Source of the DNA: an uncultured bacterium
Lineage (GTDB): Bacteria > Krumholzibacteriota > Krumholzibacteriia > LZORAL124-64-63
Assembly: GCA_937910695.1 (NCBI GenBank)
Contig: CALEMW010000145.1
Span: forward strand, 1-61,751
DNA length: 61,751 nucleotides
Direction of reading: 5' to 3'
Shown in pieces: positions 1-61,751 of the stretch. The notes beneath the pieces are model-generated. The model did not search any database and was not told the origin of the DNA. It saw only the letters and a program-made list of their open reading frames with translations. Position numbers and translations under genes: made by a program. How positions within the stretch are numbered: the stretch's first letter is position 1; every line of letters begins with the position of its first letter.

Positions 1-1161
1 CACACGCCGAGCATCCTGCCCTTCGAGGAGGGCAGTGGGTTCGCCCAAGGCGGCAAGAGCGTATCCAGCATTCTGCGCGTGCGCCATTCTCTCGGTGACC
101 TTTCCCATGTGGGCGTGATCACCACCGACCGTCATCTCGATGTCGGAGGGTCCGGCAAAGTGGTGGGCGCCGATGCTCGTGTGCGCTTCACCGACAACAC
201 CCAGCTCGAAGTCCAGGTACTTACCAGTCTTACCGATGAACCAGACAACCCGGCGATGACCGACAATCTCGGCGACACCACGTTCGACGGCGGCAAGCAC
301 ACCGCGGCCTTCGACGGCGAGACCTACTGGGGTCATGCCCTCTATTCCAGCTTGGAGTACGGAAACAGCACCTGGAACGCCGACATGGACTACTGGGAGC
401 GCAGTCCCACTTTCCGCGCCGACAACGGCTTCGAGCCCAGCAACTCGAACCGTGAAGTGGTCTTTTCCGCCGGCCCGACCTTCCGTTTCGACGATTCGCC
501 CTGGCTCCAGTCGATCAGTCCGTTCCTGAACATCGGCAATAAGTGGAATTTCGACGGCGTGAAAAAGGACGAGTGGGCGTACGGACAGGTGGCGATGAGT
601 CTCAGGAAGATGCAGGCGAGATTCGCGTTGACTCAGATGCTCAGCAACGAGCTTTTCGACGGCACGCAGTTCGATGGAATCTCCAGCACCGGGCTCAACA
701 TGCAGGCCATTCCGACGTCGTGGTTCAACTTCGGCTTCGATGTCTCCAAGGGGCACCGCATCGCCCGCTTTGCAGGTGTCATGGGAGACGAGAAGCGTTT
801 TTCGGCATGGGCCACGTTGAAACCCATCGACAGGTTCGTGACCGACCTCAGTTTCGATCATGCCAGCAGCTACGATCTGGAGACCCGCGAGGAGTTCTTC
901 AACGGGTTCATTCTCCGTTCCCGGATCCAGCTGCAGATCAGCCGCGAGTTGGCTGCTCGAGTGGTTCTGTAGTACAACGATTTCAGCGGCAGCTGGGACG
1001 CCGACCCGTTGCTCACTTACCGTCTCAACCCGTTTTCGATCTTCTATGTGGGATCGACAAGGGATTACCGCGACCTGACCATGGCTCAGAACGGGATCGA
1101 AGGCTGGACGCTCATGGACCGGCAGTACTTCATGAAGCTGCAGTACCTGTTCCAAATCTAG
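1..1161 (+). CDS. DUF5916 family outer-membrane protein, C-terminal part, with in-frame TAG
   Basis: The frame is open from base 1, so the N-terminus (signal peptide and carbohydrate-binding-like domain in the family) lies outside the window. The visible 386 codons alternate polar and aromatic residues like a beta-barrel, and match the C-terminal half of DUF5916 proteins, which are associated with the outer membrane and have no settled function. An in-frame TAG at 970-972 interrupts the frame. Beyond it the same frame continues for 62 codons (YNDFSGSWDADPLL... to ...KLQYLFQI) and ends at TAG 1159-1161 with the aromatic C-terminus expected of a barrel protein. The family usually has Gln before YN, so TAG replaces an expected CAG. 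It is either a nonsense allele, a suppressed amber codon or a sequence error. Confidence 0.75.
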
Positions 1162-1291
1162 AGCCGAGGCCGCAGGCAGGATCGACTGTGGCGGAGAATT
1201 CGACGGCGTTCTAGGATGGGGAGACCGATGAAGGCCCAAAGGCCTGAAGCGGTCTCCCTTATTTTTCCGGCCCGAACACCAGGAGTCGCCG

Positions 1292-1861
1292 ATGCCCCGT
1301 CCACCCGTCCTTCCTGCTCTCGACTGGCCCGAGATCTTCGCCGAGGCATCCACGTTCGAGGCCTGGCTCGAATCCGCCGAGTTCCCCGACAAAGCCGCCG
1401 CCATGGCGCACAACGTCGCGGAGATTACCCTCGTCGACGAAGCCGCGTCGTTTCTGCAGGACCTGCCCCGTCGGGTGAACGTTCTGGTGGTCGCCGAGGA
1501 TTGGTGCGGCGACGTCGTGCGTCATGTCCCGGCGCTCATGCGTCTGGCTCGGGAAAGCGAGCAGCTCACGGTTCGCTTCGTGACGAGGGAAGAGCGGCCA
1601 GAAGTCTTCGTGCGTTTTCTGACCAACGGCGGCGAGGCCATTCCCAAGTTCGTGTTCTTCAGCGCCGACTTTGTGGAATGCGGAAACTGGGGCCCCATGC
1701 CGGAGAACTGTCGCCGCCTCATCTCCCGCGGCAAGGCTTGCGGCGATGTTCCCGCCGCCCGCAAGATCGTAGCCGCCCGCTATGAAGCCGACACCGGCTG
1801 TGTCGAGGCGATCACCGAACTCCTGGACCTCGTCGAGCTGACCTCGGCGTCTTCGATGTGA
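1292..1861 (+). CDS. Thioredoxin-family protein with a single active-site cysteine
   Basis: This 189-residue protein has the fold and segment order of the small cytoplasmic thioredoxin-like family whose active site reads WCGDC or WCPDC. Here the motif is WCGDVV (around residue 72), so the second cysteine is replaced by Val. A CxxC dithiol-disulfide reaction is therefore not possible at this site; a monothiol or binding role is more likely. The start is an ATG with AGGAG about seven bases upstream. Its stop overlaps the GTG start of the next gene (GTGA), which implies translational coupling. No signal peptide is visible. Confidence 0.7.
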   Translation: MPRPPVLPALDWPEIFAEASTFEAWLESAEFPDKAAAMAHNVAEITLVDEAASFLQDLPRRVNVLVVAEDWCGDVVRHVPALMRLARESEQLTVRFVTREERPEVFVRFLTNGGEAIPKFVFFSADFVECGNWGPMPENCRRLISRGKACGDVPAARKIVAARYEADTGCVEAITELLDLVELTSASSM

Positions 1862-3942
1862 AGGCGCTCGCGGTAGGATTGGGCGCCTTCCTGCTCTTTC
1901 TGCTCCAGCCCCTGGCGGCCCGCTCCCTGTTGCCGCGCTTCGGGGGTGCGCCCTCGGTGTGGGCGGTTTCTCTGGCCTGCTATCAGTCGTTCCTCTTCGT
2001 CGGTTATCTGATTGCCCATCTGATCCGCCGCCATGTGCCGCAAAGCCTCCAGGGCATCGTTCTGATCTTCGTGTTAGCTGCGGGGGCGGCGACGTTTCCC
2101 CTGTTGCCCGTGAAAGCAGCAGTAGACGGCGATTCGGTCTTTACGGTGGCGTTGGCCGTGCTGCTGGGCGTTGGTCCGTTGTTCGTGGGTCTTGCGGTCA
2201 TCGGGCCTCTGGTTCAGTCCTGGGCCGGCGACGCCTCCGGCGACCGGGCCTATCGACTGTATGCGGTTTCCAATGCCGCGTCCCTGGCGGCGCTGCTGCT
2301 CTTTCCGACCGTCCTCGAACGCTTTGTGGACGTGATGGTTCTGGGCCGGATGTGGTCGTTTCTGTATGCGGCTGAAATCGGTCTGATCGCCGTGATCGCC
2401 CTGAACATACGTCGGTCGGATGCGCCGCCGCTCGTCGTGCGGCCGTCCCACGCCCCGTCTTTGGGATCCATCGTTGGTTGGATGGCCTGGGCGGCGTCGG
2501 GTGTCGTCGTCCTCAATGCGGTGACCACGGTGTTGGCCCAGGACTTGGCCAGTATGCCGATGCTCTGGGTCGTACCATTGGCTCTCTATCTGTTGACCTG
2601 GATCGTAGCGTTTGCCGGGCGTTTACCGGGAACGCTGTTCCGACCGGCGGCTTTGTCGGGTGCGGCATTGGGGCTTCTGCTCCTGGTGCTGCACGACAGT
2701 CTCGACGCGGGTCCCGTCACGGTCATTCTGATGACCCTGGGTGCCATGACGGCGGCGTGTCTGGCCGCCCATGGCGCTCTCGCCGCATCCCGCCCCGATT
2801 CCGGACGACTCACGTCCTTCTATCTGGCCATCGCGGCGGGAGGGGCCATCGGAGGGGTCGTCTCAGGTTTGGCGGCGCCGTCGCTGGGGCCGCGGTGGAC
2901 GGAACTGGCTCTGGGTTTCGGTGCCGTCGCACTGCTTGCTGCAATCGGGGGAATACGAGGGGCATCGAGACGCGGAACGAACGTCACCGCAGCCATGATG
3001 CTGATGCTCTTGGTCGCTTTGCTGATCATGAAGATCATCGCTACGCCCGAAGGAACGATCCTTCAGCACCGCGATTTCCACGGGATGATTCGGGTTACCG
3101 AGCACGGTGTGGGCGATCCCGCACGTCATCGTCTGGTTCTGACCCACGGCGCCACCAAGCACGGAGCCCAGTTCCTCGCCGCGGATCTGCGCCGCGAGCC
3201 CACGACCTACTATGCTGAAACCACGGGATGCGGTATCGCGGTTGCTGCTCAGCGGTCCCGAACGGATTCTCCGTTGCACATCGGGGCCGTGGGGCTTGGC
3301 GTAGGTACGCTGGCCGCATACGGGCTTCCAGGAGACGAGATTGTCTTCTACGAACTCAGTCCGGCTGTCGCCTCCGTCGCTGCAGGAGCCACCAACCCAG
3401 CCTTCACCTACCTTGCAGATTCGCCGGCGTCTGTCGACGTGGTGCTCGGCGATGCGAGGCTTTCTCTCACCCGGGAGCTTGTCGACCATCCGACCGGACG
3501 GAAATTCGATCTTTTGGTACTCGATGCCTTCGCCGGCGATGCCGTACCTATGCATCTGCTGACCCGGGAGGCCTTCGCTGTCTATACCGGTCATCTCAGC
3601 TCTGAGGGCATGATCGCGGCCCATGTTTCGAGCAATTGGCTCGACCTGCGTCCGGTTCTTTACGCCTGGGCACGCGCCGCCGGCTGGCGGGCTCTGACTG
3701 TGTCCAATCGATCAGCTGGTCCGTCCGATCGGAGTCTTATTTCGACTTGGGTACTACTATTCCGCGATCTCGATGGTTTGAGGGCCCTGCGCGAGCAGTG
3801 TCTTCCCTTGATGGAGGACGGGGTTGTTGAGGTGGAAAACATGAACAACGTCGATTTTGGAGATCTTCCGCCATGGACCGACGGTCGAGGCGGGTTGTTG
3901 GACGTTTTGACGACGGAAATTGTCGCCGGGGCCGTGCGCTGA
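1858..3942 (+). CDS. Membrane-fused spermidine-synthase-like protein
   Basis: The 694-residue protein has about ten hydrophobic helices in residues 1-390, then a soluble Rossmann-like domain (about 405-690) resembling the SpeE aminopropyltransferase fold. Visible motifs are a GLGVGTLAAYG nucleotide-binding loop, an acidic residue in FYELSP, the GDAR motif and the family signature LDAFAGDAVPMHLLT. Such fused MFS/spermidine-synthase-like proteins are common, but few have been shown to make polyamines, so the substrate is uncertain. The GTG start overlaps the stop of the thioredoxin-like gene. Confidence 0.75.
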   Translation: MKALAVGLGAFLLFLLQPLAARSLLPRFGGAPSVWAVSLACYQSFLFVGYLIAHLIRRHVPQSLQGIVLIFVLAAGAATFPLLPVKAAVDGDSVFTVALAVLLGVGPLFVGLAVIGPLVQSWAGDASGDRAYRLYAVSNAASLAALLLFPTVLERFVDVMVLGRMWSFLYAAEIGLIAVIALNIRRSDAPPLVVRPSHAPSLGSIVGWMAWAASGVVVLNAVTTVLAQDLASMPMLWVVPLALYLLTWIVAFAGRLPGTLFRPAALSGAALGLLLLVLHDSLDAGPVTVILMTLGAMTAACLAAHGALAASRPDSGRLTSFYLAIAAGGAIGGVVSGLAAPSLGPRWTELALGFGAVALLAAIGGIRGASRRGTNVTAAMMLMLLVALLIMKIIATPEGTILQHRDFHGMIRVTEHGVGDPARHRLVLTHGATKHGAQFLAADLRREPTTYYAETTGCGIAVAAQRSRTDSPLHIGAVGLGVGTLAAYGLPGDEIVFYELSPAVASVAAGATNPAFTYLADSPASVDVVLGDARLSLTRELVDHPTGRKFDLLVLDAFAGDAVPMHLLTREAFAVYTGHLSSEGMIAAHVSSNWLDLRPVLYAWARAAGWRALTVSNRSAGPSDRSLISTWVLLFRDLDGLRALREQCLPLMEDGVVEVENMNNVDFGDLPPWTDGRGGLLDVLTTEIVAGAVR

Positions 3943-4050
3943 AGCATCGTCATATCCGACCACAAACGATTCAAATCACTACAGTTCAACCCAAATATGT
4001 CGAAAGTACTCCGGTAGGGAGACGTCTGTCTTTCCGAACCGGAGGCATGG

Positions 4051-6447
4051 ATGACGCGCAGATTGGCACGTCCTGATGGACAAGGAGCCCAACTCGAGCA
4101 CCACGGCGGTGGAATCCATACGCTGGATCTGCTCGGACTGCTTGTGCTTGTCGGCGTTGGACTTTTCGTCATGAAGCTCGACGGAGATGGTCGAGAACGT
4201 AAAGCCAAGTTCGAAGCCTCGGTGATCGAGAGCAACGAGATCATGCTCGAGAGCAGGGCTGCGACGATCGAGGAATATTTCGGATCCATCCAGACGGTGC
4301 TGAAAATCATCGCCAGTGACGACGACATCAAGGACTTCGGCCCCGAAGTGCGGGGAGACATTGCGCAAAGCTATCAGATCTTCCTGGAACGCCACGGCCT
4401 CAAAACGCTCCAAATGACGCCGGTGTCCGAGGGGTTGCCTACACCCGCCATGTGTTTCACTCACGGCGGTCTGGTATCGATCCCACCGAACCGGGAACAG
4501 CCTCCTGAAGAATGTGCGGTTGAGAAAGAACATCTCGCAGCGTTTCAGGCCGATCCGGGCCTGGCCAACACGGTCAGCCGCCGGATCATGTTGTGTGGAG
4601 ATGTGTCGGGAGGACCCGCCATGCCGGGTCTGCTGTTTTCACAGCCCATTCGCAAAGATGGCGGCCTGGTCGGCCTGGTGTCCGTGACGATTACCGAATC
4701 ACACATCAAAGAACTCATGGGACGCGGGAGTTTCTCCTCGCAGGCCATGTTGATCAACAACCGCAACGAAGTTTACAGTTCTGAAAATATGCCTGCTGAG
4801 AGCCTGGAGACTTTCCGGCTCATGGTCGCATCCTACGGTGCCGAGGCCCTCGTCGGCGGTTCGTGCCCGACCCATGCTGCGACGGGTGGGCGCAAGGCCG
4901 CGGCCGAGGTTCATCTGTCTGATGACTCACGTTGGTGGCTCGTATTGGAGCATGACGTTGCCCAGCAGGTGGCCCTGGCGTCTGACCAGGGACCGCTCAA
5001 AGGATGGGGGTTCTCTGTTCTGATATTGGTGACGGGCCTTGCCTTGGCCGTTTCCCTCTGGATGGCCCGAAGCAGACTGCAGGAACGGTTTGAATCGCTC
5101 CAACGTCAGGCCGCCGACGAGCATGTGCTTCGAACCGTGGCCGAGAGTACGATGGGTGAAACGGGGGAGGCGTTTTTCCGTGTCTTGACATGTAGTCTTA
5201 TGGAAACCTTCGACGCCACATTCGCCTTCGTGGGTCGCGTCGACCAAGAAGACTCGAGCCGCGGCGACACCCTGGCCTTCTGGGACGGAAAGGAGTTCTT
5301 GCCGCCGATCCACTACGCCTTGACGGGAACTCCCAGCGAGCTGGTCATGGAACGCGGTAAGTTCTTTTGCTCCGATCACATTCAGGATGTCTTTCCCGAC
5401 GATGATCTGCTGGCCAGTCTGGAAATCCGGAGCTACCACGGCGTCACCCTCTACGATTCCGACGGCAAGGCCGGGGGCATTATGGCCGTCATGAGTCGGA
5501 GCTCCATGAAGGAACCGTCGCCGCGGATTCAATCGTTCCTGCAGATCTTTGCCGCTCGTGCGTCGGCGGAGCTGATCCGTATGCGCTCCGAGGCGAATAC
5601 CTTGCAGCTGAATGCAGAGCTCGAACGCCGGGTGGAGTCCAGGACCGCAGAGTTGAAGGCGGCCCAGGAACAGCTGATCGAAGCCGAGACGATGGGAGCG
5701 CTCGGCACTCTCGTGTCCGGGGTGGCCCATGAGATCAACACGCCCGTGGGGGTCGGCGTGACGGCGATCACCCACCTCCAGGACCAGTTGGACTCTTGTT
5801 GGAACAGCTACAAGGAAGGGCACCTGACCAGGAGCAGGCTCGAAGGGTTCCTGTTGTCGGTGCGCGAGACGACGGGCCTCGTCTACACCAATCTGAAACG
5901 CACGGCGGATCTCGTGGCGGCCTTCAAGCAGGTCGCGGTGGATCTGAACGCAGAAGATGCCCGCGTGATCCATATGAAGAGCTTCCTGAATGAAAACCTA
6001 TCGACGTGCAGGGCCTCTCTCGAACTGCGGGGGCATCGTCTTGTGATGTCCTGTCCCGACACTCTGAAGGTGTCGACCTAGCCGACGGCCTTGGGGCGTG
6101 TTGTCGAACAATTGTTCGACAACATTTCATCCCACGCCTTCGTCGATCGAGAACCCGGAACCGTCTCGGTCTTGGTCGAGTGCAACGGACCCTCCTGGCG
6201 CTTGACGGTCGAAGACGATGGTGTGGGCATGGATCCCGAAACCATTGGCCGCATCTACGAACCGTTCTTCACCACGAGGCGCGGTGTCAGCGGCACGGGA
6301 CTGGGCATGCACATCGTCTACAACACGGTGACCAGAACCCTCGGGGGAACGATCCGCTGCGAGAGCCGGATCGGCCGTGGAACGAGCTTCGTGATCGTCT
6401 GTCCCCACAACGTGCCCGTCGAAAGCCTCACCCCTTTGTCAGTATGA
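4051..6447 (+). CDS. Membrane sensor histidine kinase with in-frame TAG before the ATPase domain
   Basis: Start ATG with GGAGG six bases upstream. TM1 is about residues 24-43, followed by a periplasmic sensor region of about 270 residues, TM2 about 318-338, a GAF-like domain about 365-510, a coiled coil about 515-545, and a dimerisation domain with the phospho-accepting His in VAHEINTP (H560). The frame meets TAG at 6079-6081 (codon 677) and continues without shift into a complete HATPase: the N box LFDNISSHAF, VEDDGVGMDP, EPFFTTRRG and GTGLGMH. Related kinases have a short residue before PxAL at the TAG position (Tyr, Asp or Gln). If TAG is not read through, the product lacks its ATP-binding half and cannot phosphorylate itself. 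No response regulator lies next to it. Confidence 0.8.
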
Positions 6448-6531
6448 TCCCTCCGGGCCGTGGCGGATGCCGACTCGGTGCGCTACCGTGAGGGCATTCG
6501 AACCGCTCCCTGCTTGTTCTGGAGGCAAGAC

Positions 6532-7227
6532 ATGAACGCGAAAATCTTCGCGGCCGCCCTGGTCGTTGTCTGTTTCGGCGGTGTTGTCCACGCCCGCACC
6601 ATCGCCATCATCGGCACCGGCGACGTGGGGGCGACCCTCGGTCCTCGTTGGGCCGCTGCCGGTCACGAGATCGTCTACGGCTCCCGATCTCCGGAGTCGG
6701 GGCGGGTACAGGCACTGGTGGTGGAAACCGGCGTCGATGCGTGGGCAGCGCTTCCTTCCGATGCTGCCGTAGCTGCGGAAGTGATCGTGCTCGCGATTCC
6801 ATTCAGCGTCGTAGAGGATCTGCTGCCTCGACTTGGGGACCAGCAGGGGAAGATCGTCATCGACTGCACCAATCCGCTGTCCCGAGACCTGGCGGATCTC
6901 GTTGTGGGGCATGGCTCGTCCGGGGCCGAGATCGTCGCGGGACTGCTGCCGGGTGCGCGGGTCGTGAAGGCCTTGAACACCACCGGTGTGTCCAATATGC
7001 GTGATACGGCTTATCCCGACGGGCCGCCGACGATGCTGATGGCCGGTGAATCGGCGATGGCCAAGGCCGTGGTAGCAGGCCTGATATCGGACCTCGGATT
7101 CGAGCCTGTCGACGCCGGTCCCTTGAAGTCTGCCCGCTGGCTCGAGCCCCTCGCGATGCTGTGGATCGAACTCGCGTACCGCCAGGGCATGGGCGACGAC
7201 ATCGCATTCAAGCTGATCCGGCGCTGA
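6532..7227 (+). CDS. NADPH-dependent F420-reductase-like oxidoreductase with an apparent signal peptide
   Basis: The Rossmann dinucleotide-binding loop IAIIGTGDVGATLG follows a predicted signal peptide (MNAKIFAAALVVVCFGGVVHA). The remainder matches the F420_oxidored/NADP-binding family, including YGSRSPES, DCTNPLS and VKALNTTGVSNMRD. ATG 6532 is chosen because GGAGG lies seven bases upstream; longer in-frame starts have no such site. Length is 231 residues, normal for the family apart from the N-terminal extension. Export of a nicotinamide-dependent enzyme is unusual since the cofactor is cytoplasmic; the segment might instead be a membrane anchor. Confidence 0.7.
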   Translation: MNAKIFAAALVVVCFGGVVHARTIAIIGTGDVGATLGPRWAAAGHEIVYGSRSPESGRVQALVVETGVDAWAALPSDAAVAAEVIVLAIPFSVVEDLLPRLGDQQGKIVIDCTNPLSRDLADLVVGHGSSGAEIVAGLLPGARVVKALNTTGVSNMRDTAYPDGPPTMLMAGESAMAKAVVAGLISDLGFEPVDAGPLKSARWLEPLAMLWIELAYRQGMGDDIAFKLIRR

Positions 7228-7262
7228 TCCGGGCCATTTCACTCAAGGGCAACCTCAGACTC

Positions 7263-7329
7263 TTGGTTCCATAACGCCTTTCGTGCTAATCTACCCCGGC
7301 TCTCAAGACCGGCCGGCCTTTCGCCGGCC
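7263..7329 (+). promoter_or_regulatory. Probable sigma-70 promoter and leader hairpin of the S41 protease gene
   Basis: TTGGTT (7263-7268), an 18-base spacer and TAATCT (7287-7292, preceded by TG as in extended -10 elements) resemble a vegetative promoter. A perfect hairpin GGCCGGC/GCCGGCC (7311-7317 and 7323-7329, loop CTTTC) follows in the putative leader, just before the GGAGG of the protease gene. It may be a weak terminator of the preceding gene or a leader structure. Confidence 0.4.
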
Positions 7330-7355
7330 GCACCATCAAGATCGCGGAGGATTCC

Positions 7356-10300
7356 ATGAGACTGCCGAGCGTGTTCCGTTCGCTCCTCGTCGTTGCGTTG
7401 CTGTGCCTGGCCGTTGGCGCCCTGGCCGCCGACGCCTTCATGCCGCGCTGGCCGGCCATCACCCCCGACGGCGGAACCGTTGTGTTCAGCTACCAGGGGG
7501 ATCTGTGGAGCGTACCAGCTGCAGGCGGCCAGGCCCGGCGCCTGACCGCCCACGAAGCGTACGATTCCCACGCAGTCATCAGCCCCGATGGGAAGACGAT
7601 CGCGTTTTCGTCCAACCGCTATGGGGACTTCGACGTGTACGTCATGCCTCTCGAAGGCGGTGCGCCGAAGCGACTGACTCACGCAGCGTCGAACGACCAG
7701 CCCCGGGCCTTCTCGGCCGATGGTACCGAGGTGTACTTCGCCTCGCGGCGTCTGTTCGACTATCCCATGTCGACCCAGATCTTCCGTGTGCCCGTGGCCG
7801 GCGGCACCCCGTTCCGTCTGCTCGATGTCTTCGCCGATGAGATCGCCACCGCCGACGGCAAGTCCTTCGTCTACGCGGAAGGACGCGTGGCCTGGGGGCG
7901 TCTGCATTATCGGGGCAGCTATCAGCGCGAGCTCTACGGTTGGACGCCTGGATCGGACCCGATCCGACTGACTGACAACCGCGGCTACGACACCAACCCC
8001 ATGGTGGGGCCGGGCGGCCGCATCTACTGGCTGGGGGATCAGGACAAGAGCAAGACCGCCAACGTCTGGACCATGGGCGCCGACGGCAGTGATCCGTGGC
8101 AGATCACAGAATTCAAGGGCGACCCTGTCCGCGGCGCAGCCTTGAGCGCCGATGGTCGCCGCATGGTTCTGGAACAGGGCACCGCTCTGTTTCTCCTCGA
8201 TCTTCCCGACGGCAAGCCCAAGCCCATCGCCATCAGCGTGGCCGATGATCAGATCGAAAACCCCGTCGTTCTGGAGACGAAGACCGGCGACGCTACGGAA
8301 ATCGCTGTCTCGTCAGATGGTGAAGAATATGCGCTGGCGGTCTCCGGCGAAATCGTACTGGTGAACAAGGAGCTCGGCGGACGCGCCACAGTGGCCGTAC
8401 CCGGCCCTTGGCTGGAACAGAGTCTCATGTTCCGACCCGGTTCCGCCGACACACTGCTCTTCGTCGGCGACCGCGACGGTGAAAGTACGGTCTGTCTGCT
8501 CGTATCCGACGAGGAAGAGCAGCCGCTGCTCCGCGCCGCCCGCACCCATCGCATTGTGGTGCTGACCGACGGCAAGAAGCCCTGCCTCAATCCAGTCTGG
8601 TCTCCGAAGGGCGACCGCATCCTCTACACCCGCGGCAACGGCGACCTCCACGTCATGGACGCCGAGGGCGGCCACGACAAGACCCTCTTCAAGTCGTGGA
8701 ACGTGGAAGAATACAGCTGGTCCCCGGACGGCCACTGGATCGCCTTCTCCCGCAGCGACCGCAACTACAACTCCGACATCTTCATCATGCCCTCGGACGG
8801 TGGCGACGAAGTCAACGTGAGCCGCCATCCCGACTACGACCAGAACCCTGTGTGGTCTGCCGACGGCCGTGTGCTCGCCTGGAGCACGGCACGCCACGAC
8901 CACGACCCCAACTCCCACGACCAAGACGTCTACGCCGTGTACCTCCAGCGCGAGGACCACGAAAGGACGAAGGAGGAGTGGCAGATCTGGGAGAAGACAC
9001 GCGACAATAAGGACAAGAAGGACAAGAAGGGTAAGAAGGATGAGGATGAGGAGGAAGACGCCGAATCCGAGGACGAAGCCGAAGAAGCTGAAGAGAAGGT
9101 CGATGAACCTGCCGTCATCGACTTCGAAGACATCCATCTCCGTTCGCGCCGCATCACGAGCCTGAACGGCAGCGAGTCGATCGTCGCGGTGCACCCCAAG
9201 GGAGACCGCTACTACTTCGTCGGCACCGTCGACGGCGACCGCGATCTCATGAGCGTCGACCGTTTCGGCGAGGACCGCGAATCCGTCACCGAGGGCGGCA
9301 CGTCGCCCGCCGGCATCAGCGCCGACGCCGAGGTCAAGACCTTCACTTTCCTCAAGCGCGGCAAGCCGTCCCGCGTGCCGGCCGACGGCGGCAAGGTCGA
9401 GTCGACGGACTTCTCGGCCCGCCTGACCGTCGACCGCCCCGCCGTGCGCCTGCGCACCATGGACGAGGCCTGGCGCACCATGCGCGACCACTTCTACGAT
9501 CCGGACATGCACGGCGTCGACTGGGACAAGGTCCGCACGAAGTACGCGGCGATGGTCCGCGGCGTGCGGCACGACGTGGACTTCAGCGACGTCATGAACT
9601 TCATGCTCGGCGAACTCAACGCCAGCCACATGGGTTATCGCGCTACCTGGGACACGCCGGGCGACTACGGTCCGGACGGCTGGCTCGGCCTGCAGTTCGA
9701 TTCCGCCCACCGCGGCGATGGTTTGCTGGTGACCGACGTGCTGGCCTACGGTCCCTGCGACATGGCCAAGGGGCGCGTCGAGGTGGGCGACCTGCTGCTG
9801 ACCGTGGACGGCGAGGCCGTTTCGGCCGCGGCCAACCTATGGCGCACCCTCGAAACCCGCGAAGACCAGCCCACCCTCCTCGGCCTGCGTCGCGGCGCTG
9901 ACGAGCTCGATGTCGAGGTTGTGCCGGCCAGCTACCGCCGGATCTGGCAGCGCAATTACGAACGCATGGAGCGCGACAAGCGCAGCTATGTGGAGCGCAC
10001 GACCAACGAGCGCATCGGCTATACCCACATCCAGGGCATGGGCTTCAGCGAAGTGGAGCGCTTCGAGCAGAACCTCTTCGCGGCCGCCGACGGCAAGGAG
10101 GCCCTGATCATCGACGTGCGGAACAACGGCGGCGGCTGGACCACCGACCTGATGCTGACGATCCTCACCCAGCCCCAGCATGCCTACACCATCGGCCGCG
10201 ACGGCGTGGTGGGCTATCCAGAGGCCGAGCGGCAGCCCTTCTACCGCTGGACCAAGCCCATCGTCGTGATCTGCAACGAGGGCAGCTACTCCAACGCGGA

Positions 10301-10655
10301 GATCTTCAGCCACGCCGTCAAGACCATCGGGCGCGGCGAGGTCGTGGGCATGGAGACCGGCGGCAACGTCATCTCCACAGGCGGGTTCGGCAACCGCTAC
10401 GCCGGTTATGTGCGGCTGCCGGGTCGCGGCTGGTATGTGTTCGGCGACGAGGCCCATCCCGAGCGCAACCACAAGCCCCAGGAAGCGGCGCACGAGCTCG
10501 AAGGCATGGTTCCCGACCACATCGTGGACCTCACGCCGTCGGACCGGCTGCATGGGCGCGACCCGCAGCTGGACAAGGCCATCGAGGTGGGAATCCGGGC
10601 TGCTGATGTGGAACGCAGCAGGCCCCAGCCCGAGGACAGTCCGCATCTGAAGTAG
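7356..10655 (+). CDS. Exported tricorn-like S41 protease (TolB-like propeller, PDZ, S41)
   Basis: This 1099-residue protein has a signal peptide (1-25), a TolB/PD40-type beta-propeller region with many SPDG/SADG repeats (about 30-530), a highly charged Lys/Asp/Glu linker (about 548-585, bases 9001-9110), a second propeller part, a helical domain from about 700, a PDZ domain (about 770-860) and an S41 core. The nucleophile Ser is in NEGSYSNAE (about residue 976), preceded by IDVRNNGGGW. The architecture is that of bacterial tricorn-core proteases, which degrade peptides. Secretion implies periplasmic or external peptide processing. Start ATG has GGAGG upstream; the gene ends at TAG before a strong hairpin. 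Confidence 0.88.
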   Translation: MRLPSVFRSLLVVALLCLAVGALAADAFMPRWPAITPDGGTVVFSYQGDLWSVPAAGGQARRLTAHEAYDSHAVISPDGKTIAFSSNRYGDFDVYVMPLEGGAPKRLTHAASNDQPRAFSADGTEVYFASRRLFDYPMSTQIFRVPVAGGTPFRLLDVFADEIATADGKSFVYAEGRVAWGRLHYRGSYQRELYGWTPGSDPIRLTDNRGYDTNPMVGPGGRIYWLGDQDKSKTANVWTMGADGSDPWQITEFKGDPVRGAALSADGRRMVLEQGTALFLLDLPDGKPKPIAISVADDQIENPVVLETKTGDATEIAVSSDGEEYALAVSGEIVLVNKELGGRATVAVPGPWLEQSLMFRPGSADTLLFVGDRDGESTVCLLVSDEEEQPLLRAARTHRIVVLTDGKKPCLNPVWSPKGDRILYTRGNGDLHVMDAEGGHDKTLFKSWNVEEYSWSPDGHWIAFSRSDRNYNSDIFIMPSDGGDEVNVSRHPDYDQNPVWSADGRVLAWSTARHDHDPNSHDQDVYAVYLQREDHERTKEEWQIWEKTRDNKDKKDKKGKKDEDEEEDAESEDEAEEAEEKVDEPAVIDFEDIHLRSRRITSLNGSESIVAVHPKGDRYYFVGTVDGDRDLMSVDRFGEDRESVTEGGTSPAGISADAEVKTFTFLKRGKPSRVPADGGKVESTDFSARLTVDRPAVRLRTMDEAWRTMRDHFYDPDMHGVDWDKVRTKYAAMVRGVRHDVDFSDVMNFMLGELNASHMGYRATWDTPGDYGPDGWLGLQFDSAHRGDGLLVTDVLAYGPCDMAKGRVEVGDLLLTVDGEAVSAAANLWRTLETREDQPTLLGLRRGADELDVEVVPASYRRIWQRNYERMERDKRSYVERTTNERIGYTHIQGMGFSEVERFEQNLFAAADGKEALIIDVRNNGGGWTTDLMLTILTQPQHAYTIGRDGVVGYPEAERQPFYRWTKPIVVICNEGSYSNAEIFSHAVKTIGRGEVVGMETGGNVISTGGFGNRYAGYVRLPGRGWYVFGDEAHPERNHKPQEAAHELEGMVPDHIVDLTPSDRLHGRDPQLDKAIEVGIRAADVERSRPQPEDSPHLK

Positions 10656-10678
10656 GCGGATGCAGCGATGAATACGAG

Positions 10679-10705
10679 AAGGCCCGGATCGACGATCCGG
10701 GCCTT
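10679..10705. terminator. Convergent hairpin terminator between S41 gene and pilus cluster
   Basis: A perfect 13-bp inverted repeat (AAGGCCCGGATCG and its complement, one-base loop) lies between the stop of the S41 protease gene (+) and the stop of pilD (-). It can form on either strand and so probably ends both transcripts. Confidence 0.75.
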
Positions 10706-10729
10706 CCTTGTATCCGTGTTGTCCAGGGC

Positions 10730-11536
10730 TCAGGCCCCGAGCGTGATGTACCAGGCCCAGATGTCGGGCCCTGCGATGGCGGTCACCATCGCCGCCGGCG
10801 CCAGAAACACGCCGTAGGGGAGCGCTGTGCCGCCGTCGGCCCGCCCGCGAGCGATGAGGATCATGCCGACCAGAACGCCGACGAACGAACCCATCAGGAA
10901 GGTCAGGGCAACTCCCTGCCATCCCAGCCAGGCGCCCAGCCAGGCGGCCAGCTTGACGTCGCCGCCGCCCAGGCCGTCCTCGCCCCGCCAGCGTCGCCAG
11001 CCCAAACGAAGCGATTCGAACACGGCGTAGCCGGCGGCAGCGCCGATCAAGGCGTCCGTGCGGGTCGTGCCGATCAGCGGTGCAACCGCAAGGCCTACGG
11101 CGATGCCGGGCAGGGTCATCACATCGAGGATGAGCTTGTGGTCCAGATCGATGAAGAGTACGGCGACGAGGGCCAGCAGGAGCAGCGAGCGCAGTGCGGC
11201 CGCGGCGGGACCGGCTGACGCCAGGCACGCCGTGAGCACACAGGCGGCGCCGAGAAGCTCCACCAGGGGATAGCGAATGCTGATTCCAACGCCGCAATCG
11301 CGGCAGCGTCCGCGCAGCAGAACCCAGCCGATCACGGGCAGATTGTCGCGCGCGCGTACCGGTGCACCGCAGGCGGGACACGCCGACCTCGGGCGGACCA
11401 GCGACATGCCGCGAGGGAGTCGATGGATCACCACGTTCAGGAAACTGCCGAAGCACAGCCCCAGAAAGACGAGCCAGGTGAGAACCAGGCTCGTAGGCAG
11501 TCCGAATGCTCCGTCGATCCAGGCGGGGATGATCAT
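10730..11536 (-). CDS. pilD: Prepilin peptidase / N-methyltransferase PilD
   Basis: This 268-residue A24 aspartyl peptidase cleaves the leader of type IV prepilins and methylates the new N-terminus in the inner membrane. The N-terminal cytoplasmic domain has two zinc-type CxxC pairs (CPACGAP and CRDCG). Catalytic Asp residues lie in FIDLDHKLI and GGGDVKL. Six or more membrane helices are visible. Its ATG overlaps the TGA of pilT, and it is the last gene of the pilus cluster; the pilin genes in the same cluster supply its substrates. Confidence 0.92.
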   Translation of the reverse strand: MIIPAWIDGAFGLPTSLVLTWLVFLGLCFGSFLNVVIHRLPRGMSLVRPRSACPACGAPVRARDNLPVIGWVLLRGRCRDCGVGISIRYPLVELLGAACVLTACLASAGPAAAALRSLLLLALVAVLFIDLDHKLILDVMTLPGIAVGLAVAPLIGTTRTDALIGAAAGYAVFESLRLGWRRWRGEDGLGGGDVKLAAWLGAWLGWQGVALTFLMGSFVGVLVGMILIARGRADGGTALPYGVFLAPAAMVTAIAGPDIWAWYITLGA

Positions 11537-12666
11537 GGCTTCCTCATCGTCAGACGACGGGCCTTCTCGGTGTCGTGCAGGCGGGGCAGCACGTCTTCGG
11601 CGCGGACGAGGCCCTTGGCGTGCAGATCCAGCAGGGTGTCGTCCATCAGAACCATGCCCTCGGCGGCTCCGCCCGTGATCATGTTGTTGATCTGGTGGAT
11701 CTTGCCTTCGCGGATCATGTTTGAGATGGCGTGTGTGACGAACAGGATCTCCCGGGCCGCAACACGACCGGCGCCGCCCTTGACGGGCATGAGCAGCTGG
11801 GTGATCACACCCTTGAGGGTCAGGGACAAGCGGGTGCGGATGTCTTCCTGATCCTGCACGGGAAACACGTCGATGATCCGGTTGATGGTCTTGGCAGCCG
11901 ACTGGGTATGGAGGGTGCTGATCACCAGATTGCCGGTCTCCGCGGCGGTCAACGCGATCTCGATGGTCTCACGATCACGCATTTCGCCCACGAAGATGAT
12001 GTTGGCCATCTGCCGCAAGGCGGCGCGCAGGCCCGACGCGAAGGTCTTGGTGTCTATGCCCACCTCGCGCTGGTTGATCATGCAGCGCTTGGACCTCATG
12101 CGGAATTCTATGGGGTCCTCGATGGTCACGATGTGCTGGGGACGGTCGTGCTTCGTGTTGAGGTAGTCGAGATAGCTCGCCACCGTCGTGGACTTGCCCG
12201 ACCCTGTGGGGCCGGTCACCAGCAGCAGTCCGCTGGTGATGTTCGTGAGCTTGCCGATCAGCAGGTCCGACATGCCGATGTCCTTGGCCGAGGGCACCGT
12301 CAGCGGAATCAGGCGCAGCACGCAGGCCACCGATCCCCGCTGCTGGAACACGTTCACGCGGAATCGGCACTCGTCGAAGAGCTCGAAGGACATGTCGCCG
12401 TCGAGCTCCAGCTCGAAGCGCTTCTGCTGGTCCTCGTCCACGAGCTGGTAGGCCAGCGTGCGGCTCTCGTTGGGCGTCAACACGGCGGGATTGGAGTATT
12501 CCTCGAGGGCGCCGTTGATGTTGAGCATGACCGGGGAGCCCGCGGAGATCAGGATATCCGACGCGCTGCGGGCGATGGCCTCGGGCAGGATGTCCTCGAT
12601 GCTCAGGGTTCCCTGGCGGTCGATGTCCATCGCATCGTCGATGTTGGCGAGCTCAGTGATGGTCAC
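11533..12666 (-). CDS. pilT: Type IV pilus retraction ATPase PilT-like
   Basis: A 377-residue GspE/PilT-family ATPase. It has Walker A GPTGSGKSTT, the Asp box IVTIEDPIEF, Walker B IFVGEMRD and the His box STLHTQ. Near the C-terminus AISNMIREGK matches the AIRNLIRE retraction motif typical of PilT. It lacks the MshEN and zinc-finger parts of PilB. Expected role: ATP-driven pilus disassembly and twitching. PilU-like paralogues are similar, so PilU is the main alternative. Its stop overlaps the start of pilD. Confidence 0.88.
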   Translation of the reverse strand: MTITELANIDDAMDIDRQGTLSIEDILPEAIARSASDILISAGSPVMLNINGALEEYSNPAVLTPNESRTLAYQLVDEDQQKRFELELDGDMSFELFDECRFRVNVFQQRGSVACVLRLIPLTVPSAKDIGMSDLLIGKLTNITSGLLLVTGPTGSGKSTTVASYLDYLNTKHDRPQHIVTIEDPIEFRMRSKRCMINQREVGIDTKTFASGLRAALRQMANIIFVGEMRDRETIEIALTAAETGNLVISTLHTQSAAKTINRIIDVFPVQDQEDIRTRLSLTLKGVITQLLMPVKGGAGRVAAREILFVTHAISNMIREGKIHQINNMITGGAAEGMVLMDDTLLDLHAKGLVRAEDVLPRLHDTEKARRLTMRKP

Positions 12667-12725
12667 AGTCGTCTCCGTATCGTCGAGTCGGCTCCGGCTT
12701 TGCTGGCCGTAGCCGACAGAGTGTC

Positions 12726-14072
12726 CTACTTCTCTACCGGCAGCACGCCGGTCTCCTCAGGGAATGTCGAGAGCAGGCCGGGGCTTTCCTCTTCGGCCGA
12801 AGGAAGCGTGCCTATGTCGTCGCCGACGAGACGGCACGTGAGTTCGACCACGAGATCCAGCCGGTTCGTCTCGTTCTTCTCGTAGCGGAACAGCCTGCCG
12901 AGGATCGGAATGTCGCCGAGCAACGGGATCTTGCTGACATTCTTGCGGTTCTCCTCGGAGATCAGGCCGCCGATGTAGATGGTCTGGCCGTCGCGCACCC
13001 GCACGTTGGTCGTGGCGCGGCGCATGGAGGTCTGGGGCAGATCCTCGTCCGGGCCGACGAAGCGCAGGATCCGCGAAACCTCCGGCTCGACCGAGGCGGT
13101 AATCATGCCGTCGTCGCTCACGCGAGGCGTGATGTTCAGGCGCACACCCACGTCGATCTTCTCCAGCTGCACCGACTGCATCACGCCGCCGGCGCCGCCG
13201 GACGACGACAGTGAAGTGATCACAACGGGAACGGTTTCGCCGGCGAAGATCTCCGCCGGCATGTTGTCCGTGGTGACGACCTTGGCATTGGACAGCAGCT
13301 TGGCCTGCCCGCCCTTGATCAGGGCGTCGAGGGTCAGCTCGAGCATGCCGGCCTGGCGGTAGAGACCGGAAACGTTGTCGAAGGCCGTGTAGTCGATGTC
13401 TACGGGCACCTGCCCGGCGGGGCCGACTCCGTGGTAGCCTTCGGTGACGTTGGTCGTGTACTTGGTGATCTTTTCCCAGTCGATGCCGATCTCCGACACT
13501 TCCGAGATGTTCACTTCGATCAGCCGTGATTCGATGAGCACCTGCAAAGGCTTGCGGTCCATGCCGGCCACCACCGAGGCGGCCTGCTCCACACCCGAGG
13601 GCGTGGTGCGGATGATCACGCGGTTGGTGCGCTCGTCGATGGAGATGTCCTCTGTGATCACGCCCAGGGCCTTGCCCACGTCCGTCGGGTCGGCGTACTG
13701 CAGATCGAAGACGTGCATCGTCAGGCCTGTCTGAAGATCCAGCTTGTCCGCGTCGGCGACCAGGATCGTGCTGCCGACACGCTCGTAGCCGAGGCCCGCC
13801 GCGCGCACGACGAGGTGCAGGGCTTCCTCGAAGGGCGTGTTCTCCATGCGGATCGAGATGGACTTGGACTGCACTTCTGGGCTGGTCACGATATTCAGAC
13901 CGCTACGATCAGCTAGGATCTGCAGGATCTCGGCGACCGGCGTGCCTTCGGCGCGTAGGGTCACGAGGCCGCGATCCTGTTCGGCCATGGCCGGTGCGGC
14001 CACGGCGATCGCGATGATCAGGACCGTCAGGGCCGCGGTACAGCGGCGAATCATGCGTGCTCGATTCTTCAT
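12726..14072 (-). CDS. pilQ: Type IV pilus secretin PilQ (short form)
   Basis: A 448-residue outer-membrane secretin with a signal peptide ending at AMA (about residue 30), an STN-like N0 domain (about 35-105, GTPVAEILQILADRSGLN), a secretin N domain (about 115-180) and the conserved secretin core (about 240-425), including VPVVITS and the family signature RVRDGQTIYIGGLI. It is shorter than proteobacterial PilQ (about 700 residues) because AMIN domains are missing. Downstream of pilP and upstream of pilT in the same orientation. It forms the pilus exit channel. Confidence 0.9.
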   Translation of the reverse strand: MKNRARMIRRCTAALTVLIIAIAVAAPAMAEQDRGLVTLRAEGTPVAEILQILADRSGLNIVTSPEVQSKSISIRMENTPFEEALHLVVRAAGLGYERVGSTILVADADKLDLQTGLTMHVFDLQYADPTDVGKALGVITEDISIDERTNRVIIRTTPSGVEQAASVVAGMDRKPLQVLIESRLIEVNISEVSEIGIDWEKITKYTTNVTEGYHGVGPAGQVPVDIDYTAFDNVSGLYRQAGMLELTLDALIKGGQAKLLSNAKVVTTDNMPAEIFAGETVPVVITSLSSSGGAGGVMQSVQLEKIDVGVRLNITPRVSDDGMITASVEPEVSRILRFVGPDEDLPQTSMRRATTNVRVRDGQTIYIGGLISEENRKNVSKIPLLGDIPILGRLFRYEKNETNRLDLVVELTCRLVGDDIGTLPSAEEESPGLLSTFPEETGVLPVEK

Positions 14073-14091
14073 GTCAGGAATCCTCCTCCGA

Positions 14092-14577
14092 TTACTTCAG
14101 GACGACGCGGTGGCCGGCGCGACTGACCGTCACGGCGGAGTTGGCGATCTCGTCCACGTTCCATCCCTGAAATTCTTCCCCGACGTGCAGCCAGCCGGAA
14201 CGATCGTTCCCGACATTGATTTGGACGCAAGGGCCTACTTCGTCATAGAGAAGCGTCAGGAGCTTGGGCTCCGTCGGCTTCCTTACCGTTGGTGTGGCTG
14301 CAGGTTGTCGTGACACTGTGGTCGGCACAGCGACGGTGCTGTGCCTGAAGGGGTTGCTGAGATTGGTCTCGGCCTCAGCAATGAGACTGTCCCGATAGGT
14401 GATCGAGATGATGCCGTGGGGGTCATCGCTCGAATGAACGGCCGAACCGCCCTGATTCGACGCTGCCTGGAGCACGGTCCTTGCGGTCTGACGGCTCTTG
14501 ACTCCGAGCCCGGCGACGAGCACGAGGAGCACCGCAAATCCGATCCAGGCCTGTTGATCGTTCAGTTTCTGCTTCAT
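14092..14577 (-). CDS. pilP: Pilus assembly protein PilP-like
   Basis: The 161-residue protein has an N-terminal membrane segment (about 10-25), a low-complexity Pro/Thr linker (about 85-105) and a C-terminal small beta domain (about 108-161, starting KLLTLLYDE and ending VSRAGHRVVLK) as in PilP, which links the inner-membrane PilMNO complex to PilQ. Sequence conservation is low, and the assignment rests on the domain layout and its place between pilO and pilQ. The lipobox of classical PilP is absent. Confidence 0.65.
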   Translation of the reverse strand: MKQKLNDQQAWIGFAVLLVLVAGLGVKSRQTARTVLQAASNQGGSAVHSSDDPHGIISITYRDSLIAEAETNLSNPFRHSTVAVPTTVSRQPAATPTVRKPTEPKLLTLLYDEVGPCVQINVGNDRSGWLHVGEEFQGWNVDEIANSAVTVSRAGHRVVLK

Positions 14578-14580
14578 GGG

Positions 14581-15111
14581 TTACTGCCTCGTCTTCGGGT
14601 CGTAGATCGTCAGGTTGAAGCGGCCCTCGAGTTCGTTGCCGATCTGTGGGGCCTTGATCACGAAGTTATGGAATTCGGCCAGACGGGAATCCGACTCCAG
14701 GGCCTTGACGAAGGTGACGAGTTCGTTGAAGTCGCCGGTCGCCCGCACGTCGAACTCGGTGGCCGAGATGTGATTGCTGTCCTTATTGCCGACGGTCGCG
14801 AGATCCAGACGCGTCAGTCCAGCCTCGTCGAGATGACGGCCGATGTAAGCCACCGGATCCTCGCCGGTGCCCTGCAGATACGATTCCAGGTTCTCGACCC
14901 GGAGCGCCCGCTGGGCGTCCGTCTCGCGGAAGCGGCCGTTGATGACCTCGCCGAGCCTCGTTTCAAGGAGAGAGCGTTCATAGGCGATCGCTGTCAGCTG
15001 GTGCAGCTATGGTGTGACGACGCCCATATCCAGGATGAACCCCGCCAAGACCAGAAGAACAAGCCCACCTGCGGCCAGGAAATGTTTGGGGATCTGCTTG
15101 ATCATGCTCAT
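14581..15111 (-). CDS. pilO: Pilus assembly protein PilO with in-frame TAG at codon 35
   Basis: Translation from ATG 15111, whose ATGA overlaps the pilMN stop, gives MSMIKQIPKHFLAAGG, a single membrane helix (about 10-30) and then TAG at 15009-15007. The same frame continues as LHQLTAIAYERSLLETR, a coiled-coil segment, and a ferredoxin-like C-terminal domain to TAA 14581. The whole 176 codons have the size and layout of PilO, which pairs with PilN under PilQ. Position between pilN and pilP confirms the identity. Without readthrough only a 34-residue fragment, or an internally started 90-residue fragment from 14853, would be made, and pilus assembly would be expected to fail. Confidence 0.8.
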
Positions 15112-16631
15112 TGGTCGTCCTCCACGGTACGGCAGCTGACTTCGAAGCCGCCCGTTGCGTCGGCCTTGACGTTGCCCAAGGTGATCGTAGTGAATGATCT
15201 ACCGAAGTCATCGTTGTTGCGCAGGGTCGCCAGGAAAGTCCCGACCCGATCGAGTTGATGGTTGTCTACCTTGGACTCGCCGACGATGAACATCGAGGGC
15301 GGCGCGCCGACGTTTTCGTGATGACCTTCGAGCTTCACCAGTGAGATGTCTTGGACCATGGCCTGAGGCAGTGCGGCCAGCTTGGGAGTCCAGTCGATCC
15401 GTTCCCTGCGTATTTCGAGCAGCTCCTGGGCGGCCATCAGGTCTATCCTCGGGGCGGATTCCTGCTGGATGTACTGTTCCAGCCTGGGCAGCTCTTCGGA
15501 AACGGAGTCGATCTTCGTACCCAGGAACTGGGAGTTGAGCAACAGACTGCAGATCACGAAGATCTGCAGGCCGGCCACGGCGGCGATGGCCGCAGTCAAG
15601 CGGGTGCGCCTGCGGTCGGCGTTCCGCTTCGCATTGAACTCCGGGTACAGGTTGATGCGATAACCTTCGTCTTCAGCTCGGGCGAGGCCGCAGGCGGTTA
15701 CGAAAAGGGACTCTGTGTCGCTCAGATCGTCGAACCCCTTGGCGTCTCCGGCGACGTCGGACAGCGGCCGTGCTGTCACGACTTCCCGATTCATGATGCG
15801 TCCCAACTCATCGGCGCGCCCCTTCTTCAGGGCACTGCCGCCGGTCAGGTAAATGGTGTCTACTTCGCGGCGGTAACGGCCGCGGTAGAAGGTCAGGGTC
15901 TCGAGGGTTCGTGTTGCGATGTCCCTCAGGTAGGAAGCCTCGCCGTCGGCGGTGCCGTCGGGCTGATCGCCATGCCAGATCTCTCGGCTCAGCAGGCCCG
16001 ACCCACGGTACGAGACCATGAGGTTGGCACGTTTCGCACCGAGGTCGAGCAGCGCCATGGCGTGATCGTCGTTATGGGATTCGGGAGCCTCGAAGTGGAG
16101 CATCGAGTTCAGGTGCGCGATTGGTTCGACGTTGACGACTTCGGGCTGAATCCCGGCCTTGTGCATGGATTCCAGGACGAAGTTTCGCTTGGTACGAGAG
16201 GTCGCAGCGAGCAGGGCAAGAATGGAGCCCTGGGTCTCTCCGTCGCCGATGACGGTCTCGATGATCTGTCCGTCGATCGTGGGCTCGTCCAGGTTGTCCA
16301 GGCTCAGATACTTGCGACCCTCAAAGGGGAGGGCCTGACGGAATTCTTCGGGCGACATCAGCGGCAGCGTGGCTTCGCGGACCGACGTGTCGGCGCCGCC
16401 GACGCTCGTGATGACGCGACCCAGATCGCCCGTCTTCAGGCCGAGCTCGGACAGGAGCTCGAGGAGCGCTGCAGCTGCCTTCTCGGACGCGAGCTCGGGA
16501 CTGACGCTGTGCCAGTCACGGCTGCCCACGTGGGTCACGCGGTCCAGCTTGTCCTTGCCGACTCCGCGCACAAGCTTGACGCTGGACGTGCCGAGATCGA
16601 TGCCCGTGCGAATTGTCTGCTTCTTATTCAA
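15108..16631 (-). CDS. pilMN: PilM-PilN fusion protein
   Basis: The 507 residues join two pilus proteins that are normally separate. Residues 1-325 are the actin-like cytoplasmic ATPase PilM (phosphate loop TGIDLGTSSVKLV; ALLDLGAKRANLMV; IYLTGGSAL). Residues 326-507 are PilN: the cytoplasmic motif INLYPEFNAKR, which in separate systems binds a groove of PilM, then one membrane helix (about 345-365), a coiled coil and a ferredoxin-like periplasmic domain. The fusion fixes the PilM-PilN contact covalently. It overlaps pilO by four bases. Confidence 0.88.
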   Translation of the reverse strand: MNKKQTIRTGIDLGTSSVKLVRGVGKDKLDRVTHVGSRDWHSVSPELASEKAAAALLELLSELGLKTGDLGRVITSVGGADTSVREATLPLMSPEEFRQALPFEGRKYLSLDNLDEPTIDGQIIETVIGDGETQGSILALLAATSRTKRNFVLESMHKAGIQPEVVNVEPIAHLNSMLHFEAPESHNDDHAMALLDLGAKRANLMVSYRGSGLLSREIWHGDQPDGTADGEASYLRDIATRTLETLTFYRGRYRREVDTIYLTGGSALKKGRADELGRIMNREVVTARPLSDVAGDAKGFDDLSDTESLFVTACGLARAEDEGYRINLYPEFNAKRNADRRRTRLTAAIAAVAGLQIFVICSLLLNSQFLGTKIDSVSEELPRLEQYIQQESAPRIDLMAAQELLEIRRERIDWTPKLAALPQAMVQDISLVKLEGHHENVGAPPSMFIVGESKVDNHQLDRVGTFLATLRNNDDFGRSFTTITLGNVKADATGGFEVSCRTVEDDQ

Positions 16632-16647
16632 CTTACTCCTCCTCGAC

Positions 16648-17973
16648 TCAGGCGCCGGGCGAGGAAATGTCCCGCCAACTGACGATGTTCAACATGACGC
16701 CGCCGAAACCCGGCCAGGTCTCGATCAAGAAATTCGGGATGTTGGCAAGGAACTCCGAATCGAAACGGAAGTGGTGCGATCCGGCCAGATGGATGTCACC
16801 GAGGGCCACCAGGGCTCCGTACATGTGCGAAGTATTCTGCATGGCTTCGAAATCGCCGGTCGCGAAGACCAGGGCGGAGGTTTGTGACGTACCGAGAAAC
16901 ACGCTCTCATCGGCCACCGTGATGTTGTGGCTCACGGTGGCCACGCCGTTGTCCGGAATCAGCTTGATGTGCGAGTAGGTGATCTCGCCGCCCATCCAGT
17001 ACTGGGTGTCGCGGCGCTGTGCGTCGCCGCTGCCGATGAACCTCGTGTTGACCACGGTGGTCCTCATTCGCCCATTTCCCCCGGAGCCTGCGATATGCAC
17101 GTCCGAGCGGGCCTGGTAGCCCGGCGGTGAGGGTGAAGGGAGGCCGAAGTCGACCACCACGCTGGCGTCGCCGTTCTGCCGGGCGAACACGCCGCTGCTG
17201 TAGTCGAACCAGTCGTCGAGGTCACCGTTGCCGGTGAAGTCGTAGGAGAAGGTCTGGGTGCCGGAGTCGTAGCTCATGACATCGGCGGGATTCATGGTCA
17301 GCGACGAAGTGATGTCGTTGCCGTTACGGTCAAGGACCGTGGCCGTGGGTGTCGAACCGCTCAACGAGGGAACGACCCGGTAATGGGTTGCACCGGGCCA
17401 ATCGCCCGGTTCGGTGTGCATGACCGGAGCGAGAGGATAGGGGCCGGTTGTCAATTCGCCGCCGGCCAGGCCGCCGCCGCCCGCGAACCACGCGGAGCCC
17501 ACGACATGGATGCCTGGGTCGGCGTGGATGTTGCCGTTGGCTTCGAGGTTTTCACCTGAATAGGCCACGAATTCCTGGACCGTCGAGGGAATCTGGCCGA
17601 TGACCTCGAGTCGACGCGTCACCGCATTGACGGTGCCTGTCGCGACGATCTTCACGCCCTGGTAGGACATGACCGTTGTGTCGCTGATCGTCAGTGAGTA
17701 GGTGCCGTCGCCGAGCGTTATGTTGTTCCATCCGTCACGCCAGTCCGCATCGTGGGACAGCCGGGCGCGCGCACGTTCGATGGCGGCGTCGGCCAGGTAG
17801 AACGCCTGGGACTTTTCGAGGTCGTGGTGGGTCAGCATGGTCTCTGACGATGTAGTCGAGAAGATCGCTACGGAACCGATAATGACCACGAACACGAACA
17901 TGGTTACGGCGAAAAGGGCATACCCTCCCTCGTCACGACGTGTGTGTCCGAGTTTCGGTTTACTCGTCAACAT
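16648..17973 (-). CDS. PilX-like pilus assembly / minor pilin protein
   Basis: The 441-residue protein begins with a prepilin-like leader ending in DEGG before a hydrophobic helix (YALFAVTMFVFVVIIGSVA), followed by MLTHHDLEKSQAFYLADAAIERA, typical of PilX N-terminal proteins, and a large beta-rich C-terminal domain. PilX-type proteins sit at or near the pilus tip and help initiate assembly or mediate adhesion. It lies in the minor-pilin block of the pilus cluster. The large passenger region (about 150-441) is not recognised and may be an adhesive domain. Confidence 0.7.
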   Translation of the reverse strand: MLTSKPKLGHTRRDEGGYALFAVTMFVFVVIIGSVAIFSTTSSETMLTHHDLEKSQAFYLADAAIERARARLSHDADWRDGWNNITLGDGTYSLTISDTTVMSYQGVKIVATGTVNAVTRRLEVIGQIPSTVQEFVAYSGENLEANGNIHADPGIHVVGSAWFAGGGGLAGGELTTGPYPLAPVMHTEPGDWPGATHYRVVPSLSGSTPTATVLDRNGNDITSSLTMNPADVMSYDSGTQTFSYDFTGNGDLDDWFDYSSGVFARQNGDASVVVDFGLPSPSPPGYQARSDVHIAGSGGNGRMRTTVVNTRFIGSGDAQRRDTQYWMGGEITYSHIKLIPDNGVATVSHNITVADESVFLGTSQTSALVFATGDFEAMQNTSHMYGALVALGDIHLAGSHHFRFDSEFLANIPNFLIETWPGFGGVMLNIVSWRDISSPGA

Positions 17974-18029
17974 CTTGGTTCTCCTTCGATCATCCCGAAA
18001 GCCTCTGCGAGCGTCTGCTGGCGACGTGG

Positions 18030-18674
18030 CTATCTGTGGCCGCCGCCGCGGTGGCCGTTCCCATTGCCGTTTCCGTTGCCGTCGTCATCATCGTCATCGT
18101 CATCATCATCGTCATCATCGTCATCGTCGTCATCATCGCCGCCTCCGCCGCCACCGCCGCCACCGCCGCCGTTTCCGTTCCCATTGCCGCCGCTTGAAGC
18201 GGTCATCAGTTCAGAGGCGTCGATCAGCCGTTTTGAGACGCGGGTGGTCGTGTCGACCCCGGATCCATCTTCGGCCGTCATGGCCAGTCGGATCAGGATG
18301 CTCGTGGTGTCCGAATCCGCCGTCACCGAGAAGGCGGTGCAGTTGTTCGCAGTCATGTCCACGCCGTCCTGCTGGACCCGTGAGTTGGCATAGCTGAAGG
18401 TATGGATGATGGTTCCGTTCTCGTCGCGAACAGTGAAGGCTGTTCCGCCTGACACTTCGATGGCAGCCGCCTCCCTGACGGAACGCACCATGCGGTCGAG
18501 GATCGAGGCGGCGTTGCTCTGGACATCAGATTTGTCTTGGTGGGAATTCCAGGCACTCTGATTCATGGTCATGACGCGGCCTAGAGAAAGCACGACGATC
18601 AGCGAAGCGAAGATGGACACCATCATCTCCAACAGCGTCAGTCCTCGTTGATCGAGGGGATTCCTTCGTTTCAT
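18030..18674 (-). CDS. PilW-like minor pilin with Gly11-Asp19 C-terminal tail
   Basis: ATG 18674 is chosen because it overlaps the stop of the upstream minor pilin (TGATG). The type III leader is MKRRNPLDQRG with cleavage before LTLLEMMVS. The pilin-like body is about 145 residues. The last 55 residues are low complexity: Gly/Asn, a run of 11 Gly, a run of 19 Asp coded by mixed GAT/GAC (bases 18081-18137), then Gly-Asn repeats and HRGGGHR. The mixed codons argue that the Asp run is selected for, rather than only a recent repeat expansion. A polyacidic tail on an exported pilin could bind calcium, other cations or mineral surfaces; this is inference. Confidence 0.72.
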   Translation of the reverse strand: MKRRNPLDQRGLTLLEMMVSIFASLIVVLSLGRVMTMNQSAWNSHQDKSDVQSNAASILDRMVRSVREAAAIEVSGGTAFTVRDENGTIIHTFSYANSRVQQDGVDMTANNCTAFSVTADSDTTSILIRLAMTAEDGSGVDTTTRVSKRLIDASELMTASSGGNGNGNGGGGGGGGGGGDDDDDDDDDDDDDDDDDDDGNGNGNGNGHRGGGHR

Positions 18675-19093
18675 CAGTCCCTGCTCCTGCCGAGGATGGT
18701 TGTGCATTCCAGGCTGCGGGTGATGTCCCCGCCGGTCAAACTCGCCGTCCAGTTCACCGTCACGGTCACCGTGGTGGCACGGGCCTCCGGTGAATCGGCG
18801 GCGACCTCGTGAGCCACGGTATAGAGACGACCGCCGACGTTGTAGACCGTGTCGCTGGCGGCGATGTTCACCAGATCCTGATGGCTGTAGTCTTCGCGCA
18901 GGCTTTCGAGTCGGGCCTGGGCTACCGCTATGGCATTGCGCTTGTCTTCATCGAGTACGAGTTGGCCTCGACTCTTTGAGAAGATCTGCGCCATGCCGAA
19001 GAACAGGAGCAACAATGTCATCGCGGCGACCATCACCTCGATGAGAGTGAAGCCCCGTTCTCCGCGTCGGGATCCGGTTGCTTTGTTCGTCAT
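18674..19093 (-). CDS. PilV-like minor pilin
   Basis: The start ATG 19093 has AAAGG just upstream; a longer frame to 19177 exists but overlaps pilA's end without a ribosome site. The prepilin leader MTNKATGSRRGERG precedes FTLIEVMVAAMTLLLLFFGM, the canonical type IV N-methylation and helix motif with the conserved Glu5. The short globular part (about 95 residues) resembles PilV/PilI minor pilins that prime pilus assembly. It is second in the pilin block after pilA and overlaps the next minor pilin gene. Confidence 0.78.
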   Translation of the reverse strand: MTNKATGSRRGERGFTLIEVMVAAMTLLLLFFGMAQIFSKSRGQLVLDEDKRNAIAVAQARLESLREDYSHQDLVNIAASDTVYNVGGRLYTVAHEVAADSPEARATTVTVTVNWTASLTGGDITRSLECTTILGRSRD

Positions 19094-19177
19094 ACCTTTG
19101 TCCCTTTCCGTCGATGCCGGGAGACCGGGGGCGGGGCCATGAAGACCCCGACCCCCCGAGATCGTCTCCTGCATCAC

Positions 19178-19609
19178 CTAGAGACCGGTCACCACAGGCG
19201 GGTTGCCGTTCACATTGATGTTGGGCACGGTCACCACGACGCTGACCCCGGCCATCTTGGTACCGCCGCGTCCGGTCGCGGTAAGCGTCAAGGCAGCGTT
19301 GTTCGCGTTCGCTCCGCCACCAGCGGTGATGGCGTAGGTGAACATCGAAGTCTGGGTCAGGTCGACCAGCCCACCGGCTCCGCTCGGCCACCGGGGACGG
19401 CCCTGGTTGTCGGAGTTCTCGACGGCCCATGCCTTCGACGCGGTCACGACCTCGCCGATTTTGGCGGTGGCCTCGGTCACGCGGGCGTTCTTGACGTACT
19501 TGCCGTACAGCGGCACGGCCACAGCGGCGAGAACGCCGACGATGACCACGACGACCATCAGCTCGACCATCGTGAAGCCCTTTTGATTCGTCCTACGGAA
19601 GCGATTCAT
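19178..19609 (-). CDS. pilA: Major type IV pilin PilA
   Basis: A 143-residue prepilin with leader MNRFRRTNQKG and mature N-terminus FTMVELMVVVVIVGVLAAVAVP, including Glu5. The C-terminal domain is Gly/Ala/Thr-rich and has no cysteine, so the disulfide D-loop of proteobacterial pilins is absent. A very strong ribosome site (AGGAGG) precedes the ATG, as expected for an abundant subunit. It follows pilB and pilC and precedes the minor pilins. Confidence 0.88.
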   Translation of the reverse strand: MNRFRRTNQKGFTMVELMVVVVIVGVLAAVAVPLYGKYVKNARVTEATAKIGEVVTASKAWAVENSDNQGRPRWPSGAGGLVDLTQTSMFTYAITAGGGANANNAALTLTATGRGGTKMAGVSVVVTVPNINVNGNPPVVTGL

Positions 19610-19696
19610 CTCTTTCCTCCTTCTGCGTGATGCAGTTTCGATCCCGGTGGTTTTATCCCCGGAAACCGCCCCCGGGTACGGCGGCTCCAGTACGAA

Positions 19697-20941
19697 TTAC
19701 ATTCCCGATCCGCCCTGCAACATCGCGTCGCCCATCTGGAAGATGGGCAGGAACATCGCAACGACGATCACTCCGATCACGGAACCGACAACGACGATCA
19801 GCACGGGCTCGATGAGAGCCGAAATGCCGTCCACCGTCGTCGAAACCTGGCGGTCATAGAAGTCCGCCGCTCGGATCATCATCGTGTCCAGCTCGCCGGC
19901 TTCTTCGCCGGTCGACATGAGCTGGAGCACCATTTCCGGGAAGACCTTCGTCGCCCGGAACGATTCGGTCACACCGTGGCCCATCGAAATGTTGGCGCGG
20001 GCCGCGGCGATAGCTTGGGCGGCGTAGGAGTTGCCCACCGCGCCCTCGCAGAGCTCCAGGCTCTCGAGAACCGGGAGGCCGCTGCCGATCAGGATCCCGA
20101 AGGTCCTGGAGAAGCGACTCATCGCCGACTTCATGAGAATCGGCCCGAAAATGGGCATCTTGAGCAGGAATGTGTCCCAGAGCAGGCGGCCCTTGGGTGT
20201 GCGTAGCCCCAGCCAGAACCCGAGGCCGATGCTCGAGGCGATGAGAATCGTGACGAACGCGTTGCCGCGAATGGCGTTGGAGATGCCGAGAATGGCGGCG
20301 GTCAGGGGCGGCAGATTCTGCCCAAGCTCCTCGTAGACCGTCGAGAATGTGGGCACGATCTTCACGACGAGGAACAACGTGGCGATGATCGTGAACGAGA
20401 GGATGAACACCGGATACGACATCGCGGACTTCACCTTCTGCTTGATCTCGTCGACCTTCTCCAGATAGGTGGCCAGTTCTTCAACGATGCGGTCGAGGGC
20501 GCCGGCGCGTTCGCCCGCCTTGATCATACTCAGATACATGGTGTCGTAGGCCTGAGGGTGGGCGGCCATGGCTTCCGACAGACTTTCGCCGCGCTCCAGG
20601 CGCTGAGCCAGGTCGGGAACGCTCTTGGCGATGATGCTCTTGGCGCCGTCGGCGGCCAAACCGCGCAGTCCCTTGACCAGGGGAATGCCTGAATCCAGCA
20701 CTGTCGCGAGCTGACGGCTGAACATGGCCACCTCGGCCGTGGAGGCGGTGCCGAAGGTCATGTTCGAGAAATCCTTCAGGCGCTGCTTGAAGTCCTTCTG
20801 CTTGGTCTTGGCAGCGACGTGCAGCACGGCGAGGCCCTTGCCGTGAAGCTGGGCGACGACTTCGTCGAGTGTCGCGCCGATCACCTGGCCGGTGACTTCC
20901 TCGCCTGTTCTTGTCTTCGCGATGTATCCGAACGTAGCCAT
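19697..20941 (-). CDS. pilC: Pilus inner-membrane platform protein PilC
   Basis: A 414-residue GspF/PilC family protein with two homologous cytoplasmic helical domains (about 70-190 and 275-395), each followed by membrane helices. Visible family features are MFSRQLATVLDSGIPL and its second copy MSRFSRTFGILIGSGLPV. The protein couples the PilB and PilT motors to pilin insertion in the inner membrane. It starts 29 bases after pilB with a GGAGG ribosome site. Confidence 0.93.
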   Translation of the reverse strand: MATFGYIAKTRTGEEVTGQVIGATLDEVVAQLHGKGLAVLHVAAKTKQKDFKQRLKDFSNMTFGTASTAEVAMFSRQLATVLDSGIPLVKGLRGLAADGAKSIIAKSVPDLAQRLERGESLSEAMAAHPQAYDTMYLSMIKAGERAGALDRIVEELATYLEKVDEIKQKVKSAMSYPVFILSFTIIATLFLVVKIVPTFSTVYEELGQNLPPLTAAILGISNAIRGNAFVTILIASSIGLGFWLGLRTPKGRLLWDTFLLKMPIFGPILMKSAMSRFSRTFGILIGSGLPVLESLELCEGAVGNSYAAQAIAAARANISMGHGVTESFRATKVFPEMVLQLMSTGEEAGELDTMMIRAADFYDRQVSTTVDGISALIEPVLIVVVGSVIGVIVVAMFLPIFQMGDAMLQGGSGM

Positions 20942-20969
20942 TGTTTCCTCCGTCCGTCGTCGCCGACGG

Positions 20970-22688
20970 TCAGTCTTCGCCCACGCACACGCGCAGGACT
21001 TCTTCCACGGTAGTTTTGCCTTGGGCGACCTTGTTCATGCCGTTGGCCCAAAGCGTGGTCAGTCCCTGGGTCAGCGCCTGCTTACGGATCTCCATGGAGG
21101 GCCGGCCGGCGGCGATCAGGGTACGCAGCTCGGGCGTCAGGGACATGAGCTCGAGCACGGCGAGGCGGCCCTGGTAGCCGCGGCCTTTGCAGGCCACGCA
21201 TCCCTCGCCCTTGCGGTATTCGTCGACTTGGACCTTGTTCTCGCCCAACCCGGCCGCCTGCAGCGTATGCATGGTCAGTTCGTTGGGCTGATAGGACACC
21301 AGGCAGTGGGGGCAGCTCTTGCGCACGAGCCGCTGGGCGACCACGAGGGTCAGGGCGCTGGCCGCCATGAAGGGTTCGGTGCCCATCGACACCAGCCGCG
21401 TGGCGGTGGTGGGTGCGTCGTTCGCGTGGATCGTGCTGAATACCATGTGGCCCGTGAGCGCGGCGCGGACGGCGATCTCGGCCGTCTCCTGGTCGCGGAT
21501 CTCGCCGACCATGATCACGTCGGGGTCCTGCCGCAGATAGGCGCGCAGGGCGTTGGCGAACGTCACGTTCTTGCGCACGTTCACCTGCACCTGGTTGATG
21601 CGGGGGATCTGGTATTCGACCGGATCCTCGATGGTGATGATGTTGCGCGTGTCGTCGTTCAGCTCGGACAGGCCGGCGTAGAGCGTGGTCGTCTTGCCGC
21701 TGCCGGTGGGGCCGGAGAGCAGGATCATGCCGTAGGGCTGGTTGATGGCGCGCTCGAAGGTTTCGACGTCCTTCTTGGACAGGTCGAGGTTCGCGATCGA
21801 GAAGTCGAAGCGGTCCTTTTCGAGCAGACGGAGCACCATCTTCTCGCCGTGGACCGTCGGTACCGACGAGACGCGGACGTCTACGTCACGACTGTTTTTC
21901 GTATGGGTGAAGCGGCCGTCCTGACAGGCTCGGCGCTCGGCGATGTCCATGCCGGACATGATCTTCAAACGGCTGATGGTACCCGTATACACGGCCCGCG
22001 GCGGCGTCAGGGCGTCGTAGAGAATGCCGTCGACACGGTAGCGGATAACCAGCCCCTTGGCGTGGGCCTCGATGTGGATGTCGGTGGCCCGCTCCTGGAG
22101 GGCCTGGCTGACGATCTGGTCGACGAGGCTGACGATGCCCGCATCCTCGGCGCCCATTTCCCCGGCGTTTTCATCGAACTCGGGCAGCTCGCCCACTTCG
22201 TCGATGACCTGCTCGATGAGCTGGGAGACGTTTCGATCGCCTTCGATCCAGCCGTAGTTGGTGTCGCGTGCGCGTGCGATTTCTTCGTGGTCGCCCATCA
22301 TGATTTCGAGATCGTGGGCGGAGCGCAGGGCGAGGGTGCGGAGCTGGTCCTGGGCCTCAACGTCCGTGGGGTCGGCCATTGCCACTGTCAGGGTTGTTTC
22401 GTTCACCGAGACAGGCAGCACATTGAAGCGACGCGCGACTTCCAGGGGAATGTATTCGAGGGCTTCGGCTTCGACGGCGTTCTTGGTGGGATCGAAAATG
22501 GGAAAGCCGAGCTGGTCGCCGAGCGCGCGCGTGACGTCCTCGTCGCTGACCCAGCCCTTGCTCACAAAAATCTCGCCCAGGCGTGCCCGGGTTTCCTTTT
22601 GTTCTTTGAGCGCCTCCTTCAACTGATCGAGGGTCAGAAGACCCTGTTCGATGAGGAGATCGCCCAATCCCATCGTCTGCTTGGCCAT
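20970..22688 (-). CDS. pilB: Type IV pilus extension ATPase PilB with MshEN domain
   Basis: ATG 22688 was chosen over the upstream in-frame ATG 22826 because AAAGG lies eight bases before it and the protein then starts at the conserved MshEN domain. Residues 5-150 contain two MshEN-type motifs, GLGDLLIEQGLLT and RLGEIFVSKGWVS, the second closely fitting the c-di-GMP-binding consensus. The ATPase core has Walker A GPTGSGKTTTL, IITIEDPVEY, Walker B IMVGEIRD and a zinc-binding tetracysteine set (CPHC and CVAC). It powers pilus extension. First gene of the pilus cluster, 140 bases after a sigma-54 promoter. Confidence 0.93.
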   Translation of the reverse strand: MAKQTMGLGDLLIEQGLLTLDQLKEALKEQKETRARLGEIFVSKGWVSDEDVTRALGDQLGFPIFDPTKNAVEAEALEYIPLEVARRFNVLPVSVNETTLTVAMADPTDVEAQDQLRTLALRSAHDLEIMMGDHEEIARARDTNYGWIEGDRNVSQLIEQVIDEVGELPEFDENAGEMGAEDAGIVSLVDQIVSQALQERATDIHIEAHAKGLVIRYRVDGILYDALTPPRAVYTGTISRLKIMSGMDIAERRACQDGRFTHTKNSRDVDVRVSSVPTVHGEKMVLRLLEKDRFDFSIANLDLSKKDVETFERAINQPYGMILLSGPTGSGKTTTLYAGLSELNDDTRNIITIEDPVEYQIPRINQVQVNVRKNVTFANALRAYLRQDPDVIMVGEIRDQETAEIAVRAALTGHMVFSTIHANDAPTTATRLVSMGTEPFMAASALTLVVAQRLVRKSCPHCLVSYQPNELTMHTLQAAGLGENKVQVDEYRKGEGCVACKGRGYQGRLAVLELMSLTPELRTLIAAGRPSMEIRKQALTQGLTTLWANGMNKVAQGKTTVEEVLRVCVGED

Positions 22689-22821
22689 CGATGAACCTTT
22701 CAGGTTGCTCTTCATTCCTGCGTCCCGGTGGGACAATGCGTCAGGGTCTACATCGGCCGGAATTCGACCGAGTTGAACGATTACCGGACCCATGTCTTCG
22801 GGCTTCAGTCTCGAACTCAAA

Positions 22822-22837
22822 GGCAAGTGACGTGCCC
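22822..22837 (-). promoter_or_regulatory. Sigma-54 promoter for the pilus cluster
   Basis: On the minus strand the sequence GGGCACGTCACTTGCC matches the -24/-12 consensus TGGCACG-N4-TTGC, with exactly ten bases between the invariant GG and GC. Predicted transcription start is about 22812, giving a leader of about 125 bases to the pilB ATG. Sigma-54 control of type IV pilin genes (PilR-type) is known in other bacteria. No activator gene is visible in the window. Confidence 0.7.
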
Positions 22838-22980
22838 GTGCTGTGAAGCACGCCGATTAGGTATCTCGTTGTTTTGAAGGGGGTCTCGTCCAGACAGTGA
22901 AAAGGGAGCTTCCGGGACGGGCGATCGTCGTGGTCGAGGAAACGCCAGACTGACGAGGAATTGATCACCGGGGGTTGGGG

Positions 22981-23946
22981 TCAGGCGGGGACGGCCTGCT
23001 CGTCGAAGAACACGAAAGTGCTGCGACCCGCATCCTTGGCGCGGTACAGCGCGCGATCCGCGTGTTTCAACAGTTCCGGGTAGGATCTCCCGTCCTGAGG
23101 AAAGACCGCGACACCGATACTGGTCGCCGTATTGATTTCGTGATCGTCGAGGTTGTAGGGATCGCCCAGGGTTTTGACGATGTTCCGGGCCAGTAATTCG
23201 ATTTCTCGCCGATCGCGACGGGCGTGGGTGCAGACCACGAATTCGTCGCCGCCGAGACGGGCCACGAAATCGTCATCGTCGATACAGCTTTTCACGCGCT
23301 GGGACACGGCCTGAAGCAAAAGGTCGCCGACTGGATGGCCGAGGGTGTCGTTCACGTCCTTGAAGTGGTCGAGGTCGAGCAGCAACAGTGCAAACGATCC
23401 GTTCACGAACGAAATGTCCGAGATCCGATTGATGAGATCGGCCTTGAACGAGGCGCGGTTCGGCAGATTGGTCAGGGCGTCGTAGTAGGCCAAACGCAGC
23501 AGGCGCTGCTCGGTTTGCTTCCGCTCGATGGCGTAGCGAATGGAACGTTCGAGCAGGGGCGATGTGAGCTGACCCTTGACCAGATAATCGGCCAGGCCGG
23601 CTTGCTGGGCCGCTAGATCGGCGTCGCGGTTCTCTTCGCGGGCCAGCATGATGATCGGAGGCATGAAGGGGTCGTCCTGGTCAAGGGTCAGGACCAACTC
23701 GACTCCGGTCCAACCCTCGATCTGGTCCGCGAGCAGCACCACGTCGTACATCTCGTCGCTCAAAGCCTGGTGGGCTTCATCAACGGTCATGACCAAGTCG
23801 ACCGTGAAGTCGATATTTTCGCATTGCGACAGGATGTTCTCGATGCGCTTGGCGTCGTCGACGGTTTCCTCGACGAGCAACACGCAGAGCAGGTCGCTGG
23901 GTGCTAGGGCCATGCTGTCTTGGCTTTTCTGAGAGTACGAGTCCAT
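22981..23946 (-). CDS. Receiver-GGDEF diguanylate cyclase
   Basis: Start ATG 23946 has GGAG eight bases upstream. Residues 18-135 form a CheY-like receiver and residues 160-320 a GGDEF domain with intact LGGDEF (232-236) and substrate-binding features (YYDALTNLPNR, LDLDHFKDVND). The enzyme should make c-di-GMP from two GTP. In the receiver the usual phospho-accepting position reads LLADQI rather than LLDxxL, so phosphorylation is doubtful although the Lys of DYLVKG remains. The inhibitory RxxD site before GGDEF is absent (DDDD). It is co-oriented with and just upstream of pilB, whose MshEN domain is a plausible target. Confidence 0.88.
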   Translation of the reverse strand: MDSYSQKSQDSMALAPSDLLCVLLVEETVDDAKRIENILSQCENIDFTVDLVMTVDEAHQALSDEMYDVVLLADQIEGWTGVELVLTLDQDDPFMPPIIMLAREENRDADLAAQQAGLADYLVKGQLTSPLLERSIRYAIERKQTEQRLLRLAYYDALTNLPNRASFKADLINRISDISFVNGSFALLLLDLDHFKDVNDTLGHPVGDLLLQAVSQRVKSCIDDDDFVARLGGDEFVVCTHARRDRREIELLARNIVKTLGDPYNLDDHEINTATSIGVAVFPQDGRSYPELLKHADRALYRAKDAGRSTFVFFDEQAVPA

Positions 23947-24054
23947 CTCACAACTCCATGTTCCGGTGTCTTGATCCACGGGGAACATCGGCGCGCAGAG
24001 TCAGGAGTTAAGGGAAAAATGCAGTTTCGTCTTGGATAGGTCGGACCGGAGGAA

Positions 24055-25968
24055 TCAGCGGATGAGGGTCAGCCTGCGGGTCGCCTTGCCGTCGATCGAA
24101 GAGACCCGGCAGCAATAGGATCCGGATCCGACGTCGCGGCGTTGATCGTCGCGACCGTCCCATTCGACGCTGTGGCGTCCCGCCGGCAGGACGTCGTCGA
24201 GGAGTGTGCGGACAAGCCGACCGCCGAGGTCGAAGATCTCGAGGCGGACGGTTCCGGCCCGTCCCGAACTGAAAGCGATGCTGGTGGCGGGGTTGAAGGG
24301 ATTGGGCGACACGGTCTCGATGGTCGGTGCGGTTCGCGGGAGGGGCTGGTCGACGCCGACGACCGTGCTCATGTCCGTGATCATGTCGGTGACGGTCTGT
24401 TGAATGCGCCCCGTGGTCTCGTTGCGGACCCAAGCGGTACAGCGCAGCCGGCTCAGGTCCCAATCGGGATCAACGGGGCAGGCGATGGTGAAAGGGTGCC
24501 GTCCGGTCGCTGGGCTGAGTACTGCGCCGGAGGTGTCGGGGTAGATGGCCCGCAAGGATTGGTCGTGATAGCGCAGGCCGTTGGCTCCCAGTTCGTCTAC
24601 GGCATCTTCGGTGACGGCCACGCGCAGACTGAGCACGGTTCCTGGAGATAGAAGTTCGACGATGTCAACAGACACGAGAGCCTGTTCGAGGATGGGATTC
24701 CAGGCCATGGTCATGTCCATGGGGCTGCCCGCCGTTTTTCTCTGCTCGTATAAGAGGGGGTACTGTGAGCCGACCGATCCGGCGTTCGTCGTACCGTCGA
24801 GCCACAGATGGGGGGCCGCGCCGGCGCCCAAGACATTCATCAGGTACATGTTCGCCGCCGGAGCGGCGCTATAAACGGCGTCCGGAATCGGCGACCCTAC
24901 GTGAATGCGGATCAGGGCCGCGTCGTCGTTCTGGGTGAGGATGTAGGAGTCTAGGGCCAGTTCGGTCAATGTGCAGTCAGGGTTGTGGTTGTTGGTCAGA
25001 AACATGCCGAGGGGCGTACGGGGGCGTGTGTAGGTGTCGACGACGGCTTGGTCGGTGTTGTTGGTTGGGTTCCCGTCCACAGCCAGGATGACGGAAGCTT
25101 CCAGCTCATACCAATGACCGTCAGCAACCTGGTAAGCCGGAAAGCTGCGGCTCAGAGTTTGATTGGGTGCGAGGGTGAGGGACGATATCGTGTCGACCCT
25201 GACGACGGTACCCGACTCCCTGATCTCGAGGCGCATGGCGCCGCGGTTCTCGAAGCTGAGACCACGATTTCCCAGTTGGACGACAGGATTCACCAGGGAA
25301 CCGGGTGTGAAGTTCTGGTCGTTCGGCGACACATCCTCGATGGCCAAATCGTGGAGGAAAGGTTCGAACACGCGGCAGTCGTCAACGAACCAGTGATCGG
25401 AGTTGTTACCGACGTAGCGGAAGGCGACGTAGACTTCCGGCTCTCCCGCGAACGACGAGAGGTCGGCACGGATGGGAAGACCGTCGAAATGTCCCAGATC
25501 GTGTACGTCCGGCCTCATGTCGAGGACGGCCGTGAACGAGTTCACGTCGGTCTGGCTCGTGGCGCTCACCATGATATAGTGGTGGTCGCCCCAGGCGTCC
25601 CAGTAAGCTCCGTCTTCGTAGAATTCCATGGCGGCCTGACCCATCCCCGAGAGGTCGAGCGGTCCGCTGACCAGCCACTCGTGCTGGGAGGTGCCTGCGG
25701 GGCCGTATTGCAGCCAGGCCGCGGTGTCGCCGCTGTGGGCTAAGGCGTGGGTCGGTTCCCAGGAGTGACTGTCGCCGAGATGGAGCACGGCCCAACCGGC
25801 TGGCGGCCAGTCTCCCTCGAAGTCTTCGTGCATGATGTCGGCAGGATGGTCGGCGATTGTTCGGGAGTCGCGGTGAGGACGTATGCCGCCTATGATGGCT
25901 TTGTCACGGGCCGTAACGGCCGCGGCGCAAGTCAACGAAAGGACCGCGATCACGATGAGGCATCTCAT
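24055..25968 (-). CDS. Secreted protein of unknown function with FlgD-like sorting domain
   Basis: The 637-residue protein has a signal peptide (about 1-20), a beta-sandwich region with an AMEFYEDGAYWDAWGDHHY segment resembling MAM/jelly-roll adhesion modules (about 45-205), a CARDB-like Ig segment (about 210-315) and an unassigned middle. The last 80 residues form a FlgD-like Ig domain: VSPNPFNPATSIAF, LEIFDLGGRLVRTLL, AGRHSVEWDGRDD. Such C-terminal domains mark surface proteins in FCB-group bacteria and may direct type-IX-like export. No catalytic residues recognised. Confidence 0.7.
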   Translation of the reverse strand: MRCLIVIAVLSLTCAAAVTARDKAIIGGIRPHRDSRTIADHPADIMHEDFEGDWPPAGWAVLHLGDSHSWEPTHALAHSGDTAAWLQYGPAGTSQHEWLVSGPLDLSGMGQAAMEFYEDGAYWDAWGDHHYIMVSATSQTDVNSFTAVLDMRPDVHDLGHFDGLPIRADLSSFAGEPEVYVAFRYVGNNSDHWFVDDCRVFEPFLHDLAIEDVSPNDQNFTPGSLVNPVVQLGNRGLSFENRGAMRLEIRESGTVVRVDTISSLTLAPNQTLSRSFPAYQVADGHWYELEASVILAVDGNPTNNTDQAVVDTYTRPRTPLGMFLTNNHNPDCTLTELALDSYILTQNDDAALIRIHVGSPIPDAVYSAAPAANMYLMNVLGAGAAPHLWLDGTTNAGSVGSQYPLLYEQRKTAGSPMDMTMAWNPILEQALVSVDIVELLSPGTVLSLRVAVTEDAVDELGANGLRYHDQSLRAIYPDTSGAVLSPATGRHPFTIACPVDPDWDLSRLRCTAWVRNETTGRIQQTVTDMITDMSTVVGVDQPLPRTAPTIETVSPNPFNPATSIAFSSGRAGTVRLEIFDLGGRLVRTLLDDVLPAGRHSVEWDGRDDQRRDVGSGSYCCRVSSIDGKATRRLTLIR

Positions 25969-26091
25969 AGAGCCATACCCGGAAGAGCACGAATCGGGCG
26001 ACCCGTCTCACTGTAGGGGCGTGAGGCCGGAACATTCAAAGAGTGCATACAAGGTACGGGATCACAGGCCCGCTGTCGATGGGGCCGCGTC

Positions 26092-26862
26092 TTGAATGCC
26101 TCCGCTTACGTTTCACCATCGATCTACGACATCCTGATGACGCCTGGAACGGCCCGCGAAGCCGATGTCCTGGGCCGCCTGCAGAGGCGATTTGTCACCG
26201 GATCCGTGTCGGCGTTGCCATGGCTCGAGCCGGCCTGCGGATCCGGTCGCCTGCTCAGGCGACTCGCGGCTCGCGGTTTGAAGGCCGTCGGCTACGATCT
26301 CGACCGGGACATGGTCGCCTACGCTGAGGCCGCCATCAGTCGTCGCGGGCTGCAGAATCGTGTGACTGTTCAGGTGGGCGACATGGCTTCGCCCCCCTCA
26401 GTCCGTCAGCAAACAGGTTTCGCTTTCAACCCATGGAACTCCATTCGCCATCTCAGGGACGATGCAGCGGTGTTGAGTCATTTGGAGGCGACTGCGGTAG
26501 CCCTGGCCCCCGGTGGCGTCTATGCAGTGGGCTTGAGCTTGACCGCGCCGGAAGGCGACCCCCCGGAGGAGGACGTCTGGACAGCGACCCGCGGTCGTTG
26601 CCGCGTGCTGCAGGTCGTCAACTGGGAGCCGGCGGATCACCGAGTTGAGCGGGCCCACGTCCAAACAGTCGTGCGGCGGGGCGCCCAGGAGGAATTTCTG
26701 TCTTCCAGCTACGATCTGCGCACCTATACAGCCAAGCAGTGGCGGGATCTTCTGACGTCGTCACCTCTGCGATCGATCGGGGCCGTCGATCTCCACGGTC
26801 GCGACCGGGGCGATCGGGACTTACCGTATCAGTTCGAGATCCTGACTCACGCCGACCGCTGA
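26092..26862 (+). CDS. Class I SAM-dependent methyltransferase
   Basis: A 256-residue protein with the SAM-binding motif I EPACGSGRLLRRLA (about residues 44-57), motif II acidic residue in VGYDLDRDMV, and VQVGDMASPP as the adenine-contact region. The methyl acceptor cannot be inferred. The start is an apparent TTG with a weak ribosome site, so the first residues are uncertain. It is followed 22 bases later by the exonuclease III gene and may be co-transcribed with it. Confidence 0.72.
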   Translation: MNASAYVSPSIYDILMTPGTAREADVLGRLQRRFVTGSVSALPWLEPACGSGRLLRRLAARGLKAVGYDLDRDMVAYAEAAISRRGLQNRVTVQVGDMASPPSVRQQTGFAFNPWNSIRHLRDDAAVLSHLEATAVALAPGGVYAVGLSLTAPEGDPPEEDVWTATRGRCRVLQVVNWEPADHRVERAHVQTVVRRGAQEEFLSSSYDLRTYTAKQWRDLLTSSPLRSIGAVDLHGRDRGDRDLPYQFEILTHADR

Positions 26863-26884
26863 CACCCATCGAAGGAATTTCGAC

Positions 26885-27634
26885 GTGCTCTATCTCTCGT
26901 GGAACGTGAACGGCATCCGCTCCTGTCTGTCCAAGGGGTTCGAAGAATCCATGCTGGCCGTTGCTCCCGATGCCATCTGTCTCCAGGAAGTGCGGGCGCT
27001 GCCGGAGCAGGTAGAAATCGAGCTGCCGGGTTATCATCAGTTCTGGCATCCGGCCGACAAGAAGGGCTATTCGGGAGTAGCGATCTTCACGCGGCATGAG
27101 CCTCTCGATCAGACCGTAGGCATGGGCGTACCCGACCTGGAGGGGGAGGGCCGTGTGCTGACCCTCGAGTTCGACGATCATCATCTCATCACAGTCTACA
27201 CGCCCAACTCTCAACGCGAACTCGCACGCCTGCCTCATCGCCAGCGCTGGGACCGTGAGTTTCTGGACTATCTCCGGCGGCTCGAGCAGATTAAACCGGT
27301 GGTGGTCTGCGGCGACCTGAACGTCTCCCATAAGCCCATCGATCTGGCCAATCCCAAGAGCAACGAGAAGAACGCCGGTTACACGCCCGAGGAAAGAGCG
27401 GGATTTCAGGCGTTTCTGGACGTCGGCTTCCTCGACACGTTCCGGCTGTTCGAAGACGGTCCCGGTCACTACACCTGGTGGAGCTGGCGGGTCGACGCCA
27501 GGGCCAGGAACATAGGTTGGCGTCTGGACTATTTCCTCGCTTCCGCCTCTCTGAAACGACGCATCACGGGGGCGGGCATCCTCTCCGGAATCATCGGTTC
27601 TGACCATTGTCCCGTGACCCTCGAATTCGATTGA
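26885..27634 (+). CDS. xth: Exodeoxyribonuclease III (AP endonuclease, ExoA/XthA type)
   Basis: A 249-residue endonuclease/exonuclease/phosphatase family enzyme for base-excision repair. Visible active-site motifs: WNVNGIRS (Asn), LQEVRA (metal-binding Glu), YTPNSQ, GDLNVSH (Asp-Asn), and the C-terminal GSDHCPV (Asp-His). GTG start with AAGGA eight bases upstream. Length is typical of the Gram-positive-like ExoA subgroup. Cytoplasmic. Confidence 0.93.
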   Translation: MLYLSWNVNGIRSCLSKGFEESMLAVAPDAICLQEVRALPEQVEIELPGYHQFWHPADKKGYSGVAIFTRHEPLDQTVGMGVPDLEGEGRVLTLEFDDHHLITVYTPNSQRELARLPHRQRWDREFLDYLRRLEQIKPVVVCGDLNVSHKPIDLANPKSNEKNAGYTPEERAGFQAFLDVGFLDTFRLFEDGPGHYTWWSWRVDARARNIGWRLDYFLASASLKRRITGAGILSGIIGSDHCPVTLEFD

Positions 27635-27745
27635 CCGCGTGGTTGAGATTCAAGGTTCTCCCAGATCCGCCGATGACGTACCTCGAGCTTACGGTCCGAC
27701 TTTCCTCGGACCTCTGTCGCCCCGGTTCTACGCGGAGGATCTGCT

Positions 27746-28845
27746 TTGGGATTTCGCGCCCTGATGATCGAGGACAGCGAGGTATTTCAGCGTGTCATCG
27801 GTGATATCCTGAGCCAGACGCCCGGGATCGATTCGGTAACCTGTGCACCCACTGGCAAGGACGGACTCGTCCAGCTCTCGACCGGGCGCTTCGACGTACT
27901 GTTCTTGGACATGGTGCTGCCCGACATGGGGGGTCTGGATGTCCTGCGACGTCTGAGAATGCATCCCTCGCCGCCTCCTGTCGTCGTGGTGAGTGCGGCA
28001 GTAGGGGCGGGCTCGAATCTCGCAATCCGGGCGCTCCAGGCAGGCGCGTTCGAAGTCGTCTGCAAGCCCCAGCCGGGGCAGAGCATGGATCCCGTCGGCA
28101 CTTTGCGGGGAGAACTGCACCGCGTTGTCGAGGCCTTGTCGAGCAGGCGTCAAACACGCATCGCTCCATTGCCAGCCCCTGTTCCGGAGCGGAAACCACT
28201 CGAGCCGCGTCCTGCTCTGATCCAGAAACGCTCGTATCGGGCAACGTGGATCACCGCCATCGCCGTATCCACGGGCGGGCCCGAAGCCCTGTCCCGGGTG
28301 ATTCCCCTGCTGCCGGGTCACCTGCCGAACCCTGTGATCATCATTCAACACATGCCTGCGGGGTTTACGGCGTCATTGCCGCGAGTTTGAATGCCCGCTC
28401 CGCCCTCGAAGTCGTCGAAGCCGCCGAGGGCGACGTGCTGCAGGCGGGGTTTGTCTACATCGCACCAGGGGGCTGTCATACAATCGTTAGACGGGAGGGT
28501 GGTTCGTCGATCATCCGTCTCGTCGAGGCCGGGTCCGATGTCGGCATCAAGCCGTCGGCCGATATGCTGTTCCGTTCCCTCTCGGCGATTCCAGACCCTC
28601 GGGGAGTCTTGGCAGTCGTGATGACCGGTATGGGCTCCGACGGCACCGATGGTTGCCGGGAACTGCGCCGCACCGGCTCCATCTGCCTTGCTCAGAGCGA
28701 GGAAAGCTGTGTTGTGTACGGTATGCCGAGGTCCATCGTCGAGGAGGAACTCGCCGATGAATCGGTTTCATTAGAGCACTTGGCACGTCGGATCAGGGAT
28801 CTCCAGCCTGCTTCTTCTCGTATCGAGCTCCCCTTGCGGGTCTAA
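27746..28845 (+). pseudogene. cheB: Chemotaxis protein-glutamate methylesterase CheB, frameshifted
   Basis: TTG start with GGAGG seven bases upstream. The first frame encodes a receiver (phospho-acceptor in LFLDMVLPDMGG, Asp55) and the beginning of the methylesterase with nucleophile AVSTGGPEAL and IQHMPAGFTASL. It then stops at a TGA (28388-28390). The rest of the enzyme, AASLNARSALEVVEAA through the catalytic Asp in MTGMGSDGTDGC to TAA 28845, is in the next frame. One missing base near 28370-28380 explains the break (GFTASLAA... expected). Without it the gene would be full length and catalytically complete. It is an orphan: no other che gene is nearby. A sequencing indel is as likely as a real mutation. 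Confidence 0.82.
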
Positions 28846-28884
28846 ATCCCGTCAGCCCCTTGCCTCCGTCACATATCCTATGTA

Positions 28885-28913
28885 ATTAATGGGGTACTTA
28901 ATGCTCTTATATT
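28885..28913 (+). promoter_or_regulatory. Possible promoter/operator of the Cys-rich protein gene
   Basis: An AT-rich island in GC-rich surroundings contains the inverted repeat ATTAA-N8-TTAAT (28885-28902) and a -10-like TATATT (28908-28913). No good -35 is present, which suggests activator or repressor control. It lies about 70 bases before the Cys-rich gene. Confidence 0.35.
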
Positions 28914-28979
28914 GGCGTGTTGGTTACACAGCACGCCGCTGAGCTCCGAATTTGATGTCACTCCGAAGGGAACTTGATC

Positions 28980-29486
28980 ATGAAGAAGTCGACCGGAATC
29001 CTGCTGTTGGTCCTGGCGCTCTCTGCCGCCGTCGCCGTGAGCGCTCAGGCCGACTGTGGCAAGAAGGGCTGCGGGACCCACGCCGAGGCCGCTCATGCCA
29101 CCGCTGGTGCAGACATGCACAAGTGTTGTGTCGCCGCGGCTCAAGAGGGCAAGGGCTGCTGTGGCAACACTGCAGAAGTCACCAAAGCCGCCTACACCAG
29201 CCACATGGCCGTCGCCGCCGCCAAAGCAGACATGCACGAGTGCTGTGCTGCCGCTCTCGAGGCGGGCAAGGGCTGCTGCGGCAAGGATGCCGAGGGCCTG
29301 AAGGCAGCCTACAATCAGAAGGTCTGCGACGCGCATGCAGCAATCGCCGTCAAGGGCGAGATGCACGAATGCTGCGCTGCGGCACTCGAAGCGGGCAAGG
29401 GTTGCTGCGGCAAGGATGCCGAGGGCCTGAAGGCAGCCTATGAGCAGAAGGTCGTCGAGGCCAAGAAGGCTTCCGAGAAGAGCTGA
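28980..29486 (+). CDS. Exported Cys-rich triple-repeat protein
   Basis: ATG 28980 has GAAGGG eight bases upstream. The 168-residue product has a signal peptide (MKKSTGILLLVLALSAAVAVS then AQA) and three copies of a unit of about 50 residues, each with a DMHxCC or EMHECC motif, then GKGCCG and a KAAY ending (Cys pairs near residues 47, 59, 87, 99, 129 and 141). The last two copies are almost identical, indicating recent duplication. Paired vicinal cysteines next to Met-His suggest periplasmic binding of a soft metal such as copper, or redox activity. No family recognised. Confidence 0.72.
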   Translation: MKKSTGILLLVLALSAAVAVSAQADCGKKGCGTHAEAAHATAGADMHKCCVAAAQEGKGCCGNTAEVTKAAYTSHMAVAAAKADMHECCAAALEAGKGCCGKDAEGLKAAYNQKVCDAHAAIAVKGEMHECCAAALEAGKGCCGKDAEGLKAAYEQKVVEAKKASEKS

Positions 29487-29511
29487 GCCTCGGTTATTGT
29501 CTAGCCGGAAC

Positions 29512-29544
29512 AAGCGCCACAAACAGTACCTGTTTGTGGCGCTT
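29512..29544. terminator. Perfect 15-bp hairpin between Cys-rich and MarR-GNAT genes
   Basis: AAGCGCCACAAACAG (29512-29526), a 3-base loop TAC, and its exact complement (29530-29544). It follows the stop of the Cys-rich gene by 25 bases and so probably terminates it, though the trailing T run is poor. Its position 77 bases before a MarR-type gene means an operator role is also possible. Confidence 0.55.
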
Positions 29545-29620
29545 CATGTTAGGATGTCGGTCCCGTCGTCGAGTATTTCATTGTTGTGGATTGAAGCCCT
29601 CAGCCGACCAGGAGGCGAGA

Positions 29621-30580
29621 GTGGATCTGTTCGACGAACTCGGGGAACTCGCTCTCGCCAGCCGCCTGCGAAGGCTCAGCGACAGGCTGATGCGGGACAT
29701 CGCTCCCATCTATGATCATCTCGACGTGGATTTCAAGCCACGATGGTTTCCGGTCTTCCAGGTATTGGGCCGACGGCCGGCCCTCGGCGTCACCGAAACC
29801 GCTCAGATTCTGGGTCTGACCCACCCCGCCGTGAATCAGATCATCACCTCCATGCAGCGGTTCGCTCTGGTCGAGCGGCGCCGCGATCCCGACGACGACC
29901 GACGGATCCTGTTGTCCCTGACTCCCAAGGGGCGAGAGACCTACGACACGTTGCAGCCCGTTTGGGAAGAGATCCGCTGCAGTTCAGCCGAAATGCTCGC
30001 TGAGGCAGGATGCGATCTGCTGGGTGATCTCGACAAAATCGAACGCACGCTCGATCTGCGCACCACCGGCGACCGTGTTCGAAACCGACTCGGGCTACCG
30101 GCCGACGACGCTCTGGAAATCGTGGATTATCGTCCCGCCTACAAGAAACACTTCGCGTCTCTTAACAGGGAGTGGCTGGAGGAGTGGTTCCGGGTCGAGG
30201 ATCACGACCGTAGGATTCTCGACGACCCCAACCAAGTCGTGATGCACAAGGGCGGCACCATTCTGTTCGCCTTGCACCGCGGCGAAGTGGTAGGTACCTG
30301 TGCTCTGTTGAAGAGGGAGTCGGGCACTTTCGAACTGTCGAAAATGGCCGTCACCAAGAGCCATCGCGGCTTGGGCATCGGCCGCCGCCTCGGTACGGCA
30401 GTCCTCGAGCGGGCCAGGACCATGGGCGCCGAAAGAGTGGTGCTGGCCACCAGCCCTGTCCTGGAACGGGCCTGCCGACTTTATGAATCCCTCGGTTTCG
30501 TGAAGGTACCCGAAGGCCCCGCCGAACAGGACGGCTACGAACGCTGCTCCATCTCGATGCAACTTGAATTGAACGGATGA
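29621..30580 (+). CDS. MarR-type regulator fused to GNAT acetyltransferase
   Basis: GTG 29621 is preceded by GGAGG. Residues 1-150 are a MarR winged helix (LGVTETAQILGLTHPAVNQ recognition region and the RRDPDDDRR wing). Residues 160-319 are a GNAT domain with KMAVTKSHRGLGIGRRLG as the acetyl-CoA-binding motif and CRLYESLGFVKV at the end. Such fusions are known in many bacteria; substrates are largely unknown. Next downstream is a peroxiredoxin gene, so a link to oxidative stress is possible but unproven. Confidence 0.85.
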   Translation: MDLFDELGELALASRLRRLSDRLMRDIAPIYDHLDVDFKPRWFPVFQVLGRRPALGVTETAQILGLTHPAVNQIITSMQRFALVERRRDPDDDRRILLSLTPKGRETYDTLQPVWEEIRCSSAEMLAEAGCDLLGDLDKIERTLDLRTTGDRVRNRLGLPADDALEIVDYRPAYKKHFASLNREWLEEWFRVEDHDRRILDDPNQVVMHKGGTILFALHRGEVVGTCALLKRESGTFELSKMAVTKSHRGLGIGRRLGTAVLERARTMGAERVVLATSPVLERACRLYESLGFVKVPEGPAEQDGYERCSISMQLELNG

Positions 30581-30650
30581 GTCTGCGGCGGAATCGATTG
30601 CCAGGAGATCGGCTCGATCGCCCCGGTTCCACTTTCCCGGAGGATGTTCC

Positions 30651-31124
30651 ATGCCGGATGTCGGTAAGAAAGCACCCGCATTCACTCTCGAAAATCAGCG
30701 CGGTGAAAAGGTCAAGCTGAGCAGCTTCAAGGGTCGCAAAGTGGTTCTCTTCGCCTTCCCCAAGGCCAACACCGGCGGCTGCAACACCCAGGCCTGCGGG
30801 TTCTCCGAAGTTCTGCCCGACATCGACGCCCGTGGCGCCGTTGTGCTGGGCATCAGTCCCGACAGCCCGGCCAAGTTGGCGTCGTGGAAGGAATCGAAGG
30901 GCTTGGGCTTCGATCTGCTCTCGGATCCCGACCATGCGGTTCTCGAAGCCTGGGGCGCCTGGGGCGAAAAGAAGCTCTACGGCAAAACGTATATGGGTGT
31001 GATCCGCAGCCACTGGATCATCGATGAGGCCGGTAGGCTCGTGGACCAGAAAATCAAGATCAGTCCGACCAAGAGCGTGGCGGAGGCCCAGGGGTTTCTG
31101 GACAGAATGGACACTTCCTCGTAG
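30651..31124 (+). CDS. bcp: Thioredoxin-dependent peroxiredoxin (BCP/PrxQ type)
   Basis: A 157-residue peroxiredoxin that reduces H2O2 and alkyl hydroperoxides. The peroxidatic Cys lies in NTGGCNTQACGFSEV; the second Cys five residues later is the usual resolving Cys of PrxQ. The standard TPGC is altered to TGGC. Further family features: PDVGKKAPAF, GISPDSPAKLASW and LLSDPDH. ATG has GGAGG upstream. Ends in TAG. Cytoplasmic. Confidence 0.9.
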   Translation: MPDVGKKAPAFTLENQRGEKVKLSSFKGRKVVLFAFPKANTGGCNTQACGFSEVLPDIDARGAVVLGISPDSPAKLASWKESKGLGFDLLSDPDHAVLEAWGAWGEKKLYGKTYMGVIRSHWIIDEAGRLVDQKIKISPTKSVAEAQGFLDRMDTSS

Positions 31125-31192
31125 TTTGAGGCCGTCCGCCGCCGCAGCAGGTGGAGACGGCTTCCGCCCCGATACGAACCGAGCGAGGAACC

Positions 31193-32893
31193 ATGTCCGA
31201 CACGATCCCCAACGACGCCCCTCTTCAGAGTGTCGAGTCGAACAACTTCATCGAGACGATCATCGAAGCCGACAACAAGTCGGGTCGTTGGGACAGCCGT
31301 GTCCACACGCGCTTTCCGCCGGAACCGAACGGTTATCTCCACATCGGCCACGCCAAGAGCATCTGCTTGAACATGGGCCTGGCCCGCAAGTACGGCGGCA
31401 AGTTCAACCTGCGTTTCGACGACACGAATCCCACCACGGAAGATACCGAATACGTGGATTCGATCCAGGCCGACGCCCGCTGGCTGGGTGCCGACTGGGA
31501 GGACCGCCTGTTTTTCGCCTCGGACTACTTCGAGCAGATGTACGTCTACGCCGAAGACCTCGTGAACAAGGGCTTGGCCTACGTCGATGATCAGAACGGC
31601 GAGGAGATCCGCGAGAATCGCGGCACCGTCAAGACGCCCGGTGTGAACAGCCCGTTCCGGGATCGCTCCGTCGAGGAGAACCTCGATCTGCTTCGCCGCA
31701 TGCGGGCCGGCGAATTCCCCGATGGCGCCAAGGTGTTGCGCGCCAAGATCGACATGGCCGCGCCCAACATGCTGCTGCGCGACCCGCTGATCTATCGCAT
31801 CCGTCATGCGCACCACCACCGCACGGGCGACCAATGGTGCATCTACCCCATGTACGATTGGGCCCACGGCACGGAAGACTCTCTCGAAGGCATCACCCAT
31901 TCGGTATGCACTCTGGAATTCGAAGTCCATCGCCCGTTGTACGACTGGTTCCTCGACAAGCTCGAGGTCTATCACCCCCAGCAGATCGAATTCGCCCGCC
32001 TCAACCTGACCTACACCCTGATGAGCAAGCGCAAGCTGCTCAAGCTGGTGCAGGACGGCCACGTGTCGGGCTGGGACGACCCTCGCATGCCGACGCTCAG
32101 CGGCTTGCGCCGCCGCGGGTACACAGCGTCGGCGATCCGCGGGTTCTGCGACCGCATCGGCGTGGCCCGCCGCGACAGCGTGGTGGACGTGCAGCTGCTC
32201 GAACACTGCCTGCGCGAGGAGATGAACCTAACGGCTCGCCGCGTCATGGCCGTGCTCGATCCTCTGAAGGTTGTCATCACGAACTATCCCGAAGGCCAGG
32301 TCGAAAACATCGAATGCCAGAACAATCCAGAGAACGAGGCCGACGGCACCCGCATGGTTCCGTTCTCCCGCGAACTCTGGATCGAACGCGACGACTTTCT
32401 CGAAGATCCCCCGCGCAAGTTCTTCCGTCTCGGACCCGGCCGCGAAGTGCGCTTGAAGCACGCCTACTACGTGACCTGCGACGAAGCGGTGAAGGACGAC
32501 GACGGCAACATCGTCGAACTGCGTTGCACCTACGACCCGGATTCCCGTGGCGGCTCGACCCCAGACGGACGGCGGGTCAAGGGCACTCTGCAGTGGGTGT
32601 CGGTGACCCACGGCGTCGATGCCGAGGTGCGCCTGTACGACCACCTGTTCTCCGACCCGAACCCCGGCGACGCCGAGGACGTGACCACGGTCCTCAACCC
32701 CGACTCGCTGGTAGTGAAGACCGGCTGCAAGCTGGAGCCAGAGCTGGGTGCGGCGAAACCGGGCGACAGCTTCCAGTTCATGCGCCACGGTTACTTCAGC
32801 GCCGACTCCGAGGACTCGACTCCCGAACGGCCGGTGTTCAACCGTACGGTATCGCTGAAGGACAGCTGGGCGAAGATCCAGCAGAAGGATTGA
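31193..32893 (+). CDS. glnS: Glutaminyl-tRNA synthetase
   Basis: A 566-residue class I synthetase. It has the HIGH motif in [14 protein letters not shown], the KMSKS-equivalent LMSKRKL, the DDTNPTTED substrate region, and a two-barrel anticodon-binding C-terminal half (from about 345). The [13 protein letters not shown] signature distinguishes GlnRS from GluRS. ATG 31193 has GAGGA upstream; the longer frame has no ribosome site. A direct GlnRS implies that Gln-tRNA is not made only by the amidotransferase route. Confidence 0.95.
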
Positions 32894-32909
32894 CCGTCGC
32901 CTTCGCAGT

Positions 32910-32943
32910 CAAGAGCCCGACCGGATCGCTGGTCGGGCTCTTG
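32910..32943. terminator. Hairpin terminator after glnS
   Basis: CAAGAGCCCGACC and its complement (32910-32922 and 32931-32943), loop of eight bases, followed by GTCATTTC. It lies between convergent glnS and the cytochrome gene and may serve both. Confidence 0.7.
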
Positions 32944-32965
32944 GTCATTTCGGGGTCAGGCGATT

Positions 32966-34075
32966 TTAGTTGTGCCGCTGATGACAGGTAAAGCAGCTCT
33001 GGCTGGACTGGGTGCCGTGATGCTCATCGTGGCACTTCAGGCAGAGCTGGCGCTGGCTGGGGTTGGCGTAGGGGTTGGGCAAGGGCCACGACCTCGATTT
33101 GACGCCGTCGGTGCCGAGGGCCGGAATGCGCATGTCCCACCGTGTGGAACTCGGAGCGGACGTGGCGTGGGCGCGATGGCAGGTCAGGCACATGACCCTG
33201 GCCCCGGAACCAGGTCCGGACATCTTGTCGATCGTGCCGGCAGGATCCTCGAAGGGCACTTGGACCAAGTACGAGGTGAGAGAGCTGCCCCCGTTCGGAT
33301 CAGCGTCACCGTTGTAGCTGTTGTAGCGTCCCGCTTCCTCTCCGGAAAGGCCCTCGTTGAATTCATGCTCGAAGTTGGCACGGCCGACCTGGTCGTGGTA
33401 CTGACCGTGGCAGTTGGCGCACCACCACGACATGCCGCTGCGGTAGGCCGTGTGACTCGTTGTCGTTTCTCCCCCGCCGGACAATCCCACCGGCAACCCC
33501 TCCGCTTCGGGAGCCGCATAGAGGAACGCGAACAGTCCGTCCTGGACGGGTCCGGCTCCGTTGAGCATGCGGAAGTTTGAGTTGCCGTGGGGGTCGTGGC
33601 AGCTCGTGCAGCCCAGTTCGTTGGCGGGGAACGTGCCGCCGGGCGAGAGGGTGTGGTCGGGGTCGGCCGTCAGGCCGTAGCCGGGAGCCACTATGGAGTG
33701 CCCTGCGTGGTTTCCGGAGATGCTGGGGGCATTGTTTTGGGGATCATCGTTGATCTGATCTTCGCGCAGGAAGGCGAAGTTCCCGCCGCCCATTTCGGTG
33801 GGGGGATTCATGGGGTCGTAGCCGAAGACGGCCTGGTCGCCGGAACCGTGGCAGGCGAGGCAGGCGTCGCTGGGAGAGAGGCCGCGCAGCAGTGAGCCCG
33901 ACACGTCGACGACGGGCATGCCGTCTTCCATCTCGTGCATGACATGACACCCCGCGCAGCTGGCGACGCCGTTTTCGTGGAAGGCGTTCGCATGAGGTGC
34001 GCAGAACACGAGGGTCATGAGCAAGCCTGCAAGGCGTTCCCGCCCATAAGACCGGGCCATTGGTCGCATTTTCAA
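32966..34075 (-). CDS. Exported heptaheme cytochrome c
   Basis: Seven CxxCH haem-binding motifs are visible: CAGCH, CLACH, CTSCH, CANCH, CLTCH, CLKCH and CFTCH, in a protein of about 370 residues with a signal peptide ending HANA. Distal His ligands are plentiful. The layout resembles NapC/doubled-CXXCH multihaem cytochromes that carry electrons across the periplasm. The TTG at 34075 is chosen because AGGAG is six bases upstream; ATG 34081 touches the AGGAG and ATG 34069 is the next alternative. Divergent from the S9 peptidase gene. No partner reductase is nearby. Confidence 0.85.
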   Translation of the reverse strand: MKMRPMARSYGRERLAGLLMTLVFCAPHANAFHENGVASCAGCHVMHEMEDGMPVVDVSGSLLRGLSPSDACLACHGSGDQAVFGYDPMNPPTEMGGGNFAFLREDQINDDPQNNAPSISGNHAGHSIVAPGYGLTADPDHTLSPGGTFPANELGCTSCHDPHGNSNFRMLNGAGPVQDGLFAFLYAAPEAEGLPVGLSGGGETTTSHTAYRSGMSWWCANCHGQYHDQVGRANFEHEFNEGLSGEEAGRYNSYNGDADPNGGSSLTSYLVQVPFEDPAGTIDKMSGPGSGARVMCLTCHRAHATSAPSSTRWDMRIPALGTDGVKSRSWPLPNPYANPSQRQLCLKCHDEHHGTQSSQSCFTCHQRHN

Positions 34076-34225
34076 TTCCATCTCCTAGAATGTCGGTACA
34101 TCAACAATGATAACACATGGTCACGGGCTGAGATAGGGCGAACGAGGCCTCGACCTTGCAGTCGCTGCGATGATGATGCAATCTGAACGAATCTGTTTCC
34201 CTCGGATTATTCAGCGGAGGCCGTC

Positions 34226-36274
34226 ATGATTCTGCGCTTGCTCGCCCTGTTGGTTCTGGTGGTTGTTGCCTCTAGCGCGGCGGCCGATGGTGTCGATACG
34301 TTCGACATCGAGGCCTTCCTGGCCGTCCCGGTCCTTGATACTCCCATCGTTTCGCCCGACGGCTCCCAGGTGGCGTACCTCGAGCGCTGGCGTGATCTGG
34401 AGCAAGACGTCTACGTGCGTCGTCTCTGGACCGTCGACTGTGAGAACGGCGACCCCCGCCGCATCACATACGATGACGGCTTCCGCGGCGGTATCTCCTG
34501 GCGCCCCGATGGCGCCCTTTGCTATCTGGCCCAGCGTGACGGCGACGCCCAGGTTTGGGTCAACCCCTTGGACGGCGCGGAACCTCGAGCCGTGACGGCG
34601 GTCGAGGGTGGTGTTCAGGACTACTGGTGGGCGCCCGACGGTGAGCGCATGATCGTGCTGGCCGCTCCTCCCGAGGTCGAAGCAGAAGTTGAGGAAGAAG
34701 ACGACCGCGCCGACTGGATCGTCCATGACCGTCTCGAACATCCCGAACAGTACGCCCAGCTCTGGCTCGTGGACGCTGGACGGGACGGCCCGGGCGACGC
34801 CGAGCCGCGGCAGCTTACCAAGGCGCCGCTGCACCCCTACCATGTCGCCTGGTCCCCCGACGGCAAGACTCTGGCAATCACCTACAACGAGCGTTTTTCG
34901 AGCCTGGTGGACGAGGAGCAGCGCGTGGGCCTGCTCGATCTCGAGAGCGGCGATCTGACGATGATCAGCGACCCCGACCGCCATGCATCCCTGTCCGCTT
35001 TCAGCCCCGACGGCCGCCGTCTCGCCTGGTTCCAGGACCGCGGCGACGACCTGCGGGCCTATCTCAATCTCAAGGATCTCGTGATCCGCGACCTGGTCCG
35101 CGGTGAGACCCGGGCCCTGACGACAGACGTCCAGGCCTGCCTGTCTGGATACGGGTCCACACCGGCCGACGCACCGCTGTGGTCCGACGACGGAAAGTGG
35201 ATCTACCTGCGTGTCTCCGAAGGCCGCGATATGGACGTGCGCCGCATCGACACCACCCAGGGCAGGCTCGAGATGGTCGTCAAAGCCGACGGCAACGTGG
35301 GTTCCCTGGACCTGGCCGGCGGTGTCCTCGCCTGGGCGGAGAGCGAGTTCCACCGTCCGGGTTCAATCTGGACGGCACCGGTGAGCAAACCTCGGAACGC
35401 TCGCAGGCTGGCCAGCACCGACGACGCCGTCGCCGCCTTCAATCTCGTCGCGCCGACCCGCCTCGAACTGCCAGGCCACGAAGGCGTCACCGTCGAAGGG
35501 TTCCTCTTCCTGCCCCCCGGTCAATCAACAGACGACGGCCCGTTCCCCTTCATCATGGAGATGCACGGCGGTCCCTTCTCGCGCTACGGCAACGCCTGGA
35601 CCACGCGTTATCCCTGGCAGGTGCTCAGCCGTCGCGGCTACGCCGTATTCATCGCCAACCCGCGGGGTGGCACGGCCTATGGCGAAGAGTTTCTGCGCGG
35701 TGTGTACCGCAACTTCGGTACCGACGACTATCTCGACCTCATGGCCGCCTGCGACGCCCTGGTCGAACTGGGCATCGCCGACCCCGACCGCATGGGCTTC
35801 ACGGGCTACAGCTACGGCGGCTTGTCCACCGACAACGTGATCACACGCACCGACCGCTTCCAAGCGGCTGTCTCGATCGCAGGCATCTTCAACTACGTGT
35901 CGGCCATGGGTCAGAACAATCCCCAGCTGTTCATCGACGGTTACGACCAGCCCTGGGCCGGCGATCTGCAGCGCCTGTGGGAGCACAGCCCCGCCTCGCG
36001 CATCGCCGATGCGGTCACGCCCACGCTGATCATGCACGGCACCGAAGACGAACCCGTAGATCCGCGTCAGTCCATCGAACTTTTCAGCTACCTGCAACTC
36101 AACGGCGTGCCCAGTCGACTGGTGCTCTATCCGGGCGAAGGCCACGGCATCAACCGCCCGAGCCACATGGTCGATTACGAGACCCGGGAACTGGAATGGT
36201 TCGATCACTACCTGCTCGGAGATGAGGAAGCGGCGGGGGCAATGGAGCCCGTTCCGGTGGATACGACCCGTTGA
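34226..36274 (+). CDS. Exported S9 family peptidase (acylaminoacyl/dipeptidyl peptidase type)
   Basis: The 682 residues comprise a signal peptide (about 1-20), a WD/PD40-type beta-propeller (about 35-390) and a prolyl-oligopeptidase alpha/beta-hydrolase domain (about 410-670). Catalytic triad: Ser in GYSYGGLST, Asp in HGTEDEPVDP, His in GEGHGINRP. The oxyanion region is MEMHGGPFSRYG. Expected to cleave short peptides in the periplasm. Followed by a hairpin terminator at 36300-36329. Confidence 0.92.
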   Translation: MILRLLALLVLVVVASSAAADGVDTFDIEAFLAVPVLDTPIVSPDGSQVAYLERWRDLEQDVYVRRLWTVDCENGDPRRITYDDGFRGGISWRPDGALCYLAQRDGDAQVWVNPLDGAEPRAVTAVEGGVQDYWWAPDGERMIVLAAPPEVEAEVEEEDDRADWIVHDRLEHPEQYAQLWLVDAGRDGPGDAEPRQLTKAPLHPYHVAWSPDGKTLAITYNERFSSLVDEEQRVGLLDLESGDLTMISDPDRHASLSAFSPDGRRLAWFQDRGDDLRAYLNLKDLVIRDLVRGETRALTTDVQACLSGYGSTPADAPLWSDDGKWIYLRVSEGRDMDVRRIDTTQGRLEMVVKADGNVGSLDLAGGVLAWAESEFHRPGSIWTAPVSKPRNARRLASTDDAVAAFNLVAPTRLELPGHEGVTVEGFLFLPPGQSTDDGPFPFIMEMHGGPFSRYGNAWTTRYPWQVLSRRGYAVFIANPRGGTAYGEEFLRGVYRNFGTDDYLDLMAACDALVELGIADPDRMGFTGYSYGGLSTDNVITRTDRFQAAVSIAGIFNYVSAMGQNNPQLFIDGYDQPWAGDLQRLWEHSPASRIADAVTPTLIMHGTEDEPVDPRQSIELFSYLQLNGVPSRLVLYPGEGHGINRPSHMVDYETRELEWFDHYLLGDEEAAGAMEPVPVDTTR

Positions 36275-36299
36275 TTTATTCTATGAGTAATTCGACGTA

Positions 36300-36329
36300 G
36301 ATGATCCGCCCCAAAACGGGCGGATCATC
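36300..36329. terminator. Hairpin terminator after S9 peptidase gene
   Basis: GATGATCCGCCC and its complement GGGCGGATCATC enclose the 6-base loop CAAAAC, 26 bases after the peptidase stop. Confidence 0.65.
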
Positions 36330-36397
36330 TCGTCAAAAGCCCGGTTCAGAGCGATCATGTCGAAACCTGATCCGAACTCAACCCATGGGGGAAAACG

Positions 36398-36910
36398 ATG
36401 ACGATCCTGAAGACGACTTTCCTGATTCTCGCACTAGCCGGCACCGCCTTTGCCGGCGCCAACGAAGGCTGGTTCGACCTCGAGAACTGCGGCATGTGCA
36501 AGAACCTGAACAACGACCCCGAGCTGTTCCAGTCCATGACGTGGGACAATTACCTGCTGACCAACGGCATGATGGAGGTCACCACCTACCCGGCCGGGAT
36601 GAAGGATCGTTTCGACAAGCTCTCGGCCTCGATGCAGGCCACCGGCGAACGCCTGATGGCCGGCGAGCAGATGCCCATGTGCGGCATGTGCATGTCCTAC
36701 GGCGCGCTGATGATGAAGGGCGTCGCCATGGACCGGGTCGAGACACCGGCGGGCGCGATCACCGTGATCACGAGCCAGGACCCTGAGGTCGTCGCCTTGA
36801 TCCGCAACCACGCCCAGACCACCATCAACGCCTACGCCGAGATGATGGCCGGCGAGGAACACCCGGGCCACGAGCATCCGAGCAACGAACATCCGAGCAA
36901 CGCCCACTAG
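36398..36910 (+). CDS. Exported protein with two CxxC motifs and a His-rich tail, unknown function
   Basis: A 170-residue protein with a signal peptide (about 1-19). The mature part contains NCGMCKNL near its start and MCGMCMSYG in the middle, is rich in Met, and ends in repeated His-containing units (HPGHEHPSNEHPSNAH). Paired CxxC, Met and His residues suggest binding of copper or another transition metal. No known family was recognised. ATG follows GGGGGAAAACG. It converges on the candidate selenoprotein gene with a shared hairpin between them. Confidence 0.65.
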   Translation: MTILKTTFLILALAGTAFAGANEGWFDLENCGMCKNLNNDPELFQSMTWDNYLLTNGMMEVTTYPAGMKDRFDKLSASMQATGERLMAGEQMPMCGMCMSYGALMMKGVAMDRVETPAGAITVITSQDPEVVALIRNHAQTTINAYAEMMAGEEHPGHEHPSNEHPSNAH

Positions 36911-36934
36911 CTCTTCCACAGAGATTCATGAGAA

Positions 36935-36960
36935 GAGGGCCGGTCCTGCGACCGGCCCTC
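36935..36960. terminator. Convergent hairpin terminator
   Basis: GAGGGCCGGTC and its complement with loop CTGC, between the stop of the CxxC protein gene (+) and the stop of the DUF6132-like gene (-). A CTCTCTCG run follows on the plus strand. Confidence 0.7.
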
Positions 36961-36968
36961 TCTCGTTG

Positions 36969-37157
36969 TCAGGCGTCCTTCTTCTTCCCTCTGGCGATCA
37001 CCAGCCATCCCAGCAACGCCCCGTATCCCACGCTGACCAGCGGGTTGCAGGCGATGCCTCAGGTGCTGCCGCGGCTGATCGACCACAGTGAGTACAGGTA
37101 CCCTAGGCCGGCTCCGGTGAGAGGGGCAGTGAGGGTGAGCCATCGGATTCTCGGCAT
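36969..37157 (-). CDS. Candidate selenoprotein, DUF6132-like two-helix membrane protein
   Basis: ATG 37157 has a strong GGAGG eight bases upstream. The frame gives MPRIRWLTLTAPLTGAG, one membrane helix, then RGST, a TGA at 37061-37059 (codon 33), and GIACNPLVSVGYGALLGWL, a second helix ending in a basic tail to TGA 36971-36969 (62 codons). DUF6132 proteins have this plan with a loop like GTCPITSNP before helix 2, so TGA aligns with the conserved Cys (T-U-G-I-A-C-N-P). After the TGA, CGCT-GGTC-AGCG (37042-37031) can form a hairpin whose apical loop G is about 21 bases downstream, within the range of bacterial SECIS elements. Sec insertion is inference; a Cys-to-stop mutation is the alternative. 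Confidence 0.62.
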
Positions 37158-37263
37158 GAATGGTCCTCCGGAATGCAGTGTAGTCCACAAGATCGTCGAT
37201 TCCATGAGGACAGCAAGCAGAAGGGGCGACTGGCACCCCCCTCAGGAATTCAAGAATCTTCAG

Positions 37264-38334
37264 TTACCTGTAACCGGCGCTGTGCAGCTGCTCCACGGAT
37301 TCCAACCGGTGCGGCGGCTTGAGATACTTGGCGAGGAAACCGTAAACCCGCAGCCTGATCTCCTGCGCCTGCCGTGTATCCAGCCGGTCGAAACTGTGGC
37401 CGCCTGGTACGTCCTCGAAGATCTCGTACTCGAACTCCTTACCTTCGGCCTTCAGCGCCTGGATCAGATGCTCGACCTCCAGGACATTCACGTCCTCGTC
37501 GCTGGTGTTGGTGAAGACCAGCAGGGGGGTCTTCAGCTTCTCCGCGTTCCAGGCCGGCGAGCGTCGCTTGTATTCCTCGATGTTCTCGTGCACGTCCTGG
37601 CCGATGTGGAAGTCGGCGCGGTAGAGGTCGCGGTACTCATCGTCGAGGTAGCCGAGCCGGGCGATGAGATCGCTCACCGGTACGCCGGCATAGGCGCAGG
37701 CGTAGTCGTCGGGGTGCTCGAAGACGTTCATCAGGCTGATCAGGCCGCCGTGGCTCCAGCCGATCATGCCCACGCGATCGTCGTCGACGAAGGGGTAGTT
37801 CTCCAGCACATAGGCGCGGCTGGCGTGCACGTCCTCCACCTCGAGGCCGCCGTAGTCGATGCTCTCGTAGGTGCCGCGTCCGTAGCCGGTGCTGCCGCGG
37901 TATTCGGGCGCCACCACGACGTAGCCCTGGGCAACCATCTCGCGCACGATGTGGGTGTAGTAGGTGGAGAAGTCGCTGTGGACGCCGCCGTGGGGGAAGA
38001 CCAGCAGGGGCGTGCTCGTCTTTCGGTCGTGGCCCCGGGGCACGAAGACGTAGGCCCAGAACTTCACGGGGTTGCCGGCGCCGATGGCCGTGGGCGACTC
38101 CTCTTTCCACTTCGGCGGTCCCCACAGGCGCACCTTTTCGACTGTGGCCACGTCGCCCAGGCGGTCGAACCAGAGGCCGTCGTCCACCTGCTTCTGCAGG
38201 GCGTCGAGGCGGTGGTCGAGGCTTTCGAAGGCGCCGAGGACCTTGTCGAGCTTGGCGTCGAGGTCGGTGTTGGACTGGGCGGCGGCGGTCAGGGGCAGAA
38301 CCGCGATCAGGGCGAGGACGGCGAGGCGGTGCAT
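37264..38334 (-). CDS. Exported S9-type alpha/beta hydrolase
   Basis: ATG 38334 is preceded by GAGGAG; upstream codons in frame have no ribosome site. The 356 residues have a signal peptide (about 1-19), a helical N-terminal segment, and a prolyl-oligopeptidase catalytic domain: Ser in GMIGWSHGGLIS, Asp in NTSDEDVNV, His in VPGGHSFDRL, oxyanion FPHGGVHSDF. It lacks a propeller, so substrates may be larger or it may be an esterase-like enzyme. Confidence 0.85.
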   Translation of the reverse strand: MHRLAVLALIAVLPLTAAAQSNTDLDAKLDKVLGAFESLDHRLDALQKQVDDGLWFDRLGDVATVEKVRLWGPPKWKEESPTAIGAGNPVKFWAYVFVPRGHDRKTSTPLLVFPHGGVHSDFSTYYTHIVREMVAQGYVVVAPEYRGSTGYGRGTYESIDYGGLEVEDVHASRAYVLENYPFVDDDRVGMIGWSHGGLISLMNVFEHPDDYACAYAGVPVSDLIARLGYLDDEYRDLYRADFHIGQDVHENIEEYKRRSPAWNAEKLKTPLLVFTNTSDEDVNVLEVEHLIQALKAEGKEFEYEIFEDVPGGHSFDRLDTRQAQEIRLRVYGFLAKYLKPPHRLESVEQLHSAGYR

Positions 38335-38407
38335 GGGAATCTCCTCGGTTGGGTGTGCCCGGAGATGATGCCCCGACCGGTGTTGCCGGGTCAACCGCCA
38401 ACGGAAA

Positions 38408-38429
38408 GGGGCGGCCCGAAGGCCGCCCC
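38408..38429 (-). terminator. Hairpin terminator of the nuclease gene
   Basis: GGGGCGGCC-CGAA-GGCCGCCCC, located 22 bases beyond the stop of the minus-strand endonuclease gene. Confidence 0.6.
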
Positions 38430-38450
38430 CAGTGCATAATGTCCCCGGTT

Positions 38451-41441
38451 CTAGTTGAATCCCCGGAATTCCACCTCGTCGATGTACACGTCGTCGCCGT
38501 TGTTGCTGGCGTCGCAGCGGAACCGCAACTTGGCGTCGGCTGGGTAGGCGTATGTGCCGGCGGGGATGTTCACGATCTCATGGTAGGCGGTGTTGTTGTT
38601 GAATCCGGTCCCGGCGGCGAAGGTGGCGATCGTCCGCCAGGCCGAGCCGTCCCAGTACTGCACCCAGAAGTCCTCGTTGTTCTCCATGCTCACGGCGGTG
38701 AACCAGAACTCGACTTCGAGGTCCGTGTACCCGGACACGTCATGGCCGCTGCCGTGGGTGAACGACGAGGCGGCGCCGCTGTTGTCCTGGATGTCGGCCG
38801 CCGCCGAGCCCTGGTGGGCGTAAGTACCACCAGTGTACCGACTGCAGTCGCCGCCGCCGTCGACGAAGCTGCCCCAGCCCGCCTCGAAGTCGTCGAAGGT
38901 GATCACGGTCCAGCCGCCTCCGCCGCCGCCCGTCGAGCCGTCGCCCAGGGTCTGGCCGGTGTTGACGGCGCCCTGGGTGCCGGCCGCCGAGGCCTGCCAT
39001 GTGAAGTCGGCATAGGAAGAGCCCGTGCCGGCGAGCTGCAGGGTGTGGCCCACGGTCGCGGTGGACGCTTCGCTCACGCCCACGTCCACCGAGGTCACAC
39101 CCGCGGCAGGACCGTCGGCGGCCGTGAAGGAACCCTCGTAGCTGAGGAACTGGACCACGGCACCGGTGCCGTCGACTAGGGCGATGCCGTCGGGAGATCC
39201 GTTCTGCAGGCCCGTCATGGCGAACGTAGCCGTCCCGAAACCGCCCATCGTCGCAGGCAGGGTGCCCGAGAGGTTGACGGTCATGTAGGACGCTCCGCCG
39301 CTGCCGTTGTAGCCCACGAGGGACCAGCCGGTCAGGTCGGTGCCCGTGGCGCCGACGATCTCCACGAACTCGTCGACGTCGGCGCCGTCGTTGTCGTAGT
39401 GGAACTCGTTGATCCACACAACCGCGTCGGCCGGGGGCGGAATGTCGGTGATGTCGGCCGAAGTGGTGGCCACGTCGGTCAGGCCGCCGTCGTCGGTGAC
39501 CGTCAGCGTCACGGTGTAGGATCCTGCCGCAGTGTAGGTGTGCGACGGGTCGGCCGCCGAGCTGGTGCCGCCGTCGCCGAAGGTCCAGGCGTACGACACG
39601 ATCGAGCCGTCGCTGTCGAAGGACCCCGCCGATGAGAACGTCACCGCGACGCCGGTGTCACCGCTGTAGGGCCCGTTGGCCGCAGCCGTCGGGGCCTGGT
39701 TCACCGGTGCGCCGCCGCTGAAGGTCTGGCCGGTGTTGGGCAGGCCCGGGGAATCGTTCTGGGGCGCCTGCCAGGTGAAGTCGCCCGAAGCCGAGCCGGT
39801 ACCAGCGAGCTGCAGGGAGAAGCCCACGGTCGTCGAAGTGGTCTCGGCGACGCCGATGTCGGTGGAGGCGATGCCGTCGGCCGCGCCGCCCGATCCCGTG
39901 AAGGCGCCCTCGTAGCTCAGGAACTCGACCAGGGCGCCGGTGTCGTCCACCAGAGCCAGGCCGTCGGGCGCTCCGTTCTGCATGCTCGTGAACGCGAACG
40001 ACAGGGTGCCGAACCCGCCCTGCTGGTCGGCGATCGTGCCGCCGAGATTCACGGTCTTGTAGGCGGCGCCGCCGCTGCCGTTGTAGCCCACCACGGTCCA
40101 GCCCGTCAGATCCACACCGGCGGTGCCGGCGACCTCCACGAACTCGCCGGTGTCGGTGCCGCTGTTGTCATAGTGGAATTCGTTGATCCAGACCGTGGCC
40201 GGACCGCCGCCGCCGCCGCCCTGGGGCGTGGCCGAGGCTTCGGCGCTCTGGGCCGACTCGTTGGCCGACGCGTCGCTGGCCGTCACGACGTAGTAGTAGG
40301 TCGTACCGTTGGCCGCGCCGTTGTCGTTGAACGCGCTGACGGTCACGTTGCCGAGGCTGGTGTAGCCGCCGCCCGGCGTCGTGGAGCGGTAGACGGTATA
40401 GAGGGCCAGGTCGCTTTCCCCGTTGTCGGTCCAGTCCAGTCCCACCGAGCCGTTGCCCGCTGCGGCCGTCAGGCCGGTGGGCGCCGCGGGGGGCGTGGTG
40501 TCGCCGCCGCCGCAGGTCCCGGCGAACAGGCAGTCCGCCCACTCGGGATGGTCGATGAAGGGGTTGCGGTTGCCCTGGAAGGCGTAGACGGCGTCGTTGC
40601 GGGCCCGTTCCTTGTCGTCGACGGGGTCCTGGATGTGCCATTGAACCAGGACCGACAGCAGGCCCATGTAGGCCGTCGAGATGTTCGCGCCGGTGTTCGA
40701 CGCCTCGATGAGAGCCAGGGTGTCGGTCAGGATCAGGTCGGGCTCCGACACGCCGGTTGTGCCGTGGGTGCCGCCCTCATAGCGCACGTCCAGGTACATC
40801 AGAGCGCGGGCCACGTCGCCGCGGCGGTCGGTCCAGGTCTCCCAGTAGGTGGTATTGGCCCAGTTCGACCAGCCGGGGTAGACCCCGCTGCCGCCGCCCA
40901 CGCCGTTGTAGGCGAGGGTCGTGTATTCGTTGCCGCTGCCGCCGGCGGTGCCGTAGGGTTTGTTGTTGCGGGACGAGTTATAGCTGTCGTTGGCGATGAA
41001 CAGGTGGTGGCAGTCGGTGTAGGGATAGTTGGTCGAACCGTCGTTCGGGAAGCCGAAGGACTTGGGCCAGCTGTGCTCCCGGTTGTAGTCGGTGTTGCCC
41101 GCGCCGTACTTCACGTAGCTGGCGTTGAGATAGATGTCGAGCACGCGGCCGGTGTCGTTGGGATCCTGGTCGGCCGCTTCGAGGACGTTCCAGGTGTCGG
41201 TGGCCGTCGAGGTGTAGGGGATCTTCGTGTGGTCGTCGATGGCTTCGTGCAGTGTCGTGCGCAGGGCCGCCGGGGTGGAGGGATTCACCGTGTCGTAATA
41301 GCCGGCGGGGATGGTCTTGCCCTGCTCCATTGAGACGGGAGGGCCGAGCAGCGAGTGGTCGGGCTCCTCGGAGCAGCCTGCGAAGAGCAGGATGGCGAGG
41401 GTGAGCAGGGTCAGCATGCGAGCACGGGAGAACGAGCGCAT
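38451..41441 (-). CDS. Extracellular endonuclease I lipoprotein with Fn3, lamin-tail and PKD domains
   Basis: ATG 41441 has AGGAGG seven bases upstream. The 996-residue product has a lipoprotein signal with lipobox LLFAGC, an endonuclease I domain (about 35-280; REHSWPKS and DCHHLF are the active-site region), an Fn3 domain (about 312-400), two lamin-tail domains each starting WINEFHYDN (from about 414 and 680), a PKD domain between them (about 575-660) and a C-terminal jelly-roll-like domain. The two lamin-tail units are near copies of each other. Likely cell-surface DNA degradation for phosphate or nucleotide supply. Confidence 0.9.
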   Translation of the reverse strand: MRSFSRARMLTLLTLAILLFAGCSEEPDHSLLGPPVSMEQGKTIPAGYYDTVNPSTPAALRTTLHEAIDDHTKIPYTSTATDTWNVLEAADQDPNDTGRVLDIYLNASYVKYGAGNTDYNREHSWPKSFGFPNDGSTNYPYTDCHHLFIANDSYNSSRNNKPYGTAGGSGNEYTTLAYNGVGGGSGVYPGWSNWANTTYWETWTDRRGDVARALMYLDVRYEGGTHGTTGVSEPDLILTDTLALIEASNTGANISTAYMGLLSVLVQWHIQDPVDDKERARNDAVYAFQGNRNPFIDHPEWADCLFAGTCGGGDTTPPAAPTGLTAAAGNGSVGLDWTDNGESDLALYTVYRSTTPGGGYTSLGNVTVSAFNDNGAANGTTYYYVVTASDASANESAQSAEASATPQGGGGGGPATVWINEFHYDNSGTDTGEFVEVAGTAGVDLTGWTVVGYNGSGGAAYKTVNLGGTIADQQGGFGTLSFAFTSMQNGAPDGLALVDDTGALVEFLSYEGAFTGSGGAADGIASTDIGVAETTSTTVGFSLQLAGTGSASGDFTWQAPQNDSPGLPNTGQTFSGGAPVNQAPTAAANGPYSGDTGVAVTFSSAGSFDSDGSIVSYAWTFGDGGTSSAADPSHTYTAAGSYTVTLTVTDDGGLTDVATTSADITDIPPPADAVVWINEFHYDNDGADVDEFVEIVGATGTDLTGWSLVGYNGSGGASYMTVNLSGTLPATMGGFGTATFAMTGLQNGSPDGIALVDGTGAVVQFLSYEGSFTAADGPAAGVTSVDVGVSEASTATVGHTLQLAGTGSSYADFTWQASAAGTQGAVNTGQTLGDGSTGGGGGGWTVITFDDFEAGWGSFVDGGGDCSRYTGGTYAHQGSAAADIQDNSGAASSFTHGSGHDVSGYTDLEVEFWFTAVSMENNEDFWVQYWDGSAWRTIATFAAGTGFNNNTAYHEIVNIPAGTYAYPADAKLRFRCDASNNGDDVYIDEVEFRGFN

Positions 41442-41505
41442 CGAGGGACCTCCTGTCCGTAAGGCGAGAATCACGGGCTGGAACTTCCCGGGAGGCTATA
41501 GGCAA

Positions 41506-41533
41506 GAGGGGATCCCCTCAAGAGAAGATCCCC
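41506..41533 (-). terminator. Inverted-repeat region after the M28 gene
   Basis: A perfect palindrome GAGGGGATCCCCTC (41506-41519) overlaps a second repeat GGGGATC/GATCCCC (41508-41514 and 41527-41533). The two hairpins are mutually exclusive. Lies between the end of the M28 gene and the start of the nuclease gene. Confidence 0.45.
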
Positions 41534-41560
41534 CTGATCAGTATGTATTTCCGAACCCTC

Positions 41561-42943
41561 TCAACGAGGCAAGGGATCCTCTGCTTCCGCCAGCATCCAG
41601 ATCAGCGCGGTCATGGCCGCAGCGTTGGCCTTCACGTGGTCGGGATCGACTTTGTCGTAGGTGTCGGCCGGGCTGTGGTGGTACAGGAAGTATTCGTCGT
41701 TCTGCGTGCGGTGGCCGATGCCCGGCACGCCGGCCTCGTTCAGGGGGCGGACATCGACGCCGGCCCAGCCTTCACTCACGTCGTCGGCACCGAGAACCGC
41801 GAGAGGAACCGCCATCTCGGCTACGAGCGCCACGGTTGTCGAGTCACCGCGCACGCTCCATCCCGCCGGGGCGAAGCAGCCGCTGTCCGATTCCATGGCG
41901 GCTACGTGTCGGTCGACCTCGTCGGCGTGGGCGAGCATGTAGGCTTTGGCGCCGGTCTGGGTCATCTCTTCGTCGATCCACAACACCACGCGCACGGTGC
42001 GTCGTGGACGCAGATCCAGCTTCTTGAGCTGGCGGGCGACTTCCATGGCCAGCACGCAGCTGGCGCCGTCGTCGTGGGCGCCGTCGCCGACGTCCCAGGA
42101 GTCGAAGTGACCGCTCACCAGGACGATCTCTTCGGGCTTCTCGCGTCCGATCAGGTCGGCGACCACGTTGGCCTGCTCCACGTCGGGCAAACGTTGCGCG
42201 CCCATCTCAAGCCGCACACGCACGGGCAGGCCGCGCCGGTGCTGGCGTTCCATGCGCGCCGCGTCCTCCACTCGGATGGCAGCCGCGGGGATGCGAGGCA
42301 CGCCTTCCTCGTCGGTATAGCGCATCACACCGGTATGGGGCGGACCGTAAGTTGACTGGGTTACCGAGCGGATCAAACAGGCCACGGCACCGTGTTTGGC
42401 GGCGGCGTCGGCGCCTTTGACGCGGTACTGCACCGTCTTCCCGTAACCCTCCCAAGGGGGGTTGAACAGGACGATTCTGCCGGCGGCTTCGTCGGCGCGG
42501 GCTTCGAGTTCATCGAAATCGGAGACGACCATCACCTCGGCTTCGATGCCTTCCTCGGGTGTCCCGATCGAGCCGCCCAGACCCAGCAGGGGCAGGTCGT
42601 GATGCCAGGGTGCGATCACTTCGGCTCGTTCTTCACCACGGACCCAATGGGGCACCATGACCGGCTCGGCGCGGACAACGTCCATTCCATCGGCCTTCAG
42701 CTGCGCCATCGCCCAGGCGATGCCGCGGTCCATGTTCTCAGAACCGCACAGCCGGGGACCGATCACGTCGCAGAGTTCCTGCAGACGTTCCACGGGGTGT
42801 TCGTCGGCGAGTACGGATTCGATGATACGTTGGACGATGAGGTCGGACGTCACGGGAGGATCCTCCGGTGCCGGTGAAGACGGGAGAGCGACGGTAGGCA
42901 GCAGCAGACCTACGAGAACGACAAAGGCGATGATGGCGCGCAT
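41561..42943 (-). CDS. Exported M28 family aminopeptidase
   Basis: A 460-residue metallopeptidase with a signal peptide (about 1-23). Zinc-binding residues are visible in SGHFDSWDVGDGAHDDGAS (His and Asp), LWIDEEMT (Glu pair), the following ESDSG (Asp), and YFLYHHSPADTYD (His). A PA-like insert lies at about 150-230. The family includes carboxypeptidase Q-like and aminopeptidase enzymes, so exact specificity is open. Complements the S9 and S41 peptidases nearby. Confidence 0.92.
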   Translation of the reverse strand: MRAIIAFVVLVGLLLPTVALPSSPAPEDPPVTSDLIVQRIIESVLADEHPVERLQELCDVIGPRLCGSENMDRGIAWAMAQLKADGMDVVRAEPVMVPHWVRGEERAEVIAPWHHDLPLLGLGGSIGTPEEGIEAEVMVVSDFDELEARADEAAGRIVLFNPPWEGYGKTVQYRVKGADAAAKHGAVACLIRSVTQSTYGPPHTGVMRYTDEEGVPRIPAAAIRVEDAARMERQHRRGLPVRVRLEMGAQRLPDVEQANVVADLIGREKPEEIVLVSGHFDSWDVGDGAHDDGASCVLAMEVARQLKKLDLRPRRTVRVVLWIDEEMTQTGAKAYMLAHADEVDRHVAAMESDSGCFAPAGWSVRGDSTTVALVAEMAVPLAVLGADDVSEGWAGVDVRPLNEAGVPGIGHRTQNDEYFLYHHSPADTYDKVDPDHVKANAAAMTALIWMLAEAEDPLPR

Positions 42944-43021
42944 GAAACCTCCGGTGGCGATGATGTTTCCCGAGCGGGACAGTGTAGCCGAGGAGGTATT
43001 ATTGCGCGAGGAGGAAGCGGC

Positions 43022-43897
43022 CTAAAGAACGGTCACCACAAGGATGCCCCCGACCGCCATCACTGCGGCGGCGATTTTGCGCTTGGTGAACGATTCCTTG
43101 AGGAACACCGTGGCCAGGATCAGCACGTAGATGGTACTTGTCTGGTTCAGGATGGCGGCCACACCCGCCTCGGTGTACTTCAAGCCGGCCAGCCAGAAGA
43201 TCAGCGCAAGGTACGAACCGACCACGGTGCCGCTCAAACTGAACCGCCAATCGGCGTGGGGTTTGAACACGCTGAAGAATTCATGGCGGCGGGGAGAGAC
43301 CAGAGCGATCGGCACCATGATCGCCAGGGCGCCGAGCTGACGTACCGTCGTCACCCATAGGATCGGGTGATGGGTCAGGACGGGCTTGACGATGATCACG
43401 CCGCCGGTAAGGGTCGTCATGGCGCCGGCGCCCCAGAGAACGCCCTGCACCAACATCTTTCTGGTCATTCCGATCGGGATCGGATGGGTCGAGGCCACCA
43501 GCACGGCGGCGATCACCAGCCCCATGCCTACGAAGTCCCAGGCTCCGATGCGTTCGTCGAGGAGCAAGAAGGCGAAAAGGATCATCAGCGGCGAGTAGAG
43601 ACAGTCCACGATGGCCGTAATGCCCGCGCCCACGGTGTTGAGGCACTTGTGGAACATCGTGTCGGCGAGGGCGATCGACAGGCCGCCGCCGATCAACAGG
43701 GTGATCAGATCCGTGAGTGTGGCCTCACGGAACAATCCCTGACCCGAAATCAGGACGGTAAGCACCAGCAACACCGAAGAGACGCCGACTCGGAACAGAT
43801 TCAGAGCGAAGGGACGGATCGTGTCGCCCGATCGCTTGAGCAGGATGACGGCCACCGCCCAGAGGACTGCGCACAGCAAAGCGAAGATCTGGCCCAA
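43022..43897 (-). CDS. EamA/DMT family inner-membrane transporter
   Basis: A 291-residue protein with ten hydrophobic helices arranged as two EamA repeats (about 1-140 and 150-290). Conserved features include LKRSGDTIRPF after helix 1, and the FAFLLLDERIGAWDFVGMGLVI and TVFLKESFTKRK helix-hinge motifs, which mark the ends of the repeats. Probably a metabolite exporter; substrate unknown. Divergent from the following membrane-protein gene. Confidence 0.88.
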   Translation of the reverse strand: MGQIFALLCAVLWAVAVILLKRSGDTIRPFALNLFRVGVSSVLLVLTVLISGQGLFREATLTDLITLLIGGGLSIALADTMFHKCLNTVGAGITAIVDCLYSPLMILFAFLLLDERIGAWDFVGMGLVIAAVLVASTHPIPIGMTRKMLVQGVLWGAGAMTTLTGGVIIVKPVLTHHPILWVTTVRQLGALAIMVPIALVSPRRHEFFSVFKPHADWRFSLSGTVVGSYLALIFWLAGLKYTEAGVAAILNQTSTIYVLILATVFLKESFTKRKIAAAVMAVGGILVVTVL

Positions 43898-43945
43898 TGC
43901 ATCCTCCGTCTCAGAGTTGCGTAGTCAACATGGTCGGGCCACATA

Positions 43946-43951
43946 TATAAT
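43946..43951 (+). promoter_or_regulatory. Consensus -10 element TATAAT
   Basis: A perfect TATAAT inside an AT-rich run, 42 bases before the next plus-strand ATG. A -35 is weak (AGTCAA at 17-base spacing). Confidence 0.4.
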
Positions 43952-43993
43952 GCCTACCGTCCGCAAGAGCGACCGCAGATCGAGGAGGAGACC

Positions 43994-45010
43994 ATGGAAA
44001 TCAGGTACCGGGAACCCCTGCAACGATCCTGGCTACGCGCCAAGGGCATGCTCTTCGGCCCCTTCAATCTCGAACTGTGGTTCATCGTCGGTTTCACGGC
44101 CTGGCTGGCCCGTCTCTGGGACGGTTCCATCTGGGGCGGCGACGGCGGTCTGCGCTGGGACATGAACAACGGCGACCACAGGTTCGGTGGGCTGGTCGGT
44201 CCGGGCGTCGAAAAGATCATCAACGCCCTCGGGCATCCCTTGGAATTCTTCGTGGCGATGATGCTGTTGATGCTGTTTTTGGCCATCGCGGTGGCTGTCG
44301 CCTGGGTGGGTTCGCGCGGCGCCTTCATGTTCTACGACAACGTCGCCTGGAAGCATGGTCGTGTGTCAGATCCATGGCAGCGCCTCGGCCGCCTGGGCGA
44401 CTCGCTCTTCCTGTGGCGCGTGGGGACCCAGTTGTTGGCTGGTCTTCTCGCCCTGGCGCTCATCCTGCCCATCCTGGTGCTCATCGCGCCGGCGGTGGCG
44501 GTGGGCGGCATCTTCGCCGGCCTCGGAGTGGCCGGAGCGCTTCTGACGGGTCTTGCCGGGTTGTCGTTGGGGCTGACGGTCGCCTTCGTGGGATTCTGCA
44601 CCGACCAGTTCGTCGTACCTTTGATGCATCGCTACGACGAAGGTGTGCTGGCCGCCTGGGAGCGTTTCTTGCCGCTGCTGCGCGCCCGCCCCCTGGCCTT
44701 TGTGCTCATGGCGTTGGCGTATCTCGTGGTGTGGATGGTCGTCAGTGTGATCGTGTTCGCCGCAGGTGCGGTGACCTGCTGCGCCCTGTTTCTGGTGCTT
44801 TCGATTCCATTCGTCGGCACGGTGGTGCTCTTGCCCGTCCACGTCACGCTGCGCGCCTTCGGTCCCGAGTTCCTGGTGCAGTTCGGCGTGGCATACGACT
44901 GCTGGCCGAGTGCCGGAGCAGCCGACCCGATCGAGCTTGGTCCGGGCACGGAGACATCCTCCGAAAACGATGATTCGGAGGAGGATATGGACGGTCCCCA
45001 GGGACGGTAG
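43994..45010 (+). CDS. Integral membrane protein, unknown function
   Basis: A 338-residue protein with five or six hydrophobic helices (about 25-35, 85-110, 135-190, 235-285) and no catalytic motif. It has a charged C-terminal tail rich in Glu/Asp. The layout recalls DUF-type six-helix proteins of the glycerophosphodiester-phosphodiesterase membrane-domain or YIP1 kind, but no family could be assigned. ATG follows GAGGAGGAG. Confidence 0.65.
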   Translation: MEIRYREPLQRSWLRAKGMLFGPFNLELWFIVGFTAWLARLWDGSIWGGDGGLRWDMNNGDHRFGGLVGPGVEKIINALGHPLEFFVAMMLLMLFLAIAVAVAWVGSRGAFMFYDNVAWKHGRVSDPWQRLGRLGDSLFLWRVGTQLLAGLLALALILPILVLIAPAVAVGGIFAGLGVAGALLTGLAGLSLGLTVAFVGFCTDQFVVPLMHRYDEGVLAAWERFLPLLRARPLAFVLMALAYLVVWMVVSVIVFAAGAVTCCALFLVLSIPFVGTVVLLPVHVTLRAFGPEFLVQFGVAYDCWPSAGAADPIELGPGTETSSENDDSEEDMDGPQGR

Positions 45011-45077
45011 GGAGCGGGGCCGTCCCAGAGCGATAGGGTCGGATCATCACCAAAGGCACAGATCTCCTCAGGAGATC
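45001..45077. terminator. Two hairpins between convergent genes
   Basis: GGGACGG/CCGTCCC (45001-45007 and 45020-45026) overlaps the stop of the membrane-protein gene, and GATCTCC/GGAGATC (45061-45067 and 45071-45077) precedes the end of the BNR-protein gene. Each could end one transcript. Confidence 0.45.
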
Positions 45078-45080
45078 CTA

Positions 45081-47708
45081 TCAGCGAACAAGCTGCATCG
45101 TCACCGACGAGGTTCCGCTCACGCTCCTCATCGTCGCCAGATACGAGCCTCCGCCTACCTGTCTACCCGACTCGTCGCGTCCGTCCCAGGTGACGGTGTG
45201 GTTTCCAGCTGCAAACGTTCGGTTCGCCAGCGTTTTGACTAGGGCTCCGCGGACATCGTAGACCGTCACGCTTACGAGTTCAGCTTCGTCCAGAGAGAAG
45301 CTCAGCGTAGTGGACGGATTGAAGGGATTCGGGACATTCTGCTTCAACCTCGCCGCTCTCGGTACGCCGTTCACCGCCGTGGTCTCCCGTTCCAGCGGCC
45401 TGACATAGACACCGTTGCCGTAGGTCGACACCATCAGTTGGTCGTCGGCGGTCACGTTCAGATCCATGGCCATCACCGCGTCGCCGAGTCCGGCGCTCAG
45501 GTTGAACCACGAGGCGCCGTCGTTGCGGGAGAAGAACACGCCGAGGTCGTTGCCCACGTAGATGTGGTCGGGGCGCTCGGGATCGACGATGACCGAAAGT
45601 GTAGGCACGTCGGGAAGATCGCCCGTCAAATCCTCCCAGTTGGTGCCGGCGTCGTGGGAGCGGTACAGGTGCGCGCTGCCGAAACCTGCGCAGGTCACGT
45701 AGACGGTCTGTGCGTCCGTCGGGTCGACCGCCAAGCCCACGAAGTAGCGGTCTGGCAGCGGGCCGGTCACGTTCTGGAAACTCACGCCGCCGTCGAGGGT
45801 GCGGAACATGCCGGCGTGATAGCGCACCGGGGCGGTGGTGACGTAGGCCACATCGCCGTCGGAGGGCGCCACGGCGATGGCCAGCGCCGGGTCGCCGTTC
45901 AGGGGATTGCCGCCGTTGACCATCTGATAGGTGAGGCCTCCGTCGAGGCTTTTGCCCATGAACGAAGTGCCTGCATACGCGACGTCGGGATCGCTCGCCC
46001 CGCCAAAGGCGTAGGGGGCGATGAAGCCGGGTGAGCCGAGGATCGGCATCGACACTTCGGTCCAGTTGCCGCCCTGATCGGTCGAGCGCAGGATGTTGAG
46101 ATATTGCCATGACCCGCAGATGATCTGATCGTCGAGGGCATGGATGGCGGTCCACGACCCGTCGCCGCCGATATTCTTGCTCCAGGCTTCGTCGCCGTGG
46201 AACATGGCCGTGGAGTTGTCCTGCAGTCCCCCCATGGCGAAGTCGGCCGACGTAGGCGAAACGCTGAACCCGGCGTAGAACTGGGTCGTCTGCAGACCGC
46301 CGTTGCAGCCCTCGAAGGTCAGGCCCGCGTCGGTGGAGCGGAAGATGCCGCCGTCGGTGGCGAAGTACACGGTGTTCGGGTCGGAAGGGTGCCAGACGAT
46401 GTCGTGATGATCGCCGTGGGAATAGTCGGCGGGGCCTTCCGGTCCGCCGATAGGAGTCACGCCGAACACCCAGTTCTCCCAACTCGACATCTTCGTCAGG
46501 TTTGCGCCTCCGGTCGTCGAGCGCCAGATGTCGACCCCCGCCGTCAGGACGATGTTCGGGTTCAGGGGATGGATGGCGACGTCGTGGGCGAACCAACCCT
46601 GCCACAGGGAGTAGTCCTGGAACGATTTCATGATCCAGGTGGCGCCGGCGTCGGTCGACCGCACCAGCCAGGTGGACGTGGCGCCGCCGCTGCTCTTGCC
46701 GATGCTGGCCATGATGATGTCGGGGTCCGAGGCGCTGAGGGCCAGTTCCGCCTTGCCGCCGTAGTTCGTGGGGATCTGACCCGCCTGGACGATCTTGGTC
46801 CACGAGTCGCCGCCGTCGGTCGTGCGGTATAGCCCGTAGCCGAGGCTGCCCAGGTTGCCGCAGGCCACCACAACGATGTTCGGGTTTCCGGGATGGACGA
46901 CCAGGTCGGTGGCCATGATCACGGTGTGGACGCGGGTCCAGGTCCGACCGGCGTCGCTCGACTTGTAGGTGCCCTCGGTCGTCCCCGCCCACACGACGTC
47001 GGGATGCACCGGATCGATCTTCACGACCTGCACGCCCCGCTGCTGATCACTCGACCAGTCCAAAGACCTGCCCCAAGTGGCGCCGCCGTCGTCGGACTTG
47101 AGGATGCCGATCCCGTAGCTGCCGCGGGTGATGCGCACGGCGATGCCGCCGCCTTCGGTTCCGTAGCCGTATACTTCGCCGGTGCCGAGGTAGATGGTGT
47201 TCGAGTCGCCTGGAGCGAAGGCGATGGAGCTGACGCCCAGCACGGGGTGTCCGGTTTCCACGCGTTCCCAGGCATCGGCTCCCAAGCCGCCGGTGGTCGA
47301 GCGCCAAACGCCGCCGCTGGCGCTGCCGGCCCAGATCGTGTGCGGGTTCTGGGGGTTGAAGGCCACGCAGACCATGCGCCCGCCGAGGTTCCAGGGGCCG
47401 ATGGGCCGCCAGTCGGTCCAGGCTTTGCCGCTGTCCGGACTTCGGGGCAGTCGCTGCGCCTGTTCGAACCCCGCGGTCCAACCCTGCCTCGGAAATTCGA
47501 TATCGGGATAAGCGCGGACCGATGCCCACCAGTCCAGGGCCAGCATGGCTCCCGAGAAACGCTTGTGGCCTTCGGCGCCGAAGCGGTCGGCCTGGTCGAG
47601 CCGGGAAGGGTCGTGGGGGTAGGGCCTTGGGGGGCCGCTGTCGAAAGCGACGATGTTCCACGTCATGGCGGCGAGGATCACGATGAGCAGGATCGGGCGA
47701 TGTCGCAT
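45081..47708 (-). CDS. Secreted BNR/VPS10-like beta-propeller protein with FlgD-like sorting domain
   Basis: The 875 residues begin with a signal peptide (about 1-22) and consist of repeated BNR/Asp-box units (for example STDAGATW, SSDAGRTWTR, SHDAGTNWEDL) forming one or two large propellers (about 95-760) similar to sortilin VPS10 and glycoside hydrolase family 74 folds. The C-terminal 85 residues are a FlgD-like domain: NVPNPFNPSTTLSFSL, VTVYDVRGALVKTL, AGNHTVTWDGRDESG. Surface-exposed; either a binding protein or a hydrolase. GH74-type catalytic acids could not be identified with confidence. Confidence 0.8.
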   Translation of the reverse strand: MRHRPILLIVILAAMTWNIVAFDSGPPRPYPHDPSRLDQADRFGAEGHKRFSGAMLALDWWASVRAYPDIEFPRQGWTAGFEQAQRLPRSPDSGKAWTDWRPIGPWNLGGRMVCVAFNPQNPHTIWAGSASGGVWRSTTGGLGADAWERVETGHPVLGVSSIAFAPGDSNTIYLGTGEVYGYGTEGGGIAVRITRGSYGIGILKSDDGGATWGRSLDWSSDQQRGVQVVKIDPVHPDVVWAGTTEGTYKSSDAGRTWTRVHTVIMATDLVVHPGNPNIVVVACGNLGSLGYGLYRTTDGGDSWTKIVQAGQIPTNYGGKAELALSASDPDIIMASIGKSSGGATSTWLVRSTDAGATWIMKSFQDYSLWQGWFAHDVAIHPLNPNIVLTAGVDIWRSTTGGANLTKMSSWENWVFGVTPIGGPEGPADYSHGDHHDIVWHPSDPNTVYFATDGGIFRSTDAGLTFEGCNGGLQTTQFYAGFSVSPTSADFAMGGLQDNSTAMFHGDEAWSKNIGGDGSWTAIHALDDQIICGSWQYLNILRSTDQGGNWTEVSMPILGSPGFIAPYAFGGASDPDVAYAGTSFMGKSLDGGLTYQMVNGGNPLNGDPALAIAVAPSDGDVAYVTTAPVRYHAGMFRTLDGGVSFQNVTGPLPDRYFVGLAVDPTDAQTVYVTCAGFGSAHLYRSHDAGTNWEDLTGDLPDVPTLSVIVDPERPDHIYVGNDLGVFFSRNDGASWFNLSAGLGDAVMAMDLNVTADDQLMVSTYGNGVYVRPLERETTAVNGVPRAARLKQNVPNPFNPSTTLSFSLDEAELVSVTVYDVRGALVKTLANRTFAAGNHTVTWDGRDESGRQVGGGSYLATMRSVSGTSSVTMQLVR

Positions 47709-47830
47709 GGGACCGTCCCTGAGTTGGTTGGGGTCGGTTCATTACGCCGGTTGGAGGTCCGCTGTTGCGTAGAAACCACTCCGGCTGTCATGATGCCTCG
47801 AATCGTACGATCATCAAGAAAGGGAAAATC

Positions 47831-49279
47831 ATGCGCCGAACCAAGATCGTCGCCACTCTGGGCCCCGCCTCATGGGACGAAGCCATGTTCACGAGCCTGG
47901 TCGAGGCCGGCTTGAATGTAGCGCGTCTCAACTTCTCCCACGGTGACCGCGAGACCATGACGGACCTGATTCGGCGCATCCGTCATGTGAGCAACAAGCT
48001 GGGCATTCCGGTGGCCATCCTGCAGGACCTCGCCGGTCCCAAGGTGCGCATCGCCAAGTTCGCCGACGGTCCCGTGAATCTCAAGCCCGGCCAGTCGTTC
48101 ACTCTGACCTCCCGCGACGTTCCCGGCTCCGACACCGAAGTGGGGCTGGTCTACAAAGGTCTGCCCGGCGACGTATCGGCCGGCGACACCCTGCTGCTCG
48201 CCGACGGCGCCCTGGAGTTCACGGTCGAGCGCGTCGAGGGCGAGGATATCCTCTGCAAGGTCGTCGTGGGCGGAGAGCTGAGCTCCAACAAGGGCATCAA
48301 CCTCCCCAGCGGCACCATCAGCGCCCCGATCCTCGACGAGAAGGACATCGCCGACCTGCGCTTCGGCCTGGAGATGGGCGTGGACTACGTGGCCCTGTCG
48401 TTCGTGCGCACAGCCGACGACGTGCGCACGGCCCTCAAGGCGATGGCCGAGGCGGGCGCGAGCGCGCCGCTGATCGCCAAGATCGAACAGCAGCAGGGCA
48501 TCGAGAACTACTCGGCAATCCTGGAGCTCGTCGACGGCGTGATGGTCGCCCGCGGCGATCTCGGCGTGGAGATCCCCTTCGAGGACGTGCCCTGCATCCA
48601 GAAGGATCTCATCGCCCGCGCCAACACCGCCTGCCGCCCGGTCATCACGGCAACCCAGATGCTCCGCTCGATGGTCGACAGCCCGCGCCCGACCCGCGCC
48701 GAGGTCTCCGACGTGGCCAACGCCATCCTCGACGGCAGCGATGCGGTCATGCTGTCGGAGGAGACCGCCATGGGCGACTATCCTCTCGAGTCGGTCCAGG
48801 CCATGGCCCGCATCGCCATCGCCGCTGAATCCATGTTCCCCTTCGCCGACTGGGACGCCCATTACAAGCGCCTAGGTGTGATGGGCACCGCCGAATCCGT
48901 GGCCCGCTCCGCCTGCCAGACCGCCGATGCCGTCGACGCCGCGGCCATCGTCACGCTCACCTCGAGCGGCTCGACCACGCGCCTCGTCTCCAAGTACCGC
49001 CCGCGTCAACCCATCCTGGCCATGACCGACGACGAGCGCACCTGGCGCGCCCTTTCGCTGGTTTGGGGCGCCATTCCCATCCTCACACCCGCCGCGGAGA
49101 GTCTTGAGGACCTCGAGACCATGTGCCTGGACATGGCGGTGGAGCAGGGGTACCTGAAGCGCGGCGACACGGTGGTGCTGACCGCCGGGGTGCCGCTGCA
49201 CGTGAGCGGGTGCACGAATCTGGTGAAGATCCTGATGGTGGGATGCGGGGGGGCGGCTTATTGCGAGTTGGATCTTTGA
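47831..49279 (+). CDS. pyk: Pyruvate kinase
   Basis: A 482-residue enzyme converting phosphoenolpyruvate and ADP to pyruvate and ATP. Motifs: RTKIVATLGPAS at the N-terminus, NFSHGDRETM, the B domain (about 70-170), catalytic Lys in IAKIEQQQGIENY, and VARGDLGVEIPFEDVP. The Met-Leu-Arg-Ser and MLSEETAMGDYPLE loops are intact. ATG 47831 follows AGGG; the longer frame has no ribosome site. Cytoplasmic, glycolysis. Confidence 0.96.
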   Translation: MRRTKIVATLGPASWDEAMFTSLVEAGLNVARLNFSHGDRETMTDLIRRIRHVSNKLGIPVAILQDLAGPKVRIAKFADGPVNLKPGQSFTLTSRDVPGSDTEVGLVYKGLPGDVSAGDTLLLADGALEFTVERVEGEDILCKVVVGGELSSNKGINLPSGTISAPILDEKDIADLRFGLEMGVDYVALSFVRTADDVRTALKAMAEAGASAPLIAKIEQQQGIENYSAILELVDGVMVARGDLGVEIPFEDVPCIQKDLIARANTACRPVITATQMLRSMVDSPRPTRAEVSDVANAILDGSDAVMLSEETAMGDYPLESVQAMARIAIAAESMFPFADWDAHYKRLGVMGTAESVARSACQTADAVDAAAIVTLTSSGSTTRLVSKYRPRQPILAMTDDERTWRALSLVWGAIPILTPAAESLEDLETMCLDMAVEQGYLKRGDTVVLTAGVPLHVSGCTNLVKILMVGCGGAAYCELDL

Positions 49280-49378
49280 GGGTGAACCTGTCCCTCCTCA
49301 AAACCCCATCCGCAAGTGAAGCCCAGGCTTGATCTACTTCCAACACCACGCGGGGATGAGCAGACTCGCTTGGATTGA

Positions 49379-50016
49379 TCATCCCAAGCCTGTCCACGAC
49401 GAATTATCTGTTGAAATGAATATCAAAATCCCGAACTGGGCTGAGAAATTGACCTGCAGGCATACCATGTTCTTGATCGCCCGCTTGACTTCGTATCCGT
49501 AGATCCCGTCCCGATCCCGCACGAGAAACCTCGGCGCCTCGTCGAACGGAAACACCTGATAGAGCTGCTTCGCCGTCCACTGCGCTTGATCATGTAGCGG
49601 GCGACGGTCGCTTCGCTCAGCTCGTAGCCCAGCATCAGCAGTTCGCCGTGGATGCGAGGGGCTCCCCAAGTCGGGTTCTCGCGCGAGATGCGTTTGATCA
49701 GTTCAATGACTTCGTAAGGGATCCGCGGCCGCCCCGGGTCGAGTGGCCGACTCTTCCATTTCCACCAAAGCCGCCATCCCCTGCGGTGCCATGCGATGAC
49801 GGTCTCCGGTTTGACCAGCCGAAGGGGGCGACGCCAGCTGGACCACACGCGGCTGAGAACGACCCGGAACAGTCGATCCATTGCGTTGAAGGCCGGCTTG
49901 GGGCTGGTGCGCTCGAGGACCAGGAGTTGCTGGCGCAGGGCCAGGTTCTCCAGAGCCAGGGAGCCGCGGGTGTGGAATAGGGAGAGCAGGGTGTGGAGGA
50001 GGAGGTTGAGCATCAT
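49379..50016 (-). pseudogene. Degenerate integrase-type transposase with internal deletion
   Basis: From ATG 50016 the product has the HTH and early part of an rve/DDE transposase (LALRQQLLVLERTSPKP, WHRRGWRLWWKWKSR, GAPRIHGELLMLGYELSEATVARYM). About residue 145 the frame changes, and the other frame gives AQWTAKQLYQVFPFDEAPRFLVRDRDGIYGYEVKR, which in intact relatives lies some 70 residues later. The stretch containing the first catalytic Asp is therefore missing and the reading frame is shifted. The insertion element is dead. No clear terminal repeats were found. The nearby Fic gene may have arrived with it. Confidence 0.82.
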
Positions 50017-50075
50017 GTGTTTAGATCGGCATGGGGTGGCAGTTCATGAGAGTTGGGACGCGTGAGATGGCTGAA

Positions 50076-50104
50076 TGGGATATATCTGGTGGATAAATAT
50101 CCCA
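50076..50104. repeat. Inverted repeat TGGGATAT/ATATCCCA
   Basis: Eight-base arms at 50076-50083 and 50097-50104 in an AT-rich stretch between the transposase remnant and the Fic gene. May be a hairpin terminator or the edge of the inserted segment. Confidence 0.4.
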
Positions 50105-50154
50105 ATAAACTTCAATGATCCAATTACGGGCTTAACAATACAATCGAGCCAAAG

Positions 50155-50230
50155 TGTCGACAGAGTTCAAAAATATCGACACATTGTGTTGACATGTCGA
50201 TGCCGTCGACCTATTCTCCAGACGTGTCGA
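50155..50230 (+). promoter_or_regulatory. Fic gene promoter overlapped by TGTCGA repeats
   Basis: TTGACA (50189-50194), a 17-base spacer and TATTCT (50212-50217) form a near-consensus vegetative promoter. TGTCGA or its complement TCGACA occurs at 50155, 50176, 50195 and 50225, with a related GTCGAC at 50205, flanking and overlapping the promoter. This is the arrangement of an operator for a helix-turn-helix repressor; the Fic protein's own C-terminal winged helix is a candidate. AGGAG (50236-50240) is the ribosome site. Confidence 0.6.
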
Positions 50231-50250
50231 AAAATAGGAGATATTTCACC

Positions 50251-51357
50251 ATGACGATGCCCTGGAGCCCAGATCGCCCCTACAACGACCTTCCCGCCCT
50301 GACCTCCTTGTCGGGCCTGGACACTAAGCCGGTCCTCCGGGCCTGTATCGAGGCTCGGGCGGCTCTTGCCGAGCTCAAGCAGGCGGCCCAGCTGATTCCC
50401 AACCAGGGAATGCTGATCAATACGCTGCCCCTGCTTGAAGCCCAGGCCAGTTCCGAGATCGAGAACATCGTGACCACGACGGACCGCCTCTTCGAGAACG
50501 TCGATCGGGTGAACGTCGACGATCCGGCGACCAAGGAAGCGATCCGGTATCGGCAGGCGCTGATGGAGGGTTTCGCCGCGCTCGAGCGGCGGCCGATCTG
50601 TACGGTGCTCGCTGAAGCGGTGTGCACAAGGATTCGCGGTGTCGATATGTCGGTGCGTCGGGTGCCGGGGACCCGGCTTGCTGGTGGGATCTCCGGTACG
50701 ACGATCTACACGCCCCCCGAGGGGGAGGCGGTGATCCGGGGGCTGCTTGCCGACTGGGAGCAGTTCATGAACACGCCCGGCGAACTGGATCCGTTGATCC
50801 GGATGGCGGCAGGCCACTACCAGTTCGAAGCCATCCATCCGTTCACCGACGGCAACGGCCGTACGGGCCGTATCTTGAACAGCCTGTTCCTGATCCAGGA
50901 AGGCCTGCTGACGCTGCCGATCCTCTACCTGAGCCGCTTCGTGATCCGCAACAGGGACGATTACTACGGCTTCCTCCTGGGAGTGACCCGGGACGAGGCC
51001 TGGGAGCCGTGGCTCCTATACATGCTCGAGGGCGTAAGGGAAACGGCGCTCTGGACGTCTGCCAGAATCGGCATGATCCGGGAGCTCGCCGATGCGACGG
51101 CGGCCTTTGTCCGCGAGCGCCTGCCGAAGATCTACACCCGGGAGCTGATCGACGTGATCTTCTCGCAGCCCTATTGCCGGATCGCCAACATCGTGGCGGC
51201 CGGACTGGTCGAGAGGCAGACGGCATCCAAGTATCTGGGGCAGCTGGCGGAGAACGGTGTCCTGGTCGAGAAGACGGTCGGGCGGGAGAAGCTCTTCGTG
51301 AACCCGAGGCTCATGGTGTTGCTGACGTCTGAGGGGACGGAGTATGAGCCGCTGTGA
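50251..51357 (+). CDS. Fic family protein with inhibitory motif and C-terminal winged helix
   Basis: The 368-residue protein has an N-terminal domain with the (S/T)xxxE(G/N) inhibitory helix SSEIEN (about 67-72), the intact AMP-transfer motif HPFTDGNGRTGR (about His196-Arg207) and a C-terminal helix-turn-helix-like domain (about 300-368). It would transfer AMP or another nucleotide to a Tyr, Ser or Thr of a target protein, held inactive by its own inhibitory Glu. ATG 50251 is preceded by AGGAG. No antitoxin partner lies adjacent. The gene lies next to a transposase remnant in AT-richer DNA, suggesting transfer. Confidence 0.9.
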   Translation: MTMPWSPDRPYNDLPALTSLSGLDTKPVLRACIEARAALAELKQAAQLIPNQGMLINTLPLLEAQASSEIENIVTTTDRLFENVDRVNVDDPATKEAIRYRQALMEGFAALERRPICTVLAEAVCTRIRGVDMSVRRVPGTRLAGGISGTTIYTPPEGEAVIRGLLADWEQFMNTPGELDPLIRMAAGHYQFEAIHPFTDGNGRTGRILNSLFLIQEGLLTLPILYLSRFVIRNRDDYYGFLLGVTRDEAWEPWLLYMLEGVRETALWTSARIGMIRELADATAAFVRERLPKIYTRELIDVIFSQPYCRIANIVAAGLVERQTASKYLGQLAENGVLVEKTVGREKLFVNPRLMVLLTSEGTEYEPL

Positions 51358-51620
51358 AAGAGGTCTTTCCTAGGGGACGCCGAGAGTAAAGGCAGCTCTC
51401 TCAAGAGATGGTTCGCACAGCGTTCCACCCGGGGAGCCAAGTGTGGTGATCAACCCGACCGCGTAAGTCCATAAGTATCAGGGCGGTCAAATAAATAGGG
51501 AGGCACAAGCAGGGCCGATGCATATAGAGAAGACACGGGACTTCGTGGTGGCGACCGTCACCATGAAACCAAAGTCCATAATCGGCGTAGGCTCATGAGC
51601 TCTAGATCCAAAGGACACGC

Positions 51621-53156
51621 ATGCCGATTCGCCCCCTGACAGCCCTCCTGTTCTTCCTCCTTTGCACACCGAAGATATCCCACTCCCTCGCGGCTTCCAC
51701 TTGGCCCGCTGCAGAGTGGCCGTACTCCGAGCCCGAAGCTCAGGGTATGAATTCGACCGAGCTCGCGTCCATGCTCGAAAGGCTCGTAAGCGACAATCCT
51801 GGGATTCACTCGGTCACGGTGGTTCGGCTCGGCGCCGTCGTCTTGGATACCCGGATCACACCCTTTGCCCACGGTGATCGCCACGACGTCCATTCTTGTA
51901 CGAAAAGCGTGCTGTCCGCACTCGTCGGCATCGCGATCGACCGGGGCGATTTGCCCGACCTCGACACGCGCGTGCTGGACTTCTTCCCCGGCTATGAGAT
52001 CGCCCACCTGGACGAGCGCAAGCGCACGATGACTCTCGGCCACCTGCTGACGATGACCGCAGGACTGAAGGCCGAAGACTCCTACCTCTATGACTGGTCG
52101 GGTCTTGGCAAGATGCGCGCGAGCCCCGACTGGGCGCAGTACGTCCTGAACCTGCCGATGGAGGCGGGGCCGGGAACCCTCTTCGAATACAGCAACGGAG
52201 TATCTCAGTTGATTGCGACCATCCTGCAGAAAGCGACGGGACAATCGGCTGCGGCCTACGCCCGCGAGCACCTGTTCGGGCCCATCGGCATCGTCGATTA
52301 CGGGTGGCAGGGCTCGAGTCCAGACGACAGCTGGGGCTATACCGGTCTGAGTCTGCGCCCGCTGGACATGGCGCGGCTCGGCTACCTTTATCTGCGGGGC
52401 GGCGAGTGGGACGGCGTGCAGGTCGTTCCAGCGGAATGGGTGCGGAATTCTACGTTGCCGCAAGTCACTGCGGGCACGCTGGCTCAAGATTACGGATATC
52501 AGTGGTGGGTGGACGACGATATGTTCATGATGCAGGGCTACGGGGGCCAGATCGTCTTCGTTCTACCTGTCCAGGATTTGGTGGTCGTCTTCACGGGCGC
52601 TCTCCCGGAGCACAGCTTCTTCCTGCCGAGGAGTCTGCTGAGTCACTTTATCGAGACTTCCGTCATCGCCGACCGTCCGCTCCCCGCAAACCCGGCCGCG
52701 GTTGCACGCCTCGACAGCCTGATCAAGCTCCTCGGCGGCGAATTCAGAGAACCGTTGCGACCAGCCCCTGAGCTTGCACGCGTCGTCTCGGGCAGGATCT
52801 TCGAATTCGCCGAGAACAAGATGGGGCTCCGACACCTGATGATGGAGTTCACCACCGGATCGTCGGAAGCCGAGCTTGAGTTTGTGGTGGGTGCGGCGGC
52901 GGCAAGCATCACGATAGGTCTGGATGGAGTTTTTCGAATCAGTGAGTTATTCGGCCAGAACTGGGCCTGTCGAGGTCGCTGGGTGAATGACGAGACCTTC
53001 ATCCTGGAACAGGAAGCCCCCGGCAAAGTGCTTCGCCGAAGCATCACCCTGAATTTTCAGGGCGACACCCTCAGCTTCGAGGTCCACGACCGTATCACCG
53101 ATTCGGTTGACGTCTATCACGCCAAGATGGCTGAGATTCCACCGGCCGCGAACTAG
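51621..53156 (+). CDS. Exported serine hydrolase (class C beta-lactamase fold)
   Basis: 511 residues with a signal peptide (about 1-25) and a beta-lactamase-type fold: SxxK motif SCTKSV (about residue 94), YSNG as the YxN motif, and GYGGQIVFV near the end of the domain as the KTG-equivalent box (the Lys is not evident). A C-terminal domain of about 150 residues follows. Family members include esterases, D-aminopeptidases and 6-aminohexanoate-dimer hydrolases; true beta-lactamase activity is doubtful. The 263-base gap upstream shows no other gene. Confidence 0.83.
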   Translation: MPIRPLTALLFFLLCTPKISHSLAASTWPAAEWPYSEPEAQGMNSTELASMLERLVSDNPGIHSVTVVRLGAVVLDTRITPFAHGDRHDVHSCTKSVLSALVGIAIDRGDLPDLDTRVLDFFPGYEIAHLDERKRTMTLGHLLTMTAGLKAEDSYLYDWSGLGKMRASPDWAQYVLNLPMEAGPGTLFEYSNGVSQLIATILQKATGQSAAAYAREHLFGPIGIVDYGWQGSSPDDSWGYTGLSLRPLDMARLGYLYLRGGEWDGVQVVPAEWVRNSTLPQVTAGTLAQDYGYQWWVDDDMFMMQGYGGQIVFVLPVQDLVVVFTGALPEHSFFLPRSLLSHFIETSVIADRPLPANPAAVARLDSLIKLLGGEFREPLRPAPELARVVSGRIFEFAENKMGLRHLMMEFTTGSSEAELEFVVGAAAASITIGLDGVFRISELFGQNWACRGRWVNDETFILEQEAPGKVLRRSITLNFQGDTLSFEVHDRITDSVDVYHAKMAEIPPAAN

Positions 53157-53272
53157 CACTGGCTGTAGGAAACCGGCGTGCCATGGAGACGGCCCACCCT
53201 CCACTTGACCCCCTGCACTCCGCCGACGATCATGCCTCAGATCGCTACGATCTTCTCCCCTTGGAGGTCCCC

Positions 53273-53875
53273 GTGAAGCTCGTCTCCATCCTCGGTGTCC
53301 TCGTCGTCAACGCCTTCATCGCGATCCGCACGACCGTGCTGCTGCGGCGCGGTGCGATCCAGCCGGCGCTGGCCATGTGGGTCTTCTTCACCATCGCGGT
53401 GGCGGGCAGCTTGAGCACCTACCTCATGGACGGCGGCTTCGGGCTGACCGACAACATCCTCAATTCGGCCGATCTCATTCTCTGCTCTTACGTGGCCGTG
53501 GCCATTCTGATGTTCGGCGACCGCAGCACGCGCTTCTCGCGCTTCGATCTGGGTTGCCTCGCGGCCGTCGTCGCCATCCTCGTGTTCTGGGCGTTCACGC
53601 GGCAGCACGCTTCCACGAACCTGCTGATCCAGGCGATCCTCGTCATCTCCTATGCGCCGGTGGTGCATCGACTCTGGACCTCGGACGTGAACACCGAATC
53701 GTTCGCCGTGTGGGCGGCGTTGCTGCTGGCGCCGATCTTCTCACTGCTGTCGAGCAAGGGGACGCTGGCCACGTTGTACGCGGTGCGGGCCATCGCCTGC
53801 ACGGGCGGGCTGATGATCCTGATGGCGCGGGCCGAGCTGCGGGGGAGGCGGTCGCGGCAACCCGATCCTGAGTAA
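53273..53875 (+). CDS. Integral membrane protein, unknown function
   Basis: GTG 53273 has GGAGG just upstream, favoured over the more upstream start of a longer frame at 53183. The 200 residues contain about seven hydrophobic helices with a short charged C-terminus. No known family recognised. The fold is reminiscent of small seven-helix sensor or PQ-loop-like proteins. Ends before the ahcY promoter. Confidence 0.6.
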   Translation: MKLVSILGVLVVNAFIAIRTTVLLRRGAIQPALAMWVFFTIAVAGSLSTYLMDGGFGLTDNILNSADLILCSYVAVAILMFGDRSTRFSRFDLGCLAAVVAILVFWAFTRQHASTNLLIQAILVISYAPVVHRLWTSDVNTESFAVWAALLLAPIFSLLSSKGTLATLYAVRAIACTGGLMILMARAELRGRRSRQPDPE

Positions 53876-53894
53876 TCCGGCCCGGAACGTGAAA

Positions 53895-54004
53895 TTGGCG
53901 ACAATCGTCTCCCGGTGCTAGATTTCCCCATTCCGTAGGCACACCGATGTTCCGGGTGGACGGAATATGTTAGACTCCTCCGGCTCTCGATCCCGTTCGA
54001 GAGC
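53895..54004 (+). promoter_or_regulatory. ahcY promoter and structured leader
   Basis: TTGGCG (53895-53900), an 18-base spacer and TAGATT (53919-53924) predict a start near 53931. The leader would open with a hairpin ATTCCGT/ACGGAAT (53930-53936 and 53960-53966), with an inner CACC/GGTG pairing, followed by a second perfect hairpin GCTCTCGA/TCGAGAGC (53983-53990 and 53997-54004). It does not fit the SAH riboswitch consensus as I know it, so its role is open. Confidence 0.45.
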
Positions 54005-54047
54005 ATTATTCACAGGAATGCTGTCCAGAGACTGCCGGGAGACATCC

Positions 54048-55421
<1,374 letters not shown>

Positions 55422-55443
55422 TCTCCGACCGTTCGACGATCGA

Positions 55444-55475
55444 AGCGCCGGCCCCGCAGGAGGCCGGCGCTTTTT
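55444..55475 (+). terminator. Intrinsic terminator of ahcY
   Basis: AGCGCCGGCC (55444-55453), loop CCGCAGGA, GGCCGGCGCT (55462-55471) and a T run (TTTTT to 55475). Confidence 0.9.
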
Positions 55476-55572
55476 CATGGAGCCCGGCGGCGCCGTGGCT
55501 TTTCACCACAGGAAATCTCCGCCCCGCCGGTTCCGTCTCCCGACTCAGGTCCCACCATCACGGGAGATGACG

Positions 55573-55848
55573 ATGATCCGCATGCTGACCGTGTTTCTGT
55601 TCCTGCCGATCGCCCTCGCCGGCACCGTGCCGGCCGACGATGCGACATCCCCCGACTTTACCGGCTCCTGGGTCCTCGACCCAGCCGCCAGCGACGACGT
55701 GGCCTCCGTGCTCGGAAAGGCCATGAGCGGCGCCACGACCTACACCCTCGATGGCGACACCCTGGTGGTGACCCGAACCATCCGGGCGCCAGGCTCCGCC
55801 GACGGGCATCGCCTTCGGTTCGTGTATCGACGGAGCGGACAGTCGTAG
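55573..55848 (+). CDS. Small exported lipocalin-like protein, possibly truncated
   Basis: ATG 55573 is six bases after GGGAG. The 91 residues have a signal peptide (MIRMLTVFLFLPIALAGT then VPADD) and a short domain beginning DFTGSWVLDPAASDD and containing YTLDGDTLVVTRT, as in small lipocalin-like proteins. Relatives are usually longer, so the C-terminus may be lost. After the TAG the same frame stays open only 22 codons with no family likeness, so readthrough is not supported here. Confidence 0.55.
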   Translation: MIRMLTVFLFLPIALAGTVPADDATSPDFTGSWVLDPAASDDVASVLGKAMSGATTYTLDGDTLVVTRTIRAPGSADGHRLRFVYRRSGQS

Positions 55849-55929
55849 ATCCGGGTCGTGAGGGAGGCGGTCTTGAGGAATCGGGCGAAATCTCCCCGCC
55901 GGCGGGGAAGTTCCTGACGAACGGACAAG

Positions 55930-56643
55930 TCAGAACAGAGCCCCCTGCTCCGACGTCGGCGGCTCGTAGGGCGCCGCGCATTCGGCGGTATCGTTCCGCG
56001 GCGAATTCACGAGATCCGAAACGGGATGGGCGGTCATCAGCTCGGCTGACAGCGGTGCTGTCAGGTCGCGAAGACGGGGGATGCCGGCGTCGGGATCTAG
56101 CCACGCCTGCCGGTCGCCGCCGAGCAGGATCACCGGCATCCTGTGGTGGACCGGCGCCATCAGTTCGTTGGCCGCCGTCGTGAGGATCGTGCAGGTGTGG
56201 TGCGGCGGGCCACCAGCCGGCGGATTCCACACCTCCCACAACCCCGCGAAACAGAACCCCGGCTCGTCCTTCACCCGGAAGATCCACGGCTGCTTTTTCG
56301 CGCCGGCACGCTGCCACTCGTAAAACCCGTCGGCGGGCACGAGGCAGCGGCGGCGGCGATAGGCTTCGCGGAACGACGACTTCTCGGCCACGGTCTCGCT
56401 GCGGGCGTTGATCAGGCGGTTGCCCATCGACGGATCGTCGACCCACGACGGCACCAGCCCCCAGCGGAACAGGGCGGCGGCGGCCGTGGCGCCGGGCTCC
56501 GGACACGCTGCCGCCACGACATTCTGCCCCGGTGCCACGTTCCAACTCGGCGCCAGGCCCAATTCCTCATCGAGAGCGGCGTTGAGGTTCAGCAGGGCGG
56601 CCACGTCCTCGGGAGATAGCGCCAGGGTGAATCGTCCGCACAC
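55930..56643 (-). CDS. SRAP/HMCES-type DNA-abasic-site crosslinking protein (YedK-like)
   Basis: A 237-residue SOS-response-associated peptidase family protein. After removal of Met, Cys2 (MCGRFTL) forms a covalent link with abasic sites in single-stranded DNA and so shields them. The other conserved elements are present: WGLVPSWVDD, NARSETVAEKSSFREA, PADGFYEW and HHRMPVIL. Cytoplasmic; protects replicating DNA. Normal length. Confidence 0.93.
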   Translation of the reverse strand: MCGRFTLALSPEDVAALLNLNAALDEELGLAPSWNVAPGQNVVAAACPEPGATAAAALFRWGLVPSWVDDPSMGNRLINARSETVAEKSSFREAYRRRRCLVPADGFYEWQRAGAKKQPWIFRVKDEPGFCFAGLWEVWNPPAGGPPHHTCTILTTAANELMAPVHHRMPVILLGGDRQAWLDPDAGIPRLRDLTAPLSAELMTAHPVSDLVNSPRNDTAECAAPYEPPTSEQGALF

Positions 56644-56746
56644 GTTCGAGCTCCTTGCTCACGGGTTTTCCTTCACTTTTCCATGATACAGCCGATGTTA
56701 GCGTCACGGCAACGTCCGCCCAGCCATCATCTGCGAGTGGAAAAGC

Positions 56747-58246
56747 ATGTCTCTGAGAGATCTTAAAAGCGAGATTCTGCCTCGTATCCATACCCGGATG
56801 CACCCTAACGAGCGTGTGGGTCTGGCTCTCGGCGTCTTCGATTTCTGCCATGAGGGGCACGTGAATCTACTGCGCAACGCCGCCGACAGATGCGATCGTC
56901 TCGTGGTCGGCGTCCATACCGACGCCGAGGTCGAACGTTACAAGGGTGTGCGCCCGATGAACTCGGCCCTGGAGCGCCGGGCGCGGATTCTGGATCTGGG
57001 CCTGGCCGATGTTGTGGAAATCGGCAGCGACCGCGAAGTCCTCTGCCGTCGCCATGGTGTGAATGTCGTGTTCCACGGCGACGATTGGGATCGCGAAGCC
57101 TACATGGACCACTGGGGTCGCGACAAGATCGCCGACCTCGGCGTCGAAATCGAACTGCTGGCCCACACGCCCGGCATCGACAGCACGGGCATGCGAGAAG
57201 AGACGCCGCGCATCGGCTGGTGGATCTACAGCAAGCTCCCGACCTGGGACCGCAGCCACATTTTCGACCACCTCGACCGCCTGTACCAGTACGTAGGCGG
57301 CGTATGGATCGCCGGCACTCGGGGTCGCGAGGCCGTCAAAAGGGTTCACGCCGAAGCTCCTTGCGCATGGATTCCCGACCGCACAGAACTCGACGACGTG
57401 TGCCGCCACGCCGCGGCCCTCGAACTCGACGTTCTGGTGACGGCTCATTTCAACTACGCTCCGTTGGTGAACGCGCTGAAAGCCCGCGGGCGAGCCGTGT
57501 CGTTGGTGGTGCTGTCCCACGGGCGGAGCGGCAAGGCCGGCACCAGTGCCGACGTCCATCGAGCAATCGGCTCGGGGATCAGTCAGCATGGGTGTGTGAC
57601 GATCCATGACTGGTCCTTCGACAACGACACGTACGGCCACTTCGATGCGTTTCTGGCCGACGGCGGTTCCTTCATCAATCCATGCCCGAAACACCTGCGG
57701 CCGCGACTGCTGGTCCTGCCCACCTGGGGGCCGGAGCCCGATGCGCGAGGCTTGTTGCTCTCGAAAAGATGGCGCGGTGCCCTGCGCCGTCTGTCTCGAA
57801 CCTGGCAGATCGTCATCTCTCCCCATCCACACGCTGATCCCTGGGCGCTCCGTAAACTGACATGGGGCACCAGCATCCATGTGCTGCCCGCCCTAGGCTG
57901 TTCATTTAAGGCGATTCCGGACGCAGATGCTGTGATGTGCGACCTGTCCGGCGTATTTTGGGAGTCCTTGCTGTTCGATACGCCGGTTCTGTTGGCATCG
58001 GCGAAAGATCCGACGACTTGGCCGGACGATCTTTCTCCGAGTGTCGCTGAAGTCGATGAAGTGGTTCAGACTGTGGATCCGGGTGAGTTGGCGGACACAC
58101 TGGCATCCCTGATCGGCACCAGAGCCCCAGGGAATCAAAGTCTGGCTGTTCGAAGACTCGGTGTCATCGACGGTCAGGCGACCGATCGCATCGCCGGCCG
58201 CTTATCCGATCTGCTCCAAGGTGTGGATCAGGATCAATTGGCATGA
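56747..58246 (+). CDS. Fusion of cytidylyltransferase (TagD-like) and glycerophosphotransferase-like (TagB/F) domains
   Basis: Residues 25-160 are a nucleotidyltransferase with GVFDFCHEGHVNLL (HxGH motif) and a final GIDSTGM segment equivalent to the ISTT motif, as in glycerol-3-phosphate or choline-phosphate cytidylyltransferases. Residues 185-490 resemble the CDP-glycerol glycerophosphotransferase fold: ISPHPHADP, and DAVMCDLSGVFWESLLFDTPVLL. Both steps of making and transferring an activated polyol phosphate could thus be in one protein. Substrates are uncertain. The start ATG follows a weak ribosome site (GTGGAAAAGC). A PHP-hydrolase gene follows 54 bases later. Confidence 0.82.
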   Translation: MSLRDLKSEILPRIHTRMHPNERVGLALGVFDFCHEGHVNLLRNAADRCDRLVVGVHTDAEVERYKGVRPMNSALERRARILDLGLADVVEIGSDREVLCRRHGVNVVFHGDDWDREAYMDHWGRDKIADLGVEIELLAHTPGIDSTGMREETPRIGWWIYSKLPTWDRSHIFDHLDRLYQYVGGVWIAGTRGREAVKRVHAEAPCAWIPDRTELDDVCRHAAALELDVLVTAHFNYAPLVNALKARGRAVSLVVLSHGRSGKAGTSADVHRAIGSGISQHGCVTIHDWSFDNDTYGHFDAFLADGGSFINPCPKHLRPRLLVLPTWGPEPDARGLLLSKRWRGALRRLSRTWQIVISPHPHADPWALRKLTWGTSIHVLPALGCSFKAIPDADAVMCDLSGVFWESLLFDTPVLLASAKDPTTWPDDLSPSVAEVDEVVQTVDPGELADTLASLIGTRAPGNQSLAVRRLGVIDGQATDRIAGRLSDLLQGVDQDQLA

Positions 58247-58300
58247 GTCACGGTATGTTTTTTGCTAATTGGTCCGACTGACCCTATCTTGAGGACCACG

Positions 58301-59293
58301 ATGAATCTGCAAGACACCCGAGCCGACCTCCACCTGCACTCGAGCCATTCCTTCGATGTGCCGGACCTCCCGTCGCTCCGACCGCGCGCTCTTTTCGAGA
58401 AAGCGCTAGGAGGAACGGGTGATTTTGCACGCATGGACTGGTTTACGCTCACCGACCACGACACGATGACGGGTTGGGTCGAGCTTGTGCGCGGGCTTTC
58501 CGAGGCGGACCGGGCTCTGGTGATCCCCGCCGTCGAGCACACTTTACGGGACACCTCGCTCGGTTTCACGCTGCATGTGAATCTCTACGGCCTTGATCCC
58601 GACACATACGCTGATCTGCAGCGTCGCGTCGCCACTCTCGACGACCTGATCACCTACTGCACCACCGCCGGCATCCGCTACCAGTACAACCACCCCACGT
58701 GGTGGGAGCGTCGTGAACTGCGACGGGGCGACGTCGACTTCGGCAAAGTGCCGTCCTTGGCGAGCCGTTTTCCGGTCCTGGAACTCAATGCCGCCCGCAC
58801 GCCCGAGCAGAACCTCATCACGATGTCGCTGGCTGAGGATCTGGGCCTGGCCCTGACGGCATCATCCGACAGCCACACCGGTGAAGTCGGACGCGCCTTC
58901 TCCGCGGCACCTGCGTCTACGGCCGCTACTTTCCTCGATGCAGTCTGGGATGGGCGGGGCTCCACCCACCTCGAGGCTCTGTCCTACGCCGGTCTCATAC
59001 GCGAAGCTCACACCCTGATCGACGAACTCGTCGACAACGGCTCGAGCTTGATCATGACCCGCACCGCCAGCAGTACCGCCCAGATCTGGATTGAAAGCCT
59101 GGCCACCCGGATCGTGCGTTCGCGTACGGTGCAGGAGAACCCCGCCATGCGCGAGTCGCTGCGCCACCTGTTGAAGCAGGTATCGCGGCCTATCATGAAA
59201 ACGATCATGGGGATGGAAGCACGTCTCGAAGGTCGTCTCGCCGAATCGCCGCTTCAGCTCTATATGACGTCAAGCAAATCACGAGCAGCGTAA
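58301..59293 (+). CDS. PHP-domain metal-dependent phosphoesterase
   Basis: ATG 58301 is preceded by GAGGA. The 330 residues carry PHP metal-binding motifs: DLHLHSSHS, FTLTDHDTMTG, PAVEHT, NHPTWW, and ASSDSHTG near the end of the core (about residue 190). A helical extension follows (about 215-330). It probably hydrolyses a phosphate ester; its place after the TagD/F-like gene suggests a role in the same polymer or phosphodiester metabolism. This link is inference. Confidence 0.85.
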   Translation: MNLQDTRADLHLHSSHSFDVPDLPSLRPRALFEKALGGTGDFARMDWFTLTDHDTMTGWVELVRGLSEADRALVIPAVEHTLRDTSLGFTLHVNLYGLDPDTYADLQRRVATLDDLITYCTTAGIRYQYNHPTWWERRELRRGDVDFGKVPSLASRFPVLELNAARTPEQNLITMSLAEDLGLALTASSDSHTGEVGRAFSAAPASTAATFLDAVWDGRGSTHLEALSYAGLIREAHTLIDELVDNGSSLIMTRTASSTAQIWIESLATRIVRSRTVQENPAMRESLRHLLKQVSRPIMKTIMGMEARLEGRLAESPLQLYMTSSKSRAA

Positions 59294-59356
59294 CCTCTCA
59301 GTGAAGGCCCGCACCTGGTGGGGAGGCGTCGTCCGTCTTCTCCGACCGGCAGCCGG

Positions 59357-59839
59357 TTAGAGCTGGATCTGCTGGAAGTGCCGCGGGACCTTGAGTTGGA
59401 AATTGTCCCAGTGAGCAGGGACGTGGTCGGCACCCAGAATCTTCTCAGCTCTCTCGTAATCCTCCGGTACGACGTGAAGGATGTACCGGTACCCTCCCTT
59501 GCCGTCGGAAATCCCACTCGAATTCGTGACGTTGATGTCGGAGTCGCAGAGGTTCTGGTGGATGTCCACCAGGGCCCCCAGCTCGTCGTCGCCGTGCACG
59601 ATGAACGCGTGATGAGGGCCGTCCAGACGCAAGCCGGTCTTGCGGGCCATTTCCGTCAACCAGACCGGGTTGAGCGGATAGATCATCATGCGTGTTTCGT
59701 CGGGTCCGATGGGGAGGGCGTTGAAGGCGAGCAGATTCACATGCTCGTCGGCGAGCCGTTCGAGAAGCCGGCAGGCTTCTCCGGGGACGTCCCGCACCGT
59801 CGTGTAGTAGTACGCGGTGCTGTAGATCTTGACCGCCAT
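59357..59839 (-). CDS. ACT-like domain protein
   Basis: ATG 59839 has AGGAGG six bases upstream. The 160 residues have two ACT-like beta-alpha-beta units: VRDVPGEACRLLERLADEHVN (about 14-34) and a second around HGDDELGALVDIHQNLCDSD. Such small proteins bind amino acids or other small ligands and regulate partners, but no partner is linked here. Cytoplasmic. Confidence 0.7.
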   Translation of the reverse strand: MAVKIYSTAYYYTTVRDVPGEACRLLERLADEHVNLLAFNALPIGPDETRMMIYPLNPVWLTEMARKTGLRLDGPHHAFIVHGDDELGALVDIHQNLCDSDINVTNSSGISDGKGGYRYILHVVPEDYERAEKILGADHVPAHWDNFQLKVPRHFQQIQL

Positions 59840-59996
59840 GGCCAATCCTCCTGAGATTGGCGTCCCGCACAGGCGATGAAGGACCTGAAGCTGCGGCGCG
59901 GTGCCTGGCGGGCACTTACCCATTGTATCACGATCGAGTGCCGGGGGCCATCAGGTACGCCTCATTTTCTCGGTGTCGTTGAGATTCAATATTAAA

Positions 59997-60023
59997 AAGG
60001 CGGGGAGCAAAGCTCCCCGCCTT
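59997..60023 (-). terminator. Intrinsic terminator of the trypsin-like protease gene
   Basis: AAGGCGGGGAGC/GCTCCCCGCCTT with an AAA loop; on the minus strand it is followed by a T run (complement of AAAAA at 59994-59998). Confidence 0.85.
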
Positions 60024-60055
60024 CTTCGTTGCGATTCCGTTCTCAGAGACTGAAA

Positions 60056-61751
60056 CTAGCGAACCAGCGCCGCTTTCCGCGTCTGGATCTCGTTTCCGAT
60101 CACGAGACGGAACAGGTAGTTGCCGCTGCTCATGGCGCGACCGGTGTCGTCGGTGCCGTCCCACACGGCGGTGTGCAGACCGGCGGGCAATGCGCCGTCA
60201 TGCAGCACGCGCACCAGGTGACCGCGGACATCGTACACCGCGAGTCGGGCGTTGCCGCCGCGCGGCATGTCGAAGGCCACCTTGGTCAGGGGATTGAACG
60301 GGTTCGGCGACACGTCGTGCAGCTTGACGGCCGCTGGTGTCGCGCCGGTGCCGGGCTCGTCCTCGGTGCCGGTCGAGATGGGCTCGAGGCCCCAGATCTC
60401 CACGTCGTCGAGGTTCCAACCGCTGAAGAGCCAACTGCTGTCGGTGACGCCCATGGTCCAGCGCACGTAGACGGTGGACTGGTTGTCGGCGATGGCGGAG
60501 ATGTCGATCTCTACCGGTGTCCAGGCGTTGTCGGTGATTTCACCGCCGTTTTCCCAAACCGTCGTCCAGGCCACACCATCGGTGCTGATGCGGATGTAGG
60601 CGTGGTCGTATTGGGGCTGCTCCACGTTCAAGTAGCGCATGAATTTCAGCGAAACGGCGGTCAGGGCCGCACAGTCGATGGCCGTCGTCGTCAGATGGGT
60701 TTCGGGCAGGTTGTTGGCGTAGTCGCCGGCCAGGTTGTAGCCGTAGACGTAGGCACCGGTGGCGCCGGACGTCGGGTCGTTGTTGCCGTGCTCTCCGCCG
60801 CCGCCGGTCGGCACGCCGTACGCCCACTGGCCCTGGGGAGTCCAGCCGGGGTTCACGTCCATGTTCCAGGAATAGATCATGGTCGGCACGCCGACGGTGA
60901 GATCGACGCCGCGGGTGGCGTCGCCTTCGCCATCAGTGGCGTTGACGAACGACACGATGCCGCTGTAGGAGCCGATGGTCAAGCTGTTGGCTGCGGGGTT
61001 CAGCGAGACGGTCACGGTGGTCGAACCGCCAGCGGGAATGGTGCCTGCCGCGGTCGAGAGGTCGACCCACGCTACATCGACGCCGACGGTGAAGTTGATC
61101 GAGCCCGTGTCGTTGCGGTTCTCGAGGGTGTACACCTTGCTCGTCGGTGTGAACGGACCGCCCATGTCGCCGGTCGCCGATAGGTTGCCGGCGGATACGC
61201 TCATGCCGCTGGCGTAGGGTGCGATCAGGTCGAGGGTTGTGGCGCCGGTGCCGGCCGGGTCGAGCCAGTTGCTCAGCCGCGATGCCGAGCTGCCGCCGCC
61301 GGTCCACGAGGTGAAGAAGCGTCCGTACCAGTCGGAGCTGTTGTTGCCGCAGGCGGCGTATCCGCCGTGGAGCTGGCCGATGATGCGGTGATTCTGGTCG
61401 TACAAGGGAGAGCCTGAAGAACCGGGCTCGGTGGTGCCGCTGTCCCAGTCGGTGATCCGCACGTGGGTACCGTTGCCGGGAACTGTGTTGCTCAGATACG
61501 TGGTCACGGTAGTGGGGTCGTTCTCGAAACTGATGGCCTTCTCGTCACCGTTGGGATGGTGGATGGCCACGGCGCTCGAGGCGTCGACGCCAGAGCGGTC
61601 CCAGCCGGCGTAAGCCACCATGTGGGCCGGAGCCGGAACAGCGTCGAGCTGGACGAGTGTGAAGTCGGAGGTGCTGTAGCCGGCGCGGAATGTCGAATCG
61701 GTCTGGAACATGGTCAGCGGGCCGCCCGACAGGTCGCCGCAGTTGACGCTG
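60056..61751 (-). CDS. Secreted trypsin-like serine protease with FlgD-like sorting domain (N-terminus outside window)
   Basis: The frame is open to the window edge, so the start is missing. The visible 565 codons give a chymotrypsin-fold domain: VNCGDLSGGPLTMFQ, the Asp region in TSDFTLVQLD, IHHPNGDEK and the nucleophile TEPGSSGSPLYD, resembling lysyl endopeptidases. An Ig-like repeat segment follows (about 195-285), then a jelly-roll-like domain (WNMDVNPGWTPQGQW, about 300-450) and the C-terminal FlgD-like domain: DVSPNPFNPLTKVAF, LAVYDVRGHLVRVL, AGLHTAVWDGTDD. Secreted, surface or released protease. Confidence 0.87.
   Translation of the reverse strand, partial: SVNCGDLSGGPLTMFQTDSTFRAGYSTSDFTLVQLDAVPAPAHMVAYAGWDRSGVDASSAVAIHHPNGDEKAISFENDPTTVTTYLSNTVPGNGTHVRITDWDSGTTEPGSSGSPLYDQNHRIIGQLHGGYAACGNNSSDWYGRFFTSWTGGGSSASRLSNWLDPAGTGATTLDLIAPYASGMSVSAGNLSATGDMGGPFTPTSKVYTLENRNDTGSINFTVGVDVAWVDLSTAAGTIPAGGSTTVTVSLNPAANSLTIGSYSGIVSFVNATDGEGDATRGVDLTVGVPTMIYSWNMDVNPGWTPQGQWAYGVPTGGGGEHGNNDPTSGATGAYVYGYNLAGDYANNLPETHLTTTAIDCAALTAVSLKFMRYLNVEQPQYDHAYIRISTDGVAWTTVWENGGEITDNAWTPVEIDISAIADNQSTVYVRWTMGVTDSSWLFSGWNLDDVEIWGLEPISTGTEDEPGTGATPAAVKLHDVSPNPFNPLTKVAFDMPRGGNARLAVYDVRGHLVRVLHDGALPAGLHTAVWDGTDDTGRAMSSGNYLFRLVIGNEIQTRKAALVR

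Follow-up and report, generated by a model that had tools for sequence, protein, structure and literature searches.

The locus and its reading frame

The window analysed here is a stretch of 61,751 nucleotides (contig CALEMW010000145.1, assembly GCA_937910695.1) from an uncultured bacterium of the phylum Krumholzibacteriota. On its reverse strand, a frame of 62 codons opens with an ATG at 37157, carries a TGA at codon 33 and closes at a second TGA (36971-36969). These elements, together with a GGAGG ahead of the start, were located where the earlier note on this DNA had placed them, as was an antisense frame over the locus (36928-38439, + strand, 503 aa). The features of the locus are:

36969-37157 (-): gene, DUF6132-related, 62 codons with an in-frame TGA at codon 33, from reading of the frame (a relative in 20 of 80 phylum genomes, all with TGA)
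37059-37061 (-): TGA codon 33, predicted selenocysteine (TGA in 20 of 20 phylum genes including that of the window; all 20 chosen database proteins have Cys)
37165-37169 (-): GGAGG ribosome-binding site, read from the sequence
37028-37044 (-): candidate SECIS hairpin, with a CGCU-GGUC-AGCG core at 37042-37031, two further C-G pairs and a bulged U (from folding; not significant alone)
36930-36964 (-): strong hairpin (-31.6 kcal/mol, z -7.3) just past the second stop, where two genes converge; a possible terminator with no U run
36398-36910 (+): frame of 170 aa, convergent with the gene, that has a signal-like N-terminus and contains several Cys (unmatched in Pfam and NCBIfam)
37264-38394 (-): S9-type alpha/beta hydrolase gene, 106 bp upstream of the gene and co-oriented with it (PF00326, E 3.5e-34)

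The antisense frame was rejected as a gene because it continues across the hydrolase gene, of which it is taken to be a shadow frame. The strong hairpin past the second stop was absent from the list of a terminator consensus scan.

The encoded protein contains two hydrophobic stretches and ends in basic residues. By the positive-inside rule, basic termini lie on the cytoplasmic side of the membrane, and the basic ends of this protein suggest that both termini are inside and the turn outside. A low-confidence structure model (mean pLDDT 63.5, pTM 0.32) has one helix at residues 3-28 and another at 39-56 and puts residue 33 into the turn that joins them.

Conservation of the TGA and constraint on the downstream frame

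When the read-through protein was first used as query against 58 genomes, 18 genes were clear matches, and every one of them had TGA at the same column; a profile of these 18 was then run over 80 genomes of the class, the same 80 to which the phylum counts refer. Relatives were found in 20 of the 80 genomes, one gene in each (that of the window included), and the codon-33 column held TGA in every one and never TAA or TAG. The 20 TGA genes all fall within a single family, represented by 38 of the genomes searched. Weaker matches (L040-L048, E 0.008 to 0.08, and L068, a weak profile match) were excluded from the counts after reading of their sequences.

Under the standard code TGA is a stop, in which case the locus would encode a 32-residue peptide or be a decayed gene, and the frame past the TGA would be due to chance. 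The conservation of TGA itself, to the exclusion of the other two stop codons, argues against this, and so does the pattern of substitution. In the 21 codons after the TGA, mean pN/pS across the 20 genes was 0.63, the lowest among the six frames (0.96, 1.62, 1.19, 0.81 and 1.44 in the other five), and pN was below pS in 168 of 190 pairs, which are not independent of one another; the corresponding values for the 21 codons before the TGA were 0.82 and 131 of 190. Protein-level constraint therefore acts on the frame past the TGA, and both the conservation of the gene and this constraint exceed chance. With the Cys forms and the Sec machinery described below also counting against it, we regard an ordinary stop as very improbable.

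Relationship to DUF6132

The window protein showed no match to the Pfam DUF6132 model (PF19628) at E≤10, there was no PF19628 match in the window's own genome, and the protein used alone retrieved no candidate from the protein collections and none from the named genomes. The link to DUF6132 thus goes through the relatives, 15 of 18 of which matched PF19628 at E≤1 (best 2.2e-4), with other families matching fewer members. The profile of the 18 genes recovered 53 proteins among 7988 scored candidates, and 40 of these carried PF19628 (best such E 4.4e-12). Among 26 of the 53 that were read at the TGA column, 23 had Cys, two ended just before the column (P0036, P0040) and one had Trp (P0002). When 15 of the 20 TGA genes were aligned with 20 chosen Cys proteins, the TGA/Cys column was invariant, and all 20 database proteins bore the Cys that the earlier note had expected there. 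These Cys forms run straight through the position, a further argument against a stop.

The Trp of P0002 would favour another reading, namely that TGA is translated as some other amino acid, such as Trp, through a changed code or read-through. Its near-identical relative P0036, which matches it up to the column, stops exactly there, as a TGA would give, and the Trp of P0002 may thus have been put there by a gene caller; together with the aligned Cys in 23 of the 26 proteins and the presence of tRNA-Sec, selA, selB and selD in the genome (below), this leaves the insertion of another amino acid with very little probability.

The Cys forms share a C-x4-C motif, which appears as C-x4-TGA in 19 of the 20 phylum genes. 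The window copy reads S-x4-TGA, with Ser28 replacing the first Cys, and has Cys37 four residues after the TGA; in a test for C-x4-C that accepted Cys or Sec at both positions it departed at the first (Ser28). Its likeness to DUF6132 lies in length, the two hydrophobic stretches, the glycine pattern and the xxxNP-like motif after the Cys/TGA, whereas it differs in having TGA for the second Cys and Ser for the first and in leaving the Pfam model unmatched. The earlier description as DUF6132-like accordingly holds for the relatives, with their PF19628 matches and the Cys at the column, but not for the window protein taken by itself, which has neither the Pfam match nor the first Cys. On its sequence, the gene is best called DUF6132-related and not filed as a DUF6132 member. 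A tree built from 71 alignment columns of 54 short proteins was poorly resolved and did not separate a single from a repeated origin of the TGA.

Selenocysteine machinery

The earlier note had made its reading dependent on Sec machinery elsewhere in the genome, and this was found. The window's genome (4.14 Mb in 237 contigs, 94% complete) contains selA (441.7 bits, cut-off 267.9), selB (336.3 bits, cut-off 242.25) and selD (358.5 bits, cut-off 125), all above curated cut-offs, as well as a tRNA-Sec (68.3 bits, gathering threshold 47) that ARAGORN calls as SeC with anticodon tca. This complement speaks against both an ordinary stop and the insertion of another amino acid. The selD frame itself contains one in-frame TGA, in KSAGUAAKLSP (around 2992-3912, - strand, of contig C232), at what we take to be the catalytic position of SelD. 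SelD of this genome is therefore likely, on its sequence, to be a selenoprotein as well, and UGA is probably recoded elsewhere in the genome too.

Across the phylum, selA exceeded the cut-off in 77 of 80 genomes, so a comparison of selA with the presence of the gene is uninformative within this phylum and was set aside; all 60 genomes that lack the gene have a selA match. Of the TGA-gene carriers, 18 of 20 have selA, while G001 and G004 (90 and 92% complete) gave no match, a point in favour of an ordinary stop.

TGA forms in a second phylum

The genome of a Chitinispirillaceae MAG of the Fibrobacterota (that of L104) carries two copies, the second of which has TGA at the same column. DUF6132-like genes occurred in 22 of 167 genomes of this phylum, eight of which have a TGA copy (L186-L193); all eight TGA genes match PF19628 (best 3.4e-12). 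Among the 15 non-TGA copies, Cys occupied the column in all 14 that were read (L185 was left out), and in one genome (G083) the Cys and Sec forms occur together. Seven of the eight genomes with a TGA copy have selA, compared with 3 of 14 with other copies (two-sided Fisher p 0.006, kinship ignored); the exception is G123, where no selA was found, and the match in G121 is partial only. Upstream of all eight TGA genes, on the same strand, lies a thioredoxin gene with a WCGPC motif; the gap is 1-18 nt for five of them and 138-297 nt for the other three.

The hairpin downstream of the UGA

The earlier note had pointed to CGCT-GGTC-AGCG as a hairpin at the distance expected of a bacterial SECIS element. 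It is located as described and its form is right, the loop beginning after 20 nt behind the UGA, but taken alone it is no better than chance, which favours an ordinary stop. The hairpin criteria, including an energy limit of -7.5 kcal/mol, were those set out in section 5 of PMC13188914. In the allowed range, the best hairpin of the window reached -16.4 kcal/mol in a register with an 8-nt loop containing GGUC; among synonymous recodings, 15% equalled this value and 87% passed the -7.5 limit. The tetraloop form, folded as an isolated 22-nt piece, had -7.0 kcal/mol (z -0.6) and just misses the published limit, and it does not appear in the best 60-nt fold of the window.

Taken over the 20 phylum genes, the hairpin criteria were passed by 18, compared with a mean of 14.6 and a maximum of 19 in control sets, and the summed hairpin energy was -288.6 against a control mean of -223.8 (sd 21.7), lower than in 200 of 200 control sets. 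An RNAalifold consensus fold of 18 genes gave no pairs. A candidate family stem (columns 39-46/53-60 of alignment A2) had a covariation of 0.235 against 0.130 when shuffled, but it is unusable as proof because a slide by +3 gave an equal value (0.237). Slower synonymous change past the TGA was inconsistent as a sign of a SECIS and was abandoned.

In the second phylum, seven of the eight TGA genes (all but L186) have a GGTC tetraloop (GGGC in L187) 19 nt past the UGA, closed by a stem of 6 to 8 pairs. In 500 runs of recoding with pooled codons, at most 5 of 8 genes reached such a hairpin, vs 7 of 8 real ones, and under uniform recoding the maximum was 3 of 8 with 4-pair stems and 2 of 8 with stems of 5 or 6 pairs. 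The 8-mer CTGGTCAG, with the loop, is common to the window and six second-phylum genes at an offset of one base, and the codons beneath it differ (L-V-S in the window vs W-S-G in the second phylum). This shift into different codons points to the RNA, rather than the protein, as what determines the 8-mer. Compared with the SECIS of E. coli fdhF, the predicted hairpin of the window has the same GGTC loop at a similar distance (18 nt after the UGA in fdhF, 20 nt in the window), whereas the stem sequence is different and the bulged U is on the opposite side.

Gene neighbourhood

In the window's phylum, the hydrolase gene adjoins upstream in 5 of 20 regions (the window, L075, L076, L081 and L082), and in four regions its end overlaps the start codon, depending on the start chosen. 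Downstream of the gene, 11 of the 20 regions (those of L069-L087 and the window) contain an octaheme cytochrome cluster (one member scanned, TIGR04315, E 7.8e-178), which hints at sulfur or multihaem redox chemistry. A frame for a small CxxC protein is present between the gene and the octaheme cluster in 9 regions. The window also has a gene for a multihaem cytochrome with doubled CXXCH motifs (32966-34081, - strand, PF09699). No match to the thioredoxin cluster was found in the regions of the 19 relatives in this phylum (3.3 to 14 kb), and all that the window shows is a weak match to TlpA/AhpC-like proteins (30573-31121, + strand, E 5.6e-8), at a distance of 6 kb.

The neighbours of the Cys forms were counted over the best 80 of 275 named loci, and these counts are not independent because many of the loci are close kin. 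The commonest neighbour was a thioredoxin cluster (one representative scanned, PF00085, E 3e-23), with a frame within 3.5 kb in 48 of the best 80; 54 of 55 such frames are on the same strand as the Cys form and 25 are adjacent within about 300 bp. Also found among these 80 loci were ArsR-type regulators and DUF302 (20 each), a DUF1858-like protein below the cut-off (16), TlpA/AhpC-TSA (15) and two small Cys-bearing proteins that lack a Pfam match, namely a CxxC protein at 17 loci and a membrane protein at 16. These two are represented by L151:5385-5663 and L136:5134-5421, and one of them contains GCPGGTCE, which resembles the motif of DUF6132 itself.

The absence of thioredoxin-cluster matches around the 19 relatives, the octaheme cluster in 11 of 20 regions and the ArsR-type regulators and CxxC proteins near the Cys forms would fit a selenoprotein that serves in metal or metalloid handling or in a cytochrome system, with no part in thioredoxin exchange. 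Set against such a role are the rank of thioredoxin as the commonest neighbour of the Cys forms (48 of the best 80 loci) and its position upstream of all eight Sec forms in the second phylum, and we consider it rather unlikely.

Proposed function

The frame is very likely a real gene, and our preferred explanation, which we hold to be probable, is that its TGA, as predicted, would be read as Sec and its product would be a two-helix, DUF6132-related membrane protein that serves as a thiol/selenol carrier of redox equivalents, with thioredoxin as its likely partner. The earlier observation is confirmed and its selenoprotein reading supported and strengthened, with Sec incorporation standing as a prediction. 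SelB would deliver Sec-tRNA at UGA 33, presumably aided by the downstream hairpin, and the protein would have two membrane passes, between which the low-confidence model places Sec33, in the turn. In most relatives, Sec and the Cys five residues upstream would form a reversible bond; in the window copy, where Ser28 stands in place of that Cys, Cys37, four residues past Sec, would be the likely partner. The electrons would probably come from thioredoxin, since its gene adjoins many Cys forms and 8 of 8 second-phylum Sec forms, and a thioredoxin-linked thiol/selenol carrier appears to be the best fit as to role.

Thiol carriers of the CcdA/DsbD type take thiol electrons from thioredoxin at the membrane. 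The protein described here may be likened to these by its proposed role; it differs in having only two helices and about 60 residues. A broader scheme, offered tentatively and still somewhat doubtful, is that miniature transmembrane selenol carriers in at least two phyla pass electrons from cytosolic thioredoxin across the membrane, that they are linked to octaheme cytochromes in one of these phyla, and that in the window's lineage the partner Cys has moved from position -5 to +4 relative to Sec.

Relation to known selenoproteins and significance

The gene resembles the bacterial families in Table 1 of a 2026 review (PMC13188914) in having an in-frame UGA where a redox Cys would stand, homologues with Cys and Sec machinery in the genome; it differs in that none of the 119 selenoprotein families of that table is DUF6132 (PF19628). 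The deep-Sep paper (PMC12013277), as far as its available text goes, describes nine new families, none named DUF6132, the three hypothetical ones among them being compared by name. A text search of the literature returned one unrelated paper for DUF6132 and none for PF19628; Sec-annotated GenBank records were outside its scope, and such annotation may exist. Among publications joining selenoprotein with octaheme, Fibrobacter or Krumholzibacteri, no title or abstract opening indicated this family, and the NCBIfam families (June 2026) named selenoprotein gave no match at E≤1 for the 18 phylum or the 8 second-phylum genes.

If the reading is correct, it adds a selenoprotein family that ordinary gene calling loses or halves, as in the two database predictions, P0036 and P0040, that break off exactly before the TGA codon. 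With Cys and Sec forms in one family, and in G083 within one genome, what selenium contributes to a small membrane thiol switch would be directly testable, and the pairing with a thioredoxin gene would offer a way into the function of DUF6132, so far a domain of unknown function.
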